Part shown: piece by piece, positions 1 to 64,000 of the stretch | Layout: each line of letters begins with the position of its first letter | Position numbering within the stretch: the first letter of the stretch is position 1 | NCBI GenBank assembly: GCA_943788725.1 | Contig: CALSRJ010000003.1 | Span: forward strand, 496,001-560,000 | Source of the DNA: an uncultured Flavobacteriales bacterium | GTDB lineage: Bacteria > Bacteroidota > Bacteroidia > Flavobacteriales_G > Salibacteraceae | DNA: 64,000 bases | Direction of reading: 5' to 3' | The notes under the pieces: model-generated | What the model saw: only the letters and a program-made list of their open reading frames with translations | Databases searched by the model: none | What the model was told of the DNA's origin: nothing | Program-made: the position numbers and the translations under genes

Positions 1-3000
1 ATCTTTGACTTGGCCGATGAGGTGAAGGTGAGTAAAACAAGCCTTAAAAAAGTAGTGGGTCGACGCCTTGCAGCACGTGTGCTCAAGACATGGTTTGAAG
101 ACTTCGTGGATGAAGATACTGGGGAAGTAGTATCGATTGAGCGTAACGAAGTCGTCCTTGACCGTGAAACCGTCATCGAAGATCAACACATGGAGATCAT
201 CTTGGATGCTGACGTTAAAAACATCCTCCTGCACAAGGAGAATGTGAACGCAGCAGACCACGCGATCATTTACAATACACTCCAGAAGGATCCATCCAAC
301 TCGGAAATTGAAGCGGTTGAGCACATCTACCGTATCTTGCGTAACGCAGAGCCACCAGATGAGGAAACCGCGCGCGGTATCATCGATAAGCTCTTCTTCT
401 CTGATAAGCGCTATGACCTCGGAGAAGTAGGCCGTTACCGAATCAACAAGAAACTCGGTCTCGATATCGACATGGAAAACCGTGTGTTGACCAAGAGTGG
501 ATATCATCGAGATCATCAAGTACCTCATCGAACTCATCAATTCCAAGACGGATGTGGATGATATCGATCACTTGAGCAACCGTCGCGTTCGTACCGTTGG
601 AGAGCAGCTTTACAACCAATTTGGTGTTGGCCTTGCTCGTATGGCTCGTACGATTCGCGAACGAATGAATGTGCGTGACAATGAAGTGTTCACCCCAATC
701 GATTTGATCAACGCGAAGACCCTGTCTTCCGTGATCAACTCCTTCTTTGGAACGAACCAGTTGTCACAGTTCATGGACCAGACCAATCCGCTTTCGGAGA
801 TCACGCACAAGCGTCGTCTCTCTGCACTCGGACCAGGTGGACTGTCTCGTGAGCGTGCAGGATTTGAAGTACGTGACGTTCACTATACGCACTACGGTCG
901 ACTCTGTACCATTGAAACACCGGAAGGACCAAACATTGGTTTGATTTCCTCTCTGTGTGTATACGCTAAGGTCAACAAGCTTGGATTTATCGAGACTCCT
1001 TACCGCAAGGTAGGAGAGGGTAAGGTGAAACTGGACGATATCGTTTACCTCAGTGCAGAAGAAGAAGATGAGCAAATGATCGCCCAGGCGAACGCTAAGC
1101 TTTCCAAGAAAGGAACCTTTGAAAACGACCGTGTGAAAGCGCGTTTCGAAGGTGACTTCCCAGTAGTCGAGCCAAGCGAGATTACGCTGATGGACGTAGC
1201 TCCAAACCAGATCGCTTCGATCGCTGCATCGTTGATTCCATTCTTGGAGCACGATGATGCGAACCGTGCGTTGATGGGATCGAACATGAGCCGTCAGGCA
1301 GTTCCATTGCTTCGTCCAGAATCTCCAGTTGTAGGTACAGGTCTTGAGCGCCTTGTGGCACAAGATTCAAGGGTGCTTATCCACGCTGAAGGCGATGGCG
1401 TAATCCATGAAGTGGATGCCAACTCAATCACGGTCAAGTACGATCGCACTGAGTCGGATGAACTCGTAAGTTTTGACAACGAGTACAAGAACTATCCACT
1501 CATCAAATTCAAGAAAACCAACCAAAGCACTACCATTAACCTGAAGCCTATCGTTCTCAAAGGACAGAAGGTGATCAAGGGCGATGTGCTTTGCGAAGGA
1601 TACGCAACTCAACAGGGTGAACTCGCATTGGGTCGCAACCTGATGGTATCGTTCATGCCTTGGAAAGGATACAACTTTGAGGATGCGATCGTGATCTCTG
1701 AAAAGGTCGTTCGCGATGACATCTTCACCAGTATCCACGTTGACGAATACGTATTGGAAGTAAGAGACACCAAGCGAGGCTTGGAAGAACTTACCGCTGA
1801 TATTCCTAACGTCAGTGAAGAAGCTACCAAGAACCTCGACGAAAACGGTTTGATACGCGTTGGTACTGAGGTGAAGGAAGGCGACATTCTGATTGGAAAG
1901 ATTACTCCGAAAGGAGAGACCGATCCAACTCCAGAAGAGAAACTGCTTCGCGCAATCTTCGGCGATAAGGCTGGTGACGTGAAAGATGCATCGCTTAAAG
2001 TTCCACCAAGTGGATCTGGAGTGGTCATCGAGAAGAAGTTGTTCTCCCGTGCCATCAAGGACCGCAAGGCGAAGGCACAAGAGAAACACATCATCGAGGA
2101 GATCGATAAGGAATACGAAAAGGAAATCGACGCGTTGAACGGACGCCTGGTAGAGAAACTATTCTCTATCGTGAATGGTAAGACTTCACAAGGTGTTTCC
2201 AATAACTTCAACGAAGAATTGATCAAGAAGGGAACGAAGTTCACGCAGAAAAGCCTTACCGGTTTGGATTACGCGAACATCAATCCTAGTGGTTGGACAA
2301 CCGACGACGAGAAGAATACGCAGATCAAGCGCACTTTGAACAACTATAATATCAAGGCCAATGAGTCTCTTGGTATTATGAAGCGTAAGAAGTTTGCGAT
2401 CACTGTTGGAGACGAACTACCTGCAGGTATCATCCAATTGGCAAAAGTTTACTTGGCCAACAAGCGCAAGCTTAAAGTGGGTGATAAGATGGCAGGTCGT
2501 CACGGTAACAAGGGTATCGTAGCGAAGATCGTTCGCCAGGAGGATATGCCATTCCTAGAGGATGGAACTCCAGTGGACATTGTCTTGAACCCGTTGGGTG
2601 TACCGTCTCGTATGAACCTCGGTCAGATTTATGAAACCGTACTTGGTTGGGCTGGTAAGAAGCTCGGCGTTAAGTTCTCTACACCGATTTTTGATGGTGC
2701 TACCATTGAAGATGTGGATGGATGGATCGAGAAAGCGGGCGTTCCTGCCAATGGACGTACGTACCTCTTCGACGGCGGAACCGGCGACAGATTTGATCAA
2801 CCAGCTACTGTTGGTGTGATCTACATGCTGAAGCTGCACCACTTGGTGGACAACAAGATGCACGCACGTTCTATCGGACCATACTCGCTCATCACCCAGC
2901 AGCCGCTAGGTGGTAAAGCACAGTTCGGTGGACAGCGATTTGGAGAAATGGAGGTGTGGGCACTCGAAGCATTCGGTGCTGCCAATATCCTTCGTGAGAT

Positions 3001-3154
3001 CCTGACCGTGAAGTCGGATGATGTAATCGGACGAGCCAAGGCATACGAGGCCATCGTAAAAGGTGAGCCTATGCCAGAACCAGGCATTCCAGAATCGTTC
3101 AACGTATTGTTGCACGAAATGCGTGGACTCGGACTCAACATCACCCTAGATTAA
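1..3154 (+). CDS. rpoB: RNA polymerase beta subunit, 5'-truncated by the window and split by a one-base frame break
   Basis: Catalytic beta subunit of DNA-dependent RNA polymerase. The window opens inside the gene in frame 1. That frame is clearly RpoB up to the residues VLTKS (codon at 496), after which it reads nonsense and stops at 561. The RpoB sequence resumes one base later in frame 2 ([12 protein letters not shown] from 500) and continues to the TAA at 3152-3154. The rifampicin-binding cluster ([18 protein letters not shown]) is intact and looks wild type. Further conserved blocks follow ([59 protein letters not shown]). Removing one G from the GG at 499-500 gives an uninterrupted K-S-D-I-I. 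Because the gene is essential, a sequence or assembly error is the simplest reading. rpoC follows after 31 bp, so the two are probably cotranscribed. Confidence 0.97.
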
Positions 3155-3185
3155 GTTTATTCATTAACCATTCTATATAGTTGCA

Positions 3186-6100
3186 ATGGCATTAAGAAAA
3201 GATACAAAACCCAGCAGCGGTTTCAATAAGATCACCATTAGTCTTGCTTCGCCTGAGATGATTCTCGAGCGATCACACGGCGAAGTGTTGAAGCCTGAAA
3301 CCATCAACTATCGTACTTACAAGCCTGAGCGTGACGGTTTGTTTTGCGAGCGCATTTTCGGTCCGGTTAAGGATTACGAATGCCACTGTGGTAAATACAA
3401 GCGTATTCGCTACAAGGGCATCGTTTGCGACCGTTGTGGAGTTGAAGTAACAGAAAAGAAAGTACGACGTGAGCGTATGGGACACATCTCATTGGTGGTT
3501 CCAGTTGCGCACATCTGGTACTTCAAGTCGCTTCCGAACAAAATCGGTTACTTGCTTGGACTTCCTAGCAAAAAACTCGATACGATCATTTACTACGAGC
3601 GTTACGTGGTGATCAACCCAGGAGAGGCAAAGAACAAAGAAGACGAGCCGCTTCAGTACTTGGATTTCCTTACCGAGGAAGAGTACCTAGATATTCTAGA
3701 TACGATGCCACGGGAGAACCAGTACCTCGACGACGATGATCCCAACAAGTTCATCGCTATGATGGGGGCGGAAGCATTGTACGCACTGCTCCAGCGATTG
3801 GATCTCGATTCGCTTTCTTACGATCTTCGTCACAAGGCGAATACCGAGACTTCTCAGCAGCGTAAGAACGAGGCGTTGAAGCGTCTACAGGTAGTTGAGG
3901 CTTTCCGGTCAGCAAATACACACATCGTCAACCGTCCAGAATGGATGATCGTGAAAGTAGTTCCGGTGATTCCACCAGAACTTCGTCCGCTCGTTCCGTT
4001 GGATGGCGGTCGCTTTGCGACGTCTGACTTGAACGACTTGTATCGTCGCGTGATCATACGTAACAACCGATTGAAGCGACTGCTCGAAATCAAGGCACCA
4101 GAGGTGATCTTGCGTAACGAGAAGCGTATGCTTCAAGAAGCGGTAGATTCATTGTTTGACAACTCTCGTAAGTCGTCAGCAGTGAAGACAGAATCTAATC
4201 GAGCACTCAAGTCGCTGTCTGACAGCCTCAAGGGTAAGCAAGGTCGATTCCGTCAGAACCTCCTCGGTAAGCGTGTTGATTACTCTGCACGTTCGGTTAT
4301 CGTGGTTGGTCCTGAATTGAAATTGCACGAATGTGGTCTTCCAAAAGACATGGCAGCTGAGCTGTTCAAGCCGTTCATTATCCGTAAGCTCATCGAGCGA
4401 GGTATCGTGAAAACGGTGAAGTCTGCGAAGAAGATCGTCGACAAGAAAGAGCCAGTAGTATGGGATATCCTTGAAAACGTATTGAAAGGACACCCTGTAA
4501 TGCTTAACCGGGCCCCAACGCTTCACCGTTTGGGTATCCAGGCATTCCAGCCAAAGTTGATCGAAGGAAAGGCGATCCAGTTGCACCCATTGGTGTGTAC
4601 TGCATTCAACGCTGACTTTGACGGTGACCAGATGGCGGTGCACGTTCCTCTTGGACATGCAGCGATTCTGGAAGCACAGCTTTTGATGCTCGCATCGCAC
4701 AACATCCTTAACCCAGCAAATGGCGCTCCAGTGGCGGTACCTTCTCAAGACATGGTCTTGGGTCTGTACTACATTACCAAAGGTCGTCAGGGCACAAAGG
4801 AGCTTCCAATGAAAGGAGAAGGCATGACATTCTACTCTCCAGACGAAGTGATCATTGCATACAACGAAGGCAAACTCGGACTGCACTCCGTCATTAAGGT
4901 ACGCGTAAACCACTTCGGCGAGCGTGTAGTGATGGAAACTACTTGCGGTCGAATTCTCTTCAACCAGATGGTTCCAGAAGAAGTAGGCTATATCAACGAA
5001 TTGTTGACCAAGAAGTCGCTTCGAGATATCATCGGCCGCGTATTGAAGGTTTGTGGAATGGCTGCAACAGCTAAGTTCCTTGACGATATCAAGTCGCTCG
5101 GATTCTACATGGCATTCAAGGGCGGTCTTTCGTTCAACCTTTCTGACGTAATTGTTCCTGATGAGAAGACAGATCTTCTCGCTAAGGCACAACAGGAGGT
5201 GGATGAAGTGATGATGAACTACAACATGGGTCTCATCACCAACAACGAGCGTTACAACCAGATCATTGACATCTGGACGCATACTAACTCGAAGTTGACA
5301 CACGTGCTGATGAACAAGTTGAAGAACGATAACCAAGGCTTCAACTCGGTATATATGATGTTTGACTCTGGGGCAAGGGGTTCGAAAGAACAAATTCGTC
5401 AGTTGTCAGGTATGAGAGGTTTGATGGCCAAGCCGCGTAAGTCAGGAGCACAAGGAGGGGAGATCATTGAGAACCCGATCCTTTCTAACTTCCGTGAAGG
5501 TCTTTCGATCCTTGAGTACTTCATCTCTACCCACGGTGCTCGAAAGGGTCTCGCGGATACGGCACTTAAAACGGCGGATGCGGGTTACCTCACACGACGA
5601 TTGGTAGACGTTGCTCAGGATGTTATCGTAACTTCTGAAGACTGTGGAACCCTTCGTGGATTGAACATGTCTGCATTGAAGAAGAACGAAGAGATCGTCG
5701 AGTCATTGACAGAACGTATCCAAGGACGTACTTCCGTACACGATGTAATCAACCCTGAAACAGAAGAGATTCTTGTGGAAGCAGGTGGATATATTTCGGA
5801 TGAGATCGCAGCTGAAATCGATGCTTGTGGTATCGATGAGGTGGAGATCCGCTCAGCACTTACTTGTGAGATGCCGCGCGGTATCTGCTCGTTGTGTTAC
5901 GGACAGAACCTTGCAAACGGTAAGGACGTGAAGATGGGTGAAGCCGTCGGTGTCATAGCGGCACAATCGATTGGTGAACCAGGAACACAGCTTACACTGC
6001 GTACATTCCACGTGGGAGGTACTGCTTCAAGTATTGCATCCGAATCTAAAATCATCGCTAGGCAGTCAGGTATCCTCGAGATCGATGAGCTGCGTACCGT

Positions 6101-7493
6101 TGAGAAGAAATCCAAGGATGGAAGCAAGCAGACAATCGTTATCGGTCGTTCAGCTGAGATGCGACTCGTCGATAAGAAAACAGGATTGACCATTGCTACC
6201 AACAACATCCCTTACGGATCTGAGCTGTTCAAGGAGTCGGGTAAGGAAGTTGCAAAAGGTGACTTGATCTGCTCTTGGGATCCGTACAACGCTGTTATCA
6301 TTTCCGAATTTGCCGGAAAGCTTGCCTATGAGAGCATCCTCGAAGGCTATACCTACAAGGAAGAGTCTGATGAGCAAACAGGTTTCCGTGAGAAGGTGAT
6401 CATCGATAACCGTGATAAGACATTGAACCCTGCGATCAACGTTGTTGACTCGAAAGGTGAGATGTTGCGTACCTATAGCATTCCTGTAGGAGCTCATATC
6501 ATGGTGAACGAAGGCGATAAAGTCGGATCTGGAGATATTCTAGTGAAGATTCCACGTTCAGGAGGAAAGTCTTCTGGTGACATCACCGGAGGTCTTCCAC
6601 GGGTGACGGAATTGTTTGAAGCACGTAATCCTTCAAACCCAGCCATCGTATCCGAGATCGACGGTATCGTTTCCTTCGGAAAGATCAAGCGTGGTAACCG
6701 AGAGATCATCGTCGAATCACGATTGGGTGATAAGTCGAAGTACCTCGTTCCATTGTCACGTCACATCCTCGTTCAAGAGAATGACTTCGTTAAGGCAGGT
6801 CAGCCACTTTCTGATGGAGCCATCACTCCAGCAGATATCTTGGCGATCAAAGGTCCTACAGCCGTACAAGAGTACTTGGTCAATGAGATCCAGGAAGTGT
6901 ACCGTCTGCAGGGTGTGAAGATCAACGACAAGCACTTCGAGGTGATCGTTCGTCAGATGATGCGTAAAGTAATCATCGAGGATCCAGGAGATACACGTTT
7001 CCTCGAGAACCAGATCTCTAACAAGGTCGAGTTCATCTTGGCTAACGATAGCATCTTTGGAATGCGAGTGGTTACCGAGGCAGGAGAATCAGAGAACATG
7101 GTACCAGGACAGATCATCTCGGCGCGTGAACTACGTGATGAGAATTCTATCTTACGTCGTAAGGATAAGAAACTCGTAGAGTCTCGTGAGGCATTGCCTG
7201 CAACAGGTAATCCGATCCTTCAAGGTATCACGCGTGCGTCTCTCCAGACCGAAAGCTTCATTTCTGCAGCGTCGTTCCAGGAGACCACGAAGGTCCTCAA
7301 CGAAGCCGCAGTTAGCGGTAAGGAAGATTACCTTGCTGGTCTGAAGGAGAACGTAATTGTAGGTCACCTGATTCCAGCCGGAACGGGTCTGAAAGCCTAC
7401 CGCAACACCATCGTCGGAAGCCAAGAGGAATACGATCAGATGGTAGGGGTGGAAAGCGCTCAGCCTGCAGAAGAACAAGCAGACAACGGTTAA
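3186..7493 (+). CDS. rpoC: RNA polymerase beta' subunit
   Basis: Beta' subunit of RNA polymerase, 1435 residues and complete. The N-terminal zinc ribbon has Cys66, Cys68, Cys81 and Cys84. The catalytic magnesium-binding loop [12 protein letters not shown] begins near residue 475. The second zinc site is formed by cysteines around CGTLRG and [14 protein letters not shown], in the region encoded at 5640-5910. The bridge-helix/trigger-loop region and the C-terminal [17 protein letters not shown] motif are present. The gene lies 31 bp after rpoB and 17 bp before a DUF3467 gene, so the three form one operon ended by the terminator at 7856-7888. The ATG at 3186 fits the family N-terminus (MALRKDTKP). 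Confidence 0.98.
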
Positions 7494-7510
7494 TCTAAGC
7501 AAAGCGCAAC

Positions 7511-7834
7511 ATGGCTGACGACAAAGAACCAAAGCAAGGACAGATCAACATTGAGTTGAGCGAGGAGATCGCGCAGGGGGAGTATTCCAACCTGGCCGTG
7601 ATTACCCATTCCTCTGCTGAGTTCATCGTAGATTTCGTCAGTATGATGCCAGGCACACCAAAGGCTCGTGTGAAGTCGAGAATCATCTTGACCCCACAGC
7701 ATGCAAAGCGACTGATGAAAGCGCTGGGCGAGAACGTTAAAAAGTTCGAGTCTCAGCACGGACCCATCGCAGATGTCGAGCAAGGAGGTGTAGCTCCATT
7801 CCCAATGAACTTCGGTCCAACGGGAGAGGCCTAG
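7511..7834 (+). CDS. DUF3467 family protein
   Basis: Small 107-residue soluble protein of the DUF3467 family, whose molecular function is not known. The body reads NIELSEEIAQGEYSNLAVI, then a hydrophobic strand (AEFIVDFVSMMPG) and a helix with the conserved run TPQHAKRLMKALGEN. There is no signal peptide or membrane segment. It starts 17 bp after rpoC and is followed directly by an intrinsic terminator, so it should be made at the same time as the polymerase subunits. The position suggests a link to transcription or nucleic acids, but that is inference from context only. Confidence 0.85.
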   Translation: MADDKEPKQGQINIELSEEIAQGEYSNLAVITHSSAEFIVDFVSMMPGTPKARVKSRIILTPQHAKRLMKALGENVKKFESQHGPIADVEQGGVAPFPMNFGPTGEA

Positions 7835-7855
7835 ATTAAACCTTCGCAATACTTC

Positions 7856-7888
7856 AAGCCCTGCCATACATGATGGTGGGGCTTTTTT
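7856..7888 (+). terminator. Intrinsic terminator of the rpoBC-DUF3467 operon
   Basis: A 10-bp stem pairs AAGCCCTGCC (7856-7865) with GGTGGGGCTT (7875-7884); eight pairs are Watson-Crick and two are G-U. The loop is nine bases and the transcript continues into a run of U. It lies 21 bp after the DUF3467 stop codon. Confidence 0.85.
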
Positions 7889-7960
7889 ATGTCCAATGGT
7901 GTAGGAATTACAAAAAGCGGTCCTGAAGGGGCCGCGACTGCCGCATGGATCGAGTAGTGA

Positions 7961-10288
7961 CTACTTTAAGGCCCTATCGTTGAACAGGATATACCCAAAG
8001 TGGAAGATGAACGTAAGTGGAACCCGTTGTTCTCCCAAATTGTCTGAGCTGATCTCGGGTACGTTGAAGTAGTAGTTGACCGCGAAGCTCACGGGGCCGA
8101 TCGGACTGCGGTAGACGGCGTTGGCAGAGGCGATGGTGTATCTTTTTTCCAAGCTGCGCTTATCGTTTGGCGGTAAGCCCTCATCGTTGCGGTTCACCAC
8201 GAAGCGGTAGGGTTGAAATACATAGCCCTCCAAACGGAAGTCGACGTTCTTGTATACGTTGAAGATGAATTTATGTCCAAATGCAGCGTATTGATAAGCG
8301 CGAAAGGATTCCAAAAAGAGCGTCCTACTCTCCGGTGTGGGTTGGAATGCTGGAGAGCGAAGTGAGCTTGCCGTGTAATTGGTAAACAATTGCTGATCGC
8401 TGTACACCGCTTGAGCGTAAGCGCCCAGACGGATGGTCCCGTTGGATTTGTAGTAGACATCGTAGGTCAGCTTCGCGTCGATCCATTCTTGTTTGTTTTC
8501 AATGATCGTTTGCTCGGGTGATGTTGTTCCGGGAGAATACGTCTCTTCACCCGAAGTGTAGCGGATGGAGAGGTTGAGGAAAGAACCTTCGTTTGGATAG
8601 AGTTTGTCGTTCAGACTGTTCTTCTCGAAAGACGCGGTAGTGGTCGTTCCCTGAAACAAGGTTTTATCAGATATGTCGTCCTGCCCCCAACTGGGTGTCT
8701 GGTAGTAATCATCGCGCAATTGCACCAACCCTCCGGATAGGTTACACTTGATTTTATTACTCAAAGCAAAGGCCGCATTCAAATTAGCGAATTGCTCATT
8801 CTGAATCAGAAAGAGCGAGTTGTTGTCTTCAAAAAACGTAGCCCGACTGTTGAAGTAGTTCCATCGATTGATGGTGATCACAGGCTCGAGATAGATCGGA
8901 AACCGTATCGGCACGTCTATGCGCGCCTTGGCCAAGATGGAGGCGTAGAGCTTTCCGAAGTAGGCATTGGCGTGAAAGCTGGTCCCGGTGTTGTTGATGC
9001 TCGTATAGCCTATGCCGATGTACCCGGTATTGATGGGACGATTTGAAACATTTCCACCAAACTCAAGCACAAGATCCTTTTCTTTCTTAACGTTCAAAGT
9101 GAGTTTGTAAGCGCTGTCTGCTTCGTTATACTGGGAGTACGGAAAGAGGCGCTCGATTTTTTCATTTTCGTACACCCGGTAATACCCCTTCTTCAGTTCA
9201 TCGAACGACAGTCGCGCTCTTTTGCGTGGCTTTAAGATTCGGTTTACATAGTTGGCTTCTGGCTTTGTTAAACCTTCATAGGCATAGTCTGTGAAGACCA
9301 ATGGCTCTTTCTTTTTATTGAAGGCCATACGCGCCTCTTGCACGACTTTATGGTGCACGCGGCGGTGAACCGTCTGCTTGATCTCTTCCATACGTCTCAT
9401 GGAAGCTGCGTAGCCTGAATCTATGTTCTCTTGCAAGTGGTTGAAGTTGAACGTGCCATAATTCACTTCGGGTTCGATCATAATGGTAGAATCGCCTTCT
9501 AGGCCGTAGTCGGTCTTGCTCACCACCATGTTCCGTAGCTGGGAAAGGAAATCGTCTTCCATGGGAGGATCCTCGTTGGAAGAGACATTGCTGCCTATGA
9601 TTACATCGGGATGGAAGGTTTCGCGCAGAATGTTTGACGGGAAGTTGTTGTAGAGACCACCGTCGTACAAAAGCTTGCCATTCACCCGTATGGGCTTAAG
9701 GTAGGCTGGGTAGGTCATGCTCGCGCGAATCGCGATGTTGAGGTTGCCGTCCTTAAATAGCACGCTCTGTTTGTCTTCAATGTCAGAAGCCACGCATCGA
9801 AAAGGAACAAACAGACTGTCAAAATCGTAATGGCTCGCCTGACTAGCGGGATCGAACATGCGCATTAATTCTAGGTCCAAGGCGGCAGGATTGATAAAGC
9901 TAGTAGGAATAGAGGTTTCAAGGAAACTGGAAAGGGAAGTGAACTTAATATTGATCCAACTCGCGTTGGGCATCGGCTTGCGGAAGTAGTAGACGTATTT
10001 ATCGTCGATTTCACCTATTGAAACGCTCTGGAACTGCTCGCTGGTAAGCATTTTTTCAATCTCATTCGGACTGTATCCAGCCGCGTAAAGGCCTCCTGCG
10101 AAGGCCCCAATGGAAGTTCCAGTGATGTAATCAATCGGAATACCATTCTCTTCCAGTGCCTTCAAAACGCCCACGTGTGCCAAGCCCGACGCACCCCCTC
10201 CGCTCAGAACGACGCCAACTGACTGTCCGATCGCAGAGAGCGTAAACAAGGTTAAAAATGGCAGGATGAGCAGACGACCGAATCGCAT
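7961..10288 (-). CDS. Patatin-like phospholipase with C-terminal surface-antigen (BamA-type) barrel
   Basis: Secreted and outer-membrane protein of 775 residues. A signal peptide (about residues 1-21) is followed by a patatin domain carrying all three hallmarks: the glycine-rich oxyanion loop GGGASG (30-35), the nucleophile elbow GTSIG with Ser59, and the catalytic Asp of the DGG motif at residue 209. After about residue 330 a POTRA-like segment leads into a C-terminal beta-barrel region of roughly 400 residues. This fits the patatin-barrel (PlpD-like) family, in which a lipid acyl hydrolase is joined to its own Omp85-type barrel. The substrate is probably phospholipid, by family. It runs opposite to the rpo operon, and its stop is about 70 bp from the rpo terminator. 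Confidence 0.93.
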
Positions 10289-10327
10289 GCATCAAATCTA
10301 TGAAAGATAAACGCCCGAAAGGAGTGC

Positions 10328-11110
10328 TTAAGACTGGAGGTCTTTGAAATAGGACGCAGACTTTAACATGCGGGAACCGTACCAACTGAATAACTCTCCA
10401 TCTACTTCTTGCACCTCGATGCCCGGAAAGGTGTCACGGACTTCTTCGGTGTGCTTTCGTTTGAAAGGGAAAGGCTCACTCGATAGCAATAACTTTTCTG
10501 GTTGGATTTTCTGGATGTCCTCTACCGTTAATTCTGGATACCGGCTATCTGGATCTTCGATTGCGTTGACGTATCCCGCTGCGTCGAGCATGCTTTGGAT
10601 AAAGGTATTTCTGCCTGCAGCCATGTACGGATCCTTCCAGATGATGTACAGAATGCGTTCGAGGTGCTGCTTCATGTCGATGGCTTCGAAACGGGTTTTG
10701 ATCTCATTCGCAATCTGAGATGCACGTTCGTTGCGGTCGACAAGCGCTCCAATGGCCAAAATCATCTCCAAGGCATCCTCGATGTTGCGAATATCGCTCG
10801 TCCATACGGGGGCGATTGCTTCCAAGGCTTCAATGTCCTTCTTAGTATTCTCCTCCATGTTGGCGATGATCAGGTCGGGAGCCAAGCCTTTCACGGCTTC
10901 GATGTTGATGGATTTTGTTCCCCCCACGCGCGTCTTGGATCTGAACCATGCTTCTGGATGCACGCAAAATTTTGTGATGCCCACCACCTCGTCATCCAGG
11001 CCAAGCTCACTGAGCAATTCGGTCTGGGAGGGCACAATGCTGACAATCCGTTGAGGAGTGGAACTAAGCAGAAGGGTTTTTCCTATTTGATCCTGAAAGG
11101 TGCGGGTCAT
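10328..11110 (-). CDS. BtuF-like helical-backbone metal/cobalamin-binding protein without signal peptide
   Basis: 260-residue protein of the periplasmic-binding fold with a helical backbone (BtuF/FhuD/ZnuA-like). Typical blocks are RIVSIVPSQTELLSELGL, VVGITKFCVHP, VGGTKSINIEAVKGLAPDLI and YIIWKDPYMAAGRNTF. Members usually bind cobalamin, haem or siderophores outside the cytoplasm. This one begins directly with the domain (MTRTFQDQIGKTLLLSS) and shows no signal peptide or lipobox. Its ATG overlaps the stop of the upstream C26 gene by four bases (ATGA at 11107-11110), so translation is probably coupled. No transporter permease or ATPase lies nearby. The ligand is unknown. Confidence 0.82.
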   Translation of the reverse strand: MTRTFQDQIGKTLLLSSTPQRIVSIVPSQTELLSELGLDDEVVGITKFCVHPEAWFRSKTRVGGTKSINIEAVKGLAPDLIIANMEENTKKDIEALEAIAPVWTSDIRNIEDALEMILAIGALVDRNERASQIANEIKTRFEAIDMKQHLERILYIIWKDPYMAAGRNTFIQSMLDAAGYVNAIEDPDSRYPELTVEDIQKIQPEKLLLSSEPFPFKRKHTEEVRDTFPGIEVQEVDGELFSWYGSRMLKSASYFKDLQS

Positions 11111-11865
11111 TTTTGAGCGGCTTTGATGAATGAACTTAGGATGTCATTAGACATCGGAGCATCAGAATCCATACGTTCTGGATGCCATTGCACCCCCCAA
11201 AGAAACGGAAAAGCAGTCGCTTCTGTGTGGTGTATCGCTTCTATGATGCTATCGGAGGTCCAAGCTACGGGCTGGAGTCCGGATCCTAAGGTGGCGATTG
11301 CTTGGTGATGATTGCTGTTCGTCTCTGCTGAATCAAGCCCAAAAGGTGTGCGCACAGATGGGGTCACATAAACCACATGATGCGCATCGCCGCCTTTCTG
11401 CATGTGCTGATGACTTCCCACAGTAGACGGAATGTCAAGGATGAGATCACCGCCAAAACTCACGTTGATCATCTGCATTACCCTGCAAACACCGAGCGTC
11501 GGCATGCCCGAACGCTTGACGTATTCCAAGGCCTTCAGTTCCACGCTGTCTCGTCGAAGGTTGGGTTTACCACATACAGCAAGGCTGTCTAAAGCGCCAA
11601 AACGATCAGGGGCGATGTCGGATCCACCTGTAAGGATGAGTCCATTGCACGTGGAAAGGATCGAGTCTAAGTCTTCGTAGGATTGACTGTAAAGTTCAAT
11701 GAACTGGGCCGAGCTGTCCTGCGTACGCACCCAGTGTTGGTAATCGTTGTTCGGGTAAAACCAGGAGATGGCGTAACGCGAAGGAGCCTCTTGTTTCTGT
11801 TCGTTGCAGGAGAACAGGAAAAAGGGGAGCACCAACATCCACAGATATGTACGCCATCTGAGCAT
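11107..11865 (-). CDS. Lipoprotein of the gamma-glutamyl hydrolase (peptidase C26, PuuD-like) family
   Basis: 252 residues. The signal sequence ends in the lipobox LFSC, so Cys20 should be acylated. The class I glutamine-amidotransferase fold is visible: LILTGGSD (77-83), the nucleophile Cys127 in LGVCRVMQ, and the His228/Glu230 pair in GVQWHPE. The family cleaves gamma-glutamyl bonds, for example gamma-glutamyl-GABA or folyl-polyglutamate. The usual nucleophile context LGICRG is here LGVCRV. It lies 3 bp after the cystathionine beta-synthase gene and overlaps the BtuF-like gene by four bases, so the three form an operon. The substrate cannot be read from sequence. Confidence 0.86.
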   Translation of the reverse strand: MLRWRTYLWMLVLPFFLFSCNEQKQEAPSRYAISWFYPNNDYQHWVRTQDSSAQFIELYSQSYEDLDSILSTCNGLILTGGSDIAPDRFGALDSLAVCGKPNLRRDSVELKALEYVKRSGMPTLGVCRVMQMINVSFGGDLILDIPSTVGSHQHMQKGGDAHHVVYVTPSVRTPFGLDSAETNSNHHQAIATLGSGLQPVAWTSDSIIEAIHHTEATAFPFLWGVQWHPERMDSDAPMSNDILSSFIKAAQK

Positions 11866-11868
11866 GGA

Positions 11869-13308
11869 TCAACTCATGGCGGCGACTAAGTCGTGCCGTG
11901 TAATGATTTGATAGCGTCCCTGTCCCAACTCAACCAAAGCCGCTCCATTCTGCGCATTGAAGTGCTTAGATACCGCGCTGATGGGGTCGGTCGCTTGTAC
12001 AATTGGAAAAGCTGGTCCCATGAAATGCTTTACCTCTTTATCCTTGGCCGAAGCATCTGCCGTCAGCGCTGGAATCAGGTGAGCATCATCAATGCTGCCT
12101 ACAAACTTGCCCTGTTCGGTAACGGGGAGCTGAGACACGCCAAACTTGCGCATGATGGCTACCGCATTGTGCACGGGTTCGTTGGCGGTGACAGAAAGCA
12201 AGGGAAGGTCTTTGTGATCGGCGAAGAGGTCTTTTGCCAACTGCTTCTCCTCATTGAGAAAACCTCGTTCGCGCATCCATTCATCGTTGAAGACCTTGCC
12301 TACGTACCGTGAACCATGGTCATGAAAAAGTACCACTACCACATCGTCTTCGGTAAGCTGATCTTTCAACTGGCGGACGGCTTGAATAGCAGAGCCGCAT
12401 GAATATCCGAGGAACAATCCTTCCATTTTAGCCAAGTCGCGGGCTGCCAGGGCACCGTCGCGGTCGGTTACTTTTTCGAAATGGTCGATGAGGTCGAAGT
12501 CGACGTTCTTCGGCAGAATGTCTTCTCCAATCCCTTCCGTGATGTAGCTGTACACTTCCTTTTCGTCAAATTCTCCGGTTTCCAAGTATTTCTTAAAAAC
12601 GGAACCATAGGAATCCACGCCCCAGATCTTGACGGCTGGATTCTTTTCTTTGAGGTACTTCGCCACGCCTGAAATGGTTCCTCCGGTGCCAACCCCAACT
12701 ACGAAGTGGGTGATTCTTCCGTCCGTCTGATCCCAAATTTCAGGTCCAGTAGATTCGTAATGTGCGAGGCGATTGGAAAGATTGTCGTATTGGTTTACCC
12801 AAAATGAATTCTCGATCTCCTCGCTTTTTCGTTTTGCGACGGAATAGTAGGATTCAGGATGGTCGGGCGATACGTTGGTCGGACAAACGTATACCTCTGC
12901 GCCAACGGCCCGTAGGATATCCACTTTCTCCTTGCTCTGCTTGTCGCTCATCGTGCAGATCAGCTTGTATCCTTTGACGATACATGCCAGCGCTAAACCC
13001 ATTCCGGTATTCCCACTGGTACACTCGATCAAGGTCCCCCCCGGCTTGATGTCGCCTCGGGCTTCCGCGTCTTCAACCATCTTCAATGCCATGCGATCTT
13101 TCACGCTATGGCCGGGGTTGAAGTATTCGACTTTGGCGAGAATAGTACCGGGAATGTCTTCCGCGATCTTATTGAGCTTGATCATCGGCGTATTGCCAAT
13201 GGTCTCTAGTATGTTGTTCTTAATGTCCAATTCCTGTCGTGTTTTAAGCACGGCAAAGGTAGCGTTACCAATATCCAATTGCGAATGCTGATGTGCTTCT
13301 TCTCGCAT
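11869..13308 (-). CDS. Cystathionine beta-synthase / cysteine synthase family enzyme with C-terminal CBS domains
   Basis: PLP-dependent fold-type II enzyme of 479 residues. The PLP lysine is Lys70 in GHSVKDR; SGNTGMGLA (98-106) holds the substrate loop and GVGTGGTISG the phosphate cradle. The last ~130 residues form a pair of CBS domains (SVTANEPVHNAVAIMRKFGV and the second copy near the end), which are regulatory modules in this family. The enzyme joins serine and homocysteine, or makes cysteine from O-acetylserine. About 28 residues precede the usual family start (NNILETIGNTP), so the true start may be internal, for example a TTG near residue 28; the ATG at 13308 lacks a clear ribosome site. 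It is the first gene of a three-gene operon. Confidence 0.9.
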   Translation of the reverse strand: MREEAHQHSQLDIGNATFAVLKTRQELDIKNNILETIGNTPMIKLNKIAEDIPGTILAKVEYFNPGHSVKDRMALKMVEDAEARGDIKPGGTLIECTSGNTGMGLALACIVKGYKLICTMSDKQSKEKVDILRAVGAEVYVCPTNVSPDHPESYYSVAKRKSEEIENSFWVNQYDNLSNRLAHYESTGPEIWDQTDGRITHFVVGVGTGGTISGVAKYLKEKNPAVKIWGVDSYGSVFKKYLETGEFDEKEVYSYITEGIGEDILPKNVDFDLIDHFEKVTDRDGALAARDLAKMEGLFLGYSCGSAIQAVRQLKDQLTEDDVVVVLFHDHGSRYVGKVFNDEWMRERGFLNEEKQLAKDLFADHKDLPLLSVTANEPVHNAVAIMRKFGVSQLPVTEQGKFVGSIDDAHLIPALTADASAKDKEVKHFMGPAFPIVQATDPISAVSKHFNAQNGAALVELGQGRYQIITRHDLVAAMS

Positions 13309-13353
13309 GGAACCGTCGTGAAGATTTGCTATCCTTGTTGAAACACTTCAATC

Positions 13354-13965
13354 ATGGTTAAAGGCTTTGCTGTTGCACTTCTCGTTTTCCTTTCTTCAGG
13401 TGTATTTGCCCAGAGCAAGCTGATGGTGGAAGCTTCAGTCATTTGGGAAGATGGACATACGAGTACAGAAAACATCTTCATCGAATTGGATCCTCCGGGG
13501 AGTTATTCTGTCGCTTTTGGCGTAATGCAAGATGAGATCGCTTATGAAGGTGACAACGGCGGTCGCCAATACATCCGACCACGCGAGGTGAAACGTATCT
13601 CCTTCGACTATGGAGAGCATGCGCACCTCATGATCAGTTCCTTTTACAACGGTAACTACCACATGCTTGAATGCGAAGTGGACGATAAACTACGGGTATT
13701 ACGCTATTACCCGAGCTTGTCCAACGGTGAAGAAACGTTCTTTGAGACCGATGAAGTAAACTTTCGTGTGCTCAGCGTAGAAGGAGGAAACCAAGGCAAC
13801 AATACCAAGATTTTTAGGCTCGGTTTTCGCCGCTCCATGATGGACCTCTTCACGGGATACCCAGATATGATCGAAAAGGTCAAAGACCGCGATTACACCT
13901 ATGATAACTGGGAAGAGATGGTTGAGTACTTCAACGCTCAACACGGCAATAACGCCTCGGACTAA
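13354..13965 (+). CDS. Secreted protein of unknown function
   Basis: 203 residues with a clear signal peptide (MVKGFAVALLVFLSSGVFAQ, cleaved after about residue 20). The rest is predicted soluble and rich in beta-strand, aromatic and acidic residues. I do not recognise the family. It is divergent from the cystathionine beta-synthase gene (45 bp apart) and convergent with the cyclophilin gene; the two stop codons overlap in the bases CTAA at 13962-13965. Confidence 0.75.
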   Translation: MVKGFAVALLVFLSSGVFAQSKLMVEASVIWEDGHTSTENIFIELDPPGSYSVAFGVMQDEIAYEGDNGGRQYIRPREVKRISFDYGEHAHLMISSFYNGNYHMLECEVDDKLRVLRYYPSLSNGEETFFETDEVNFRVLSVEGGNQGNNTKIFRLGFRRSMMDLFTGYPDMIEKVKDRDYTYDNWEEMVEYFNAQHGNNASD

Positions 13966-14837
13966 GAGCCAACTACAAACTTTTCTAAGCACCTGCTTTC
14001 GCCTTGGGTAATCATCAAATGATACACGCCAGGGGAAAGTGACTGGGATGCCGTGCCCAATTCGGTCAGTCGATTCATTCCTTCTCTCAAGGCTACTTGT
14101 TTTGCAGACACCTCTCGACCGAGCTGGTCGACGATCTTCACGGTGGCCATTCCGCTTCGGGAAGCATCTATAGTAACCACGCTCCAGTTCAATACGGGAT
14201 TCGGGAAAACGCGCGTTTTAAGCGTGTTTTGTTGACTAGGATGGATCCCGAGTGGTGGCGCAGGAGGCGTCGTATCAATCGTATCGTTCGGATCGAAAAT
14301 CCGCAGACTGTCCATAAACACATCTTCTACAGGCCGTTTGGAACCTGCGTACACTTCAACAGCACCGATATCGACCACTACATCGAAGCCGTCGATGACC
14401 ATCCCAAAGACAGGATGCTTTGAGGTGAGCGGTGCTTTGTCAAAGTCTAGGAAAGTATTGTCAACCAAATTGATGAAGAACTGACTGCCACCAGTATTGG
14501 GCTGTCCTGTGTTGGCCATTGAAATGGTCTTCTGAATATTGCTGAGCGTCCCCGTGGAATCAAATTCATCGGGGATGGTATATCCGGGGCCAGTGGCAGG
14601 CCCTTCTGGATCACCCCCTTGAACCACAAAATCTATGATGACGCGATGGAAGATAAGGCCATCGTAAAAACCGTCCTCGACCAAGGATATGAAATTGCCA
14701 GAAGTAATGGGCGTCAAGGAGTCAGACATCTCAACGATGAAATCACCCATGGAGGTGTAGTAAATGATTTTTGTCTGTGCTTCCGCCGAGGAAATCATGC
14801 CAATGTAGAAGAGGAAGGGTAGGAGTATTCGTTTCAT
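13962..14837 (-). CDS. Secreted cyclophilin-type peptidyl-prolyl isomerase with T9SS type A sorting domain
   Basis: 291 residues. After a signal peptide (about 1-20) comes a cyclophilin domain (about 22-190) with FHRVIIDFVVQGGDP and GSQFFINL, the core of the isomerase active site. A proline-rich linker (TTPPAPPLGIHPSQ) leads to a C-terminal T9SS sorting domain beginning VFPNP and ending with the typical YHLMITQGE...EKFVV. The enzyme would isomerise proline bonds at the cell surface or outside the cell, after export through the outer membrane by the type IX system. It overlaps the convergent 13354 gene by four bases. Confidence 0.9.
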   Translation of the reverse strand: MKRILLPFLFYIGMISSAEAQTKIIYYTSMGDFIVEMSDSLTPITSGNFISLVEDGFYDGLIFHRVIIDFVVQGGDPEGPATGPGYTIPDEFDSTGTLSNIQKTISMANTGQPNTGGSQFFINLVDNTFLDFDKAPLTSKHPVFGMVIDGFDVVVDIGAVEVYAGSKRPVEDVFMDSLRIFDPNDTIDTTPPAPPLGIHPSQQNTLKTRVFPNPVLNWSVVTIDASRSGMATVKIVDQLGREVSAKQVALREGMNRLTELGTASQSLSPGVYHLMITQGESRCLEKFVVGS

Positions 14838-14865
14838 ATGGTGGGATTGTGAAGATGGCGAGATA

Positions 14866-14903
14866 AGAAAATTAGCCGCTGCTCTCTACGCTCAGTGCAG
14901 CGG
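14866..14903 (-). terminator. Probable terminator of the LolC/E-type permease gene
   Basis: Read on the minus strand, CCGCTGC (14903-14897) pairs perfectly with GCAGCGG (14882-14876) around a 14-base loop and is followed by the U-rich stretch CTAATTTTCTT. It lies 6 bp beyond the permease stop. Confidence 0.5.
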
Positions 14904-14908
14904 AACGA

Positions 14909-16138
14909 TCAATTGAACTTGATCGTCTTTACGGGATCTATTCGACTCACTATCATGGATGGAATGATCAACATGATCAGGCAAGCCACCATACTACCCG
15001 CATTGATGAGTAGAATGGTTCCGCTTTGGAAAAGCACAGGAACGTGGTCAACGTAGTAGTTCGCTTGATCCAATTTGATCAGGTGAAACTCCTGTTGCAA
15101 CCAGCCGAGTCCCAGCCCCAAAATATTTCCAAGCATCAGTCCGATGACGATGAGGTAGGCGGCGTTGAGCAAGAAGATCCGTCCGATGCTTCCGTTTTGT
15201 GCGCCCATCGCCTTCAACAGACCAATCATGTTGGTGCGCTCCAAGATGATGACCAGGAGGGCAGAGATCATGTTGATTCCCGAGACAAGCACCATGAGGG
15301 ATAGGATGATGACCACATTGATGTCTTGCAATTCTAGCCACCCGAAAATCTCCATGAACTGGTCTGTAATCTTAAGGGTGTTGAACTCATAGGTAACGTG
15401 ATCTGCGATGATCTGATCGAGCAGATCGAGGTCTTCAAACGAGTGCAAGATGACCTCGAAGCCAGCCACTTGATCCGCCTCCCAGCCATTGAGTTTTTGA
15501 ATATGTCGGATGTCGCACAAAAGGATGCTGCCGTCGAATTGCTCCATGCCCGTTTCGTAGATGCCCCCGATGATGAATCGTCTTTTGCGCTCATTCTCAT
15601 CTTGAAAATAAGACACGGTCACTTTTTCGCCCAGCTGCAGGTTCAGCTTGCTAGCTATACTTGTAGAGAGCACAATGCTGTCCGATTCGTCCTCTTTTGG
15701 CAGGCGAAACGTGCGGCCTTCTACCATGTTTTGGTCAAAGAAATCCCAGTCAAAATCGCTGCCGATGCCTTTAGACATGACGCCCTGGATCTCCCCATTG
15801 GCAGTGATGATGCCGCTTTTGTAGGCGTAGGCCTGGATGTTCTTTACAGCAGGCTCGGATTGAATCGCATCCACAAAGCTTTGATCGCTGCCCATGGGAC
15901 GGATCCCTAAGGTGTTTTGCGGGTTGTAGTACGAAACCTGTAAGTGAGAACCAAAGCCGATGACCTTTTGCCTGACCTCTTCTTGAAAACCGCGCACGAT
16001 GGATACCGAAAGCAACATAACGGCCATGCCAATGGCGATCCCGGCAACCGCAATCTTTACGATCGCAGAGGAACCACGGCTCTGACCAGAGGTGCGTCCA
16101 CCGATCATTTTTCGCGCTATGAACCATTCGAATTGCAC
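14909..16138 (-). CDS. FtsX/LolC-LolE type ABC transporter permease
   Basis: 409 residues with the layout of lipoprotein-releasing or MacB-type permeases. One N-terminal membrane segment (about 25-48, AVAGIAIGMAVMLLSVSIV) is followed by a large periplasmic domain (about 50-270) and three C-terminal membrane segments (about 275-298, 318-342, 375-398). It ends in the typical RIDPVKTIKFN. Such proteins work with a LolD/MacB-type ATPase to pull lipoproteins or other substrates from the inner membrane. No ATPase gene is next to it, so its partner is encoded elsewhere. The many lipoproteins in this window suit a lipoprotein-releasing role, but that is inference. Confidence 0.85.
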   Translation of the reverse strand: MQFEWFIARKMIGGRTSGQSRGSSAIVKIAVAGIAIGMAVMLLSVSIVRGFQEEVRQKVIGFGSHLQVSYYNPQNTLGIRPMGSDQSFVDAIQSEPAVKNIQAYAYKSGIITANGEIQGVMSKGIGSDFDWDFFDQNMVEGRTFRLPKEDESDSIVLSTSIASKLNLQLGEKVTVSYFQDENERKRRFIIGGIYETGMEQFDGSILLCDIRHIQKLNGWEADQVAGFEVILHSFEDLDLLDQIIADHVTYEFNTLKITDQFMEIFGWLELQDINVVIILSLMVLVSGINMISALLVIILERTNMIGLLKAMGAQNGSIGRIFLLNAAYLIVIGLMLGNILGLGLGWLQQEFHLIKLDQANYYVDHVPVLFQSGTILLINAGSMVACLIMLIIPSMIVSRIDPVKTIKFN

Positions 16139-16155
16139 GGGCTGCGTGTTTAAAA

Positions 16156-16189
16156 CTTCATCGTGGCACGGTCAGTGCCGGGTGTGAAG
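16156..16189. promoter_or_regulatory. Nested inverted repeat between divergent permease and namZ genes
   Basis: GGCAC (16165-16169) and GTGCC (16175-16179) form a perfect five-base inverted repeat around five bases. It sits inside an outer pair CTTCA/TGAAG (16156-16160, 16185-16189). It could be an operator or an RNA hairpin; its position between divergent starts fits either. Confidence 0.3.
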
Positions 16190-16219
16190 ATGTGCAAATT
16201 TGACCATAGAATTTAGAAC

Positions 16220-17404
16220 ATGCGACCAGTCCTCATCCTTTTATCCTTTTTCTTTCTTTTCAACGGCGCCTCTGGGCAGCCCATGTTCAAGTCGGCAGAT
16301 GACGTGACCGTTGGCGCAGCTCGGCTGGATGCATACAAGAATATGCTGCACGAAGGCACCGTCGGGGTGGTAGCCAACCATACTTCTATGATCGGCGATA
16401 CGCATTTCGTAGATTACCTTCTCGATCAGTCGGTTGCTGTGCGCAAAGTCTTTGCACCTGAGCACGGATTTCGGGGCAAGGCCGATGCAGGCGAAAAAGT
16501 GGAGAGTGGAAAGGATGCGAAAACGGGACTGCCGATCGTAAGCTTGTACGGATCCCATAAGAAGCCCACTGCAGAAGACCTCGCGGGCATCGAGACCATG
16601 GTCTTTGACATCCAAGACGTAGGTGCACGCTTCTATACCTATATCTCTACGATGACCTATGTGATGGAGGCTTGTGCCGAGCATAATGTGCCCCTGATTG
16701 TGCTCGATCGACCGAATCCTAATGGCTTTTACGTAGACGGTCCGATGCTTAAGCCAGGGTATGAATCTTTCGTTGGTCTCCTTCCCATTCCGGTTGTGCA
16801 CGGAATGACCGTAGGCGAGCTGGCTACCATGATCAATGAAGAAGGGTGGCTTTCTGATGGCGTGAAGTGCAACCTTACCGTGGTGACTTGTGAGGGTTAT
16901 GCGCACGATGACATCTACGTCCTTCCGGTCAAGCCTTCACCCAACTTGCCTACGATGAACAGCATTTTGCTTTACCCATCGTTGTGTTTTTTCGAAGGAA
17001 CCACCTTTTCAGTAGGTCGGGGTACCGATACTCCCTTTGAAGTTTTTGGCCACCCCAACATGAGCGTAGGCTCGCATATGTTCGTACCGAAGCCCAATGA
17101 AGGAGCGAAACATCCAAAGCACGAAGGCGTGCCTTGCTTGGGATGGGATTTGAGTGAGATAGGAGGGAAGCGAGTACAGGAGAAGCAGACGATCATCCTC
17201 GACTGGATGGTGAATGCCTACCGTGATTTCCCCCAAAAGGACAAGTTCTTTCTTGAAAACGGATTCTTTGATAAACTGGCGGGGTCGGACTTGCTGCGCA
17301 AGCAAATCATTTCAGGCATGTCGGCCGAGGAAATACGTTCCTCTTGGCAACCTGAATTAGCAACGTTTAAGGCGAAGCGAAGCCAGTACTTACTCTACCC
17401 GTAG
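16220..17404 (+). CDS. namZ: Exo-beta-N-acetylmuramidase NamZ family protein (DUF1343, GH171)
   Basis: 394 residues with a signal peptide (cleaved after about residue 19). Family blocks include GVVANHTSMIG, FAPEHGFRGKADAGEKVESG, LPIVSLYGSHKKPT, VFDIQDVGARFYTYISTM and FFEGTTFSVGRGTDTPFEVFG. The characterised founder removes terminal N-acetylmuramic acid from peptidoglycan fragments in the periplasm of Tannerella and relatives. This protein is therefore probably a muropeptide-recycling enzyme. The last 15 bases overlap the convergent lipoprotein gene. Confidence 0.9.
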   Translation: MRPVLILLSFFFLFNGASGQPMFKSADDVTVGAARLDAYKNMLHEGTVGVVANHTSMIGDTHFVDYLLDQSVAVRKVFAPEHGFRGKADAGEKVESGKDAKTGLPIVSLYGSHKKPTAEDLAGIETMVFDIQDVGARFYTYISTMTYVMEACAEHNVPLIVLDRPNPNGFYVDGPMLKPGYESFVGLLPIPVVHGMTVGELATMINEEGWLSDGVKCNLTVVTCEGYAHDDIYVLPVKPSPNLPTMNSILLYPSLCFFEGTTFSVGRGTDTPFEVFGHPNMSVGSHMFVPKPNEGAKHPKHEGVPCLGWDLSEIGGKRVQEKQTIILDWMVNAYRDFPQKDKFFLENGFFDKLAGSDLLRKQIISGMSAEEIRSSWQPELATFKAKRSQYLLYP

Positions 17405-18217
17405 CGAGTCCTTAGGAATCACGTTGCCCTGCTTGTCGTAATGCTTGCTCGGGTCGGTGAGGTCGAAAAGCTTCTTACGTTCGATTGGCTTAGCCAGTTC
17501 TTCCATCCACTTCTTCATACTGGTGCCTTCTTGCACGTTCACTTCTTTCGGAAGGTCAAAAATCCCTTCCGGCAATGGGGAAGTGGTATCGATCTTTACC
17601 GCCTCCACCTGCACCAGTGCCCTGGGCAGTTCCACCATGGTCTTCAGCATGATGCCCTTCCAGCGCCATTCGGTTGAATTGGCTTGCCTGATCAACCATT
17701 TTTCGGCTGGCATGCCTGCAATGTTCTGGGTGTCGACAATGATGCCGCCGCGACTTCGGTACACCTCTTCGGCTACTTCGTTTAGGTCTAGATTCGGGCT
17801 CTGCAGTGCACTTTCATACAGCAAGGCATTGTCTAAACGTCGGGCATTCATGGTGAGGTTGTCCACCACATAAATTGCACTGTCGCGCATCAAAGTGGTC
17901 AGGTCGATGTGTTCGTCTTTGCTTTCTCCTTCTTGGAAAGGATTGGTGCGGACAGTCTTGGTGAATTTGATCTCCACCATTCCGTAGTCCGTGAAGTAAA
18001 CCTCTTCCGTTCCCTCTTGCAGTCCTTTGTAGATGTAGGAGATGTGTCCGTCCTTTACTTTGTAGCGAACGGGGTTATGCAAACGCTCGGAGGTTGCGAG
18101 GGTAGGTTGCTCATCCACGGCTCCGACTTCAGTGCGCTGTGCGGTTTGATTTCCGCTCTCGTTTGTGCAGGCAGTCAGTAGGACGGCGAATGCGATAACG
18201 AGGGGGCTAAGCCTCAT
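17390..18217 (-). CDS. Lipoprotein of unknown function
   Basis: 275 residues when started at the ATG at 18217, which places the signal sequence MRLSPLVIAFAVLLTAC at the N-terminus with lipobox Cys17. An open frame continues upstream to 18289, but that would put 24 hydrophilic residues before the signal. The chosen ATG overlaps the last 11 bases of the upstream aminotransferase gene, so translation is probably coupled. The mature part is soluble and mixed alpha/beta; I do not recognise a domain. It overlaps namZ tail to tail. Confidence 0.78.
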   Translation of the reverse strand: MRLSPLVIAFAVLLTACTNESGNQTAQRTEVGAVDEQPTLATSERLHNPVRYKVKDGHISYIYKGLQEGTEEVYFTDYGMVEIKFTKTVRTNPFQEGESKDEHIDLTTLMRDSAIYVVDNLTMNARRLDNALLYESALQSPNLDLNEVAEEVYRSRGGIIVDTQNIAGMPAEKWLIRQANSTEWRWKGIMLKTMVELPRALVQVEAVKIDTTSPLPEGIFDLPKEVNVQEGTSMKKWMEELAKPIERKKLFDLTDPSKHYDKQGNVIPKDSLRVE

Positions 18218-19439
18218 GAGCGGCGTTGGATGCGGTCGCGTGCTCAACCCTTCCTGGGTAGGCTTCCAATGCTTTTTCGAGTACTTCAACGGCGAGTTTC
18301 AATTTTGGGATTTCCAATACGTAGGCAAGACGCACTTCTTGCTTACCGAGGCCTGCCGAGGCATAAAATCCTTCAGCTGGCGCCATCATCACGGTTGCTC
18401 CCTTGTATTCAAAATGTTCTAAAATCCAAGCACAGAACTTTTCTGCATTATCGATGGGAAGCTCTGCCATTGCATAGAAGGCTCCGCCTGGCATCGGGCA
18501 CGTCACACCATCAATGGCGTTCAAGCCGTCTACAAGAATGTTTCTGCGCTCTACGTATTCCGCTTTCACATCATCGAAATAGGACCGTGGAGTCTGCAAG
18601 GCAGCTTCACTAGCAATCTGTCCAAGGGTAGGTGGACTGAGACGGGCTTGAGCAAACTTGAGCGCGGTTTTCATCACGTTCTTGTTGCGAGAAACAAGGG
18701 CTCCAACCCTTGATCCGCACATGCTGTAACGCTTGGAAACAGAATCAACGATGATGGCGTTGTCGTCTAGGCCTTCCAAATTCATAATGGAATGGTGCGT
18801 TCTTCCGTCGTAGCAAAATTCGCGATAGACTTCATCCGCAAAAAGGAAGAGATCGTTTTCGAGGACAATTTTCTTGAGGGTGTCAAGTTCCTCCTTGGTA
18901 TATAAGTATCCCGTTGGATTGCCAGGATTGCAAATGATGATGCCACGTGTGCGCGGCGTGATCATTTCGCGGAAGGCTTCGATGGGTGGAAGTTTGTATC
19001 CTTCTGAGAGATAGGTTGTGATGGGGCGAAGCACCACTTGCGCTTGCATGGCAAAGCTGTTGTAGTTCGCATAAAACGGCTCAGGAACAATGACTTCATC
19101 CTCCGGATTAAAGCATGTCATCATTGCGAATACAATAGCTTCTGATCCACCGTTGGTGATGAGGATGTCTTCAAAGCTAACATCGATATCGTTGTTCTTG
19201 TAGTAGTTGGCGAGCCCCTTTCTGTAACTTTCAAACCCAGCGGAGTGACTGTATTCAATCACTTGCCGATCCAAGTTTCGGATGGCTTTTAAGGCTACTT
19301 CGGGCGTTTCAATATCGGGTTGACCGATGTTGAGATGGATTACTTCCTTGCCAGCGGCTATGGCTTTTTCGGCGTATGGCACCAACTTCCGAATCGGTGA
19401 CTCGGGCATGGCGAAGCCTTTTTTTGAGATAAATGGCAT
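18207..19439 (-). CDS. Class I/II (AspC-like) pyridoxal-phosphate aminotransferase
   Basis: 410 residues from the ATG at 19439 (MPFISKKGFAMPESPIRKLV); the frame stays open to 19526, but the extra residues are not typical. PLP-fold landmarks: NIGQPDIETP (37-46), TNGGSEAI (95-102), CNPGNPTGYLY (170-180), ADEVYREFCYDG (201-212) and the Schiff-base Lys236 in DSVSKRYSMCG. It probably transfers amino groups between an amino acid and a keto acid (aspartate or aromatic type); the exact substrate cannot be told. It is cotranscribed with the overlapping lipoprotein gene downstream. Confidence 0.9.
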   Translation of the reverse strand: MPFISKKGFAMPESPIRKLVPYAEKAIAAGKEVIHLNIGQPDIETPEVALKAIRNLDRQVIEYSHSAGFESYRKGLANYYKNNDIDVSFEDILITNGGSEAIVFAMMTCFNPEDEVIVPEPFYANYNSFAMQAQVVLRPITTYLSEGYKLPPIEAFREMITPRTRGIIICNPGNPTGYLYTKEELDTLKKIVLENDLFLFADEVYREFCYDGRTHHSIMNLEGLDDNAIIVDSVSKRYSMCGSRVGALVSRNKNVMKTALKFAQARLSPPTLGQIASEAALQTPRSYFDDVKAEYVERRNILVDGLNAIDGVTCPMPGGAFYAMAELPIDNAEKFCAWILEHFEYKGATVMMAPAEGFYASAGLGKQEVRLAYVLEIPKLKLAVEVLEKALEAYPGRVEHATASNAAHEA

Positions 19440-19505
19440 GTTCCGGAGGTTTAGGTCAATGCATTTGAGGGTGGCCAAAGATAGCCATAGATGAAATGTC
19501 TGGAA

Positions 19506-19547
19506 ACAAAAAAGCCCCGCAAGCATTGAAATGCCTACGGAGCTTTT
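19506..19547 (-). terminator. Terminator of the DUF1573 gene
   Basis: On the minus strand the stem CAAAAGCTCCG pairs with CGGGGCTTTTTTG across an inner hairpin (GGCATT/AATGC) and ends in a run of six U. It lies about 20 bp after the DUF1573 stop and separates it from the aminotransferase gene. Confidence 0.75.
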
Positions 19548-19566
19548 GATTTCGTCTTATCTAGAC

Positions 19567-20004
19567 CTAGTTGTTGGCCTTAGGAGCGCCTGCTGCTGGC
19601 TCCTTCACTGGCATGGCAGACTCATCTGCCTTTGGAGCCGCGTCAATCTTACCCTTGATGCGGATAACCTTTGGCTGCTCACTACCGTTTGATGTAATGG
19701 TCACCGACTTGTTGATTGGGCCAATGCGCTTACTGTCATACTTGACACGAATGACGCTAGATTCGCCTGGCTGGATTGGCTCACGTGGCCATTCTGGCAC
19801 GGTACATCCACAAGATCCTTTCGCATTCGAAATGATCAAAGGCTCGCTACCTGTATTGGTGAACTTGAACTCAGTAGTAGCATCGCCGTGCTGCTTCATG
19901 GTTCCAAAGTCGTGAACGTTTTTCTCAAACTCGATTTCGGCTTGAGCATGCACGCCCAATGCCATCACAAGGGCAGCGCTAAGTGCTAGTAGAATCTTTT
20001 TCAT
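19567..20004 (-). CDS. Secreted DUF1573 domain protein
   Basis: 145 residues: signal peptide (1-20, ending LGVHAQA), then one DUF1573 domain (about 22-115). The hallmark blocks are EFEKNVHDFGTMKQ, TEFKFTNTGSEPLII and GSCGCTVPEWPREPIQPGES. The domain is an immunoglobulin-like fold that is abundant in Bacteroidota; its function is not defined. The tail is low complexity and rich in Ala, Pro and Lys (AAPKADESAMPVKEPAAG). It is monocistronic, with its own terminator. Confidence 0.9.
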   Translation of the reverse strand: MKKILLALSAALVMALGVHAQAEIEFEKNVHDFGTMKQHGDATTEFKFTNTGSEPLIISNAKGSCGCTVPEWPREPIQPGESSVIRVKYDSKRIGPINKSVTITSNGSEQPKVIRIKGKIDAAPKADESAMPVKEPAAGAPKANN

Positions 20005-20137
20005 CTGTTTTAGAATTTAATGATGACACAAATGTAAAGGCATCAACGACCTCGGGCCATGCTTTAACACGCCGTTAAGATTTCTACTTGTTTGGCTTTG
20101 GGACCCCTATAGAAATGCGCTTGCTTCTTAGGCAGTA

Positions 20138-20206
20138 CCTGAATGCATCATTTGTTTTCATTGGTGTGATGCACGCTTCAGGTCATGGTTGCAGCTTCCC
20201 TTGAAG
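20138..20206 (+). promoter_or_regulatory. Inverted repeats in the region upstream of valS
   Basis: TGCATCA (20144-20150) pairs with TGATGCA (20167-20173), flanked by CCTGA (20138-20142) and TCAGG (20178-20182). The 3' arm could instead pair with CCTTGAAG just downstream. The element lies upstream of the likely -7 box, so it is probably not in the valS transcript unless a second promoter exists. The rest of the 285-bp gap 20005-20289 shows nothing else I can name. Confidence 0.25.
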
Positions 20207-20255
20207 TACGACATGCTAATCTTCGATTTCATAGAACGCCCTCAGGCTGAAATCC

Positions 20256-20263
20256 TACCTTTG
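20256..20263 (+). promoter_or_regulatory. Bacteroidota -7 box for valS
   Basis: TACCTTTG matches the TAnnTTTG consensus used by the primary sigma factor of Bacteroidota. It lies 26 bp before the valS ATG. No clear -33 TTG was seen. Confidence 0.6.
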
Positions 20264-20289
20264 CCAATTCGTAATTTTTGAGCAGAATC

Positions 20290-22911
20290 ATGAGCGAACT
20301 TTCGAGCAAATACAACCCGTTAGAGGTAGAAGGAAAGTGGCACAGCCACTGGATGGACAAGGGATTCTTCGGGTCATCACCCGATCCGGATAAGGAGCCG
20401 TTTACGATCGTTATTCCTCCTCCCAATGTCACCGGGGTCTTGCACATGGGCCACATGCTCAACAATACGATCCAAGACATCCTCATCCGAAGGGCACGAC
20501 TCCAAGGGAAGAACGCCTGCTGGGTACCTGGAATGGATCATGCGTCTATCGCCACAGAAGCCAAGGTGGTTAAGCGCCTCCGCGAAAAAGGAATCAAGAA
20601 GTCAGACCTAACCCGCGATGAGTTCCTAGGCCATGCTTGGGATTGGAAGGAAGAATACGGAGGGGTCATCTTGGAGCAATTGAAGAAACTCGGCGCCAGT
20701 TGCGACTGGAACCGAACGCGCTTCACGATGGACGAGAAGTACTACGAAAGCGTCATCGACACCTTCATGCACCTCTATGATAAGGACCTGATCTACCGCG
20801 GATACCGCATGGTAAACTGGGACCCTGAGGCCTTGACGGCGGTTTCTGACGAGGAAGTGATTTACACCGAAGAGCAATCCAAACTCTTCCACGTCCGTTA
20901 TCAAATCGAGGGAAGCGATGACTACGTAACCATCGCTACCACCCGTCCAGAGACCATTTTGGGCGATACCGCCATCTGCATCCATCCGGAAGATGAGCGC
21001 TATGCCCACCTTCATGGAAAGAAGGCTTTGGTCCCACTGATTGGGCGCGCGATTCCAATCATCTTAGACGACTACGTAGACCGTGAATTCGGAACGGGTT
21101 GCTTAAAGGTGACGCCTGCGCATGACGTAAACGACTACGAACTCGGTCAAAAGCACGGATTAGAAACGGTAGATATGCTGAATGCCAACGGAACGCTCAG
21201 CGATGCTGCTCAGATTCTGATAGGCGAAGATCGATTTGCGGCGCGTAAGAAGATTGAGCCCATGCTAAAAGAGGCAGGTGCTTTGGTGAAGGTTGAAAGC
21301 TACGAGAACAAGATCGGACGTAGCGAGCGGACGAACTCCATCATCGAACCACGCCTCTCTTTGCAGTGGTTTGTGAAAATGAAGCCATTAGCCGAACCTG
21401 CGCTGAAGGCAGTGGACGAAGGGGAAGTGAAGTTTCACCCCGCCAAGTTCAACAACACGTATCGCCACTGGATGAACAACATCAAGGATTGGTGCATCAG
21501 TCGCCAATTGTGGTGGGGCCATCGGATTCCTGCGTGGTATTACGGCGAAGGAGAGCACGAGTTTGTGGTCGCCAAGAATGCCGAAGAGGCCTTGGAAAAG
21601 GCAAAGACAGTAAACCCGAGCGTAACGGCAGACCAACTCAAGCAAGACGAAGACGTGATGGACACATGGTTCAGCTCGTGGCTATGGCCGATCAGCGTTT
21701 TCGACGGTTTCTACAAGCGCGATGAATTGGATTATTACTATCCAACCAACGACTTGGTTACCGGACCAGACATCATCTTCTTCTGGGTGGCGCGTATGAT
21801 CATGGCGGGCTATGAGTTTGAAGGAAAGCGTCCGTTTGAGAACGTTTACTTCACGGGCATCATCCGTGATAAGCTGGGAAGGAAAATGTCGAAGTCCCTT
21901 GGCAATTCACCCGATCCCATCGAGCTGATTGAGAAGTACAGCGCCGATGGCGTTCGCCTTGGATTGTTGATGACAGCTCCAGCTGGAAACGACATTCCGT
22001 TTGACGATGCGATCTGCGAACAAGGAAGGAATTTTACCAATAAGATTTGGAATGCGCTTCGCCTCATCAAAGGATGGGAAGTGAGCGACAAGGAACAAGA
22101 CCCGGTGAACGCTAAGGCCATTGCATGGATGAAACAACGCATCGCTGCAGAGATTGCATCCATCGATGATCATTTCGGAAAGTACCGCTTGAACGATGCC
22201 GCGATGAGCCTCTATAAGCTGGTATGGGACGAGTTCTGCTCGTGGTACCTCGAGTCGATCAAGCCCGCCTACGGTGAACCAATAGATCGAACCACGATGG
22301 AGGCTACGGTGGCCATCTTCGAAGCGTTGATGGTGTTGCTGCACCCAATGATGCCTTTCATTACAGAAGAAGTCTACCAAAGCCTACGCGAACGGCCCGA
22401 TGGCGATTGTGTCATCGTCGCTTCTTGGCCGAAGGCAGAATCCTTTGATGCTAAGTCCCTTGAGGCGTTTGAAGAGGCGAAGCAGGTCATCACAGAGGTC
22501 CGATCCATTCGAGCCCAAAAGAACCTGTCACCGCGCGAAAGCCTCAAACTGATTCAGAAAGGAGAGAAAGGTGGGTATACTGCCTATTCAGATGTAGTGA
22601 CTAAGCTGGCCAATGTGGAGCTCGCCTTTGGCGATGATGCAGAAGGCCCAGGGGCATCCTTTATTGTTGGCACCTTAGAATTTTCAGTTCCATTGGAAGG
22701 CTTGATCGACGCGTCAGCAGAGATCGATAAGTTGAAAGAGGAATTGACTTACCAAGAAGGATTCTTGAACAGCGTGATGAAGAAACTATCTAACGAACGC
22801 TTCGTGAACAACGCGCCTGAAGCGGTGGTTGCATCCGAACAAAAGAAACGAGACGACGCTGCCTCGCGCATTGCGAGCATCAAGGATAAGTTGTCGTCCA
22901 TGGGAGCGTAA
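20290..22911 (+). CDS. valS: Valyl-tRNA synthetase
   Basis: 873 residues from the ATG at 20290 (MSELSSKYNPLEVEGKW). Class I aminoacyl-tRNA synthetase that charges tRNA-Val. The HIGH motif is HMGH (52-55) after PPPNVTG (43-49), and the KMSKS motif is at 532-536. The CP1 editing domain, which hydrolyses mischarged Thr-tRNA, carries TTRPETILGDTAI. An anticodon-binding domain follows, and a C-terminal coiled-coil tRNA arm occupies about 810-873 (EIDKLKEELTYQEGFLNSVM). The length is normal for bacterial ValRS. An outer-membrane-type protein gene starts 3 bp downstream. Confidence 0.98.
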   Translation: MSELSSKYNPLEVEGKWHSHWMDKGFFGSSPDPDKEPFTIVIPPPNVTGVLHMGHMLNNTIQDILIRRARLQGKNACWVPGMDHASIATEAKVVKRLREKGIKKSDLTRDEFLGHAWDWKEEYGGVILEQLKKLGASCDWNRTRFTMDEKYYESVIDTFMHLYDKDLIYRGYRMVNWDPEALTAVSDEEVIYTEEQSKLFHVRYQIEGSDDYVTIATTRPETILGDTAICIHPEDERYAHLHGKKALVPLIGRAIPIILDDYVDREFGTGCLKVTPAHDVNDYELGQKHGLETVDMLNANGTLSDAAQILIGEDRFAARKKIEPMLKEAGALVKVESYENKIGRSERTNSIIEPRLSLQWFVKMKPLAEPALKAVDEGEVKFHPAKFNNTYRHWMNNIKDWCISRQLWWGHRIPAWYYGEGEHEFVVAKNAEEALEKAKTVNPSVTADQLKQDEDVMDTWFSSWLWPISVFDGFYKRDELDYYYPTNDLVTGPDIIFFWVARMIMAGYEFEGKRPFENVYFTGIIRDKLGRKMSKSLGNSPDPIELIEKYSADGVRLGLLMTAPAGNDIPFDDAICEQGRNFTNKIWNALRLIKGWEVSDKEQDPVNAKAIAWMKQRIAAEIASIDDHFGKYRLNDAAMSLYKLVWDEFCSWYLESIKPAYGEPIDRTTMEATVAIFEALMVLLHPMMPFITEEVYQSLRERPDGDCVIVASWPKAESFDAKSLEAFEEAKQVITEVRSIRAQKNLSPRESLKLIQKGEKGGYTAYSDVVTKLANVELAFGDDAEGPGASFIVGTLEFSVPLEGLIDASAEIDKLKEELTYQEGFLNSVMKKLSNERFVNNAPEAVVASEQKKRDDAASRIASIKDKLSSMGA

Positions 22912-22914
22912 ACG

Positions 22915-23661
22915 ATGCGGATTGTTTTGATTCTTTGCTTTGAGTTGCTATCGGTACCCTTGGTGGCGCAAATCGTGAACGTTGAGGGAAAACGCAATCA
23001 ACTGGATCAAGAGGGGTGGCACGGTACGGTCGACCTCAATTTTGACCTGACTCAAAACACCAAAACGGTGCTTACGCTGGGAGCACGCACGAATGTGCAA
23101 TTCCTCAAAGGGCGGCATCGGGTACTCCTCCTCGCTGATGCAGACCGCGTTGCTGCAAATGGAACCAACCTCGTAGATCGGGGGTACAATCATTTGCGGT
23201 ATAACTTCGAGTTTGGGCAGAAGCGGCGACTCGCCTTTGAGGCCTTCAACCAGGTGCAATACAACTCGGTTCAATTGATCCAATACCGCCACCTGATCGG
23301 CGCTGGATTGAGGTTTAGTCTCTACCAAACAGATTCTCTGAAGCTATGGATGGGAAGCCTCCCGATGTTTGAATACGAGGAATTAACCACTGACATCGTC
23401 GAGCGTAATGTTCGCCAGAGCAGCTACCTCTTCTTCTTCTTCGCCAGGAAGAAATTTGAATTTCAGACCATCAACTACTACCAGCCGAACCTGGCTGATT
23501 TTAGCGATTTTCGACTCACTACAGGCACGACGATTGAGTTGGGTATCCTGCGTTGGTTGCGCTACGTTAGTACCTTGGATCTCACCTACGATTCTAAACC
23601 ACCGGTAGAAGTACCGAACGTGGTGTTTACGCTGAAAAATGGGATAAAGCTGGAGTTCTAA
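22915..23661 (+). CDS. Outer-membrane beta-barrel-like protein (DUF481-like)
   Basis: 248 residues with a signal peptide (about 1-19, ending LVAQ). The mature part alternates polar and hydrophobic residues in strands of about ten, with many aromatics (LRYNFEFGQKRRLAFEAFNQ, YRHLIGAGLRFSLY). It ends in a hydrophobic C-terminal strand with terminal Phe (KNGIKLEF), as in outer-membrane barrels. It resembles the DUF481 family, but assignment is by pattern only. It starts 3 bp after valS, so it is cotranscribed with it, probably without functional relation. Confidence 0.75.
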   Translation: MRIVLILCFELLSVPLVAQIVNVEGKRNQLDQEGWHGTVDLNFDLTQNTKTVLTLGARTNVQFLKGRHRVLLLADADRVAANGTNLVDRGYNHLRYNFEFGQKRRLAFEAFNQVQYNSVQLIQYRHLIGAGLRFSLYQTDSLKLWMGSLPMFEYEELTTDIVERNVRQSSYLFFFFARKKFEFQTINYYQPNLADFSDFRLTTGTTIELGILRWLRYVSTLDLTYDSKPPVEVPNVVFTLKNGIKLEF

Positions 23662-23806
23662 GGGAGGTCGGTCTTGTGCAGTTCTACTCGACGGAAGGCA
23701 TCTGCAACCCTGCCGCACTGCCCCGCTCGTTCAGTACGGTGTATTTTATTTCCACCTCTAACTCATCCACTTGATACTCTGAGGGAAGATCATTTGGCCT
23801 GTATTC
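23658..23806 (-). pseudogene. Possible C-terminal remnant of a small gene
   Basis: On the minus strand, directly after the quinone reductase stop and in the same frame, 40 codons are open and look protein-like (EYRPNDLPSEYQVDELEVEI, then KYTVLNERGSAAGLQMPSVE) before a TAG at 23686-23684. A frame change there gives LHKTDLP and a stop at 23660-23658. The pattern resembles the C-terminus of small Bacteroidota proteins of the form YxPxNLPxxYxVDxLxV, but no start or N-terminal part is present. It may be a decayed fragment left by a deletion. The identification is tentative. Confidence 0.3.
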
Positions 23807-24478
23807 TCATCGGGATGCTTTATAAATGGGTTCGTGTTGGTCTAATTGACTCAAGTACGTCTTATATCGAGCCAGATCTTCACCCCTTTCTTGGTCGCTC
23901 TTCCGAGCAGGACCAAAGGAGATAAAGGGAGGCAACACCGTCATTCCAGTGAAGTAAAGCATGCCGTGTTGAATAGGGAAGAGGATGGTATCGAATTCGC
24001 CGTTCTTGCCCTGATCGCCGTAGGCGGGTTGCGGTCCTCCTGTGGTCATAGTAACAAAGGCTTTCTTGTTAGGGTAGGCGCCGTTATCGTACACGCCTTT
24101 TCCAGCACCGTAAATGAAACCCATGGCAAAGACCCGGTCTACCCAGCCTTTTAATATGGCCGGTAAGCCAAACCACCAAAGGGGGAAGTTGAAAATGATG
24201 ACGTCACTCGAGTGGACCTTTTCCATTTCCAACTTGAGTTCAGGTGAGAAGTAGTCCTGTTGGTAAGCATTGACCTGCTCCGCTTGGTACTTGAAATAGT
24301 CCTGATCTTTCAACTCCGTAAAGTCTTGCGTACCACCAACGGGGTTGAACCCCATTTGATAGAGGTCAGAAACAACCACTTCATGCCCATTCTTTTCAAA
24401 AAAAGCCACAGCGGTGTCTTTCAAAGCTGCGCAAAAAGATCGTGGTTCTGGATGCGCATGTACAATCAGGATTTTCAT
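23807..24478 (-). CDS. NAD(P)H:quinone oxidoreductase, flavodoxin-like fold
   Basis: 223 residues. It starts with the FMN/FAD-binding strand-loop MKILIVHAHPEPRSFCAAL. It contains the family blocks VVSDLYQMGFNPV, FPLWWFGLPAILKGWVDRVF and TTGGPQPAYG. Related enzymes (MdaB, YwrO, NQO1-like) reduce quinones by two electrons in the cytoplasm and protect against redox stress. There is no signal peptide. It stands alone on the minus strand, with the possible remnant behind it. Confidence 0.88.
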   Translation of the reverse strand: MKILIVHAHPEPRSFCAALKDTAVAFFEKNGHEVVVSDLYQMGFNPVGGTQDFTELKDQDYFKYQAEQVNAYQQDYFSPELKLEMEKVHSSDVIIFNFPLWWFGLPAILKGWVDRVFAMGFIYGAGKGVYDNGAYPNKKAFVTMTTGGPQPAYGDQGKNGEFDTILFPIQHGMLYFTGMTVLPPFISFGPARKSDQERGEDLARYKTYLSQLDQHEPIYKASR

Positions 24479-24508
24479 GTATGAAGGCTTTAGTCGAATG
24501 CTACAATA

Positions 24509-27500
24509 TCATTCGCGCAACAAGGTAACAAAGCCTTTCGCAGTTTCCCGAGAGGCATCGTGTCGGCAGTATTCTACCATGTAATAATACGTCCCTTCAG
24601 AAGCCGGCTTGCCAGAGGATTGAACGTTGCCATCCCAGCCTTCGTTCACCGAATGCCCTTCGTGCAGCAATACACCCCATCGATTGTAGATGTAGATGTG
24701 GAAACAGGTGATCTCTTCGAGTAAAATCATGAACCGGTCGTTGTCTCCATCCCCATTGGGCGTGAACACGTTTGGAACCAATGCATTGAAACAGTCTTTG
24801 GTATCTACATGAACCTTCGCCGTATCGCCTCGGCACAATTCAAAGTCAGACCAAACGTAATACGTCACAGGTTCGATCAGTTGGTCTGTGAGGTAGAAAG
24901 GGCCTTCATGGAAAACACGGCCATAAGGACGTTCAGACCATCTCAGCGTGCCGATGTTGTGCTCCACATACAAGGCAGCATGCCTCGTTTCGCACACGAG
25001 TGTGTCCTTGGTAATCGGTTTTTCAATCTCGTTGGGCTGCATGTATACCTGCACGGTATCGCTCCAAGCATGACAGCCGAAGGTGTCGGTGGTGTGCAAC
25101 CAATAGGTACCCGTGGTGTCAAAAAAGATGGTCCTGCCGAACGTCGAATCCGGCAACCAGACGTATTCGGCCATGCCCTTTTTACGTGCTCGAAACATGA
25201 CCGAATCGCCTTCGCAAAACGCGAGTTCGCCTTCCACATCGTATTTGGCAATGGTGTCAGGAGTAGTGATTTCAATAGGTTCTGACAACCCTCTACATCC
25301 ATTGGAGTCCTTGGCCCACAAGGTGTACGTGCCGTTGTCATTGATCAGGATGTTCTGGGTCGCGTCGCCTGTAGACCAATGGTAGCGCACCATGTTGCTG
25401 TTGCCGTACAAGGTCATGGTATCGAATTCGCACAGCACCGGATAGCCATCAATTGAAATGGCCGTAGGCTCCTGGTCAATGGTGATCGTCACCGGATCGG
25501 AAACTTTTTGGCATCCGTTGGAGTCTGTAGTAGTGAGGATATAAGTTCCGGGTTGCGAAATGACGATGCTGTCTGCTCCGCTGTTGCTGCTGCTCCAGGC
25601 GTAGGTGTACATGCTGTCTGTTCCATAGAGCACCATGAAACTGTCTAAGCACAATACGCCATTATAGGTAATGTCTGATTCAACATAGGAAGGAAAGACC
25701 TCGATGCTGGCGTAGGTTTCGATGCCGCAAGAAGTGATCTTACACGTGTATACGCCTGGCTGGGTTACCACCTGGGTCAAGCCATTTCCGCTGAGCGGAG
25801 GCAGCCATTCAATCTCACTGCCGGCGTTGGAAACCACGGTCAACGTCAGGCTGTCGCCATCGCAGATGACTACGTCGCCACCGGCCTCCAAAGAGGGAGT
25901 AGAATATTGACTGAGAATGATCGAATTGCTGGTGAGGTCGCAACTGTCCGAGTCATTGACATTGCAGTAGTACGTGCCCGTTTCGGTGGCGATGATGGCA
26001 TTGCTGTCTCCGGGAATGGGACCGTTGGGACCTTCCCAAAAAAAGCCTTCAAATGCTCCCGAGTTGGTGACCGTAAGCCACACGGTATCGTTGGGGCAGA
26101 TCAGCAGCGAAGAGGCCGTAATCACCGGCTGCGGTTTTTCTGAAATGTACTTTACGTCTGAGGCAAGTGTACTATCAACGCAGCCATACTGGTTCGTGTC
26201 ATACACAGTGGAGTAGACCGTATACGTTCCGGGCACACCAATCCACACTGAATCGGTATCCATGCCATTCACGAAGGGTCCCGTCCAAGAAAAGGTGCCA
26301 GGGCCACCGCCTCCCGTACCGTATTGCAAGCATGTACTGCCCGGACAGAAGTACGCACTGCCCACCATTGTGACCGTATTGGGTGGTGGTTCAGGAGCTG
26401 GAATGGGAACGATGTAGACCGAATCCATAACCGTAAACGTATCTGAGTCGCACGGAATGTACCGAACCACTGTCGCTTCAAAATAGAACCAACCTGTATC
26501 CTGTGGCGTCACATTCAAAAAGGTCATGCAGTCTTCTGTGGTGACCCAGGTGCTCGGGGAATAAGTCCAGGTAGTGACCACATAAGGTTGCGAATCTGTA
26601 AAGCAGATCGTCTGGTGATTGGGGTTTCCAATGCTGTCGTACAGCTGGATGACGACGTCCTCGTTATCGCAGATGTAAATGGTGTCTTCAATCCAAGCTC
26701 TCAATAAAAATGAATCCAAGGGGTCGAAGAATTCAAGCTGAATTTGTGTTGAATTTTCGCAACCATTTTCGTCTACAACAAAAAAGGTGTAGAGGCCCGT
26801 CTCGGTTGCGTCAATGATCGAGTCGGCTACTCCGTTGCTCGGAAGTCCAGGGCCTTCCCATCGAAAGCTGTCGGTGACGATGTTGCTTCCAGTGAGCTGA
26901 ATCGTGTCAGGTACGCAAACGTCCACTTTGACGGGAAACGGTGTCGGCGTATTCACAACCACATCATCGTCCACATAAGGTTTGACAGGTGATGGAAGAA
27001 TATGCACCCAAACCGTATCCGTATCCACGTAGCATTGATCTTTCGTTTTTACGCGTAGCCATTTGTATCCGGGAGTATTGTAATAGGCTTGAGCAATATT
27101 CTGACCTCCTTGCCACGAATAGTTGTATGCAGGGCCAATGCCAGGGCAGGTCTTCGTCTCAGCGCTGAGGATGACGTTGGAACACGCCGCTACTGTATCC
27201 GGACACCCTTCGTTGATGCACGCATGGATCACGTCCTTCACGCAACCGGATTCAGGACGAAGAAAATAGTCGAGCGGTGCGCGGTTCGGGTCGAAGCAGT
27301 TGGCCACCACGACGTCAGAATTTCCATTTGCCGGCACGCGGTAAAAGCTACCGTAGTTGGCATCGTTGCAGTAGCCATTGTTTCCTGTGCAATCGGACTC
27401 GTTCCAATTGCTGAGGTTGCTGCTGAGAAAATTTCCCGAAGTGGGTACCACCAAATTACTCTGAAAGCTACCTGCAAAGTGGGGTTTTCCGTTAGGGCCA

Positions 27501-28744
27501 ACATCCACGCCATGACCGTAATCGGCCTTTGCGCCGCCGATGTGCCGACTCCACCCGAAGTTTCCATTGCTGTTGAACTTGGTCAGGAAGATGTCGCCGA
27601 ATCCTATGTTTCTAAAAACGCCCTCGCCGTATTCATCTGAATACTCATCAAAGCTGCATTCGAAATGCCCGACCGCATATACATTGCCACTGCCATCAGC
27701 TGCTACTCCTCGGCAAGAAATGGCGCTGTTGGATCCGCTTCGTTTGGCCCAAATGGTAGATCCGCTGCTGTTGTACTTGGCCACGAAAATGCCGTTGTCG
27801 TAGGTGTTCGTGAGGGTCGTGTTGCTCGAATTGTAAAAGATCAGATTGCCCGAAAAGTCTCCTCCGATGAAGACATCGCCATTGGTGCGAACATCCATTG
27901 CGTAAGCAAACACCGAGACGCCACCTCCAATGATCTTGAACCACTGTTCCACGCCAGCACTGTTGAACTTGGCCACGTACACCGCGTTAAACATTTGGTT
28001 GTTGTGCACCACGTCAAAACTAAAGGTGTCGCTGAAGGATCCAACAGTGTAAATGTTACCGGAACCATCGCACCCTACGTCAATGCCGCGGTCCGTCTGA
28101 TCGCCTGACCCTTGTTGCGTCCAAGCGAAGGATCCACCTGGGTTCAACTTGGTAATGAATACGTCGGTTGACGCGTTCTGACTGGTCAAAGTGGTGGTGC
28201 CAAAGGTGGAAGAGCCCTTGAATTCTCCTGAGACCACAATGTTGTTGGAATTATCCACCGCAATGCCGCTTCCGATGTCTGAATCGGTACCACCGGCACG
28301 CGTTGCCCACTGCAAGGAACCGCCGGTAGAGTACTTTGCAATGAATATATCTTGCTGTCCCGCTGCCGTTAAGGAAGTGCTCCCAAAGCTCGCCGTGCCA
28401 TTGAAAAATCCGGTGATTACCACGTTGTTGGAATCATCCAGCGCAATCGAAAGGCCTCGATCCGTGCTACTGCCGCCTGCTTTTACGGCCCATAGGTATT
28501 CGCCGTCCTCATCCAATTTTGCCACGAAGATGTCCGTAGACCCCGAAGAACTCAGGTTCGTGTTTCCGAAGTCCGCCGTTCCACTAAAATAGCCAGTGGC
28601 ATAGGAATTTCCGTCGTCGTCCACCACCACGTCGAGCCCTTCATCAACGTTCAAACTTCCGCCGCGCTGCATCCAATATTGCGCACGCACCACAGCGGTG
28701 GACGAGGCGATCAAAACAAGTAGTAAGTACAGTTTGCGTAGCAT
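24509..28744 (-). CDS. Very large T9SS type B secreted protein with SBBP repeats and gliding-motility C-terminal domain
   Basis: 1411 residues with a signal peptide (1-21, ending VVRAQ). Residues about 25-440 hold successive SBBP/beta-propeller repeats of 50-60 residues with the pattern DIFVAKLDEDGEYLWAVKAG...STDRGLSIALDDSNNVVITG. The middle (about 560-1300) is a series of cysteine-rich immunoglobulin-like segments, each beginning C..D...L and containing Y.W...G. The C-terminal ~85 residues are the gliding-motility-associated (TIGR04131) sorting domain: FTPNGDGDNDRF, YNRWG, WDGN, GTYYYMVEY. It should be carried across the outer membrane by the type IX system and stay at or leave the cell surface. 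An adhesion or matrix role is inference. Confidence 0.93.
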   Translation of the reverse strand: MLRKLYLLLVLIASSTAVVRAQYWMQRGGSLNVDEGLDVVVDDDGNSYATGYFSGTADFGNTNLSSSGSTDIFVAKLDEDGEYLWAVKAGGSSTDRGLSIALDDSNNVVITGFFNGTASFGSTSLTAAGQQDIFIAKYSTGGSLQWATRAGGTDSDIGSGIAVDNSNNIVVSGEFKGSSTFGTTTLTSQNASTDVFITKLNPGGSFAWTQQGSGDQTDRGIDVGCDGSGNIYTVGSFSDTFSFDVVHNNQMFNAVYVAKFNSAGVEQWFKIIGGGVSVFAYAMDVRTNGDVFIGGDFSGNLIFYNSSNTTLTNTYDNGIFVAKYNSSGSTIWAKRSGSNSAISCRGVAADGSGNVYAVGHFECSFDEYSDEYGEGVFRNIGFGDIFLTKFNSNGNFGWSRHIGGAKADYGHGVDVGPNGKPHFAGSFQSNLVVPTSGNFLSSNLSNWNESDCTGNNGYCNDANYGSFYRVPANGNSDVVVANCFDPNRAPLDYFLRPESGCVKDVIHACINEGCPDTVAACSNVILSAETKTCPGIGPAYNYSWQGGQNIAQAYYNTPGYKWLRVKTKDQCYVDTDTVWVHILPSPVKPYVDDDVVVNTPTPFPVKVDVCVPDTIQLTGSNIVTDSFRWEGPGLPSNGVADSIIDATETGLYTFFVVDENGCENSTQIQLEFFDPLDSFLLRAWIEDTIYICDNEDVVIQLYDSIGNPNHQTICFTDSQPYVVTTWTYSPSTWVTTEDCMTFLNVTPQDTGWFYFEATVVRYIPCDSDTFTVMDSVYIVPIPAPEPPPNTVTMVGSAYFCPGSTCLQYGTGGGGPGTFSWTGPFVNGMDTDSVWIGVPGTYTVYSTVYDTNQYGCVDSTLASDVKYISEKPQPVITASSLLICPNDTVWLTVTNSGAFEGFFWEGPNGPIPGDSNAIIATETGTYYCNVNDSDSCDLTSNSIILSQYSTPSLEAGGDVVICDGDSLTLTVVSNAGSEIEWLPPLSGNGLTQVVTQPGVYTCKITSCGIETYASIEVFPSYVESDITYNGVLCLDSFMVLYGTDSMYTYAWSSSNSGADSIVISQPGTYILTTTDSNGCQKVSDPVTITIDQEPTAISIDGYPVLCEFDTMTLYGNSNMVRYHWSTGDATQNILINDNGTYTLWAKDSNGCRGLSEPIEITTPDTIAKYDVEGELAFCEGDSVMFRARKKGMAEYVWLPDSTFGRTIFFDTTGTYWLHTTDTFGCHAWSDTVQVYMQPNEIEKPITKDTLVCETRHAALYVEHNIGTLRWSERPYGRVFHEGPFYLTDQLIEPVTYYVWSDFELCRGDTAKVHVDTKDCFNALVPNVFTPNGDGDNDRFMILLEEITCFHIYIYNRWGVLLHEGHSVNEGWDGNVQSSGKPASEGTYYYMVEYCRHDASRETAKGFVTLLRE

Positions 28745-28811
28745 GCAGCGGTTAGCGAGTTAGCGGTGTTTCATAGACGTAAATGGAGCGATTTCCGTTG
28801 TCCGTTTTTGC

Positions 28812-29570
28812 TCAAGCATAGCCCATGACTTTGTAGCTGATGAACCCAACCCACTCGTGGATCAGCACATTCCATTGGGCAAAGGTCTCGGCACTTGGAA
28901 GCAATAAATGGTCGAGGTAAAACATGCGTTCACCTGTGGTAGGATCGGCTGGAAAAACCACTACCTCAATGCCTTGTTTCTCAAAACATGCCTTGGCTCG
29001 ACGCATATGATAGGCCGAAGTGATCAGCACGATGCGCTGCTTGTCCCAGCCTTTCTCTTGAAGGATGGCTGCCGTGTACATGGCATTCTCTCGCGTATTT
29101 CTGGATTCGCTTTCTAAGGTCACGTCCAATTTTGGGATGTTCAAGTCTTGCAAAAATTGACCGACGTACAAGCTTTCCCTCATCTCTGGCTGCGTCACGT
29201 ATCCTGAGCCTCCAGAGAGAATGAGGTGGTTCACCATGCCCTCCTCTAGCAGGCGCAAGCCTTGCATCAACCTGTCGGTGCTGTTTCTGAAGATGACGCG
29301 GTCGTTTTCGGGGGAGTAATACGCGTAACCACCCAAGACCACGCCTACCTGATGTTGGCCTACCTTTTCATCTGACGTAACAGGGACCTCCCAAAGCAGG
29401 TTTACCTCATGGAGAAGGAAGCCATTGCCAAAAACAAAGAGCACCACGACCGATGCGATCCGAAGTTTTCGCGCACGCTTTCTCCAGATGAAGCTGACCA
29501 CCAGCAAGATCATCACCCAAGAAAGTGGCATAAAAAGAAAGCTGACTATTTTGGAAAAGAGGAAGAACAT
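28812..29570 (-). CDS. YdcF/SanA/ElyC-like DUF218 membrane protein
   Basis: 252 residues. Two N-terminal membrane segments (about 5-24 and 35-55) are followed by a DUF218 domain: VGVVLGGY, DRLMQGLRLLEEGMVNHLILSGG, ESESRNTRENA and ITSAYHMRRAKACFEKQGI. Members act in envelope homeostasis (ElyC, SanA), but their reaction is unknown. The stop of the upstream DUF3667 gene lies one base away, so the two share a transcript. Confidence 0.88.
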   Translation of the reverse strand: MFFLFSKIVSFLFMPLSWVMILLVVSFIWRKRARKLRIASVVVLFVFGNGFLLHEVNLLWEVPVTSDEKVGQHQVGVVLGGYAYYSPENDRVIFRNSTDRLMQGLRLLEEGMVNHLILSGGSGYVTQPEMRESLYVGQFLQDLNIPKLDVTLESESRNTRENAMYTAAILQEKGWDKQRIVLITSAYHMRRAKACFEKQGIEVVVFPADPTTGERMFYLDHLLLPSAETFAQWNVLIHEWVGFISYKVMGYA

Positions 29571-29571
29571 G

Positions 29572-30303
29572 TCAAGGATTTAGGACATCTAACAAGTAAA
29601 ACAAACTAAAAATGAATGCTCCTGCCAATATGCTTGAAAGAGCGAAGGACAGCATCATTTTGAGCAATCCCTTCCACCACTTGTAAGACCACGTTTCGAT
29701 GTATACATAGGCCAAAAAGAAGTTCAACAATTGACTGATTCGTTCTACGCCACTCGCCACCGTATTACCGAATGGATAGGCGATGAGTGAAACAATGGAA
29801 GAGAGGAGCACGATCATGGAGATGGCGTACGCATTGACCACCAAGTGTTCTGCGAGATTCCACTTGGGTTTGCGGAAAAAGATCCAAGATCCGATGGTGT
29901 AGAAAGGAACAGAAAAGAGAATGATGACGTTCATGTAGTTCTTCATGAAGTCTCCGATCACCTTCGAAGAAGCATCGTCAGATCCCTCAAGGCTAAATAG
30001 CGTGTAACTCGTGGTGTTTTCCAGAATGGCTTCGCTGAGCACGATGAATGTGGCGGCAAACAGCAGAAATCGAAACGGGTTCATGTAGCGATGCCGATTT
30101 CCATCCACGAATGTGTGGATCACTTTTTCAGGGGATCGAAGCAACCAATAGAAGGTGAAAAAAAGCCCGCGTTCCAGGTTGAACAGGTTGTTGAGCGCAT
30201 CCTTCCACAAATAGCCTTCAGAAAGTCGTTCCGTTTCTATGCGCTTGTAACAATGATCGCATTGACCATTGGTTTCCACTTTGACTGCTTCTTGTCCTTC
30301 CAT
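29572..30303 (-). CDS. DUF3667 membrane protein
   Basis: 243 residues from the ATG at 30303; the frame opens earlier only through a TTG. The N-terminus has a CxxC (CDHCYKR), typical of the zinc-ribbon-like start of DUF3667. It is followed by LFNLERGLFFTFYWLLRSPEKVIHTFVDGNRHRYMNPFRFL split over two family blocks. Four or five membrane segments follow between about residues 80 and 240. Function unknown. It heads a two-gene operon with the YdcF-like gene. Confidence 0.88.
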   Translation of the reverse strand: MEGQEAVKVETNGQCDHCYKRIETERLSEGYLWKDALNNLFNLERGLFFTFYWLLRSPEKVIHTFVDGNRHRYMNPFRFLLFAATFIVLSEAILENTTSYTLFSLEGSDDASSKVIGDFMKNYMNVIILFSVPFYTIGSWIFFRKPKWNLAEHLVVNAYAISMIVLLSSIVSLIAYPFGNTVASGVERISQLLNFFLAYVYIETWSYKWWKGLLKMMLSFALSSILAGAFIFSLFYLLDVLNP

Positions 30304-30348
30304 TCTGCAATAGGAGTGTTGCTTATCTAGCCTCAAATATGATACATT

Positions 30349-30381
30349 TTGGCGGCGGCTTAACTCATGGTTCTACCTTTG
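30349..30381 (+). promoter_or_regulatory. Promoter of the surface-glycan operon
   Basis: A TTG (30349-30351, within TTTTGG) is followed after 22 bases by TACCTTTG (30374-30381), which matches the TAnnTTTG -7 box. The first in-frame ATG downstream (30391) is only 9 bp from the box, so the 5' leader would be a few bases at most. Confidence 0.6.
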
Positions 30382-30390
30382 CACTCGCCT

Positions 30391-31257
30391 ATGATTCTCC
30401 CGAATACCATCATTGCAGGCGCTCCTAAGAGCGGATCGAGCTCCATTTACTGGTGGTTGTCTTCGCATCCTGACGTGTGTGCCTCCAAAACCAAGGAGAC
30501 CCATTACTTCGACGATAAGGTGTATCCGCGTTTCAATGCAGATGCCAATGTGATTGACCATGGCTTGGCCAACTATGGACGCTATTTCGACCATTGCCCC
30601 GCGGATGCCAAGGTCATCATGGAGGCAACCCCGATCTATCTGTATCAGCAGAATGCCTTGAAGCATCTTTCAGCTTTTGATCCGAAACCCAAAGTGGTCC
30701 TCATCCTAAGAGAACCTTCTCAACGCGCGCATTCCCAATTCCGTTTCAACAAGTACCGCCTGGGGAACATTACATTGGATAAGGACTATCCGACCTACCT
30801 CCAAGAAACCGAGGGCACCGATGGGGATCCATTGATGCGTGGAGAATACATCCGTTACGTTCGGCAATGGGTGGAAGCATTTGGAAAAGAACGTGTGCAC
30901 GTGATGCAACTCGAGCAGCTCTTCAATGATAAGGCAGGTCAAATGAAGCAGCTCGCGCGCTTCCTCGGACTCGACGAACAGTTTTACGATTCCTTCGATT
31001 TCATGAAGCGCAATGAGACCCGCAAAATGCGGAGTACGAAACTGCACCGGCTCGGCTTGCAATTGCAACCCTTGGTTCCGCAATGGTTGCAAGAGAGCGT
31101 GATCATCCCCCTCTACCTGAAGTTTAATTCTACGGCCATGCCCAAAGTATCGGACCACGATAAGCGGATGATCGAAGAGCTCAAGCCAAGATTTACCGCG
31201 TTCAACGAGGAATTGGCGCGTGAATTCACGAATATTGACCTGTCGCTTTGGAAGTAG
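30391..31257 (+). CDS. Sulfotransferase
   Basis: 288 residues from the ATG at 30391. The frame opens at 30367, but that start would lie inside the promoter. The 5'-phosphosulfate-binding loop is APKSGSSSIYWWL (11-23), and the 3'-phosphate site is the region KVVLILREPSQRAHSQFRF. The enzyme would move sulfate from PAPS to a sugar or other acceptor; the acceptor is not known. There is no signal peptide or membrane segment. It is the first gene of an operon with a glycosyltransferase and heptose genes, so the acceptor is likely a surface glycan (inference). Confidence 0.9.
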   Translation: MILPNTIIAGAPKSGSSSIYWWLSSHPDVCASKTKETHYFDDKVYPRFNADANVIDHGLANYGRYFDHCPADAKVIMEATPIYLYQQNALKHLSAFDPKPKVVLILREPSQRAHSQFRFNKYRLGNITLDKDYPTYLQETEGTDGDPLMRGEYIRYVRQWVEAFGKERVHVMQLEQLFNDKAGQMKQLARFLGLDEQFYDSFDFMKRNETRKMRSTKLHRLGLQLQPLVPQWLQESVIIPLYLKFNSTAMPKVSDHDKRMIEELKPRFTAFNEELAREFTNIDLSLWK

Positions 31258-31265
31258 AGCCAACC

Positions 31266-32402
31266 GTGTCAAAACAAAGGATCGTCATCATAGGACCCGC
31301 CCACCCGTTCAGAGGTGGCATCGCAGATACCAACGAAGCGATGGCGCGCGCTTTTCAGCGCGATGGCAATGAGGTTACCCTCGTCACCTTCACGGTTCAA
31401 TACCCAGACCTGCTCTTTCCTGGAAAGACACAATACAGCACTGACCCGGCTCCTGCGGGACTAGACATCCGAAGATGGATCCACAGCTTCAATCCTTTCA
31501 ACTGGATTGCCGCTGCACGCAAGATCAAGGGACTCAACCCCGATGTCGTCATCATTCGATACTGGCTCCCCTTCTTGGCGCCATGCTTTGGAAGCATCGC
31601 TCGATTGCTGCCGAAACGCATCAAGATCATCGGCCTTACCGACAACGTCATCCCGCATGAAAAGCGCTTCATGGATGCCCTTTTTACATGGTATTTCATG
31701 GGAGGATGCAATGGTTTTATGGCTCTGTCCAGCTCCGTCCTCAAAGACTTGAACGCCTTGAGCAAGTTGCCATCCACCTACTTCCCGCATCCCATCAATG
31801 ACCAATTGCCGGCGCCAATAGACAAGCAAGTGGCAAGGGAACGACTGCAACTCGATGCGAAGGGCATTTACCTTTTGTTTTTCGGCTTTATCCGCAAGTA
31901 CAAAGGCCTGGATCTTTTACTCGAGGCCTTGGGCGATGAACGTTTGGCTTCAAAAGGAGTGCAGCTCATTGTGGCAGGTGAAAGCTACGACAGCATGGAC
32001 GAGTACTTCACGATCATCGAGCGACACAAGATGGAAGACCGCGTGGTGCTCAAAACGGAATTCATCCCCAGCGAGGACATCGGATTGTACTTTTCTGCGG
32101 CCGACCTGGTTACACAAACCTACCGCACGGCTACGCAAAGCGGCATCACGCAGATGGCCCTCCACTTTGATCGTCCGGCGTTGATTACGCGGGTGGGTGG
32201 ATTGGATGAGATCATCGTGGAAGGAAGGACGGGTTTGTTCTCGACCACGGATCCAGCAGACATCGCCAAGCAAATCGATTTCTTTCTCACACAAGACCAA
32301 AATGCGTACACGGATGCAATAAAGGTGGAGAAGAAACGCTTCTCCTGGGATGCCTTTGTCGGCCACTTTAATACATTTTACCAAGAATCTTTTACGCCAT
32401 GA
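31266..32402 (+). CDS. Glycosyltransferase, GT4-like (GT-B fold)
   Basis: 378 residues from the GTG at 31266 (MSKQRIVIIGPAHPFRGGIA). The upstream TTG start at 31248 would overlap the sulfotransferase. N-terminal domain: GPAHPFRGGIADTNEAMARAF. C-terminal donor-binding domain: LLFFGFIRKYKGLDLLLEAL, then ADLVTQTYRTATQSGITQMA and a DEIIVEGRTGLF block. The ATGA at 32399-32402 overlaps gmhA. It would transfer a sugar from a nucleotide donor; donor and acceptor cannot be read from sequence. Confidence 0.92.
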   Translation: MSKQRIVIIGPAHPFRGGIADTNEAMARAFQRDGNEVTLVTFTVQYPDLLFPGKTQYSTDPAPAGLDIRRWIHSFNPFNWIAAARKIKGLNPDVVIIRYWLPFLAPCFGSIARLLPKRIKIIGLTDNVIPHEKRFMDALFTWYFMGGCNGFMALSSSVLKDLNALSKLPSTYFPHPINDQLPAPIDKQVARERLQLDAKGIYLLFFGFIRKYKGLDLLLEALGDERLASKGVQLIVAGESYDSMDEYFTIIERHKMEDRVVLKTEFIPSEDIGLYFSAADLVTQTYRTATQSGITQMALHFDRPALITRVGGLDEIIVEGRTGLFSTTDPADIAKQIDFFLTQDQNAYTDAIKVEKKRFSWDAFVGHFNTFYQESFTP

Positions 32403-32971
32403 ACCGAATGAAGTCCGCCCTGGAAGAGTCCATTCGACTCCGCGAGCAGATGCTCGCCGACAATGAATTGCAAGCACAAATTGCACAAGCTGCTGCCGCG
32501 ATGGTCAAGACATTCCAGGCAGATGGTAAGGTGCTCTTTTGTGGTAACGGCGGAAGCGCCGCAGACGCACAACACATCTCCGCTGAATTGAGCGGGCGCT
32601 TTAAGAAAGATCGAAAGCCGCTTTTCTCGGAGGCTTTACACGTCAATTCTAGCTACGTGACCGCAGTGGCCAACGACTATGGATACGATGAGGTCTATGC
32701 ACGCATGTGCGAAGCCATGGGTCGGAAGGGAGATGTATTGGTAGGACTATCGACCAGTGGCAACTCCAAAAACGTGGTCAGGGCCATGCAAAAGGCAAAA
32801 GATCTGGGCATGATCACCGTAGCCTTCCTGGGTAGTACAGACGGAGCCATGGCCTCACTGGCAGATGTGGCGATCCACGTTCCTTCTGCGGACACCGCGC
32901 GCATTCAAGAATTGCACATCACCATCGGTCATGTGATCTGTGAAGAGATCGAAGCCCAAATGTTCGCTTAA
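32399..32971 (+). CDS. gmhA: D-sedoheptulose-7-phosphate isomerase
   Basis: 190 residues with a SIS fold. It converts sedoheptulose 7-phosphate to D-glycero-D-manno-heptose 7-phosphate, the first step of heptose nucleotide synthesis. Active-site residues match those known in E. coli GmhA: His59 and Glu63 in ADAQHISAE, and Gln170 and His178 in RIQELHITIGH. The phosphate loops CGNGGSAAD (48-56) and LSTSGNSKN (117-125) are present. It overlaps the glycosyltransferase by four bases, and gmhB starts on the last base of its stop codon. Confidence 0.95.
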   Translation: MNRMKSALEESIRLREQMLADNELQAQIAQAAAAMVKTFQADGKVLFCGNGGSAADAQHISAELSGRFKKDRKPLFSEALHVNSSYVTAVANDYGYDEVYARMCEAMGRKGDVLVGLSTSGNSKNVVRAMQKAKDLGMITVAFLGSTDGAMASLADVAIHVPSADTARIQELHITIGHVICEEIEAQMFA

Positions 32972-33513
32972 TGGCAGACGATTGGATACAACAGATCGAC
33001 GCTTCTTGGACGCTGTTCTTAGACCGCGATGGGGTGATCAACCGCAAGCTCGAGAACGACTACGTAAAGCATATCGATGAATTTGAGTTCTTGCCAGAAG
33101 TTTTGAAATCCTTAGAGATCTGCGCCAACACCTTTGGAACCATCGTGGTCGTGACCAACCAACAAGGCGTTGGAAAAGGCCTGATGAGCGAGAATGAATT
33201 GTTAGGGATTCATCAATTCATGTTGGCCGAAGTATTCAATCACGGTGGGAGAATCGATGCCGTTCAGTATTGCACTGGTTTGGCAAAGGACAATCCGCCC
33301 TGTAGAAAACCAAATACGGGGATGGCCTTCGAAGCCCGTGAAAAATTTCCTGAAATCGACTTCAGCCGTTCGGTCATGGTGGGCGATTCTGTGTCAGACA
33401 TGGAGTTTGGTCATCGCTTAGGCATGCAATGCGTGCGGATTGGACACTCCGACCCCGAGCATTTTAGCACGCCCAGTTTATTTCACTTTGTGGAGAGGAT
33501 AAGTTCTAAATAA
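32971..33513 (+). CDS. gmhB: D,D-heptose 1,7-bisphosphate phosphatase (HAD family)
   Basis: 180 residues. HAD catalytic motif LFLDRDGVINRKL with Asp18 and Asp20; VVTNQQGVGKG (motif II, about 60-70); CRKPNTGM (111-118); VMVGDSVSDMEFG (motif IV, 135-147). It removes the C7 phosphate from heptose 1,7-bisphosphate. The structural zinc loop of E. coli GmhB (Cys-x-His...Cys-x-Cys) is shortened: only Cys101 and Cys111 remain, with no His. The ATG shares its first base with the gmhA stop (TAATG). Confidence 0.92.
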   Translation: MADDWIQQIDASWTLFLDRDGVINRKLENDYVKHIDEFEFLPEVLKSLEICANTFGTIVVVTNQQGVGKGLMSENELLGIHQFMLAEVFNHGGRIDAVQYCTGLAKDNPPCRKPNTGMAFEAREKFPEIDFSRSVMVGDSVSDMEFGHRLGMQCVRIGHSDPEHFSTPSLFHFVERISSK

Positions 33514-33515
33514 TC

Positions 33516-33548
33516 TTGCCAAATCGTTCGTTACTGCACATACATTTG
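33516..33548 (+). promoter_or_regulatory. Possible internal promoter before the MORN-like gene
   Basis: TTG (33516-33518), a 22-base spacer and TACATTTG (33541-33548), which fits TAnnTTTG. The likely ATG is at 33555, seven bases on. The gene may therefore be expressed both from the operon and on its own. Confidence 0.45.
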
Positions 33549-33554
33549 TCCGTG

Positions 33555-34352
33555 ATGAGAAGAATCCTACTGTTGTTTTGTGCCCTAATACTGGCGTTTC
33601 AGGTACATGCCCAAGGCGATGCGCCGAACGCGCTAGACGCCGATGGAAAGAAGCACGGCGAATGGGAAGTGAAGTACCCAGAGTCTGACTTTGTCCGATA
33701 TCGTGGTCAATTTGAACATGGAGAACCGGTCGGCACCTTTTTCTACTACTATGAAACCGGAGAGAAAAGTTCAGAAGTAGAAACCCGAGAAAAAGGCCAT
33801 AAAGACGCCAAGTTCTTCCACAAAAATGGAACGATCATGGGCGAAGGGATGTACCAAGCGGAGCAGAAGCACGGCGAGTGGCGTTTCTATGACAACCAAG
33901 CCATCCTAAGTTCGATAGAACCCTACAGTCATGGAAAGCTGGAAGGCATCGTACAGGTCCACCACCTCAACGGAAAGCTGGCGGCTGAAACGCCGTATGT
34001 AGATGGATTGAAGAACGGTCCGTTCAAGGAGTACACTACTTCGGGCAAAGTCTTGCGAGAGGGAACCTATAGAGACAATACCTACGATGGCGACTTCAAG
34101 CAGTACTACGACGACGGCTCGATTTACCGCGAAGGAAAGTATGCAGCGGCGGTTAAGGACGGGTTGTGGATTGAGTACGACGACGACGGCCGCATCATGA
34201 TCCAGCAGCTGTACGAGGATGGTGAAATGATCAAAGAGCAGATCGAAGAAGGCTACAAGAAAGAGAAACTTGACGTCGAGCTCAAGGAAGAAGAAGTCAT
34301 TCCAGAAGAGGAATTGCAGCGCCAATTTTACGAGCGCGGAGCCCCAAGGTAG
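33555..34352 (+). CDS. Secreted MORN-like / YwqK-type repeat protein
   Basis: 265 residues from the ATG at 33555, which puts the signal peptide MRRILLLFCALILAFQVHAQ at the start; the frame extends upstream to 33516 without a sensible N-terminus. From about residue 25 to 215 the protein is a string of repeats of about 22-24 residues of the form G..HGEW..Y...G....G.Y..G (KKHGEWEVKYPES, QKHGEWRFYDNQ, LEGIVQVHHLNGKL, LKNGPFKEYTTSGKV, YDGDFKQYYDDGS, VKDGLWIEYDDDGR). The C-terminus is highly charged (KKEKLDVELKEEEVIPEEE). Function unknown; such repeats are common in secreted Bacteroidota proteins. Confidence 0.85.
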   Translation: MRRILLLFCALILAFQVHAQGDAPNALDADGKKHGEWEVKYPESDFVRYRGQFEHGEPVGTFFYYYETGEKSSEVETREKGHKDAKFFHKNGTIMGEGMYQAEQKHGEWRFYDNQAILSSIEPYSHGKLEGIVQVHHLNGKLAAETPYVDGLKNGPFKEYTTSGKVLREGTYRDNTYDGDFKQYYDDGSIYREGKYAAAVKDGLWIEYDDDGRIMIQQLYEDGEMIKEQIEEGYKKEKLDVELKEEEVIPEEELQRQFYERGAPR

Positions 34353-34358
34353 ACCCCC

Positions 34359-34814
34359 TTACTTAGCCAACGATTTTCCTTCCTCAGCAAACGCCTTGAA
34401 ATGTGCGAGGTATTGCTGTGATTGCTTCTTGAACATTCCCGGCATCAGCCAAGCCATCAGTTTCATCGGCCCACTCATTTTAAGCTCACTTTCAGACACC
34501 CACTTGGTCGTGTTTGCATCCACTTCAGTAAAGCGATTGACCTGTTGGTTCCATACGTTCTTGGCTTCGTAAATCGCGCTGAAGGTGTCAGGGAGACTTC
34601 GCTCGGCAATCGTTTCGGTCATCTCCATATCGCGCTTGCCCATTTTGTACTTGAGTAAGCTCTTCGCATCCTTTTCACCAGGTGTTCCGGATAGATGATC
34701 TAGGCTTATAAATCCCGGTTGCCAATGCTTCATATTGGACGGGTCGTCCATCAGTCTGACCACCTCTTCGCGCGGTTTGTTGATCGTGATTTCGCAGGTA
34801 TACTTTAGTGCCAT
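34359..34814 (-). CDS. SRPBCC (START/Bet v1-like) family protein
   Basis: 151 residues. The start MALKYTCEITINKPREEVV and the block MKHWQPGFISLDHLSG are typical of the polyketide-cyclase/SRPBCC fold, which forms a deep hydrophobic cavity for small molecules. There is no signal peptide. The ligand is unknown. It is convergent with the MORN-like gene (6 bp apart) and divergent from mnmA. Confidence 0.85.
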   Translation of the reverse strand: MALKYTCEITINKPREEVVRLMDDPSNMKHWQPGFISLDHLSGTPGEKDAKSLLKYKMGKRDMEMTETIAERSLPDTFSAIYEAKNVWNQQVNRFTEVDANTTKWVSESELKMSGPMKLMAWLMPGMFKKQSQQYLAHFKAFAEEGKSLAK

Positions 34815-34931
34815 AACCGTTGGATTGTAAAATAAAAGTAGAGAAAGTGGATGGGGTAGCGGTCAAAGCTGGCGAAGCGCGGAATCTGACCAAGAAGGAC
34901 GGCGTTCGCATTTTAATTCGAACTTTGCAGA

Positions 34932-34946
34932 CTCAACTTCGTTGAG
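34932..34946 (+). promoter_or_regulatory. Perfect hairpin in the mnmA leader
   Basis: CTCAAC-TTC-GTTGAG forms a six-base-pair stem with a three-base loop, ending 12 bp before the mnmA ATG. A purine-rich stretch (GAGAGAAAGAGAC) lies between it and the start. The role is unknown; it may shape translation initiation. Confidence 0.35.
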
Positions 34947-34958
34947 AGAGAAAGAGAC

Positions 34959-36098
34959 ATGAGCAAGAAAGGAAGAATATTGGTAGCGATGAGCGGTGGA
35001 ATCGACAGTTCGGTCGCCGCGTTGATGCTGCACGATGAGGGGTATGAGGTCATCGGTGTGACCATGAAGACATGGGATTACGCTACGTCTGGTGGCAATC
35101 GCAAGACTACAGGCTGTTGCAGTTTGGACGACATCAACGATGCACGCGCGTTGGCGGTGGAGAAGGGATTTCACCACATGATCCTCGATATACGCGAGGA
35201 GTTTGGTGATCACATCATCGACAATTTTGTGGAAGAATACCTGGCCGGACGCACGCCAAATCCGTGTATTCAATGCAATACCCACATCAAATGGGATGCA
35301 TTGCTTCGCCGAGCGGACCAGCTCGACTGCGAATTCATCGCCACCGGACACTACGCAAACCGACGCGAAGAGAACGGCCGTTACATCATTTCTAAAGGCT
35401 TGGATGAAAACAAGGATCAGAGCTACGTGCTTTGGGGTTTATCGCAGGAAGCTTTGGCGCGAACGCGCTTTCCTTTGGGCGGTTTCACTAAACCAGAGAT
35501 CCGACAAATGGCATTGGACCAAGGTTACGAATCCTTGGCTAAGAAAAGCGAGAGCTACGAGATTTGCTTTGTTCCCGACAATGATTACCGCGGATTCCTC
35601 AACCGCAGGGTAGAAGGGCTAGAAGAGCGTCTCAAAGGAGGGCGATTCTTGGGGCCATCGGGCGAAGACCTGGGCGAGCACCGCGGCTATCCTTACTACA
35701 CCATTGGCCAGCGAAAGGGGCTCGGAAAAGCATTCGGCGAACCGATGTTCGTAACGAGGATCGATCCCGATACCAATACCGTGCACCTGGGCAGGGAAGA
35801 GAACCTGATGGGGCACTCGATGTACGTCAGAAATCAAAACATTCAAAAGCTTTCGGCCATTGAAGATGGCATGGAGGCCATCACCAAAATCCGCTACAAG
35901 GACAAAGGCGCTTTGAGCCATGTCTTCAACGAAGAAGATGGTAGGTTGCGCGTAGACTTTGTCCATTCAGTCAGTGCGATTGCTCCTGGGCAAAGCGCTG
36001 TTTTCTACGATGGCAACGACGTTATTGGAGGAGGCTTCATCGCTCGCTCCAGCGAGATGCCCATTTCCTTCCATAAAAAGATGGAAGCCGGTGGGTAA
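34959..36098 (+). CDS. mnmA: tRNA-specific 2-thiouridylase
   Basis: 379 residues. It makes 2-thiouridine at the wobble position 34 of tRNA-Lys, -Glu and -Gln, using ATP and sulfur from a relay. PP-loop ATPase motif AMSGGIDSSVAA (10-21). The two catalytic cysteines are Cys103 in TPNPCIQCN and Cys203 in SESYEICFVPD. The C-terminal beta-barrel carries GYPYYTIGQRKGLG. The length is usual for the family. The last eight bases overlap the GTG start of the downstream lipoprotein gene. Confidence 0.97.
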   Translation: MSKKGRILVAMSGGIDSSVAALMLHDEGYEVIGVTMKTWDYATSGGNRKTTGCCSLDDINDARALAVEKGFHHMILDIREEFGDHIIDNFVEEYLAGRTPNPCIQCNTHIKWDALLRRADQLDCEFIATGHYANRREENGRYIISKGLDENKDQSYVLWGLSQEALARTRFPLGGFTKPEIRQMALDQGYESLAKKSESYEICFVPDNDYRGFLNRRVEGLEERLKGGRFLGPSGEDLGEHRGYPYYTIGQRKGLGKAFGEPMFVTRIDPDTNTVHLGREENLMGHSMYVRNQNIQKLSAIEDGMEAITKIRYKDKGALSHVFNEEDGRLRVDFVHSVSAIAPGQSAVFYDGNDVIGGGFIARSSEMPISFHKKMEAGG

Positions 36099-36759
36099 GA
36101 TCGTTCGATACCTTGGGCTTGTCGCCTTGTCACTCGGCCTGTTCGCCTGTGGCAACGACAAAGACCAACCGAAAATCGATTTTGGGTACGCTTACTATCC
36201 GCTGGTCATCGGAAACAACATCGAGTACAGAGTAGACTCCGTGGTGTACAATGAATTCACCGCTACGGTGGATACCTTCTCCTTTCTAATGCGCGAAGAG
36301 TGCGTGGAAACCTTCACCGATTTGGAGGGGCGCACAGCGTATCGATTCGATCGGTCTGTGCAAAAGGACGATACCAGCGCATTTGTTTTCAGGACTTCCT
36401 TTTATGTAGTAACCGATGGCGTTCGAACCGAAAAGGTCGAAAACAACCAGCGCGAAGTAGTGATGGTGTACCCACCAAATGAAGGCGAAGATTGGGATGC
36501 CAATGCCTTCACTTCAGCGGACCAAGTTGACTACCAATTTGAAGCAGTGCATCGTTCCGTGCAAGTGGGTGATTACAGCTTTGACAGCTCCCTTCGGGTG
36601 ATCCAGTTGAACGATACCGACAATTTCATCACCAAGCGCTTTTCAGAGGAACGTTAAGCCAAGCACGTTGGCCTGGTAGAGAAGCGCTATTACCACATCG
36701 AGACCCAATTCGAGGTAGATTCTGGTTTGTATTGGATCCAGACGGTGATTGACTTTTAA
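36091..36759 (+). pseudogene. Lipoprotein gene interrupted by an in-frame TAA
   Basis: Starts at the GTG at 36091, which overlaps the mnmA stop. The signal MGKIVRYLGLVALSLGLFAC ends in a lipobox with Cys20. The frame is open for 188 codons to a TAA at 36655-36657, after EER. It then continues in the same frame for 33 codons of clearly protein-like sequence (AKHVGLVEKRYYHIETQF, then EVDSGLYWIQTVIDF) to a TAA at 36757-36759, 14 bp before the next gene. In related Bacteroidota lipoproteins the broken position is normally an aromatic residue, so TAT or TAC to TAA is likely. This is either a sequence error or a genuine nonsense change that removes the last strand of the domain. The function of the family is unknown. 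Confidence 0.8.
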
Positions 36760-36773
36760 GTACCCTGTGTAGC

Positions 36774-37409
36774 ATGGACCCCTACAAAGATACCATAGCA
36801 ACTTGGGATAAGCTCGCCGAGCGCTATGAGCAAATGTTCATGGACTTGAACATCTACCACGAGAGCTACGATGCGTTTTGCGATGCCGTAGAAGTGGAAG
36901 AAGGTAGGCTGCTCGAAATAGGATGTGGGCCTGGCAACATCACCCAATACTTACAGAAGAAACTTCCGACCCTTCAGATAACCGCAACAGATGTTTCCCC
37001 GAGCATGATTGAGCGGGTCAACCTCAACGTTCCAAGCGCCGAAACGCGCGTAATGGATGCCCGGGACATTGGAGCCATGCGTGAATCCTTCGACGCGATC
37101 GTCTGCGGGTTCATCATTCCTTACCTCACCGCCGCGGATTGCACCCAAATGATTTCAGCCTGTGGTCGCCTGCTCCAAAAGGGAGGAGTATGCTACCTGA
37201 GTTTCGTTCCTGGTGACCCTAAGGATTCCGGTTTTGTAACGGGGTCTACTGGTGATCGTTCCTACTTCCACTACCATCCGAAAGAACGTGTGATGGAAGA
37301 CCTTGAAAAGGCTTCATTTGAAGTGTTCAAGACCTTTGAAGTTACCTACGCAAAGGGGAGCGGAGAAACGGAGATGCACTTTGTGGTCTTGGCGCGGCGG
37401 GTGATATAA
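36774..37409 (+). CDS. Class I SAM-dependent methyltransferase
   Basis: 211 residues. SAM-binding motif I is LLEIGCGPGNITQYL (about 44-58), followed by the motif II acidic residue in ITATDVSPSMIERV and by VMDARDIG. A small-molecule or lipid methyltransferase fold; the substrate is unknown. No signal peptide. It follows the broken lipoprotein gene by 14 bp and is probably cotranscribed with mnmA. Confidence 0.88.
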   Translation: MDPYKDTIATWDKLAERYEQMFMDLNIYHESYDAFCDAVEVEEGRLLEIGCGPGNITQYLQKKLPTLQITATDVSPSMIERVNLNVPSAETRVMDARDIGAMRESFDAIVCGFIIPYLTAADCTQMISACGRLLQKGGVCYLSFVPGDPKDSGFVTGSTGDRSYFHYHPKERVMEDLEKASFEVFKTFEVTYAKGSGETEMHFVVLARRVI

Positions 37410-37410
37410 A

Positions 37411-37480
37411 GCTTCTCGATACGATCGCGCAAGGTTGGTTTTAGCGAGTTTAATTCGCGTGCGATCACTCGAAGTGACAT
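37411..37480. repeat. Imperfect palindromic intergenic element with CTTCTCGATAC core
   Basis: GCTTCTCGATACGATCGCGC at the left end mirrors GCGATCACTCGAAGTGAC at the right end, with an inner GCGA/TCGC pair. The 140-bp gap between the methyltransferase and the GH92 gene holds little else. The core GTATCGAGAA recurs at 45963-45972. Confidence 0.45.
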
Positions 37481-37550
37481 CACTAGGGTGGCTTCTCCTT
37501 TGCCGTGACTACGTAGAGTAAAACGAATCCTTATTTTTCGACCCGACACT

Positions 37551-40352
37551 ATGAAAAGCACATCCCTTCCCTTCCTGCTTGCATTGGGCCTTCTCGTGCA
37601 AGCCTGCACGCCCGCTTCTTCTCCTGCAGATTATGTCAACCCTTTCGTCGGGACCGATTTCAACGGGCATACCTTCCCTGGCGCTACACTGCCTTTTGGT
37701 ATGGTGCAGCTTTCTCCGGATACGCGCATTGACGGGAGTTGGGAAGGTTGCAGTGGCTACCATTACAGCGACAGCGTCCTCTACGGCTTTTCGCATACGC
37801 ATTTGAGTGGAACGGGTGTGAGCGACTACGGAGACATCCTTTTGATGCCGCAAGTGGGTGAACCCTCTTTTGAACAGTCTGAATACGCAGCTGGGTTTTC
37901 CCACGCTGATGAAAAGGCGGAACCAGGTTATTACGAAGTCGCTCTGAGCAGTGGTATTAAAGCCGAACTCACCGCCACCACGCGCGCCGGATTCCATCGC
38001 TATGCCTTTCCAAAAAGCACCAATAGCATCATCCTTGACCTGACGCATCGTGACCCATTGACCGAGGGTCACATCCAAATCTTAGATGAGCACACCGTGG
38101 CCGTCGGACGCAGGAGCAATGCTTGGGCGCGAGATCAACACGCCTATGCCTACATCGTCTTCGACCATGCCTTTGACCCCGTGTTTAACGATGATTCTAC
38201 CAAGGTCATTTTTCGCTTCGGCGCAGTGGTCTCGGTGATGGCCAAGGTGGGCATCTCCTTTACCGATGAAGAAGGTGCACAGCGAAACCTAGAAGCAGAA
38301 CTTCCTGGATGGGACTTTGACGCCACCCGCTCCGCAGCCAAGCAGGCGTGGAACAATCAACTCGGAAAGATCGAAGTGCAGGACGATGACCAAGAGAAGG
38401 TAGGGACCTTTTACACGGCGCTCTACCACACCATGATCCACCCCAACTTTGCCATGGACGTGGATGGACGCTACCGAGGAATGGACAATGCCATCCACAA
38501 AGCAGAAGGCTTTGTCTACTATACGGTCTTTTCGCTCTGGGATACCTTCCGGGCTTTGCACCCGCTCTTTACCATCATTGAACAAGGCCGCACACGCGAT
38601 TTCATCCAGACCTTTTTGGCGATGTATCAGCAAGGCGGTCGACTTCCCGTGTGGGAACTGTGCAGCAATGAAACCGATTGCATGATCGGTTATCACTCGG
38701 TATCCGTCATGGCAGATGCACTCGCCAAGGGTATCGACGATTTTGATCAAGAGCTTGCCTTGGAGGCCATGCAAAAGAGCGCCACCTGGAACCACCTCGG
38801 ACTACCAGCATACAGAAAGCAAGGCTTCCTCTCCATCGACGATGAGCATGAAAGCGTCTCCAAAACCTTAGAGTACGCTTATGACGATTGGTGCATTGCC
38901 CAAGTGGCGAACCACCTCGGTGAAGAAGAAGTGGCTACCCGATACCTAGAGCGATCCAACGCGTGGAGAAACCTCTTAGACCCTGCTACCAAGTTGATGC
39001 GACCGCGAAGCAACGGAGGTTGGCTGACGCCCTTTGAACCGCGCGAGGTGAACAACCACTTCACCGAAGGCAATGCATGGCAATACTCCTTCTTCGTGCC
39101 GCAAGATGTGCCAGGTATGATTGCATCGATGGGAGGGGAGGATGCCTTTGAACGCAAGTTGGATGAACTGTTCAGCGTTTCTGAGCAAACCACAGGACGG
39201 ACCCAGGCCGATATTACTGGACTTATTGGTCAATACGCCCACGGGAATGAACCCAGCCACCACATGGCCTACCTCTATAACTACATTCAACGACCCGAAA
39301 AGACCAAGCGGCGGGTACACCAGATCTTGAAGGACTTTTATTCCACCCAGCCCGACGGATTGATCGGCAACGAGGACTGTGGTCAGATGAGCGCCTGGTA
39401 CGTAATGTCGGCCATGGGCATTTATGCCGTTACCCCAGGTCGCGCAGAATACGCCTTGGTAGCGCCTTACCTCGATGCTTACACTGTCCACTTAGAGAAT
39501 GGACACACCTTCACCCAAGAAAGCATCACCAACGCACTGAAGGACGGACTGTTTGTGGATCACGCAACCTTGCTGCAGGAGCAAAATGCGAAACCTCTTG
39601 CCGTGGCAGACGCAACCGCCAATACGTATCTCCAAGCTCCCGTTATTTCTGCCGAGGCGTTGTCGTTTGACGACAGCATGCGCATCTCGATCAATACCAC
39701 TGAGGGGCAAGTGGCATCCTACGCTTTCATGGACGAAGACAGTACGTTATCCGAAAGCAGGACCGACACCGCCTTTTGGATCCATGAAAGCCGCACGATC
39801 GTTGCGCAGTCGAGCAAATGGGTCGGGGATAAGCAATGGACCAGCAGTCCGGTAAAGGCGCGGTACTACAAGAACCCGCACCCCGAATGGGAGGTACAAC
39901 TCAACTGTGCGTTCAACCCCCAGTATTCGGCAGGAGGGGTAGAAGGACTCATAGACGGCATCCGAGGCGATGAGAATTGGCGCAAGGGCTATTGGCAAGG
40001 CTACCAAGACCAAGACTTTGAATGCGTGATCGATCTGGCTGGACCCCATCGATTTAAAAGCCTTTCCGCCGGATTTTTGCAAGACACCCGCAGCTGGATC
40101 CTTATGCCGACCAAGGTGGAGTTCTATACCTCCAACAATGGAGTAGATTTCGAGTTGGTGGCTGCGATAGACAACACCGTCAAAGCCGAGGACTACGAGG
40201 TACAAGTAAAGGATTTCACCGCAACGCTCTCCGCTCCAATCCAAGCCTCCTTCCTCAAAGTCAAAGCCTACAATTTCGGGACACTCCCAGCGTGGCATCA
40301 AGGCCATGGTGGGGAGGGGTTTGTATTTGTGGATGAGGTTGAGGTTTGGTAG
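37551..40352 (+). CDS. GH92 alpha-mannosidase lipoprotein with C-terminal discoidin-like domain
   Basis: 933 residues with lipobox Cys19 (LLVQAC). The GH92 two-domain enzyme starts at DYVNPFVGTDFNGHTFPGA and shows the family runs GMVQLSPDTR, GCSGYHYSDS, FSHTHLSGTGVSDYGD, YTVFSLWDTFRALHP and GNEDCGQMSAWYVMSAMGIY. GH92 enzymes are calcium-dependent, inverting exo-alpha-mannosidases. The extra ~145 residues (about 788-933) look like an F5/8 type C (discoidin) carbohydrate-binding fold (VEGLIDGIRG, RSWILMPTKVEFYTSNNG). It stands alone, without SusC/SusD genes nearby. It is anchored in a membrane by its lipid. Confidence 0.92.
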   Translation: MKSTSLPFLLALGLLVQACTPASSPADYVNPFVGTDFNGHTFPGATLPFGMVQLSPDTRIDGSWEGCSGYHYSDSVLYGFSHTHLSGTGVSDYGDILLMPQVGEPSFEQSEYAAGFSHADEKAEPGYYEVALSSGIKAELTATTRAGFHRYAFPKSTNSIILDLTHRDPLTEGHIQILDEHTVAVGRRSNAWARDQHAYAYIVFDHAFDPVFNDDSTKVIFRFGAVVSVMAKVGISFTDEEGAQRNLEAELPGWDFDATRSAAKQAWNNQLGKIEVQDDDQEKVGTFYTALYHTMIHPNFAMDVDGRYRGMDNAIHKAEGFVYYTVFSLWDTFRALHPLFTIIEQGRTRDFIQTFLAMYQQGGRLPVWELCSNETDCMIGYHSVSVMADALAKGIDDFDQELALEAMQKSATWNHLGLPAYRKQGFLSIDDEHESVSKTLEYAYDDWCIAQVANHLGEEEVATRYLERSNAWRNLLDPATKLMRPRSNGGWLTPFEPREVNNHFTEGNAWQYSFFVPQDVPGMIASMGGEDAFERKLDELFSVSEQTTGRTQADITGLIGQYAHGNEPSHHMAYLYNYIQRPEKTKRRVHQILKDFYSTQPDGLIGNEDCGQMSAWYVMSAMGIYAVTPGRAEYALVAPYLDAYTVHLENGHTFTQESITNALKDGLFVDHATLLQEQNAKPLAVADATANTYLQAPVISAEALSFDDSMRISINTTEGQVASYAFMDEDSTLSESRTDTAFWIHESRTIVAQSSKWVGDKQWTSSPVKARYYKNPHPEWEVQLNCAFNPQYSAGGVEGLIDGIRGDENWRKGYWQGYQDQDFECVIDLAGPHRFKSLSAGFLQDTRSWILMPTKVEFYTSNNGVDFELVAAIDNTVKAEDYEVQVKDFTATLSAPIQASFLKVKAYNFGTLPAWHQGHGGEGFVFVDEVEVW

Positions 40353-40368
40353 GAAGGCGCTAGGAGTT

Positions 40369-40468
40369 AGTGAAAAGTGAAAAGTGAAAAGTGAAAAGTG
40401 AAAGGTGAAAAGTGGAAGGTGAAAAGTGAAAAGTGGAAGGTGAAAAACTAAAAGTGAAAAGTGAAAGG
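40369..40468. repeat. Degenerate GTGAAAA heptamer array
   Basis: About thirteen tandem or near-tandem copies of GTGAAAA, with variants GTGAAAG, GTGGAAG and AACTAAAA, immediately after the GH92 gene. A shorter array of the same unit lies at 44617-44665. There is no coding potential and no spacer structure. Confidence 0.85.
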
Positions 40469-40510
40469 CTCATTAGCAAATTGCAATTGCAGTTGAAATT
40501 GAAGTCCCCA

Positions 40511-40578
40511 TCGGCTGAAAGCCGAGAACCCTAACCCCTAGCCCCTAGCTCCTAACCCCATAGCGCCTAGCCCCTCAC
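40511..40578. repeat. Hairpin plus CCCTAGC-type low-complexity block
   Basis: A perfect hairpin TCGGCT-GAA-AGCCGA (40511-40525) is followed by a run built from CCTAACCCC, CCTAGCCCC and CCTAGCTCC (40529-40578). The run is the reverse-oriented counterpart of GGGGCTAGGAGCTAGG at 43270-43300. It ends 30 bp before the next gene. Confidence 0.7.
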
Positions 40579-40608
40579 CCCAAATACCCCATCTTTGACC
40601 CCAACACT

Positions 40609-41028
40609 ATGCAGCACCGCGACATTCTAAAAGACGAAATCGAACGGGTCGGAAAAGCCTTGGCTCAGGTGGTGGCTCACTTCTTCAAACGGAAAGCCCA
40701 AGGGGGTGGCCCGCCGGACATTGAGGTGGCGGACCGGGAGTTGCAAGCGCAGATAGACCTCAACGTGAACGACCTCTTTGGGTTGGATTCGGAAGCCTTG
40801 CACGCCTTTCTACGCGATAGAAACTTCACGAGCGAGCATACGGAACTGCTGGCGAGTTACTTGCGCGAATCGGCGCAGATGGAGGCGACTGGGGAGATGT
40901 CCGTGCCCCGATTGCAATTGGCGCTTCGCCTGCTGGAAGCAGCGGATGCCTTGGCCGGAGCGGTTTCTTTTGAGCGCATGACCCTGATGGATCAGATCAA
41001 AGAGAAGCTTGGCGACTTGGGTGCTTGA
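40609..41028 (+). CDS. Small soluble protein of unknown function
   Basis: 139 residues, predicted almost entirely alpha-helical (MQHRDILKDEIERVGKALAQ; ALHAFLRDRNFTSEHTELLA; LQLALRLLEAADALAGAVSF). There is no signal peptide and no cysteine. Codon use fits its neighbours. I recognise the overall type as a recurring Bacteroidota hypothetical protein, but no function. It is flanked upstream by the repeat blocks and lies 76 bp before the M3 peptidase. Confidence 0.7.
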   Translation: MQHRDILKDEIERVGKALAQVVAHFFKRKAQGGGPPDIEVADRELQAQIDLNVNDLFGLDSEALHAFLRDRNFTSEHTELLASYLRESAQMEATGEMSVPRLQLALRLLEAADALAGAVSFERMTLMDQIKEKLGDLGA

Positions 41029-41104
41029 GCATTCAACGGCAATTTGAGCTATCTGTCCCTTCTACGGTTGGGCAAATACTCTGCAAACCTTACTTTCACG
41101 ACCT

Positions 41105-43255
41105 ATGAAAAGAATCCTCCTCAACACGGCAGCATCTCTTATGCTGTCCATCACGGTGACTTCTTGCAATCAAGAAGCCCAAGAAACGACTGATACTGCT
41201 CCCATGAATGACAATCCACTGCTCCAGGAATGGACAGGACCGTACGGTGGTGTTCCCGCCTTTGATAAAATGAATGTGGCCGACGTAAAGGATGCCATGA
41301 TTACGGGAATGGAGATGCACCTCCAAGAGATTGACTCCATTGCGAACAGCGAGGACCCCGCCACTTTTGAAAACACCATCGAAGAGATGGAGCGCGCAGG
41401 ATCTGCATTGGAATTAGCCTATACCTACTACGGAACTTTCAGCGGCAACATGTCGAGCCCAGAGTTCAGGGAAGTAGAAAGCGAACTAGCTCCTTTGTTG
41501 TCAGAGTATCGTTCAAAGATTACGCAAAACACAGCTCTCTTCCAGCGCATCAAGGCAGTGTATGACGCTTCCCAAGAAAACCCTCTACCAGCCGATCAGC
41601 AGCGCGTGCTCGACTTGACGTACAAAAGCTTTGAAATGAGCGGCGCTGAATTGGACGCAGCCAAAATGGAGCGCTACGCAGCCATCAATAAAGAGCTTTC
41701 AAGCCTTTATACCGACTTCTCTAACAACGTATTGCACGACGAGGAGAACTACCTCACCTACCTCACCGAAGACCAATTAGGAGGCCTGTCTGAAGGTTTC
41801 ATCAAGTCTGCCGCTAAGATGGCTGCAGACAATGGCAAGGAAGGCATGTACGCCATCACCAACACACGCTCTTCCATGGATCCTTTCTTGACCTACTCTA
41901 CAGAGCGCGCATTGCGCCAGCAAGTATGGTCAAACTTTTACTCACGTGGAGACAACGGCGACGAGTACGACAACAACGCCATCATCGCGGAGATCCTTCG
42001 CTTGAGAAAAGAGCGGGTCGCCTTGATGGGTTATGGCAACTACGCAGAGTGGAGGCTTCAAGACCGCATGGCCAAGACGCCAGAGAACGCCATGAACCTG
42101 ATGGAAGCCGTTTGGAAGGCATCCACCGCACGCGTTGCCCAAGAGGTATCAGACATGCAAGCCTTGGCAGATGAAGAAGGAGCAGGCATTATCATTGAGC
42201 CATGGGATTACCGATTTTACGCGGAGAAAGTAAGGGTAGCCAAGTACGACCTCAATTCGGATGAAGTGAAGCAATACTTGCAAATGGACAAGCTGACCGA
42301 AGCGATGCACTATGTTGCAGGTCGTCTCTTTGACTTTGAGTTTACACCTCTAGCAGAGGGAACCGTGCCGGTGTACCAAGAAGCTGTACGCGTGTGGGAA
42401 GTGACCAACAAAAACACCGGAGAGAACGTGGGCTTGTGGTACCTCGATCCATACGCAAGGCCTGGAAAGCGTTCCGGAGCATGGGCCAACACCTACCGCA
42501 GCTACACCACCTTTGACGGCAAGAAGAACGTACTGGCAACCAACAATTCAAACTTCATTGAGCCAGCACCGGGCGAGGCACTGCTCGTCTCTTGGGACGA
42601 TGCCACCACCTTTTTCCACGAATTTGGCCACGCGCTGCACTTCTTTGCTTCCAACGTGAAGTACCCAACGCTCAACAGCGGTGTGCGCGATTACACCGAG
42701 TTCCAATCCCAATTGTTGGAGCGCTGGTTGTCTACCGATGCGGTGATCGAGAATTTCTTGGTACACAGCGAAACGGGCGAGCCAATGCCAGCAGCGTTGA
42801 TCGCCAAGATCAAGAAGGCTTCTACCTTCAACCAGGGATTCAGTACCACTGAGTATTTAGCCTCTGCCATCATGGACATGAAGCTCCACTTAGCAGATCC
42901 AACCGACATTGACGTTGACGCCTTTGAGCGCGAAACCTTGGAGGAGATGAACATGCCCAAGGAGTTGCCGATGCGTCACAGAACACCTCACTTCAGCCAC
43001 GTCTTCTCCGGCGAAGGCTACGCCACGGCCTACTACGGCTACATGTGGGCAGACGTCCTCACGGCAGACGCCTCCGAAGCCTTCGCAGAAGCACCAGACG
43101 GCTTCTACGACAAGGCCCTGGCAGACAAGGCCGTCCAATACCTCTTCGCACCCCGCAACGCCATCGATCCGGCAGACGCCTACCGTTTGTTCAGGGGGCG
43201 TGATGCTACAATCGATGCTTTGATGCGGGATCGCGGGTTTCCGGTACCGGAATAG
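41105..43255 (+). CDS. M3 family metallopeptidase lipoprotein (Dcp/oligopeptidase A-like)
   Basis: 716 residues; lipobox TVTSC with Cys21. The zinc motif is His505-Glu-Phe-Gly-His509 (FFHEFGHALHFF), with the third zinc ligand expected in the region after EFQSQLLERW. The block HVFSGEGYATAYYGYMWADV near the C-terminus is the family substrate-binding region. It cleaves short peptides; peptidyl-dipeptidase Dcp is the closest named relative. The lipid anchor places it in the periplasm or at the surface, suiting uptake or turnover of peptides. Confidence 0.93.
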   Translation: MKRILLNTAASLMLSITVTSCNQEAQETTDTAPMNDNPLLQEWTGPYGGVPAFDKMNVADVKDAMITGMEMHLQEIDSIANSEDPATFENTIEEMERAGSALELAYTYYGTFSGNMSSPEFREVESELAPLLSEYRSKITQNTALFQRIKAVYDASQENPLPADQQRVLDLTYKSFEMSGAELDAAKMERYAAINKELSSLYTDFSNNVLHDEENYLTYLTEDQLGGLSEGFIKSAAKMAADNGKEGMYAITNTRSSMDPFLTYSTERALRQQVWSNFYSRGDNGDEYDNNAIIAEILRLRKERVALMGYGNYAEWRLQDRMAKTPENAMNLMEAVWKASTARVAQEVSDMQALADEEGAGIIIEPWDYRFYAEKVRVAKYDLNSDEVKQYLQMDKLTEAMHYVAGRLFDFEFTPLAEGTVPVYQEAVRVWEVTNKNTGENVGLWYLDPYARPGKRSGAWANTYRSYTTFDGKKNVLATNNSNFIEPAPGEALLVSWDDATTFFHEFGHALHFFASNVKYPTLNSGVRDYTEFQSQLLERWLSTDAVIENFLVHSETGEPMPAALIAKIKKASTFNQGFSTTEYLASAIMDMKLHLADPTDIDVDAFERETLEEMNMPKELPMRHRTPHFSHVFSGEGYATAYYGYMWADVLTADASEAFAEAPDGFYDKALADKAVQYLFAPRNAIDPADAYRLFRGRDATIDALMRDRGFPVPE

Positions 43256-43650
43256 GGCTTTTTGGTGAGGGGCTAGGAGCTAGGCGCTAGGAGCTAGGGG
43301 GGGTAGTGCGGAAAGATTGAAGATTGAAGATTAGTGGTTCTTCTAAATTTGAGGTACTGCAACTGCAAATTCAATGTACTAATGAGCTGATGGACAAATG
43401 CACTAATGGTCTGATCATCTAATCGTCTAATCCTCTGATCAACCAGTCCCCAGCCTGCCTGCCTCTGGCAGGTCCCGAATCCCTTGCTGCCAAGAGGCTT
43501 ACAAGATCTTCTACAATCCCCCCTTATTCTGGGTCTCCCTCAAGTGTAAATCTTCGCAGCAGCAACTTTTACACAAATTCACACTCCATTAAACATCGCT
43601 TGAAGCCCGACAGAGTACATTCACTTAAATTCACAATAACAACCCATCTC
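43256..43650. repeat. Mosaic low-complexity intergenic region
   Basis: A 395-bp gap with no credible gene. In order: GGGGCTAGGAGCTAGG-type block (43270-43300); a 44-base block with GGTAGTGCGGAAAGATTG (43294-43337) that recurs at 44569-44611; a CTAATG/CTGATC/TCTAATC string (43374-43440); a 30-base element with the hairpin CCTGCC-TCT-GGCAGG (43447-43476) that recurs at 46014-46043; then about 130 bp of ordinary upstream sequence leading to the next lipoprotein gene. Confidence 0.8.
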
Positions 43651-44565
43651 ATGCAGCGTAAAATCCTTGTCCCACTGTGCATCTTGTGCCTCCATTCCCT
43701 CGTGTCTTGTTCTCAATCTACGCCTATAGAGGAAGGAAATTCGGCTGTAGAACCTGCAGAAGAAGTGAGCAATGAACCGTCAGAGCCCCACCGATACGGC
43801 GGGTGGTACTGTCCGGATAATCTGAATGGTTTTCCGGCGGTGGACATTGCAGACTGGAAAGACGTGCCCGTGGTGAACGGAAGAATGGCCACCCAAGAAG
43901 AAACCCAGAACGGAACTTCCTTGATCCATGTTGACCTTGAAAAGTATCCCAACGCAAAGCCATTGGATATGGAGCTGCCCAAGCTGGCGCGGTATTATTG
44001 CGAGTCCTCGGGAAAGGCCGAGATCGTCATTGTGATCCAGGCCTTGAACATTTCAAACGATGCCATCGTCGGCTTCCGCTATCTGAACGGGGGCAATGGA
44101 AGCGCCCGACTCAATGAAGTCAAGTTTCTCTCCAACAGCGAGATTGACGAGCTTTCGACCGCGCGGTTCGTGACCCTGCGATTGAACATCGATGCCCCTC
44201 AAGAAGACGTATTTACGGTGATGACCAATGCGGCCTATTACAAACCTCTCCAAGCCATTTATGACCCGGAACATTTTGATCAAAACGATGAGATCGGGAA
44301 GTCAAAAGTCAATTTCAAATATGCCAAGGCGGGCATTATCACCTCAGCCTATGCCGGGGACCTGTGGGGCAGCAAGTACGTCCAAATCGACGCCGAGTCG
44401 GACGATGCACAGTACGTAGAGAAATTCCTGGTCCTCCAGAACGAAGAGACCAAGCGTTCGGATTTGATCATTGTGTGCGGTCCCTACGGCGATGACTATG
44501 AAACCCAAAGGGACATCCTGACCAATTGGGGGGAGATGGTGAAGGGCTTGAGTGAGGATATTTAG
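43651..44565 (+). CDS. Lipoprotein of unknown function
   Basis: 304 residues from the ATG at 43651; the frame opens at 43600, but only this start puts the signal MQRKILVPLCILCLHSLVSC at the N-terminus, with lipobox Cys20. A short acidic linker (PIEEGNSAVEPAEEVSNEPS) precedes a mixed alpha/beta domain with no motif that I know. It lies between two mosaic repeat regions. Confidence 0.75.
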   Translation: MQRKILVPLCILCLHSLVSCSQSTPIEEGNSAVEPAEEVSNEPSEPHRYGGWYCPDNLNGFPAVDIADWKDVPVVNGRMATQEETQNGTSLIHVDLEKYPNAKPLDMELPKLARYYCESSGKAEIVIVIQALNISNDAIVGFRYLNGGNGSARLNEVKFLSNSEIDELSTARFVTLRLNIDAPQEDVFTVMTNAAYYKPLQAIYDPEHFDQNDEIGKSKVNFKYAKAGIITSAYAGDLWGSKYVQIDAESDDAQYVEKFLVLQNEETKRSDLIIVCGPYGDDYETQRDILTNWGEMVKGLSEDI

Positions 44566-44568
44566 GGG

Positions 44569-44665
44569 CTAGGGGGGTAGTGCGGAAAGATTGAAGATGG
44601 AAGATTAGTGGGAGCGGTGAAAAGTGAAAAACTAAAGGTGAAAAACTAAAAGTGAAAGGTGAAAC
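44569..44665. repeat. Second copy of the mosaic repeat beside the IS element
   Basis: CTAGGGGGG plus TAGTGCGGAAAGATTGAAGA (44569-44611) differs from 43294-43337 only by one G in the G-run and one T/G change. It is followed by a GTGAAAA/AACTAAAA array (44617-44665) of the same type as at 40369. The IS110 element begins about 20 bp further on. Confidence 0.8.
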
Positions 44666-44711
44666 GTGATTGGGAGTAGGGGGGGCTCCTCCCTGGATGT
44701 CAGTTCGATTT

Positions 44712-45764
44712 CTATGACACTAGCAAAGTATTTTTTTCTCTGATTTGGTAGGGTCTATCCTCACGGATTACGGCCATGATTCTGTGTATGATTTTGTTTC
44801 TCAACGCGTTAATAACGGCCATTTTATTCTTTCCTTCTTCCACTTTTCTTCGGTAGTATTCTCCCAACTCTCCTTTCATTTGTGTGACTCTGAGTGCAGC
44901 AAGGTGAAGGATACGTTTAAGTGTTTTGTCGGCAAAGCTCGATACCCTTGTTCGACCTCGAACGGAAGTACCTGATGTATGCTGGAATGTTGCCACACCG
45001 GCAAAACAGGCTAACTTTCTTGGGTCATCAAAGTTTTTGAACTCATTGGTTTTAACCAATAGATACCAACTAAGGATTTTACCTACCCCAGGGATGCTCA
45101 TTAAGAGTTTGACCTTGTGTTTGAGGTCTTGATCTTCAGCGATAAGATTTTCGATTTGAAGTTCAACCATTTGAAGCCGTTTCCTCAATGCAAGAACTGA
45201 CTTTTTACTATCTGCTATAATGAAGGATCTTACCCTACCCTTACTCACCTGACCCATCTCTTCTATGGTTGCTGACTCGGCTTTGATAAGCTTTTGGAGC
45301 TTATTTCTTCGAGCAAGTAGAAGAGATAGTTCTTCAATGACTTCGCGTGGCTTTTGATAAAGCGATAGCTCATCAAGGTTCTTTTTCAAAAAACGAGCAA
45401 TACGCTGACTATCGACAAGGTCAGATTTACCACGAACCAGTCCTTGACTTTTACTCAAGTGAAGCGGAGAGAGTAGGTGTAACTTCAATTCACCGCAGCT
45501 AAACGCGCGTAATGCAGGCCAACTGTAACGGCCTATATTCTCAATGCCTAGGTAGATAGAAGCGTCCTTGACCTTAAAGCGACGTTTTACAGCCTTCAAG
45601 TAAGAAGAGAGGGCAGCTACAGTGTTTTCTACACACTGGTGCTCAACTTGATCATTCAAAAGGAGCGTAAAATCAATGGTAAGTTTACTTACATCAGCAC
45701 CAATGAAAATCTTGTCTTCATGCATAATTTTGTGTGTTAAGTTTACGAATGGTTGGAACATCAT
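44712..45764 (-). CDS. IS110-family transposase/recombinase
   Basis: 350 residues, or 337 from the ATG at 45725 (MHEDKIFIGADVSK), which fits the family start better. The N-terminal RuvC-like DEDD domain has Asp24 (GADVSK), Glu75 (LGIENIGRY), and Asp115 and Asp118 (GKSDLVDSQRIARF). A coiled-coil middle (about 140-220) leads to the transposase-20 domain with SIPGVGKILSWYL and LACFAGVATF. Ser264 in QHTSGTS is the likely catalytic serine. All key residues are present and the frame is intact, so the element may be active. The family recombines DNA under the guidance of a bridge RNA. Confidence 0.95.
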   Translation of the reverse strand: MMFQPFVNLTHKIMHEDKIFIGADVSKLTIDFTLLLNDQVEHQCVENTVAALSSYLKAVKRRFKVKDASIYLGIENIGRYSWPALRAFSCGELKLHLLSPLHLSKSQGLVRGKSDLVDSQRIARFLKKNLDELSLYQKPREVIEELSLLLARRNKLQKLIKAESATIEEMGQVSKGRVRSFIIADSKKSVLALRKRLQMVELQIENLIAEDQDLKHKVKLLMSIPGVGKILSWYLLVKTNEFKNFDDPRKLACFAGVATFQHTSGTSVRGRTRVSSFADKTLKRILHLAALRVTQMKGELGEYYRRKVEEGKNKMAVINALRNKIIHRIMAVIREDRPYQIREKNTLLVS

Positions 45765-45769
45765 GCTTA

Positions 45770-45940
45770 CTTCAACTCCTTGATAATAGGGCTCTATCCC
45801 TAAATTTCTATTCGAAGACTCATGATGAATGGGAAGAGGTCCAAATCGAACTATAGTTCTGAACTAGAGTGACCCTGGTTCACCTCTTCCTTTTCCAACC
45901 GTTTTATTCAAACTAATTTCAGAAAACAAGTCTAAAGGAG
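45770..45940 (-). ncRNA. Candidate IS110 bridge RNA region
   Basis: Read towards the recombinase gene, this non-coding end holds ordered hairpins. GGAAGAGGT (45832-45840) pairs with ACCTCTTCC (45882-45890), enclosing a 41-base loop. The loop contains the palindrome GAACTATAGTTC (45848-45859) and a GAAC/GTTC pair (45861-45881). Next to the gene lies TAGGG-CTCTAT-CCCTA (45787-45802). IS110 bridge RNAs are encoded in this position and have internal loops that pair with target and donor DNA. Exact ends and loops are not determined. Confidence 0.4.
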
Positions 45941-45942
45941 TG

Positions 45943-46095
45943 ATCACGCCAGAGGCGTGATTGTATCGAGAACAACTTCAATGTGCTAATGTGCCAATAA
46001 TCTAATCAACTAATCCCCAGCCTGCCTGCCTCTGGCAGGTCCCCATTCCCCAACTTTAATGAACTAATCGTCTAATTCTCTAATTCTCTGATTAC
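45943..46095. repeat. Repeat-rich gap between IS110 and the S9 peptidase
   Basis: A perfect hairpin with arms ATCACGCC (45943-45950) and GGCGTGAT (45954-45961), then TGTATCGAGAAC (echo of the element at 37411). After that come CTAATG and TCTAATC strings, the second copy of the CCTGCC-TCT-GGCAGG element (46014-46043) and more TCTAATT repeats up to the peptidase stop. No gene is seen. Confidence 0.7.
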
Positions 46096-48219
46096 CTAAC
46101 CCTTACCCTTCTTTTCCAATTCCAACAAAAAGGCGTACTCCAAGGCGATTTCCTTGTACACTTCAAACCTTCCGCTGGCGCCACCGTGGCCGAATTCCAT
46201 GTTGATGTGAAAAAGCAATTGATGCGTATCCGTCTTCATCTCTCTCAGCTTGGCAACCCACTTCATCGGCTCCCAATATTGGACTTGTGAATCGTGCAAG
46301 CCTGTAGTGACCAACATATTCGGATAGTCCTTCGCCTCGATGTTGTCGTAAGGCGAGTAAGTCTTGATGTAGTCGTAGTATTCTTCGTTTTTAGGATTTC
46401 CCCATTCGTCAAATTCCCCAGTAGTAAGCGGAATGCTTTCGTCGAGCATGGTGGAGACAACGTCCACAAAAGGAACCGCTGCGATGATGCCATTCCACAT
46501 CTCAGGCGCCATGTTGATGACCGCTCCCATCAAGAGTCCACCAGCGCTTCCGCCCATGGCGTATAGGTGATTTTTGGAGGTGTAGCCCTCGCTGATAAGA
46601 AATGTTCCGCAATCTATGAAGTCGTTGAAGGTGTTCATCTTTTGGAGCATCTTGCCGTCTTCGTACCATTGCCTTCCCATCATTTGGCTTCCCCGAATGT
46701 GGGCAATGCAAAAGATGAATCCTCGGTTGAGTAAACTCAATCGTGAGGGACTGAATGTAGGTTCTACGGTAATGCCATAGGAGCCGTATCCGTATAGAAG
46801 CAAAGGCGTCTCTGCGCTAGGCTTTGTGTCCTTGTGCATGACCATAGACATGGGCACTTTGGCACCGTCACGCACCATGACCCAAATTCGCTTGACCACA
46901 TAATCTGCCTTGTCAAATCCTCCGAGCACCTCTTGTTGCTTGAGGAGCTTGCGCGAACGATCGTCCATGTTGTATTCGAAGACCGAACTCGGTGTGGTCA
47001 TACTGGTATAGCCAAATCGTAATGTCGAAGTCTCGAATTGAGGGTTAACACCACTATAAACCGTGTAAGCTTCTTCGTCAAAGGCGATGTAATGATCCGT
47101 TCCTTGATCCCAGGCAATCACACGGATAGCGCTTTGCGCATTGGTCTTCTCGGTCAAGACGAGGTAATCCATGAAGATGTCAAAATCATCCAATAGGACG
47201 TCTTCGCGATGTGGAATGACCTCTTCCCAATTGGCTTTTCCCGGTGAACTACTCGGAGCCTTCATCAACTTGAAGTTGGTAGCACCGTCTTTGTTGGTCA
47301 GGATGTAAAAATGACCGTCAAAATGTGAAATGGCATACTCGAGATCGCGCTCACGTTCTTGGACCAATTGCCATGTGCCATTGGGGTCGTTGGCGTCTAA
47401 AAATCGGTATTCATCCGAGACGGTAGCCCCGCTGTGGATGTAGATGTATCGCTTTGACTTGAACTTACCCACGCCAACGTTGAAAGTCTCATCCGTTTCG
47501 TGATAGACCTCTTCATCTTCTTCAGAGGGGGTGCCCATAACGTGCTTGAAGACCTTGAAAGAGCGCAGTGTAACAGGGTCTTTCTTGGTGTAGAAAACGG
47601 TCTGATTATCATTGGCCCAAGTGCAGCCTCCAGTGGTTCCTTCGATGCGGTCTGCTAGGTATTCGCCCGTTGATAGGTCCTTGAAGCGAAGCGTATAGAT
47701 CCGTCGGCTCAAGGTGTCTTCACCAAAAGCGAGGAGTTGATTGTTCGTGCTTATCGAGTTGCCGACCGCCTGATAGTAGCTCTCTCCTTCTGCCAATACA
47801 TTGACGTCGAGCATTACCTCTTCCGCTGCCTCTAGGCTCGCTTGCTTTCTGCAATGGATGGGGTATTCTTTGCCACTTTCATAGCGTGAGTAGTAGTAAT
47901 ACCCGTCGTAGAAATAAGGCACCGAACTGTCGTCTTGCTTGATGCGGCCTTTCAATTCTTCAAATAAAGCTTCCTGAAGAGCTTCGGTAGGCGCCATGAC
48001 GGCTTGGGTATAGGCGTTTTCAGCCTCTAGATGTGCTAGGATTTCAGGGTCTTTGCGCTCCATATCTCGCATCCAGTGATAATCATCGATGCGCGTATCT
48101 CCGTGTGTAGTGATTTCAAAAGGTGCCTTACGTGCGATGGGGGGGTGTATCATTTCAGTAGTCTCATTTTCTTGCGTTTCACAGGCCGTCAGGAAGACGA
48201 CCACAGCCGCTGTGTCCAT
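46096..48219 (-). CDS. S9 family peptidase (oligopeptidase B-like) lipoprotein
   Basis: 707 residues. A very short signal (MDTAAVVVFLTAC) ends in lipobox Cys13. The beta-propeller domain (about 30-420) begins with DDYHWMRDMERKDPEILAHL, as in oligopeptidase B. The C-terminal alpha/beta-hydrolase domain holds the nucleophile Ser558 in MGGSAGGLLMG, the Asp in TGLHDSQVQYWEP and the His in FGHGGASGR. It cleaves short peptides, in oligopeptidase B after basic residues. The lipid anchor is unusual for the cytoplasmic archetype but common in Bacteroidota. It lies between the repeat region and the divergent transaldolase gene. Confidence 0.92.
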   Translation of the reverse strand: MDTAAVVVFLTACETQENETTEMIHPPIARKAPFEITTHGDTRIDDYHWMRDMERKDPEILAHLEAENAYTQAVMAPTEALQEALFEELKGRIKQDDSSVPYFYDGYYYYSRYESGKEYPIHCRKQASLEAAEEVMLDVNVLAEGESYYQAVGNSISTNNQLLAFGEDTLSRRIYTLRFKDLSTGEYLADRIEGTTGGCTWANDNQTVFYTKKDPVTLRSFKVFKHVMGTPSEEDEEVYHETDETFNVGVGKFKSKRYIYIHSGATVSDEYRFLDANDPNGTWQLVQERERDLEYAISHFDGHFYILTNKDGATNFKLMKAPSSSPGKANWEEVIPHREDVLLDDFDIFMDYLVLTEKTNAQSAIRVIAWDQGTDHYIAFDEEAYTVYSGVNPQFETSTLRFGYTSMTTPSSVFEYNMDDRSRKLLKQQEVLGGFDKADYVVKRIWVMVRDGAKVPMSMVMHKDTKPSAETPLLLYGYGSYGITVEPTFSPSRLSLLNRGFIFCIAHIRGSQMMGRQWYEDGKMLQKMNTFNDFIDCGTFLISEGYTSKNHLYAMGGSAGGLLMGAVINMAPEMWNGIIAAVPFVDVVSTMLDESIPLTTGEFDEWGNPKNEEYYDYIKTYSPYDNIEAKDYPNMLVTTGLHDSQVQYWEPMKWVAKLREMKTDTHQLLFHINMEFGHGGASGRFEVYKEIALEYAFLLELEKKGKG

Positions 48220-48390
48220 GGCAATTTCAGGCGACGAATGTACGGCGTGGGAGGTGGAATCACTCTTCTTTTCACGTGTTTCTCAGTGGTCAATCGCTTC
48301 GGGCCTTGGCGGATTTAGAAATGGCATGTCGCTTCTGTAAATTTTTCCAACATTTGAAATTCCCTTACATTGAAACGCTAATCTCAACCA

Positions 48391-49047
48391 ATGAAATTCT
48401 TTATCGATACCGCCAACCTAGCCGAAATCCGCGAGGCAAATGACCTCGGCGTTCTAGACGGAGTAACTACCAACCCAAGCCTCATGGCAAAGGAAGGAAT
48501 CACGGGCGCCGACAACATCATTCAGCACTACATCAAGATCTGTGAGATCGTAGATGGCGACGTAAGCGCTGAAGTAATCGCAACAGACTATGAAGGCATC
48601 ATCCGAGAAGGAGAGGCATTGGCGAAACTGCACGAGAACATCGTGGTAAAGGTTCCGATGATCAAGGAAGGAGTAAAGGCGTTGAAGTATTTCAGCGATA
48701 AAGGCATTCGCACCAATTGCACCTTGATTTTTTCTGCCGGCCAGGCGCTGCTTGCTGCAAAGGCAGGGGCTTCCTATGTATCTCCATTTCTTGGGAGATT
48801 AGACGACGTCAGTACCGACGGACTCAACCTCATCGAGGAGATCCGCATCATTTTTGACAACTACGGATTCGCAACCGAGATCTTGGCTGCTTCGATCCGT
48901 CACCCGATCCACATCATTGAGTGCGCCAAGATCGGTGCAGATGTCGCTACGTGTCCGTTGAAACCGATTCTGCAGTTATTGAACCACCCCCTCACCGATG
49001 TCGGATTAGCGAAATTCCTAGCCGACTACGAGAAGGGAAACGCTTAA
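48391..49047 (+). CDS. fsa: Fructose-6-phosphate aldolase / transaldolase-like protein
   Basis: 218 residues, the short transaldolase subfamily. [20 protein letters not shown] and [14 protein letters not shown] open the TIM barrel. The Schiff-base lysine is Lys87 in NIVVKVPM, and [20 protein letters not shown] follows. It works either in the pentose-phosphate pathway (transaldolase) or as a fructose-6-phosphate aldolase; members of this size are hard to tell apart by sequence. It is followed after 3 bp by the Nramp-like gene. A TACATTGA sequence about 25 bp upstream may be the -7 box. Confidence 0.92.
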
Positions 49048-49050
49048 TGC

Positions 49051-50292
49051 ATGACCCTGCGTGACCGCTTAGCGCAATTTGGACCAGGACTGCTCTATGC
49101 GGGAGCTGCCGTGGGGGTATCCCATTTGGTGCAGAGCACGCGGGCTGGAGCCGAATTTGGACTCCAACTCTTGGCGGTCATCATCCTGGTCAACGTCATC
49201 AAGTACCCCATCTTCGAAAGCGGACCTCGCTATGCCGCGGCTACAGGCAAGTCCCTCTTAGATGGCTACCAGCGCATTGGCAATTGGGCCGTGTGGGTTT
49301 ATATGGCAATGAGCATCATTACTATGTTCATTATCATGGGCGCGATTTCGATCGTAACCGCAGGGTTGTTCGCCCAACTCACCAGTCTCGACGTTGAAGC
49401 CCCTTTTGTGGCGGTGATCTTGCTGACCATTTCGGTGTTCGTCTTGGGATGGGGGCACTATTTCACCTTGGATCGCGTGATGAAGTTCATCATCATTCTG
49501 CTGACCTTTTCTACCGTATTGGCGCTATCCTTTTCTTGGATCGAGCCTACCATTCGCTCCGAGGAGTTCATGCGCGTCTTTGACATCGGAGAGCGCAAAG
49601 ACGTGCTTTTTTTGGTTGCCTTGATTGGCTGGATGCCTGCACCCATCGACATTGCGATCTGGCATTCGGTCTGGTCGGTTTCTAAAAACAAGGAGCAGGG
49701 TAAGCGTATTCCCATGCGGCAGGCCCTCACCGATTTCAAGGTGGGATACTGGGGAACTACCTTTTTGGCGGTTTGCTTTGTTGGGCTCGGTGCGGTTATC
49801 ATGTATGGCACGCCTGAATCCCCCGCTTCAGGTAGCGTAGCTTTTGCCGAACAGCTCATCAGAATGTACACGGCAAACTTGGGACATTGGGCATTTCCTT
49901 TCATCGCTTTGGCCGCCTTCACTACCATGTTCAGCACCTTGCTCACCTGCCTCGATGCCTTTCCACGCACCCTACGCAGATCCACGAAACTGGTCGTTCA
50001 TCACTTCGAAGACAAAAAATACCACAGCGGCTTGTATTGGTTCTGGCTGATCTTGACGGCGCTCGGAACCACGGTCATCCTGCTTTTCTTCTTTCGAGAC
50101 ATGCGTGCACTGGTAGACTTGGCTACTACGCTGTCTTTTGTGATTGCTCCCGTATTCGCCATCCTGAATTTTGTGGCCATGTACGATAAGGATGTTCCAG
50201 CCGAATCTAAACCTTCCGTTTGGATGAAACGTTTTAATATCGCATCCATCGTATTGCTATCAGGATTCAGCCTTTGGTATATACTCTATTGA
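49051..50292 (+). CDS. Nramp-related membrane transporter with non-canonical metal site
   Basis: 413 residues with about eleven membrane segments and the Nramp (SLC11) fold. The first segment begins FGPGLLYAGAA and ends RAGAEFGLQLL, which aligns without gaps to the classic TM1. However, the metal-binding motif DPGN is replaced by GVSH (residues 22-25). In TM6 the usual MPH motif reads MPAPIDIAIWHS. The transported ion is therefore uncertain; magnesium, aluminium or proton-only activity occurs in divergent Nramp relatives. It lies 3 bp after the transaldolase gene, and its stop overlaps the frame upstream of the next gene. Confidence 0.88.
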   Translation: MTLRDRLAQFGPGLLYAGAAVGVSHLVQSTRAGAEFGLQLLAVIILVNVIKYPIFESGPRYAAATGKSLLDGYQRIGNWAVWVYMAMSIITMFIIMGAISIVTAGLFAQLTSLDVEAPFVAVILLTISVFVLGWGHYFTLDRVMKFIIILLTFSTVLALSFSWIEPTIRSEEFMRVFDIGERKDVLFLVALIGWMPAPIDIAIWHSVWSVSKNKEQGKRIPMRQALTDFKVGYWGTTFLAVCFVGLGAVIMYGTPESPASGSVAFAEQLIRMYTANLGHWAFPFIALAAFTTMFSTLLTCLDAFPRTLRRSTKLVVHHFEDKKYHSGLYWFWLILTALGTTVILLFFFRDMRALVDLATTLSFVIAPVFAILNFVAMYDKDVPAESKPSVWMKRFNIASIVLLSGFSLWYILY

Positions 50293-50309
50293 CCTTTAAA
50301 GACCTTTCT

Positions 50310-52205
50310 ATGAGACAAATCGTACTTCTACTCACGCTCCTTCCTATGATCGGAATAGCTCAACAGAGCGTCACCGTCAAGCACATGAAGATCTCTGATC
50401 ATTGGACCGTAGATCCGCGTGCATTTCAGGAAGATTTTAGCGTCGAGCTGAAGAACATCGAACCACCGCTGCCTGGGGGTGATTTGAATCGAGAGGAGAT
50501 GCGGGCACTTAAACGTCGTATGAATGAGTTGTACCCGCGAACGACGTCATTGAGCTCAACACGAGGCGACAGATCTACCGATACGCTAACCATAGGTCAA
50601 AGCTTTCCTGCTGACTTCTTTTTGAACCAAGCGCCGATTGGCGGAGGCACCCCAAACGACAACACCCTCGCCATCTCCGACGATGGAAAATTGATTTCTT
50701 CATGGAATTCACAATTGTGGGCCTATGATATTGTGGCCGATACGTACTTGTTTGCCTATCCCAACATGCACCCCAGCTTCAATCAATTCCTGAACATTTA
50801 CAACGACACGGCCTTCAGTCTCTTCCAACCGTTTGATCCCAAACTGCTTTACGATCCGACCCGCCAGCGTTTCATCATGCTTTTTATGACCGGTCGCAAT
50901 CCGAGCAACAGCGCCACGATCGTTTCTTTTTCCACATCTACTGACCCCAAGGACCCCTGGCACGCTTACCGATTGCCCGGGAATCCGTTGACGTATGATA
51001 CTTGGAGTGACTATCCTCAAATCGCCATCAATGAGAACAGTTTTTACTTGACGCTGAATCAGCTCTATCCCGATTCCGGCTGGGTAGAAGGATTCGCGGA
51101 GACCTTGCTGTGGCAAATGGACCTGGACGAAGCCTTTGCAGGGGAGGAATCGGTCACTACCAAGCTATGGACGGGCTTCACCTATGAAGGAAAGAACATC
51201 CGCTATTTGCACCCTGTAAAAACGCACATGGGTCCACAAGGAGACTCCATGTACCTCGTAGCGAACCGCCCTTTTGTTGAGACCAACGACACGTTTTTCA
51301 TTGTGCGGGTGGAAGGTGATGCGGATGATCCGATTACAGCCGTGGATGTCAAAATGACCTCGGGAGGACTTCAATACGGACACCCACCTTATGCGAAACA
51401 GTCGGGCGGAAACCAGGAATTCTGGACGAACGATGCCCGTGTTTTGGGTGCTGTTCGTATGGGAAAGGAAATTCATATCACAGGAAATACCGTTGACTTC
51501 AATTCAGGAAAGGCGACCATCTACCATGGAAAAATTGCTGATGCAGAGGCACCGACGGTCGTGGGTACCATCATTTCAGATCCGGTGAAAGAATTAGGTT
51601 TTCCCAATTTGGATTTCATCGGCGTGACTCCTACAGATCGGGACGTCGTGATTTTCGCTAACCACACGGGTACAACCATTCACCCGGGCAATTCTGCGAT
51701 CTATATCGACCACGACGGGAATTATGGACCATTGCAAACGGTTGCAAAAGGAGAGACCTACGTAGACGGATTGCCATGGGCAGATGAACGTTGGGGCGAT
51801 TACACCGGTTTGCAGCGCAAGTTCAACGAAACGGCAGAAGTGTGGGTGGCTGGCTATTGGGGGTTCGCCTCCCAGCGGCCAGGTATTTACATCAGCCAGC
51901 TTCAGAGTCCTAAGCACGGTCCACTCAGTGTAGAGAATGAACCTGAGCAAGCGAGCATCACAATCTATCCGAATCCGACCATGGAATGGGTGCAATTTCA
52001 GTTTGACCTCGCGGGAAGCGTAGAGGGTGTCATTGAAATTCGCGACGTGCAGGGTCGGTATGTTGCCACCATCGGCAAAGGATTGATCAAGTCAGGAGCC
52101 AATCAACTTGGATTCGACGTTTCATCTCTCGCCGCGGGAACCTACGTAGTGCAGGTAAAGAGTGCAGAAGGCATTCATTTTACCGAGAAGTTCATCAAAC
52201 AGTAG
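50310..52205 (+). CDS. Secreted protein with T9SS type A sorting domain
   Basis: 631 residues from the ATG at 50310 (signal MRQIVLLLTLLPMIGIAQ); the frame opens upstream at 50274, inside the Nramp gene. The long middle (about 90-530) is beta-rich and contains propeller-like stretches (DNTLAISDDGKLISSWNSQL; KDPWHAYRLPG), but I recognise no enzyme motif. The C-terminal ~80 residues are the type A sorting domain: ITIYPNPTMEW (from 550), VQGRYVATIG and a final LAAGTYVVQVKS...EKFIKQ. It is exported by the type IX system. The function is unknown. Confidence 0.88.
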   Translation: MRQIVLLLTLLPMIGIAQQSVTVKHMKISDHWTVDPRAFQEDFSVELKNIEPPLPGGDLNREEMRALKRRMNELYPRTTSLSSTRGDRSTDTLTIGQSFPADFFLNQAPIGGGTPNDNTLAISDDGKLISSWNSQLWAYDIVADTYLFAYPNMHPSFNQFLNIYNDTAFSLFQPFDPKLLYDPTRQRFIMLFMTGRNPSNSATIVSFSTSTDPKDPWHAYRLPGNPLTYDTWSDYPQIAINENSFYLTLNQLYPDSGWVEGFAETLLWQMDLDEAFAGEESVTTKLWTGFTYEGKNIRYLHPVKTHMGPQGDSMYLVANRPFVETNDTFFIVRVEGDADDPITAVDVKMTSGGLQYGHPPYAKQSGGNQEFWTNDARVLGAVRMGKEIHITGNTVDFNSGKATIYHGKIADAEAPTVVGTIISDPVKELGFPNLDFIGVTPTDRDVVIFANHTGTTIHPGNSAIYIDHDGNYGPLQTVAKGETYVDGLPWADERWGDYTGLQRKFNETAEVWVAGYWGFASQRPGIYISQLQSPKHGPLSVENEPEQASITIYPNPTMEWVQFQFDLAGSVEGVIEIRDVQGRYVATIGKGLIKSGANQLGFDVSSLAAGTYVVQVKSAEGIHFTEKFIKQ

Positions 52206-52276
52206 TCGTTAGCTGGCGCTCAGAAAGGGCTATGCAGAAAGAGTGAGCAGACCTCCCTTCGGGTGGTATAAGCTTC

Positions 52277-52284
52277 TACCTTTG
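52277..52284 (+). promoter_or_regulatory. -7 box of the ABC-F gene
   Basis: TACCTTTG matches TAnnTTTG and lies 10 bp before the ATG at 52295, giving a leader of only a few bases. The same sequence, TACCTTTGC, occurs before valS and the sulfotransferase. Confidence 0.6.
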
Positions 52285-52294
52285 CACGCCCGAA

Positions 52295-54271
52295 ATGATC
52301 AGCATCAACAACATATCGGTCTCCTTTAGTGGGAATGACCTTTTCAAAGAAATTTCCCTCGTCATCAACGAGCGCGGCCGCATTGGTCTCGTCGGTAAGA
52401 ACGGGGTAGGGAAGAGTACCCTCTTGAAGATCATCCTGGGGTTGCAGCAGCCCGATGGCGGAGTTGTAGTCATCCCTGACGGGCGTACCGTTGGCTACCT
52501 GCCGCAGGAAATGCACTTCGAGGGCAAGGAAACGGTGTGGACCGAAACGTTGAAGGCGTATGCAGAGCTCAATTCCCTGAAAAATCGAGATGCAGAGATC
52601 CAAGTAGAACTTACTGAGCGAACCGACTACGAGAGCGACTCCTACCAAAAGATCATCGACGAGTTAGGCAACATCCACATGCGCCTCGAACTGATCGACG
52701 ACGGTAAATCCGAGCAAAAGACAGAGCAGGTTTTGTTGGGGTTGGGTTTTTCAAGGGAAGATTTTAAGCGCAAAATGTCTGAGTTCAGCGGAGGATGGCA
52801 GATGCGTGTGGAGTTGGCGAAACTGATCTTGATGCGACCTGATCTCTTGTTGCTCGATGAGCCGACCAACCACCTTGACATTGATTCCATCCTTTGGTTG
52901 GAGCAGTTCTTTCAAGAGTATCCAGGGGCGATCATGATGATCTCTCACGACCGAATGTTTTTGGACAACATTACCAACCGTACCGTAGAGATCATCAAGG
53001 GCAAGATTTACGATTACTCGGTAAGCTATTCCAAATTCTTCCAACTGCGGCAGGAGCGCATCGACCAGCAAAAGGCGGCCTATGACAACCAGCAGAAGTA
53101 CATCTCTCAGCAAGAGCGCTTCATTGAGCGCTTCAAGGCGAAGAATACCAAGGCCAAGCAAGCGCAGAGTAAAATGAAGCAGCTCGAGAAGTTGGATCGG
53201 GTGCACATCGATGAGACCGATGATTCGCGCATTCGTTTTCACTTCCCACCAGCACAAAGGTCTGGCGATGTCGTGCTCAAGGCGCGAGATTTGTCCAAGA
53301 CCTATGGAGACCACACGGTGTTTTCGGATGCTTCTTTCGACATTTTTCGGGGAGAACGCGTAGCCTTTGTCGGAAGAAACGGGCAGGGTAAATCTACCTT
53401 GGTCAAGCTCATCGTTGGCGATGAGAATGGCGAGGGTGAGTTGAAACTCGGACACAATGTTGAAGTGGGATACTACGCCCAGATTCAAGAAAAGACGCTT
53501 GATCCGGATGCGAACATTGAAGAGATCATACAACATGAAGCCACCGGAGACGATGCTAAAATTCATCGCGTAAGGGGCTTGTTAGGTGCCTTCCTCTTTG
53601 GACCAGACGACTACGGAAAGAAGGTGAAGGTGCTTTCAGGAGGGGAGAAGTCGCGCTTGGCGTTGGCGAAAATGCTCTTGAAGCAATGCAACCTGCTGAT
53701 TTTGGATGAGCCGACCAATCACTTAGACATCGGCGCGAAGGAGGTGTTGAAAGAAGCACTGCAAGCCTTTAAAGGAACCCTGATCTTGGTGAGTCACGAC
53801 CGAGAGTTCTTACAAGGATTGACCGACCGAACCTTTGAGTTCAAGGATGGAAGGGTAAAGGAGCATTTGGGCACCATTGATGACTTCCTTTCCAATTACC
53901 AAGTACAGAGTTTTAGAGAGTTTGAAGGAGCGAAAGCGAAGCCGAAACCAAAGACAGAGGAGACTAAAAAGGAAGTGGTCGCTTCAAAACCTGCTCAAAA
54001 CAGCGGATTGACCAACCAACAGCGCAAGGAAAAGGAGAAAGAGTGGAAGCGATTGAAGAACCAACTTTCGAACTTGGAACAACAAATTGAGGGGCAAGAA
54101 AAAGAGATGCGCGTACTCGAGGAAAAGATGGCGGATCCCACGGCAGCAAAGGATAGCCAAGATATTTTCTTTCAGCACGCCGAGCTTCAGCGGCAATTAG
54201 ACGACCATATGAAACGCTGGGAAAAGGCCGGCCAAGAGTTCGGTGTCCTCTCTCAATTGTTGGACCGATAG
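52295..54271 (+). CDS. ABC-F family ATPase (Uup/EttA-like)
   Basis: 658 residues with two ATP-binding domains and no membrane part. Walker A motifs: GKNGVGKST (34-42) and GRNGQGKST (360-368). Signatures: FSGGWQMRVELAKL and LSGGEKSRLALAKML. Both Walker B motifs read LLDEPTNHLDI or LILDEPTNHLDI. The linker between the domains is long and charged (QQKYISQQERFIERFKAKNT). The C-terminus (about 560-658) is a coiled coil, as in Uup. Such proteins act on ribosomes during translation or on DNA repair intermediates. The C-terminal coiled coil suggests the Uup branch. Confidence 0.93.
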   Translation: MISINNISVSFSGNDLFKEISLVINERGRIGLVGKNGVGKSTLLKIILGLQQPDGGVVVIPDGRTVGYLPQEMHFEGKETVWTETLKAYAELNSLKNRDAEIQVELTERTDYESDSYQKIIDELGNIHMRLELIDDGKSEQKTEQVLLGLGFSREDFKRKMSEFSGGWQMRVELAKLILMRPDLLLLDEPTNHLDIDSILWLEQFFQEYPGAIMMISHDRMFLDNITNRTVEIIKGKIYDYSVSYSKFFQLRQERIDQQKAAYDNQQKYISQQERFIERFKAKNTKAKQAQSKMKQLEKLDRVHIDETDDSRIRFHFPPAQRSGDVVLKARDLSKTYGDHTVFSDASFDIFRGERVAFVGRNGQGKSTLVKLIVGDENGEGELKLGHNVEVGYYAQIQEKTLDPDANIEEIIQHEATGDDAKIHRVRGLLGAFLFGPDDYGKKVKVLSGGEKSRLALAKMLLKQCNLLILDEPTNHLDIGAKEVLKEALQAFKGTLILVSHDREFLQGLTDRTFEFKDGRVKEHLGTIDDFLSNYQVQSFREFEGAKAKPKPKTEETKKEVVASKPAQNSGLTNQQRKEKEKEWKRLKNQLSNLEQQIEGQEKEMRVLEEKMADPTAAKDSQDIFFQHAELQRQLDDHMKRWEKAGQEFGVLSQLLDR

Positions 54272-54346
54272 TTTTCACCGAACATATCTTGAAAGTTCGT
54301 CGTATACCTCAGGCGACTTTTTCCATTTTCTCACGTCTTTTGTATT

Positions 54347-56824
54347 ATGCCACGCAGTTTACTCATCGCCTTGTTCTTGTTTCCCCTAGTAGCCTTTGGT
54401 CAAGGTCAAGCCGATTGGTGGTATTTCGGAAGCAATGCCGGCGTCCATTTTGAGTCGTCTGGACCTGTCGCCGTGAGCAATGGACAGCTCAGCACTTCCG
54501 AGGGTTGCGCTTCCATATCTGATCAAGCAGGAAATCTTTTGTTCTACACGGATGGCATCACGGTTTACGACAAGAACCACGTCGTAATGCCCAATGGTAC
54601 GGGGTTGTTGGGGAATTCTTCCTCTACCCATTCTGCGGTAATCATTCCTCGACCCGGAAGTCTAACCGATTACTACATCTTTACCGTGGATGATGGAGGA
54701 GCCTCTGGTGAGGGGATGTACTACTCATTGGTGGACATGACACTAAATTCGGGCGATGGCGATGTAGTTACAACAGAGAAGAACGTGTTTCTCGTGGATG
54801 ATACCAGCGAGAAAATCGCTGCGGTGAAGAAATCTAACGGCTATTGGGTGATCACCCATTTGGCCAGCACCCCCACCTATCAAGCCTACGAGATAACCGC
54901 ATCTGGAGTAAATACGACCCCGGTTGTATCGAATACGGCCTGGGCTACGGCCGGTTTTGGTTACGGCATCACGGCATCTTCCGATGGGCAGCAGATCGCT
55001 TCGGTCTATTTCGCTACGGACAGCATCCACTTGTACGATTTTGACGCTTCTACTGGTGCGGTAACAGGGAACTATAAGATTGGGTCTTCCATGGCCCAGG
55101 GATTGATGTACGGTTTGGAATTCTCTCCTAGTGGGGAGATTTTGTACATGCAAGCCTATGCCAATGGCGATGTGCGGCAATTTGATCTTACGCTGGGTTC
55201 CTCTGCGGCCGTCAGCGCCTCCGAAACCGTGATTGGTTCAGGTACAGGAGGAGGTCAGTTGCAAACTGGTCCAGATGGGTATATCTACTGCTCGCGTTAT
55301 GGAAACCTATTCCTTTCACGGATCAACGATCCAGATGTGGTAGGCGTTGGCTGTAATTGGGAGGATACCGCTGTTGTGCTCACCTTTACGGCTAGATGGG
55401 GACTCCCCACCTTTATACAATCCTTCTTCAACGTTGGTTTTACTGCAGAGGATCACTGCTTCGGCGATCCCTTTGCCTTTAGCTTAGATACGCTAGGGGT
55501 GGATTCCTTGCTCTGGAACTTTGGAGATCCTGCTTCGGGGACGAACGATACATCAACCACCTATTTCCCGACGCACACCTATTCCGATACCGGCACCTAT
55601 ACCGTTACGCTGATCGCTTGGGGTGACACGCTGGTAGACACCGCATACTCGACCATTTATGTGTATCCGCGCCAAACGCTGAACATCGGGCCTGCCGACA
55701 CCGGAATGTGCTTTGGTGATACGATCACCTTATACGCAACGCAAGCGTATTCCACTTACTTGTGGCAAGACAGTAGCACGGCTGATTCATTCAACGTGTA
55801 CCGCGATTCGTTGATATATGTCACCCTATTTGGTGTGTGCGATACCCTCACCGACACAATGCTTGTTCACTTTGATACGCTGGCCGTTTTCAACCTGCCG
55901 GAGGATACCACGTTTTGTGAAGGCAACGTGCTTTTCCTCGACGCAAACCTTCAGGTGACTGCGGATGTGTTTTGGAATACCGGGGATAGCGTAGATGCCA
56001 TTACCGTGACCCAGTCTGGATTCTATCAGATGAGCGCGGTGAACGGGTGTGGCTTGGTGACCGATTCTTTGAATGTGAACATTATTCCACGTCCCGATAG
56101 CGCTTTGTTGCCTCCTGATACCTTGAATTGCTTCGATTCACCCATCTATCTCGAGAGGCCATTGAACGATACGATCCAATGGGTTTGGTCAGACAGCAGC
56201 GACGTAGAGATATTTGAGGTGGATACAACCATGACCGTATGGTTGGCCGCTTTCAACCAGTGCGGTTTTTTGATCGATACCTTCACTGCGGTCTTTAACG
56301 GTGAGATCAAAACAGAATTGGGAGAGGATACCATCATTTGCGACGAAGACAGCATTCGCCTATTTGGAACGGATTCATTGGCTACCTATCTCTGGAATAC
56401 TGGAGATACAACGGATTCGATCTGGTCGATTCCCGGTGAAACAGAAAACTACATCGTCACCATCAAGTTGCGTGAATGCGAATTGGTAGAATCCCGAAGG
56501 GTATTCGCTACCGACACGGCTTGTCCTAATATTGATTGCGCCTTGCGCTACGGAAATATCTTTACGCCCAACGGAGATGGCTGGAACGATCGTTTCCGCA
56601 TCGACTCAGATTGTGACCTCTATAAATTCTCCATGGCGATCTTCAATCGTTGGGGGCAGTTGGTCCATGAGAGTTCCAATGTTGCCTACGGTTGGGACGG
56701 TTACATCAACGGAGAGCCGGCCTCCCAAGGCACGTATTATTTTACCGTTTTGTACAAGGATTTTGTAGTAGTCGATTCGGATCGATTCCTCACACAGGGC
56801 AGCTTTATGTTGATCCGTGAATGA
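54347..56824 (+). CDS. T9SS type B secreted protein, tandem copy 1
   Basis: 825 residues with an ATG start and signal MPRSLLIALFLFPLVAFGQ. Domains: N-terminal propeller-like region (about 20-365) opening ADWWYFGSNAGVHFESSGP and carrying LLFYTDGITVYD; a PKD domain (about 380-445: LLWNFGDPASG, YFPTHTYSDTGTYTV); three immunoglobulin-like segments, each with C, then YLWQDSS or WNTGD (about 450-725); and the gliding-motility-associated C-terminal domain (about 735-825: IFTPNGDGWNDRFRI, FNRWGQLVHESS, WDGYING, GTYYFTVLYKD). It is exported by the type IX system. It is 12 bp from copy 2 and has the same length as copies 2 and 3. Confidence 0.95.
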   Translation: MPRSLLIALFLFPLVAFGQGQADWWYFGSNAGVHFESSGPVAVSNGQLSTSEGCASISDQAGNLLFYTDGITVYDKNHVVMPNGTGLLGNSSSTHSAVIIPRPGSLTDYYIFTVDDGGASGEGMYYSLVDMTLNSGDGDVVTTEKNVFLVDDTSEKIAAVKKSNGYWVITHLASTPTYQAYEITASGVNTTPVVSNTAWATAGFGYGITASSDGQQIASVYFATDSIHLYDFDASTGAVTGNYKIGSSMAQGLMYGLEFSPSGEILYMQAYANGDVRQFDLTLGSSAAVSASETVIGSGTGGGQLQTGPDGYIYCSRYGNLFLSRINDPDVVGVGCNWEDTAVVLTFTARWGLPTFIQSFFNVGFTAEDHCFGDPFAFSLDTLGVDSLLWNFGDPASGTNDTSTTYFPTHTYSDTGTYTVTLIAWGDTLVDTAYSTIYVYPRQTLNIGPADTGMCFGDTITLYATQAYSTYLWQDSSTADSFNVYRDSLIYVTLFGVCDTLTDTMLVHFDTLAVFNLPEDTTFCEGNVLFLDANLQVTADVFWNTGDSVDAITVTQSGFYQMSAVNGCGLVTDSLNVNIIPRPDSALLPPDTLNCFDSPIYLERPLNDTIQWVWSDSSDVEIFEVDTTMTVWLAAFNQCGFLIDTFTAVFNGEIKTELGEDTIICDEDSIRLFGTDSLATYLWNTGDTTDSIWSIPGETENYIVTIKLRECELVESRRVFATDTACPNIDCALRYGNIFTPNGDGWNDRFRIDSDCDLYKFSMAIFNRWGQLVHESSNVAYGWDGYINGEPASQGTYYFTVLYKDFVVVDSDRFLTQGSFMLIRE

Positions 56825-56836
56825 TACCTTAGTACC

Positions 56837-59314
56837 GTGAAAAAATGCATACTACTTCTTTTCCTATTGCCCTCTTTGTTGCAGGCTCAGACGCCTGCGG
56901 ATTGGTGGTACTTTGGACAATATGCAGGTATGCATTTCACACCCACAGGCCCCGTTGCTGATACCAATGGTCAGCTTACGACCTTAGAAGGAGTCGCAAC
57001 GATTTCCAGCTCCAACGGCGATTTGCTGTTTTACTCCGATGGAAGTACGGTGTGGGATGCGAACCATGACATCATGCCGAATGGTACAGGGCTCAATGGT
57101 AATAGTTCTTCCTCCCAATCTGCGATTATTCTGAAACGTCCTGGTAGTACGACAGATTATTACGTTTTTACGGTTCAGAATAATGCACTTCCTCAAGGCA
57201 TGCAGTATTCGAGGGTTGACATGACGTTGAATGCAGGAATGGGAGACATCGATACCAATGAGAAGAACATTCCCATGGTGACACCTACAGCGGAGAAAAT
57301 CTCAGCCATTCCTAAACCAAATGGTTTTTGGGTGATCACCTTGAAACTCCCTGGAGATACTGTTTATGCTTTCGAAGTGACAAGTGCCGGAGTGAATCTG
57401 AACCCTGTCACCAGCAACACTGGGTTTACACTGACAACGGGAAATTTCCTCGGCTATCTCAAGCCAAACCTCCAAGGAGACCGACTAGCAGCCATCCACT
57501 ATCAAGTACCTGGGGTGTTTTTGTATGACTTCGACGCCAATACTGGAGTTGCCTCCAATGCCATGCAGCTGACAACCAGCATTACTTCAGGTTACGGCGT
57601 GGAGTTCTCTCCAAGTGGGGAGTATTTGTACGCGTCTAGTTATAGCACAGCGAATACAGTACAGTACGACCTTACGCTTGGCACAGCCGCGGCGATCAGC
57701 GCTTCCGAGACCCTGATCAGTTCTGGTGGATCAGGAGGGGGGACGATTCAGCTAGGACCGGATAATAAGATTTACAATGCACGCTGGAATCAAACCTATC
57801 TTTCACGGATCAATGATCCAGATCAACCTGGCGCACTCTGCAATTGGCAGGACACAGCCGTAGATCTGATGGGGAGAAGTTCTCAGATTGGTTTGCCCAC
57901 CTTTCTGCAGGCGTTTTTTAACATCTCCTTCAATGCTAACGATCATTGCTTAGGAGAAGAATACCAGTTTGTGATCGATACGGTCGGGGTAGATTCCATC
58001 TTCTGGAATTTCGGTGATCCTACCTCCGGCGCCAACGATACTTCATATGCATACTTCCCGAGCCATACGTTTACCGATACGGGTTCGTTCACGGTCATGC
58101 TGATTGCTAAATCAGATACGCTGATAGATACGGCGTATTCAACGCTTTTCGTTTACCCTCGCCAAACCTTGAACCTAGGTCCGGATACGACCCTCTGTGG
58201 CCCCGATACGGTGGTGCTGGATGTCAGTCAGGCCTTTTCGAGTTTCCTCTGGAGTGACAGTTCTAGTGCTGACTCGTTTTTGGTGACCTCAGACACGACG
58301 GTATGGGTACAGCTCAATGGCGTTTGCGATACCCTGCGCGATACCATTTCCATTCAATTCCAGTTCGTGCCGAATCTAAACTTAGGCCCTGATAGCACCT
58401 TTTGTGAAGGACTTTCACTTTCCTTGAATGCCGGGCTCAATGTTGAGGTCGCTTGGTCTTGGAATACGGGTGATTCAACGGAGACGATCGCGGTAAGTCA
58501 GACGGGCACCTACATTTTTGAAGCGACGAACGTGTGTGGAACGTTTGCAGATACGGTAGAGATAGAAGTGATACCGCTTCCAAGCGCAGATACCAATCTA
58601 CTCCCAGCAGATTCACTGCATTGCTTTGATGAAGGTTTCTTCATCCAACGCCCGCTGAATGATACCGTGGTCTTTATCTGGTCCGATTCCAGTTCTGACG
58701 AACGGTTCTTTGTGTATACTACAATGACGGTTTGGCTGGCAGCCTTCAACGAATGCGGCTTCAGTAGCGATACCATGCACATCACCTTCAACGGAGAGAT
58801 CAAGACCGAGCTCGGAGAGGATACGGTGATCTGCGACGAAGACAGCATCCGCCTATTTGGTACCGACTCGCTGGCCACGTATCTCTGGAATACAGGAGAT
58901 ACCACTGACACCATCACCACGCCAGTAGGAGCGAGCAAGAATTACATCGTCACCATCACCTTGCGCGATTGCCAGGCGATTGAGTCAAGAGAAGTGGTTT
59001 CCAGCGATACAGCATGTCCAGACATCGACTGCGACTTGCGTTATGGGAATGTCTTTACACCCAACGGCGATGGGTGGAACGACCGCTTCCGCATCGAATC
59101 GGATTGCGATATTTTCAAATTCTCCATGTCCATCTACAACCGCTGGGGACAATTGGTGCATGAAAGTTCAAACGTGGCCTATGGCTGGGATGGCTATGTG
59201 AATGGTGAACCGGCTTCAACGGGTACGTATTTCTTTACCGTACAGCACAAGGATTATGTGGTGGTCAACGCCGACCGTTTCCTTACCCACGGATCATTCA
59301 CGCTACTTCGATAA
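56837..59314 (+). CDS. T9SS type B secreted protein, tandem copy 2
   Basis: 825 residues; GTG start 12 bp after copy 1; signal MKKCILLLFLLPSLLQAQ. Same domain order as copy 1: DWWYFGQYAGMHF opening, PKD (IFWNFGDPTSGAND, FPSHTFTDTGSFTV, about 385-440), immunoglobulin-like segments beginning LGPDTTLC and LGPDSTFC, and a gliding-motility C-terminal domain. Its 58826-59210 segment is nearly identical in DNA to 61320-61704 of copy 3 and encodes the same protein sequence, while the rest has diverged. Confidence 0.95.
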   Translation: MKKCILLLFLLPSLLQAQTPADWWYFGQYAGMHFTPTGPVADTNGQLTTLEGVATISSSNGDLLFYSDGSTVWDANHDIMPNGTGLNGNSSSSQSAIILKRPGSTTDYYVFTVQNNALPQGMQYSRVDMTLNAGMGDIDTNEKNIPMVTPTAEKISAIPKPNGFWVITLKLPGDTVYAFEVTSAGVNLNPVTSNTGFTLTTGNFLGYLKPNLQGDRLAAIHYQVPGVFLYDFDANTGVASNAMQLTTSITSGYGVEFSPSGEYLYASSYSTANTVQYDLTLGTAAAISASETLISSGGSGGGTIQLGPDNKIYNARWNQTYLSRINDPDQPGALCNWQDTAVDLMGRSSQIGLPTFLQAFFNISFNANDHCLGEEYQFVIDTVGVDSIFWNFGDPTSGANDTSYAYFPSHTFTDTGSFTVMLIAKSDTLIDTAYSTLFVYPRQTLNLGPDTTLCGPDTVVLDVSQAFSSFLWSDSSSADSFLVTSDTTVWVQLNGVCDTLRDTISIQFQFVPNLNLGPDSTFCEGLSLSLNAGLNVEVAWSWNTGDSTETIAVSQTGTYIFEATNVCGTFADTVEIEVIPLPSADTNLLPADSLHCFDEGFFIQRPLNDTVVFIWSDSSSDERFFVYTTMTVWLAAFNECGFSSDTMHITFNGEIKTELGEDTVICDEDSIRLFGTDSLATYLWNTGDTTDTITTPVGASKNYIVTITLRDCQAIESREVVSSDTACPDIDCDLRYGNVFTPNGDGWNDRFRIESDCDIFKFSMSIYNRWGQLVHESSNVAYGWDGYVNGEPASTGTYFFTVQHKDYVVVNADRFLTHGSFTLLR
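58826..59210. repeat. Near-identical 385-bp tract shared with copy 3 (copy 2 side)
   Basis: Same length as 61320-61704, with about eight differences by eye, all at silent codon positions (for example CTA/TTA, TTT/TTC, GGG/GGA). It covers the last immunoglobulin-like segment and most of the sorting domain. Identity ends abruptly after GTGAATGGTGAAC. Confidence 0.85.
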
Positions 59315-59330
59315 GGCGTAAATTAGCGAA

Positions 59331-61808
59331 GTGAAAAGCCTTCTGACGTTTTTATTCTCCATGTTTTGGGTGGGCCTCTATGCTCAATCTCCCTCTGATT
59401 GGTGGTACTTCGGAGCAGAGGCAGGGGTGCATTTCACAACCACCGGCCCCGTTGCGGTGCTTGACGGAGTAATGACAACCCAAGAAGGCTGCGCCTCCGT
59501 ATCAAGCTCTGATGGAGACCTACTTTTCTATACCGATGGCACGGATGTGTGGGATGCGACGCATACGGTTATGCCCAACGGAGATAGTTTGCTAGGGAAC
59601 CTAAGCTCCACCCAATCTTCGGTCATCGTTCCCTATCCAGGTAGCTCAAATAAGTATGCGATCGTAACCGTGCGCGGTTGCACTGGCGGTAGCACTACCG
59701 GTCAAGCTGGGTACTACTTTGCCTATTCTGTGGTTGATATGACGCTGAACAGCGGCTTGGGTGATGTAATCCCTGCACAGAAGAACATCATTTTGATGGA
59801 TTCCGTTTCAGAGAAATGTACCGCCGTGCCACATGCGAATGGAACAGACCTATGGTTGATCGGACGCATGCAAGATTCTGCTAGGTACCATGCTTTTCGA
59901 CTTACGAGTAGTGGAGTGACACAGGAAGTGATCTCTCACATTGGTGTCCCTGGCTTATGTGTAGGCTATATGCTTGCTAATCACTCTGGAGATCGCCTAG
60001 TAGATGCTACCTATGGTGCTACCAACCCTAACCTTGTCTTTCATTTTGATCAGAGTTCGGGTGTACTCTACGACCCGGATTCTATTTACGTATCTACCGG
60101 AGGGATCTACGGTGTTCACTTTTCTCCCAATGATGAATTGGTCTATTTATCTGGAAGTGCAGGTATTAAACAATACGACCTCACTGCTGCCAATATACAA
60201 GCCTCGGAATACGATGTGTTTCAAGGTCAGACGTGGGCATTGGCCGAAGGGCCCGATGAGAAGATCTACGCGGCGCGCTACCAGACCTCTTATCTCGCAC
60301 GGATCAATGACCCCGATGTTGCCGGCGCGGGATGTAATTTTCAAGATTCAGCCGTGTATTTGGACGGGCGAATTTGTAGGATAGGGCTACCGAACCATGT
60401 GGGTGCAGGGGTGTTCAATATTGGTGTAATCCAAGCTTCGAATTTTTGCTTCGGAGACAGCACCTATTTCACTCTTGATACAGCCGGCTTAGATAGCATC
60501 CTATGGAACTTTGATGACCCTGGATCTGGTGGGTTGAATACCTCTACTTTGTTTTTTCCTGCACACTTCTATGCTGATACCGGTTCCTATACGGTCACTG
60601 TAATAGCCTACCGAGACACATTGATCGACACCGCTCAAACGAACATTTTTATTTATCCGAGGCAGACGCTTGATTTGGGGCCTGATTCTTTGCTGTGCTT
60701 TGGTGATACGGCACACCTCAATATTGACCAGCCCTATGCCTCCTTTGTATGGAGTGACTCCAGTGCATTGCCCGCATACGTGATCACGGACGATGAGACC
60801 GTTTGGGCAACCGTGTTAGGCGTTTGCGACACCATCAGCGATACCGTTCAATTTCAGTTCGACGATTCGATCCACTTTGAACTGGGACCTGATACCGCGT
60901 TTTGCGAGGGACAAAGCCTGCTGCTCGACGCTAATATTCAGGTCGCAGCTACCTATGGATGGAACACCGGTGATTCCTCCGATGCGATTGTAGTGAGTCA
61001 GACCGGGCTGTACGAATTGGTCGCCTTCAATGGCTGCGGTGAAGTACGAGACAGCATTGCGATAGAAGTGATTCCAAATCCCGATTCATCCTTGCTCCCG
61101 CCGGATACATTGAATTGTTTTGACACACCGATCTTTTTAACTCGTCCAGATAATGATACCATCACATGGCTGTGGTCAGACAGCACGGATGTGAAAGTGT
61201 TTGAAGTGGATACTACCATGACCATTTGGCTAGCAGCCTTTAATGAATGCGGATTCTTGCTGGATACATTCACCGCTGTCTTTAACGGGGAGATTCAAAC
61301 AGAATTAAGGGAAGACACTGTGATCTGCGACGAAGACAGCATCCGCTTATTCGGTACCGACTCGCTGGCCACGTATCTCTGGAATACAGGAGATACCACT
61401 GACACCATCACCACGCCAGTAGGAGCGAGCAAGAATTACATCGTCACCATCACCTTGCGCGATTGCCAGGCGATTGAGTCAAGAGAAGTGGTTTCCAGCG
61501 ATACAGCATGTCCAGACATCGATTGCGACTTGCGTTATGGAAATGTCTTTACACCCAACGGCGACGGCTGGAACGACCGTTTCCGAATCGAATCGGATTG
61601 CGATATTTTCAAATTCTCCATGTCCATCTACAACCGCTGGGGACAATTGGTGCATGAAAGTTCAAACGTGGCCTATGGCTGGGATGGCTATGTGAATGGT
61701 GAACTCGCTTCACCGGGAACCTACTTTTTTACGGTGGAGTACAAGGATTTCGTCGTGGTCGACTCAGATCGATTTGTAACGCAAGGAACGTTCTCCCTAC
61801 TGCGATAG
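59331..61808 (+). CDS. T9SS type B secreted protein, tandem copy 3
   Basis: 825 residues; GTG start 16 bp after copy 2; signal MKSLLTFLFSMFWVGLYAQ. Same order of domains as copies 1 and 2, with a more diverged N-terminal half: extra residues VRGCTGGSTTGQAGYYFAYS near 115-135, compensated by losses elsewhere, so the length stays 825. PKD at about 385-445 (LWNFDDPGSGG, FPAHFYADTGSYTV). It ends in a gliding-motility C-terminal domain (VFTPNGDGWNDRFRI) that lies mostly in the tract shared with copy 2. Confidence 0.95.
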   Translation: MKSLLTFLFSMFWVGLYAQSPSDWWYFGAEAGVHFTTTGPVAVLDGVMTTQEGCASVSSSDGDLLFYTDGTDVWDATHTVMPNGDSLLGNLSSTQSSVIVPYPGSSNKYAIVTVRGCTGGSTTGQAGYYFAYSVVDMTLNSGLGDVIPAQKNIILMDSVSEKCTAVPHANGTDLWLIGRMQDSARYHAFRLTSSGVTQEVISHIGVPGLCVGYMLANHSGDRLVDATYGATNPNLVFHFDQSSGVLYDPDSIYVSTGGIYGVHFSPNDELVYLSGSAGIKQYDLTAANIQASEYDVFQGQTWALAEGPDEKIYAARYQTSYLARINDPDVAGAGCNFQDSAVYLDGRICRIGLPNHVGAGVFNIGVIQASNFCFGDSTYFTLDTAGLDSILWNFDDPGSGGLNTSTLFFPAHFYADTGSYTVTVIAYRDTLIDTAQTNIFIYPRQTLDLGPDSLLCFGDTAHLNIDQPYASFVWSDSSALPAYVITDDETVWATVLGVCDTISDTVQFQFDDSIHFELGPDTAFCEGQSLLLDANIQVAATYGWNTGDSSDAIVVSQTGLYELVAFNGCGEVRDSIAIEVIPNPDSSLLPPDTLNCFDTPIFLTRPDNDTITWLWSDSTDVKVFEVDTTMTIWLAAFNECGFLLDTFTAVFNGEIQTELREDTVICDEDSIRLFGTDSLATYLWNTGDTTDTITTPVGASKNYIVTITLRDCQAIESREVVSSDTACPDIDCDLRYGNVFTPNGDGWNDRFRIESDCDIFKFSMSIYNRWGQLVHESSNVAYGWDGYVNGELASPGTYFFTVEYKDFVVVDSDRFVTQGTFSLLR
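61320..61704. repeat. Near-identical 385-bp tract shared with copy 2 (copy 3 side)
   Basis: Partner of 58826-59210. Left of it the genes differ (GELGEDTV-type context is TELREDTV here), and to the right LASPGTYFFTVEYKD replaces PASTGTYFFTVQHKD. The tract lies wholly inside the coding region. Confidence 0.85.
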
Positions 61809-61812
61809 CGGT

Positions 61813-61820
61813 TACTTTTG
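61813..61820 (+). promoter_or_regulatory. TAnnTTTG-like box before tandem copy 4
   Basis: TACTTTTG is a perfect TAnnTTTG match in the 16-bp gap between copies 3 and 4, only 4 bp before the GTG start. If used, the transcript would be leaderless. No matching box is seen before copies 2 and 3. Confidence 0.35.
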
Positions 61821-61824
61821 TGCC

Positions 61825-64000
61825 GTGACAAGAAGTTTACTTGGATTTCTATTGCTATTGGGTCAGCTATCGATGGCGCAATCGCCTGCGGATTGGTGGT
61901 ACTTTGGGCAAGGTGCTGGAGTGCACTTTGAACCGACAGGCCCGGTCGCAGACACAAATGGACAGACATACACCTTCGAGGGATGCACGAGTATTTCTGA
62001 CAACGACGGAAACCTCCTCTTCTACACAGATGGCTCTACCGTATGGAATAAAATCCACCAGATCATGCCTAACGGCACCGGGTTACTGGGAAATGCCTCT
62101 TCGAGCCAATCGGCCATCATCGTTCCTCGCCCTGGCGTGCCGAGCAACTATTACATCTTCACTGTTCCTGTATCAGGGACCATTGGCATGCGTTATTCCT
62201 TGGTCGACTTAGATTTACAAGGTGGATTGGGTGACGTTGATACCGTAGAAAAGAACATTCTCTTGACCTTGAATACGGGCGAGAATGTATGCGCCCTCGC
62301 ACACGGCAACGGCAATGGGTATTGGGTGGCTTCGCACATCCGGTATTCCGACACCATCAAGGCATTTGAAATCACCGGTGCTGGAGTCAACACAACGCCG
62401 GTCATTTCCACTACTGGCGATAGCATCGAGGCGTTTGTAGGGTGCATTAAGGCTTCCCCTAATTCAAAATACATTGGACTGGCAAAGCAGACCTTTGGAT
62501 TCACCTTCCCTTCTGGACGCATCTCCTTGATGAAGTTCAACAATAACACAGGAGAGGTGGTTGATCACATCATGTGGTCAAGTCCGTTCGTCACAGGTCC
62601 ATACGGCGTTGAGTTCAGTCCAAACAGCGACGTCATGTACATCTCCGATGGATGGGGAGCGCAATTAAGGGCCTTGGTGCAATACGACATATCTTCCTTT
62701 GATTCGATTCCGATCGTTACGTCAGAATACCTTGTTGCGGATTCCGTATCGTTTGGTCAAGTGCAACTCGGTCCCGACGAGCGCATCTATTTGACAACAA
62801 GCATTGGTCAGGGACTTGGGTTAGATTCCTTTTTACATCGAATCAATGAACCCAATGTGCTTGGGGTAGGCTGTAGCTGGGAGCCGTTTGCGGTGTATCT
62901 CGAAGGAAGAAGGGCGACCATGGGATTACCGCCATTTTTGTCCTCCATCTTCAATGTGACCTTTGAAGTAGAGAACCTGTGCTTGTTTGATACGGTGCTT
63001 TTCATCCCAGATACGGCAGATGTGGATAGCATGTGGTGGAATTTTGGGGATCCAGGTTCGGGTGGATTGAATACATCTACTGCGTTCTTTCCAAGTCACT
63101 ACTACGCCGATACAGGGAGCTACACGGTCGAGCTGATTGCTCAGTCAGACACGGTTTTTGATACGCTTCAGCTGAACATCTACATCTATCCTCGCCAGTC
63201 CTTGGATCTGGGGCCCGACACCACGTTGTGTTTTGGCGACACCTTAGTGTTGGACGCTTCTGATTTGTTTTCTACCTACCTGTGGAGCGACAGCTCAACC
63301 GCGGATTCTTTTGCTGTCTTTGGAGATTCGATGGTGTACGTAACCCTATTCGGGGTATGCGATACCTTGAGCGATACGATTCGAGTTGACTTTGATACGT
63401 TGGCGACGTTTGATCTAGGGCCGGACACTACTTTTTGCGAGCCGAATACCATGGTCTTGAATCCCGGACTAAATGTAGGTGCATTGGCATACTGGAATAC
63501 AGGCGACACGGTTGACTCGACCGACCTGCTTCTGGTAACCCAATCGGGGCAGTATATTTTGGTGGCTGAAAACGTATGCGGAAATGTGTCGGATACCGTG
63601 GAGGTTTTTATCACTCCGCTTCCTGACAGCGCATTACTGCCACCAGACACACTGAATTGTTTTGATAACGCGATTTTCTTGACGCGTCCTATCAATGACA
63701 CGGTTACCTATATCTGGAGTGATTCGAGCAGTGAGGAGATTTTTGAGATCGACACTACCATGACCATTTGGTTGGCTGCGTTCAATGAATGTGGTATAAA
63801 CATCGACACGTTCACGGCGATCTTCAATGGCGAGATCAAGACAGAGTTAGGTGAAGACACGATAATCTGTGATGAGGATAGCATTCAACTCTTCGGCACA
63901 GATTCGCTGGCGACTTACGTATGGAACACAGGAGATACAACCGATACCATTGTTACGCCTGAAGGGGAGAGCAAGAACTACATCGTGACCATCACCCTTC
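61825..64000 (+). CDS. T9SS type B secreted protein, tandem copy 4, cut by the window end
   Basis: GTG at 61825, 16 bp after copy 3, opens a frame that stays open to the last base (725 codons). Signal MTRSLLGFLLLLGQLSMAQ. It continues SPADWWYFGQGAGVHFEPTG with the same order of domains as copies 1-3: LLFYTDGSTVW, PKD (MWWNFGDPGSGG, FPSHYYADTGSYTV), immunoglobulin-like segments LGPDTTLC and LGPDTTFC, and then GEDTIICDEDSIQLFG. The gliding-motility C-terminal domain is expected beyond the window. At the 3' end the DNA differs from copies 2 and 3, so it is not part of their shared tract. Confidence 0.93.
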   Translation, partial: MTRSLLGFLLLLGQLSMAQSPADWWYFGQGAGVHFEPTGPVADTNGQTYTFEGCTSISDNDGNLLFYTDGSTVWNKIHQIMPNGTGLLGNASSSQSAIIVPRPGVPSNYYIFTVPVSGTIGMRYSLVDLDLQGGLGDVDTVEKNILLTLNTGENVCALAHGNGNGYWVASHIRYSDTIKAFEITGAGVNTTPVISTTGDSIEAFVGCIKASPNSKYIGLAKQTFGFTFPSGRISLMKFNNNTGEVVDHIMWSSPFVTGPYGVEFSPNSDVMYISDGWGAQLRALVQYDISSFDSIPIVTSEYLVADSVSFGQVQLGPDERIYLTTSIGQGLGLDSFLHRINEPNVLGVGCSWEPFAVYLEGRRATMGLPPFLSSIFNVTFEVENLCLFDTVLFIPDTADVDSMWWNFGDPGSGGLNTSTAFFPSHYYADTGSYTVELIAQSDTVFDTLQLNIYIYPRQSLDLGPDTTLCFGDTLVLDASDLFSTYLWSDSSTADSFAVFGDSMVYVTLFGVCDTLSDTIRVDFDTLATFDLGPDTTFCEPNTMVLNPGLNVGALAYWNTGDTVDSTDLLLVTQSGQYILVAENVCGNVSDTVEVFITPLPDSALLPPDTLNCFDNAIFLTRPINDTVTYIWSDSSSEEIFEIDTTMTIWLAAFNECGINIDTFTAIFNGEIKTELGEDTIICDEDSIQLFGTDSLATYVWNTGDTTDTIVTPEGESKNYIVTITL

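Follow-up and report, generated by a model that had tools for sequence, protein, structure and literature searches.

In the canonical Nramp transporter DraNramp, D56 and N59 act as ligands (PMC10185341; papers are cited here by PMC number, each for the part of its text that was available). Other members of the family differ in both sequence and reported function. Proteins referred to as Nramp-related are paraphyletic to the canonical Nramps and have diverse residues in place of the DPGN and MPH motifs (PMC12873925). Mn import has been reported for an Nramp-outgroup protein of A. capsulatum (PMC4072509), for MumT, which is less than 25% identical to reported Nramps (PMC5050338), and for YcsG (PMC10448178). 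A clade B Nramp without most of the proton route still imports, in a proton-independent manner (PMC12873925). Functions among the Nramp-related proteins are mixed, or else under dispute.

The gene considered here lies in a window of 64,000 nucleotides (the whole stretch of DNA that was analysed) from an uncultured Flavobacteriales bacterium. A preliminary description had called its product Nramp-like, and the family models agree: the window protein matches PF01566 (Nramp; Pfam) with 46 bits against a cut-off of 29.8 and the NCBIfam model NF037982, "Nramp family divalent metal transporter", with 76 bits against a cut-off of 50. The canonical models are missed (TIGR01197, 12.8 bits against 272.5; PRK00701, 19.8 bits against 430). 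By its PF01566 match, its position outside the canonical clade and its lack of DPGN, MPH and the TM3 acidic residue, the protein falls among the Nramp-related ("orphan outgroup") proteins, and within this non-canonical part of PF01566 its sequence assigns it to a subfamily referred to in the following as the SH type. The features of the locus are:

48391-49047, forward strand: upstream gene for a fructose-6-phosphate aldolase/transaldolase, a lineage-specific neighbour (best model TIGR00875, 294 bits)
49051-50292, forward strand: coding sequence of the 413-aa Nramp-related membrane transporter, a PF01566 protein (Pfam and NCBIfam models, relatives)
49111-49128, forward strand: TM1 break V21-G-V-S-H-L26, with G22 at the canonical Asp and H25 at the canonical Asn position (gapless alignment)
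49348-49350, forward strand: S100 at the position of the canonical TM3 Glu (E134), acidic in 0 of 68 members (alignment)
49627-49650, forward strand: TM6 break G193-W-M-P-A-P-I-D200, with A197 at the canonical Met (M230) and I199/D200 at the His232/Asn233 positions (alignment)
49954-49956, forward strand: D302 in TM8, kept in 68 of 68 SH-type members (68-row alignment)
50125-50127, forward strand: T359 at the position of the canonical TM10 Gln (Q378), T in 66 of 68 members (alignment)

When solved structures were searched with the window protein as a single sequence, no match was found at E up to 1. A profile of the SH-type subfamily matched 5m94 (E=8.9e-9), 8ont (2.8e-7) and 7qia (0.002), which we take to be MntH (ScaDMT), a plant NRAT and the EleNRMT transporter, respectively. 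These profile matches lend indirect support to a LeuT fold, which the transporter probably shares together with alternating access; a structure predicted from the window protein and two relatives reached a pLDDT of 42 and a pTM of 0.39, too low to be of use. Relatedness is also supported by profile-profile alignments. A search of a viral sequence collection returned zero relatives.

Most of what the preliminary description had said about the two helix breaks holds. Across window residues 9-40, TM1 aligns without a gap to 13 canonical Bacteroidota Nramps, and Gly and His occupy the Asp and Asn positions, so that GVSH (residues 22-25; 49114-49125, forward strand) is read where canonical proteins have DPGN. 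TM6 is altered at the Met position as described: in the 83-row MAFFT alignment, the canonical G-A-T-V-M-P-H-N pairs with G193-W-M-P-A-P-I-D200, and the canonical A/CxxM-PH becomes WxxA followed by P, I and D. The invariant M195 sits two residues before A197. The HMMER alignment to ScaDMT differs from the MAFFT alignment in that gaps bring M195-P196 onto the canonical MP, and the pairing of D200 is uncertain by one because of a one-residue insertion just past the TM6 motif. The profile-profile alignment to the canonical set shifted both TM1 and TM6 by gaps; the mapping thus rests on the MAFFT alignment and the NRAT row of the profile search of solved structures, with D56, N59 and the other DraNramp numbers transferred by motif, DraNramp itself being absent from the alignment. 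Reading GxxH-WxxA, the window protein shows neither the NRAT signature DxxN-AxxT nor the NRMT signature DxxG-TxxA/T (PMC8806188).

Conservation was assessed in 68 aligned members of the subfamily; the rows omitted are the interrupted copy L007, the fragment L033 and sequences that duplicate the window, L001 or L002. G22, S24, H25, W194, M195, P196, S206, W208, T296 and D302 are invariant in 68/68, and at residue 200 every member has an acid (D in 65, E in three). Residue 23 is V in 64 members, T in three and A in one, the canonical-Met position is Ala or Thr in 66/68, and the NF037982 model recognises every one of the 68 at E<=0.001. Since G22, S24 and H25 are identical in every aligned relative, the GVSH motif is not a product of chance. 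A codon comparison with a 94%-identical relative (dN 0.030, dS 0.54, dN/dS 0.055) reveals strong purifying selection on the transporter gene, and a pseudogene was rejected on this ground. The full-length rows found at order and class level are free of stops, with the one exception of G023, which has one TAA. GVSH is the selected state of the whole subfamily, neither a quirk of this protein nor a product of decay.

The type extends beyond the Bacteroidota. Plasmid records contain full-length GGSH relatives with 33-36% identity in Pseudoalteromonas, Photobacterium and Neisseria, and distant relatives with about 24-25% identity in Azospirillum and Skermanella (GASH) and in haloarchaea (GSSH or GGSH). 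In the 83-row alignment, read by eye, D302 is present in 47/47 SH-type rows and in 0/36 other rows, whereas an acidic residue 200 occurs in 45/47 SH-type rows and additionally in three rows of the GSGE type. The two SH-type rows without it are haloarchaeal, and these relatives keep H25 and D302 yet lack the TM6 acid.

A phylogeny against the known clades, as the preliminary description had proposed, was calculated with IQ-TREE from 69 of the 83 rows (14 near-duplicates omitted, motif columns kept) and drawn from the midpoint. It places the SH type apart from canonical Nramp, NRMT and NRAT. The 38 SH rows form one group (support 100/99) adjoining the GSGE type (98/93). The canonical Nramps make up one clade (100/100), with which the NRAT row groups, and the four NRMT rows make up another (100/99), outside which the SH rows fall. 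A 100/99 branch separates the canonical, NRMT, GPGT, GPSK and GTGS types from the SH type; the grouping of canonical Nramp with NRMT, at 94/73, is not strong. Long end branches (L136, L144) and an odd letter make-up (L060, L111) call for caution, and because long branches join one another (L144 with the haloarchaeal rows; the Azospirillum with the haloarchaeal rows), the placement of these sequences is unsure.

The tree also bears on the claim that the metal-binding residues had been "replaced". The residues do differ from those of canonical Nramps, but the word suggests that a canonical Nramp had lost them, whereas the protein sits on a separate deep branch. Gly at the canonical-Asp position is common to the SH type and seven other non-DxxG types (GPGT, GTGS, GSGE, GPSK, GAAD, GTAD and GAGD), and among the types seen Asp at this TM1 position is confined to canonical Nramp and NRMT. 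It would therefore be simpler for Asp to have arisen on the canonical/NRMT side than for it to have been lost in the SH type, in agreement with the placement of Nramp-related proteins in the available part of PMC12873925. To judge from the sequences, a strangely mutated Nramp is the wrong picture, and the SH type is an old, separate branch. As a side observation on the canonical Bacteroidota Nramps (L052-L081), these are mostly open frames of about 625-690 aa; in L052, the one protein scanned, a universal stress protein domain (PF00582) makes up the additional C-terminal stretch.

The genomic context offers few clues. As the preliminary description had noted, the transporter ATG follows the stop of the transaldolase gene by 3 bp. 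The aldolase gene precedes the transporter in 6/22 loci, namely in the window and in five relatives of 62-94% identity; an operon of the two was therefore rejected, and a neighbour restricted to close relatives says little on function. In the 22 wide loci no other neighbour family is widely shared and no conserved catabolic partner was found. Fifteen neighbours of SH-type genes, compared by eye, are mutually unrelated and none resembles pxpABC. Six neighbours in the Neisseria, Photobacterium and Pseudoalteromonas records showed no link: one had no match, and the others matched a class II tRNA synthetase, a YdbH-like protein, an outer-membrane efflux protein, an HDOD protein and an NAD kinase. 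A riboswitch scan of 40 loci detected no riboswitch, the M-box included, and only two tRNAs, and a scan of 48200-50500 returned 0 promoters and 0 terminators. An ORF for an IS110-family transposase (PF02371, PF01548; 44712-45764, reverse strand) lies roughly 3.3 kb ahead of the transporter. Among genes of other types on plasmids, one on a Haloferax gibbonsii plasmid (L152), whose product is 48% identical to the GPGT-type protein, is directly followed by two hydantoinase/oxoprolinase genes, which suggests an organic substrate for this GPGT-like type, a type other than SH. On a Mesobacillus foraminis plasmid (L145), a GTAD-type gene stands directly after genes for a 3-oxoacid CoA-transferase and a thiolase.

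The distribution of the SH type was compared with that of canonical Nramp. Protein searches gave a match in 33/40 genomes at the order level, a few being fragments, and in 73/396 genomes at the class level. Of the latter, 63 were taken as SH-type carriers, and ten weak matches to other types (E 8e-9 to 6e-4) were excluded. TM1 was read in 56 of the carriers; the remaining seven were assigned by score alone (G047, G136, G176, G243, G297, G391 and G055, a fragment at a contig end). Canonical Nramp (TIGR01197, E<=1e-40) is present in 185/396 class genomes, 165 of them above the curated cut-off, and it occurs in 5/63 SH-type carriers versus 180/333 non-carriers (odds ratio 0.07, Fisher 1e-12). Counted by genus, the figures are 4/43 carrier versus 80/156 non-carrier genera (2e-7). 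The Mg2+ importer MgtE, used both as a control and to test whether the SH type might carry Mg2+, is commoner in carriers (58/63, a count read off the table by eye) than in the other genomes (262/333; p 0.014). A within-family stratified test over the six families holding carriers, non-carriers and canonical copies yields p 0.02, with the signal coming from families f53 and f54 and with family totals that may be short, 56 genomes without MgtE being unlisted. As the genomes are not independent and the within-family signal stems from two families, shared ancestry accounts for much of this avoidance. Moreover, all eight f54 carriers have two to four PF01566 matches each, so that other Nramp-related genes could serve there. 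The carriers that also have a canonical copy occur in families f1, f11, f16 and f46. In the genome of the window, 99% complete, canonical Nramp is absent, and the single further PF01566 match (22 bits) belongs to a sodium:solute symporter and was dismissed as a second Nramp. Altogether the avoidance pattern is suggestive support for a job shared with MntH, not proof, and it is plausible that the SH type is a stand-in for MntH.

The preliminary description had concluded that the protein cannot bind Mn or Fe in the known way. This is true of the canonical set of ligands, but the same pair of helix breaks also contains H25 and M195, both invariant, and D/E200, acidic in each of the 68 aligned members. 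Other candidate acidic or sulfur ligands at the canonical site, which would speak against that conclusion, are thus found at the level of sequence, although not of structure. With a chance that we put a little short of even, the SH type brings a divalent transition metal into the cell; Mn2+ is the likeliest one, and H25, M195 and D200 are candidate ligands. The transporter would then act as an inner-membrane importer by alternating access of its LeuT fold and would hold the substrate where the TM1 break (G22-V-S-H25) faces that of TM6 (W194-M-P-A-P-x-D200); H25, D/E200 and perhaps M195 and D302 would provide side-chain ligands. D302 in TM8 is presumably not far from the position of the LeuT sodium-2 site. 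Mn2+ would come first among the likely substrates, and the protein would take the place of MntH in lineages that have none. With the TM3 acidic residue of the canonical proton pathway absent, coupling, if any, must differ; judging by the proton-independent import of the clade B Nramp (PMC12873925, available part), a missing proton route is compatible with import. A metal is favoured because the ligand-type residues in both breaks are invariant or always acidic, and because canonical Nramp is avoided while MgtE is kept. The same reading is weakened by the haloarchaeal relatives with H25 and D302 and no TM6 acid, by the lack of either a riboswitch or a conserved partner gene beside the transporter in the loci scanned, and by the disputed role of a homologue, PxpT, which is 50% identical to YcsG and needed for growth on 5-oxoproline (PMC13274462, available part). 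A more far-reaching version appears rather unlikely to us: here the SH type would represent a second, independent transition-metal site in the Nramp fold (His in TM1; Met and Asp/Glu in TM6), without the canonical proton pathway, and would replace MntH as the Mn importer across a large part of the Bacteroidia, with relatives in Neisseria and marine gammaproteobacteria.

The main rival to a metal is an organic substrate. An importer for an organic solute (an amide, an amino acid or a small carboxylate, 5-oxoproline for example), with H+ or Na+ as coupling ion as in other LeuT-fold APC carriers, could use H25, D200 and the TM8 patch S295-T296/D302, which we take to lie near the LeuT sodium-2 site, for binding the solute or that ion. 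We consider this possible, if well below an even chance. Gly where canonical proteins have Asp would suit a carrier that has no site for a divalent metal, other outgroup genes adjoin organic-acid genes in the plasmid records, and PxpT is required for growth of C. glutamicum on 5-oxoproline (PMC13274462, available part). However, the 22 SH-type loci contain 0 conserved catabolic partners, the invariant His and Met and the always acidic residue fit metal chemistry, and an organic-solute importer would not be expected to avoid canonical Nramp. A Mg2+ transporter like the NRMT branch is improbable. The absent TM3 acidic residue would be in line with it, as would Ala or Thr at the Met position in 66/68 members, which resembles the NRMT signature DxxG-TxxA/T (PMC8806188, available part), but the SH type lies outside the NRMT clade and lacks the NRMT Asp, MgtE is retained in 58/63 carriers and none of the 40 loci scanned has an M-box. 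The combination of His, Met and an acidic residue would also suit a transition metal better than Mg2+. That the protein is a canonical Nramp with a lost metal site, decaying or turned non-transporting, has a very slight probability: the canonical ligands Asp, Asn and Met are indeed missing from their positions, yet a dN/dS of 0.055, a motif invariant throughout the subfamily, a separate deep branch and full-length rows without stops, apart from the single TAA of G023, all contradict decay.

If the SH type is a metal carrier, the Nramp fold has arrived at more than one metal site, and a Mn importer can be named for the many Bacteroidia that yielded no MntH. Should the substrate be organic instead, the NF037982 name "Nramp family divalent metal transporter" misleads for the whole subfamily. 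Either substrate would inform the origin of metal selectivity, because such proteins are placed below the canonical Nramps in the tree of PMC12873925 (available part). A search of the open-licence literature on Nramp motifs, Nramp phylogeny, Bacteroidetes/Flavobacter and Neisseria found no description of the subtype. As far as found, the SH subtype with its own candidate site is uncharacterised, while the NF037982 annotation and the absence of DPGN and MPH in Nramp-related proteins were known.

Among described systems, the SH type shares with the Nramp-related or "orphan outgroup" proteins (PMC12873925, PMC10606218, PMC9606685) PF01566 membership, the lack of DPGN, MPH and proton-pathway residues and the paraphyly to canonical Nramp; in the available parts of these three papers a subtype with SH, WMPAPx[DE] and D302 is not named. 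The GSGE-type Nramp-related proteins of Bacteroidota (L122, L125, L132) form the adjoining group and likewise have an acidic residue 200, but they carry Glu instead of His at position 25 and no D302. YcsG/MntG of B. subtilis and PxpT of C. glutamicum, compared by description only, also belong to the Nramp family without being MntH, and reports credit them with Mn import or 5-oxoproline uptake; they are encoded with 5-oxoprolinase genes (pxpABC), whereas no such partner was seen beside the SH type among the 15 neighbours compared by eye. NRMT (EleNRMT) resembles the SH type in lacking the Met ligand, with mostly Ala or Thr there, while the SH type has neither the Asp and Gly of DxxG nor the Thr of TxxA and belongs to a separate clade. 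With canonical Nramp/MntH (TIGR01197, ScaDMT, DraNramp) the SH type has in common the gapless TM1, the GPG and AG/GG frame and the profile match to solved MntH, but it differs at the positions of D56, N59, M230, E134 and Q378 alike, stays below the canonical model cut-offs and falls into another clade.

Follow-up and report, generated by a model that had tools for sequence, protein, structure and literature searches.

The window, by which we mean the whole stretch of 64,000 nucleotides that was analysed, from a contig of an uncultured bacterium of the Flavobacteriales (Salibacteraceae), closes with a tandem array of paralogous genes, all on the forward strand, for T9SS type B surface proteins. 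Copy 1 (54347..56824; head type C) starts with ATG and is preceded by a leader, while copy 2 (56837..59314; head type D), copy 3 (59331..61808; head type B) and copy 4 (from 61825 to the window edge at 64000; head type A) start with GTG. The first three copies measure 2478 bp each, corresponding to 825 codons and a protein of 825 aa, and successive copies are separated by gaps of 12, 16 and 16 bp; the open reading frames bear out everything that an earlier note on this DNA had read in this respect. The same note had asked where copy 4 ends and whether other copies follow. In the whole genome the stop of copy 4 falls at window-equivalent position 64350, 350 bp past the window, giving a protein of 841 aa, and this copy is the final one of the array.

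The array has a stable genomic context. On its left lies a gene for an ABC-F type ATPase (52295..54271, forward strand), conserved in those genomes of the genus in which the locus is intact; on its right are found, in most genomes, a convergent lipoprotein-like gene and then PspC, and this gene order is maintained across the genus as well as in G015, which belongs to another genus. Copy 4 abuts the lipoprotein-like gene with 0 bp between the two stop codons (L049:12351-12352), and the convergence is kept in several relatives. A gene at 50274-52205, immediately before the ABC-F gene, encodes a T9SS type A protein (Por_Secre_tail), which places cargo genes of types A and B near one another at this locus. 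The comparison included one genome per species, and the relatives are draft MAGs of uncultured Flavobacteriales or Salibacteraceae; in what follows, G000 is the genome of the window, G008 that of a near sister species, and a number after the genome name indicates the copy. The contigs of G001 and G009 end inside or beside the array (L100, L101, L102, L060), as would be expected if homogenised tails defeat short-read assembly, and the frameshifts and Ns found in G006 may be assembly errors.

From the N-terminus onwards, copies 1-3 consist of a signal-peptide-like segment, a region without Pfam domains, a PKD domain, stretches modelled as Ig-like and, at the C-terminus, a T9SS type B domain. The latter is recognised by both TIGR04131 ('T9SS type B sorting'; 60.5-62.0 bits, with a cut-off of 35) and PF13585 (CHU_C; 64-65 bits, with a cut-off of 27). 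Copy 4 aligns with the other three throughout, including its C-terminus, which is beyond the window edge and was read from the genome. A basic/hydrophobic N-terminus followed by a Q-x-x-A-D-like motif can be recognised by eye in all copies, and a helix is predicted at the N-terminus in the model of copy 1. The head of this copy (aa 23-365; 54413..55441, forward strand) is confidently modelled as a beta-propeller (pLDDT 89.9, pTM 0.90), presumably with seven blades as in the fold family that it matches. Several propellers were matched by the full-length model with Z values of 22-24, among them a lactonase-like propeller (Z 23.8, about 10% identity); Foldseek searches with the head alone gave TM values of about 0.4-0.55, too low for a superfamily assignment. 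The fold of the stalk resembles Ig chains, such as those of the surface protein GhpA of Aureispira. A comparable order of domains, a propeller followed by PKD, is found in an extracellular archaeal YVTN beta-propeller protein (PDB 1l0q), whose fold match (Z 23.7) comes with a high rmsd, as two domains were aligned, and whose sequence match is confined to the PKD region; unlike the array proteins, however, it is a protein of the archaeal S-layer and has no T9SS tail. According to the models, the architecture is that of a head on a stalk, with a putative signal peptide, a beta-propeller head, a stalk of PKD and Ig-like domains and a type B secretion tail, the tail of copy 1 (aa 656-825; 56312..56824, forward strand) having the CHU_C/type B secretion signal within it. 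Each head most likely has an extracellular ligand of its own, which could be a glycan, a polymer or a partner surface.

In spite of their shortness, the gaps between the copies hold sequences resembling promoters. Two -7-like boxes, TACCTTAG (56825..56832) and TAAATTAG (59319..59326), and a -7 box, TACTTTTG (61813..61820), all on the forward strand, stand 4 nt before the GTG of copies 2, 3 and 4, respectively. A TAnnTTNG box at exactly this distance is present at all three junctions of G000 and at all three of G008, although two of the three G000 boxes have TTAG in place of the consensus TTTG. The single junctions of G011, G007 and G003 also show the box at 4 nt, and in G015 it is found at 6 and 4 nt; the junctions of G004, G010 and G006 are longer, with any boxes located further upstream. 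In 464 kb of the G000 genome, sampled as stretches, a peak of TAnnTTTG/TTNG boxes is seen 4-6 nt ahead of start codons and not ahead of internal ATG or GTG codons; about 20 of the 353 genes in this sample have such a box at that distance and would probably give leaderless mRNAs. In F. johnsoniae, transcription starts 4-5 nt after a box of this kind, and 87% of the predicted leaders exceed 10 nt (PMC6847099). Given this spacing, the position of the boxes suggests that copies 2-4 are probably each transcribed from a minimal promoter of their own, contained in the gap, as a leaderless mRNA starting at the GTG. The short gaps could be read simply as the sign of an operon, which is doubtful since they hold promoter boxes. 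In G015, the promoter box of a copy shares bases with the TAG stop of the copy before it, TAGCTTCG (L058:7651-7663, 10131-10141). As for the leader of copy 1, two motifs common to many species, GGCGAC... and CGTCT(TTTG), occur upstream of the first start codon of the array (54300-54346 in the window, as well as L050, L054-L057, L051, L052 and L058). The CGTCT motif is not enriched genome-wide (9 genes against 10.3 expected), which indicates that it is specific to the array.

The alignment domain by domain, which the earlier note had recommended, revealed that heads and tails have different histories. In the tree of the heads (aa 23-365) the copies cluster by head type across species, that of copy 1 included, whereas the tree of the tails (aa 656-824) is arranged mostly by genome or by species pair or group, the tail of copy 1 clustering with those of its own genome and not with the same head type elsewhere. 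Mapping the genome labels required 24 changes on the head tree (minimum 10; shuffled mean 22.1) and 15 on the tail tree, where none of 200 shuffles was as low. In AU tests, whose groups were named after the trees had been seen, a single-genome clade was rejected for the heads of G004, of G010 and of G000 plus G008 (p below 1e-34), and a head-type clade was rejected for the tails (p 2e-10 and 2e-25). The same conflict is evident from pairwise identities: G000_1 and G004_1 are 73% identical in the head and 53% in CHU_C, while the four copies of G000 have among themselves a mean identity of 48% in the head and 85% in CHU_C. The main groups in the tail tree correspond to the ones that the adjacent ABC-F gene forms. 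Heads belong to old and distinct types under functional constraint, which recur in different species and can be exchanged or lost whole; gene conversion between neighbours homogenises the tails, as well as most of the stalk in some species, and these parts undergo concerted evolution. This process is not universal, since in the two-copy arrays (G011, G007 and G003) the tails are unhomogenised (56-64%) and each retains its own orthology. In G000 and G008, moreover, the tails still sort by numbered copy in the tree, so that homogenisation in this pair must mostly predate the split of the two species.

At least one event is more recent. A segment of 170 bp in copy 2 (58859..59028), the core of a recent conversion tract, is exactly shared with copy 3 (61353..61522), the recipient side, both on the forward strand. 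The whole tract extends over about aa 660-785, where the DNA of copies 2 and 3 is 93-100% identical in G000, as compared with 33-74% elsewhere; over the same region, the G008 copies are 77-92% identical. Between aa 691 and 720, orthology is supported by none of the sites, and at 16 of them G008_3 is the only one to differ, a pattern that identifies copy 2 as the donor and copy 3 as the recipient of a conversion that followed the G000/G008 split. A run test on synonymous codons, applied to 28 pairs with P values that refer to each single pair, found 55 consecutive identical codons between copies 2 and 3 of G000 (P 2e-4). All pairs of G010 and two pairs of G004 were significant (P at most 0.001), and a weaker signal was obtained for copies 2 and 3 of G008 (P 0.002) and copies 1 and 3 of G015 (P 0.006). 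No tract was detected by this test within any head in the 28 pairs, all of them being in tails or stalks. Grouping of paralogs by genome together with long tracts of identical synonymous codons, the signs of concerted evolution, were found only in the tails, and not in two-copy arrays. The repeated recombination that had been suggested in the earlier note is therefore present and acts on the tails, but it is not the source of the equal lengths of the copies. Gene conversion or concerted evolution had no earlier description for T9SS type B proteins in the literature searched. In tandem multigene families under partial gene conversion, one part is likewise homogenised while another has diverged among tandem paralogs; unlike in such families in general, here the homogenised part is the secretion signal.

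From a functional perspective, the shuttles that recognise type B tails are PorP/SprF-like proteins, which also anchor the cargo (PMC9143113, PMC12618676). According to the latter report, these tails need cognate SprF-like shuttles, crosstalk tracks the similarity of the tails, and one shuttle is common to three orphan tails of F. johnsoniae (PMC12618676). The genome of the window encodes 12 PorP/SprF proteins, and no PorP/SprF gene was found within 45 kb of the array. In G015, an outer-membrane gene near the array was considered as a possible adjacent shuttle and rejected, as it matches DUF3575 and not PorP; a gene similar to it in G010 is without Pfam match. The orphan substrates Fjoh_1123, Fjoh_1720 and Fjoh_4934 offer a close parallel: they likewise have a C-terminal signal of type B, lack a PorP/SprF gene next to them and, like the array, comprise several cargoes for one presumed partner (PMC12618676). 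They differ from the array in that they are not in tandem, judging from their locus numbers, in that the accessible part of the report describes no gene conversion for them, and in that the shared shuttle is experimental for them and presumed for the array (PMC12618676).

Taken together, these data make it likely, in our judgement, that the array is a tandem T9SS type B repertoire with distinct heads under constraint, tails homogenised for shared secretion, leaderless cassettes and a tie in length that has no function. All copies would be read by the same secretion partner, and this would be the reason why homogenisation of the tails is kept; the partner would probably be one unlinked ('orphan') shuttle of the PorP/SprF type, which would also anchor the copies. 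The homologous tails would act as recombination sites at which heads are added, deleted or exchanged, and each gene would be, as far as can be judged from the sequence, a self-contained cassette with its own promoter. The most economical reading is that one orphan shuttle would serve every copy, with conversion keeping the tails uniform and the heads staying different. There is an appreciable chance, although below even, that conversion is instead driven by proximity and has no function, tandem tails staying alike enough to recombine with no need of a shared partner. This would fit with the fact that homogenised tails are seen among tandem neighbours only, with no CHU_C elsewhere in the genome exceeding 46% identity to that of copy 1, and also with the state of the two-copy arrays; however, the heads are equally close in space and yet diverge, and tail-specific shuttles are documented in F. 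johnsoniae (PMC12618676).

A turnover of the heads is observed between species. G003_1 and G011_1 agree in the leader, in the first part of the signal peptide and in the stretch of tail that follows aa ~590 (tail 77-87% identical), but they are only 17-57% identical between aa ~135 and 345, where the head of G003_1 matches G000_4 and G006_4 instead; this pattern points to a replacement of the head, with the leader before it and the tail after it conserved. Furthermore, an unrelated head, 'NLVKNGGFD', is joined to a tail of the array type in the first array gene of G010 and of G006 (L052:2842-4947; L051:2483-4543). G010 also possesses a second, unlinked tandem array of larger proteins (L108:4337-14212), in which two propeller heads flank one 'NLVSNQSLE' head. 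The comparison of copy numbers, which had been proposed between strains, was made between related species with one genome each, and the number is not fixed, being 2, 3, 4 or about 6. The earlier proposal of a set of variable surface proteins is only half right, in the sense of a repertoire of differing heads with turnover between species. In the sense of antigenic or phase variation, with a store of heads rapidly reshuffled within a lineage under diversifying selection, it is improbable. It is true that the copies have very different heads (48% identity) and that a swap can be seen between species, but orthologous heads of G000 and G008 have a dN/dS of 0.02-0.04 (a rough ratio, as synonymous divergence is near 1), denoting strong conservation that is far from diversifying selection, and antigenic variation was rejected on the basis of this value and of the location of the conversion tracts. 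Besides, there are no silent or truncated cassettes beside the G000 array, and every copy has its own start signals. The sequences thus favour a stable repertoire of surface heads over antigenic variation.

The equal length of copies 1-3 was the feature that had first drawn attention to the array, and it had been ascribed to insertions and losses that cancel. Each pairwise alignment has 9-16 indels, which sum to zero. Stop codons upstream limit the choice of start in copies 2 and 3, whose open frames are 829 and 828, and the equality of these two copies is thus not an artefact of choosing a far start. The exact tie depends, nevertheless, on a signal peptide one residue shorter in copy 2 and on an extra last Glu in copy 1; counting from the conserved DWWYFG motif at the mature start gives 803, 804 and 803. 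The copies of G008 have the same lengths as those of G000 (825, 825, 825 and 841 aa), so the tie is one inherited state that has not arisen anew. Full copies in the relatives vary between 820 and 844 aa (SD 7.3 aa, 21 copies), and the chance that at least three of four random copies from this pool are equal is 0.005-0.027, about 0.5-3% per array. According to the earlier note, unequal copy lengths and a fixed copy number in related genomes would reduce the equality to chance: the lengths are unequal, whereas the number is not fixed. Selection on exact protein length or architecture, holding the copies at 825 aa, is very unlikely; the three-way tie in both G000 and G008 despite many indels, and the narrow range of all full copies, speak in its favour, but it is already largely refuted by the unequal copies in the syntenic arrays of the relatives, and the mature lengths and the single inherited origin of the tie weigh against it too. 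The tie is most likely a coincidence, without function, in a family of naturally narrow length. Even harder to credit is the proposal that there was no gene conversion at all and that tails are simply more constrained than heads, their differences being those of old duplications: synonymous sites are indeed saturated in many tail pairs, as in old duplicates, but from one species to another the tails show lower conservation than the heads (G000_1/G004_1), contrary to what stronger constraint would give, long runs of identical synonymous codons are confined to tails and stalks, and both the AU tests on the tails and the tract between copies 2 and 3 of G000 contradict it.

The array has a partial counterpart in the gingipain/HagA adhesins of Porphyromonas gingivalis, which are likewise T9SS surface proteins with modular domain exchange by recombination and with allelic exchange (PMC5266723). 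In that case, however, the modules are adhesins and are discussed in terms of strain variation in a host-associated pathogen (PMC5266723), while in the array the propeller heads are conserved and the tails converted. More tentatively, and with somewhat less than an even chance of being right, the array may be an expandable toolkit, made of leaderless cassettes in which exchangeable propeller or other heads are mounted on one species-specific secretion tag, kept uniform by conversion and served by one shuttle that displays them all; if this is true, a new head acquired through recombination in the tail would be secretable at once. The very short gaps appear to contain complete leaderless promoters. 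The array offers a clean natural case in which a secretion signal evolves in concert within an array and the functional heads do not, and it illustrates the ways in which heads can be gained, lost and exchanged between species in T9SS surface repertoires. Finally, it allows a test of the idea that the evolution of type B tails is coupled to that of a shared shuttle, and that their homogenisation would keep new heads exportable.
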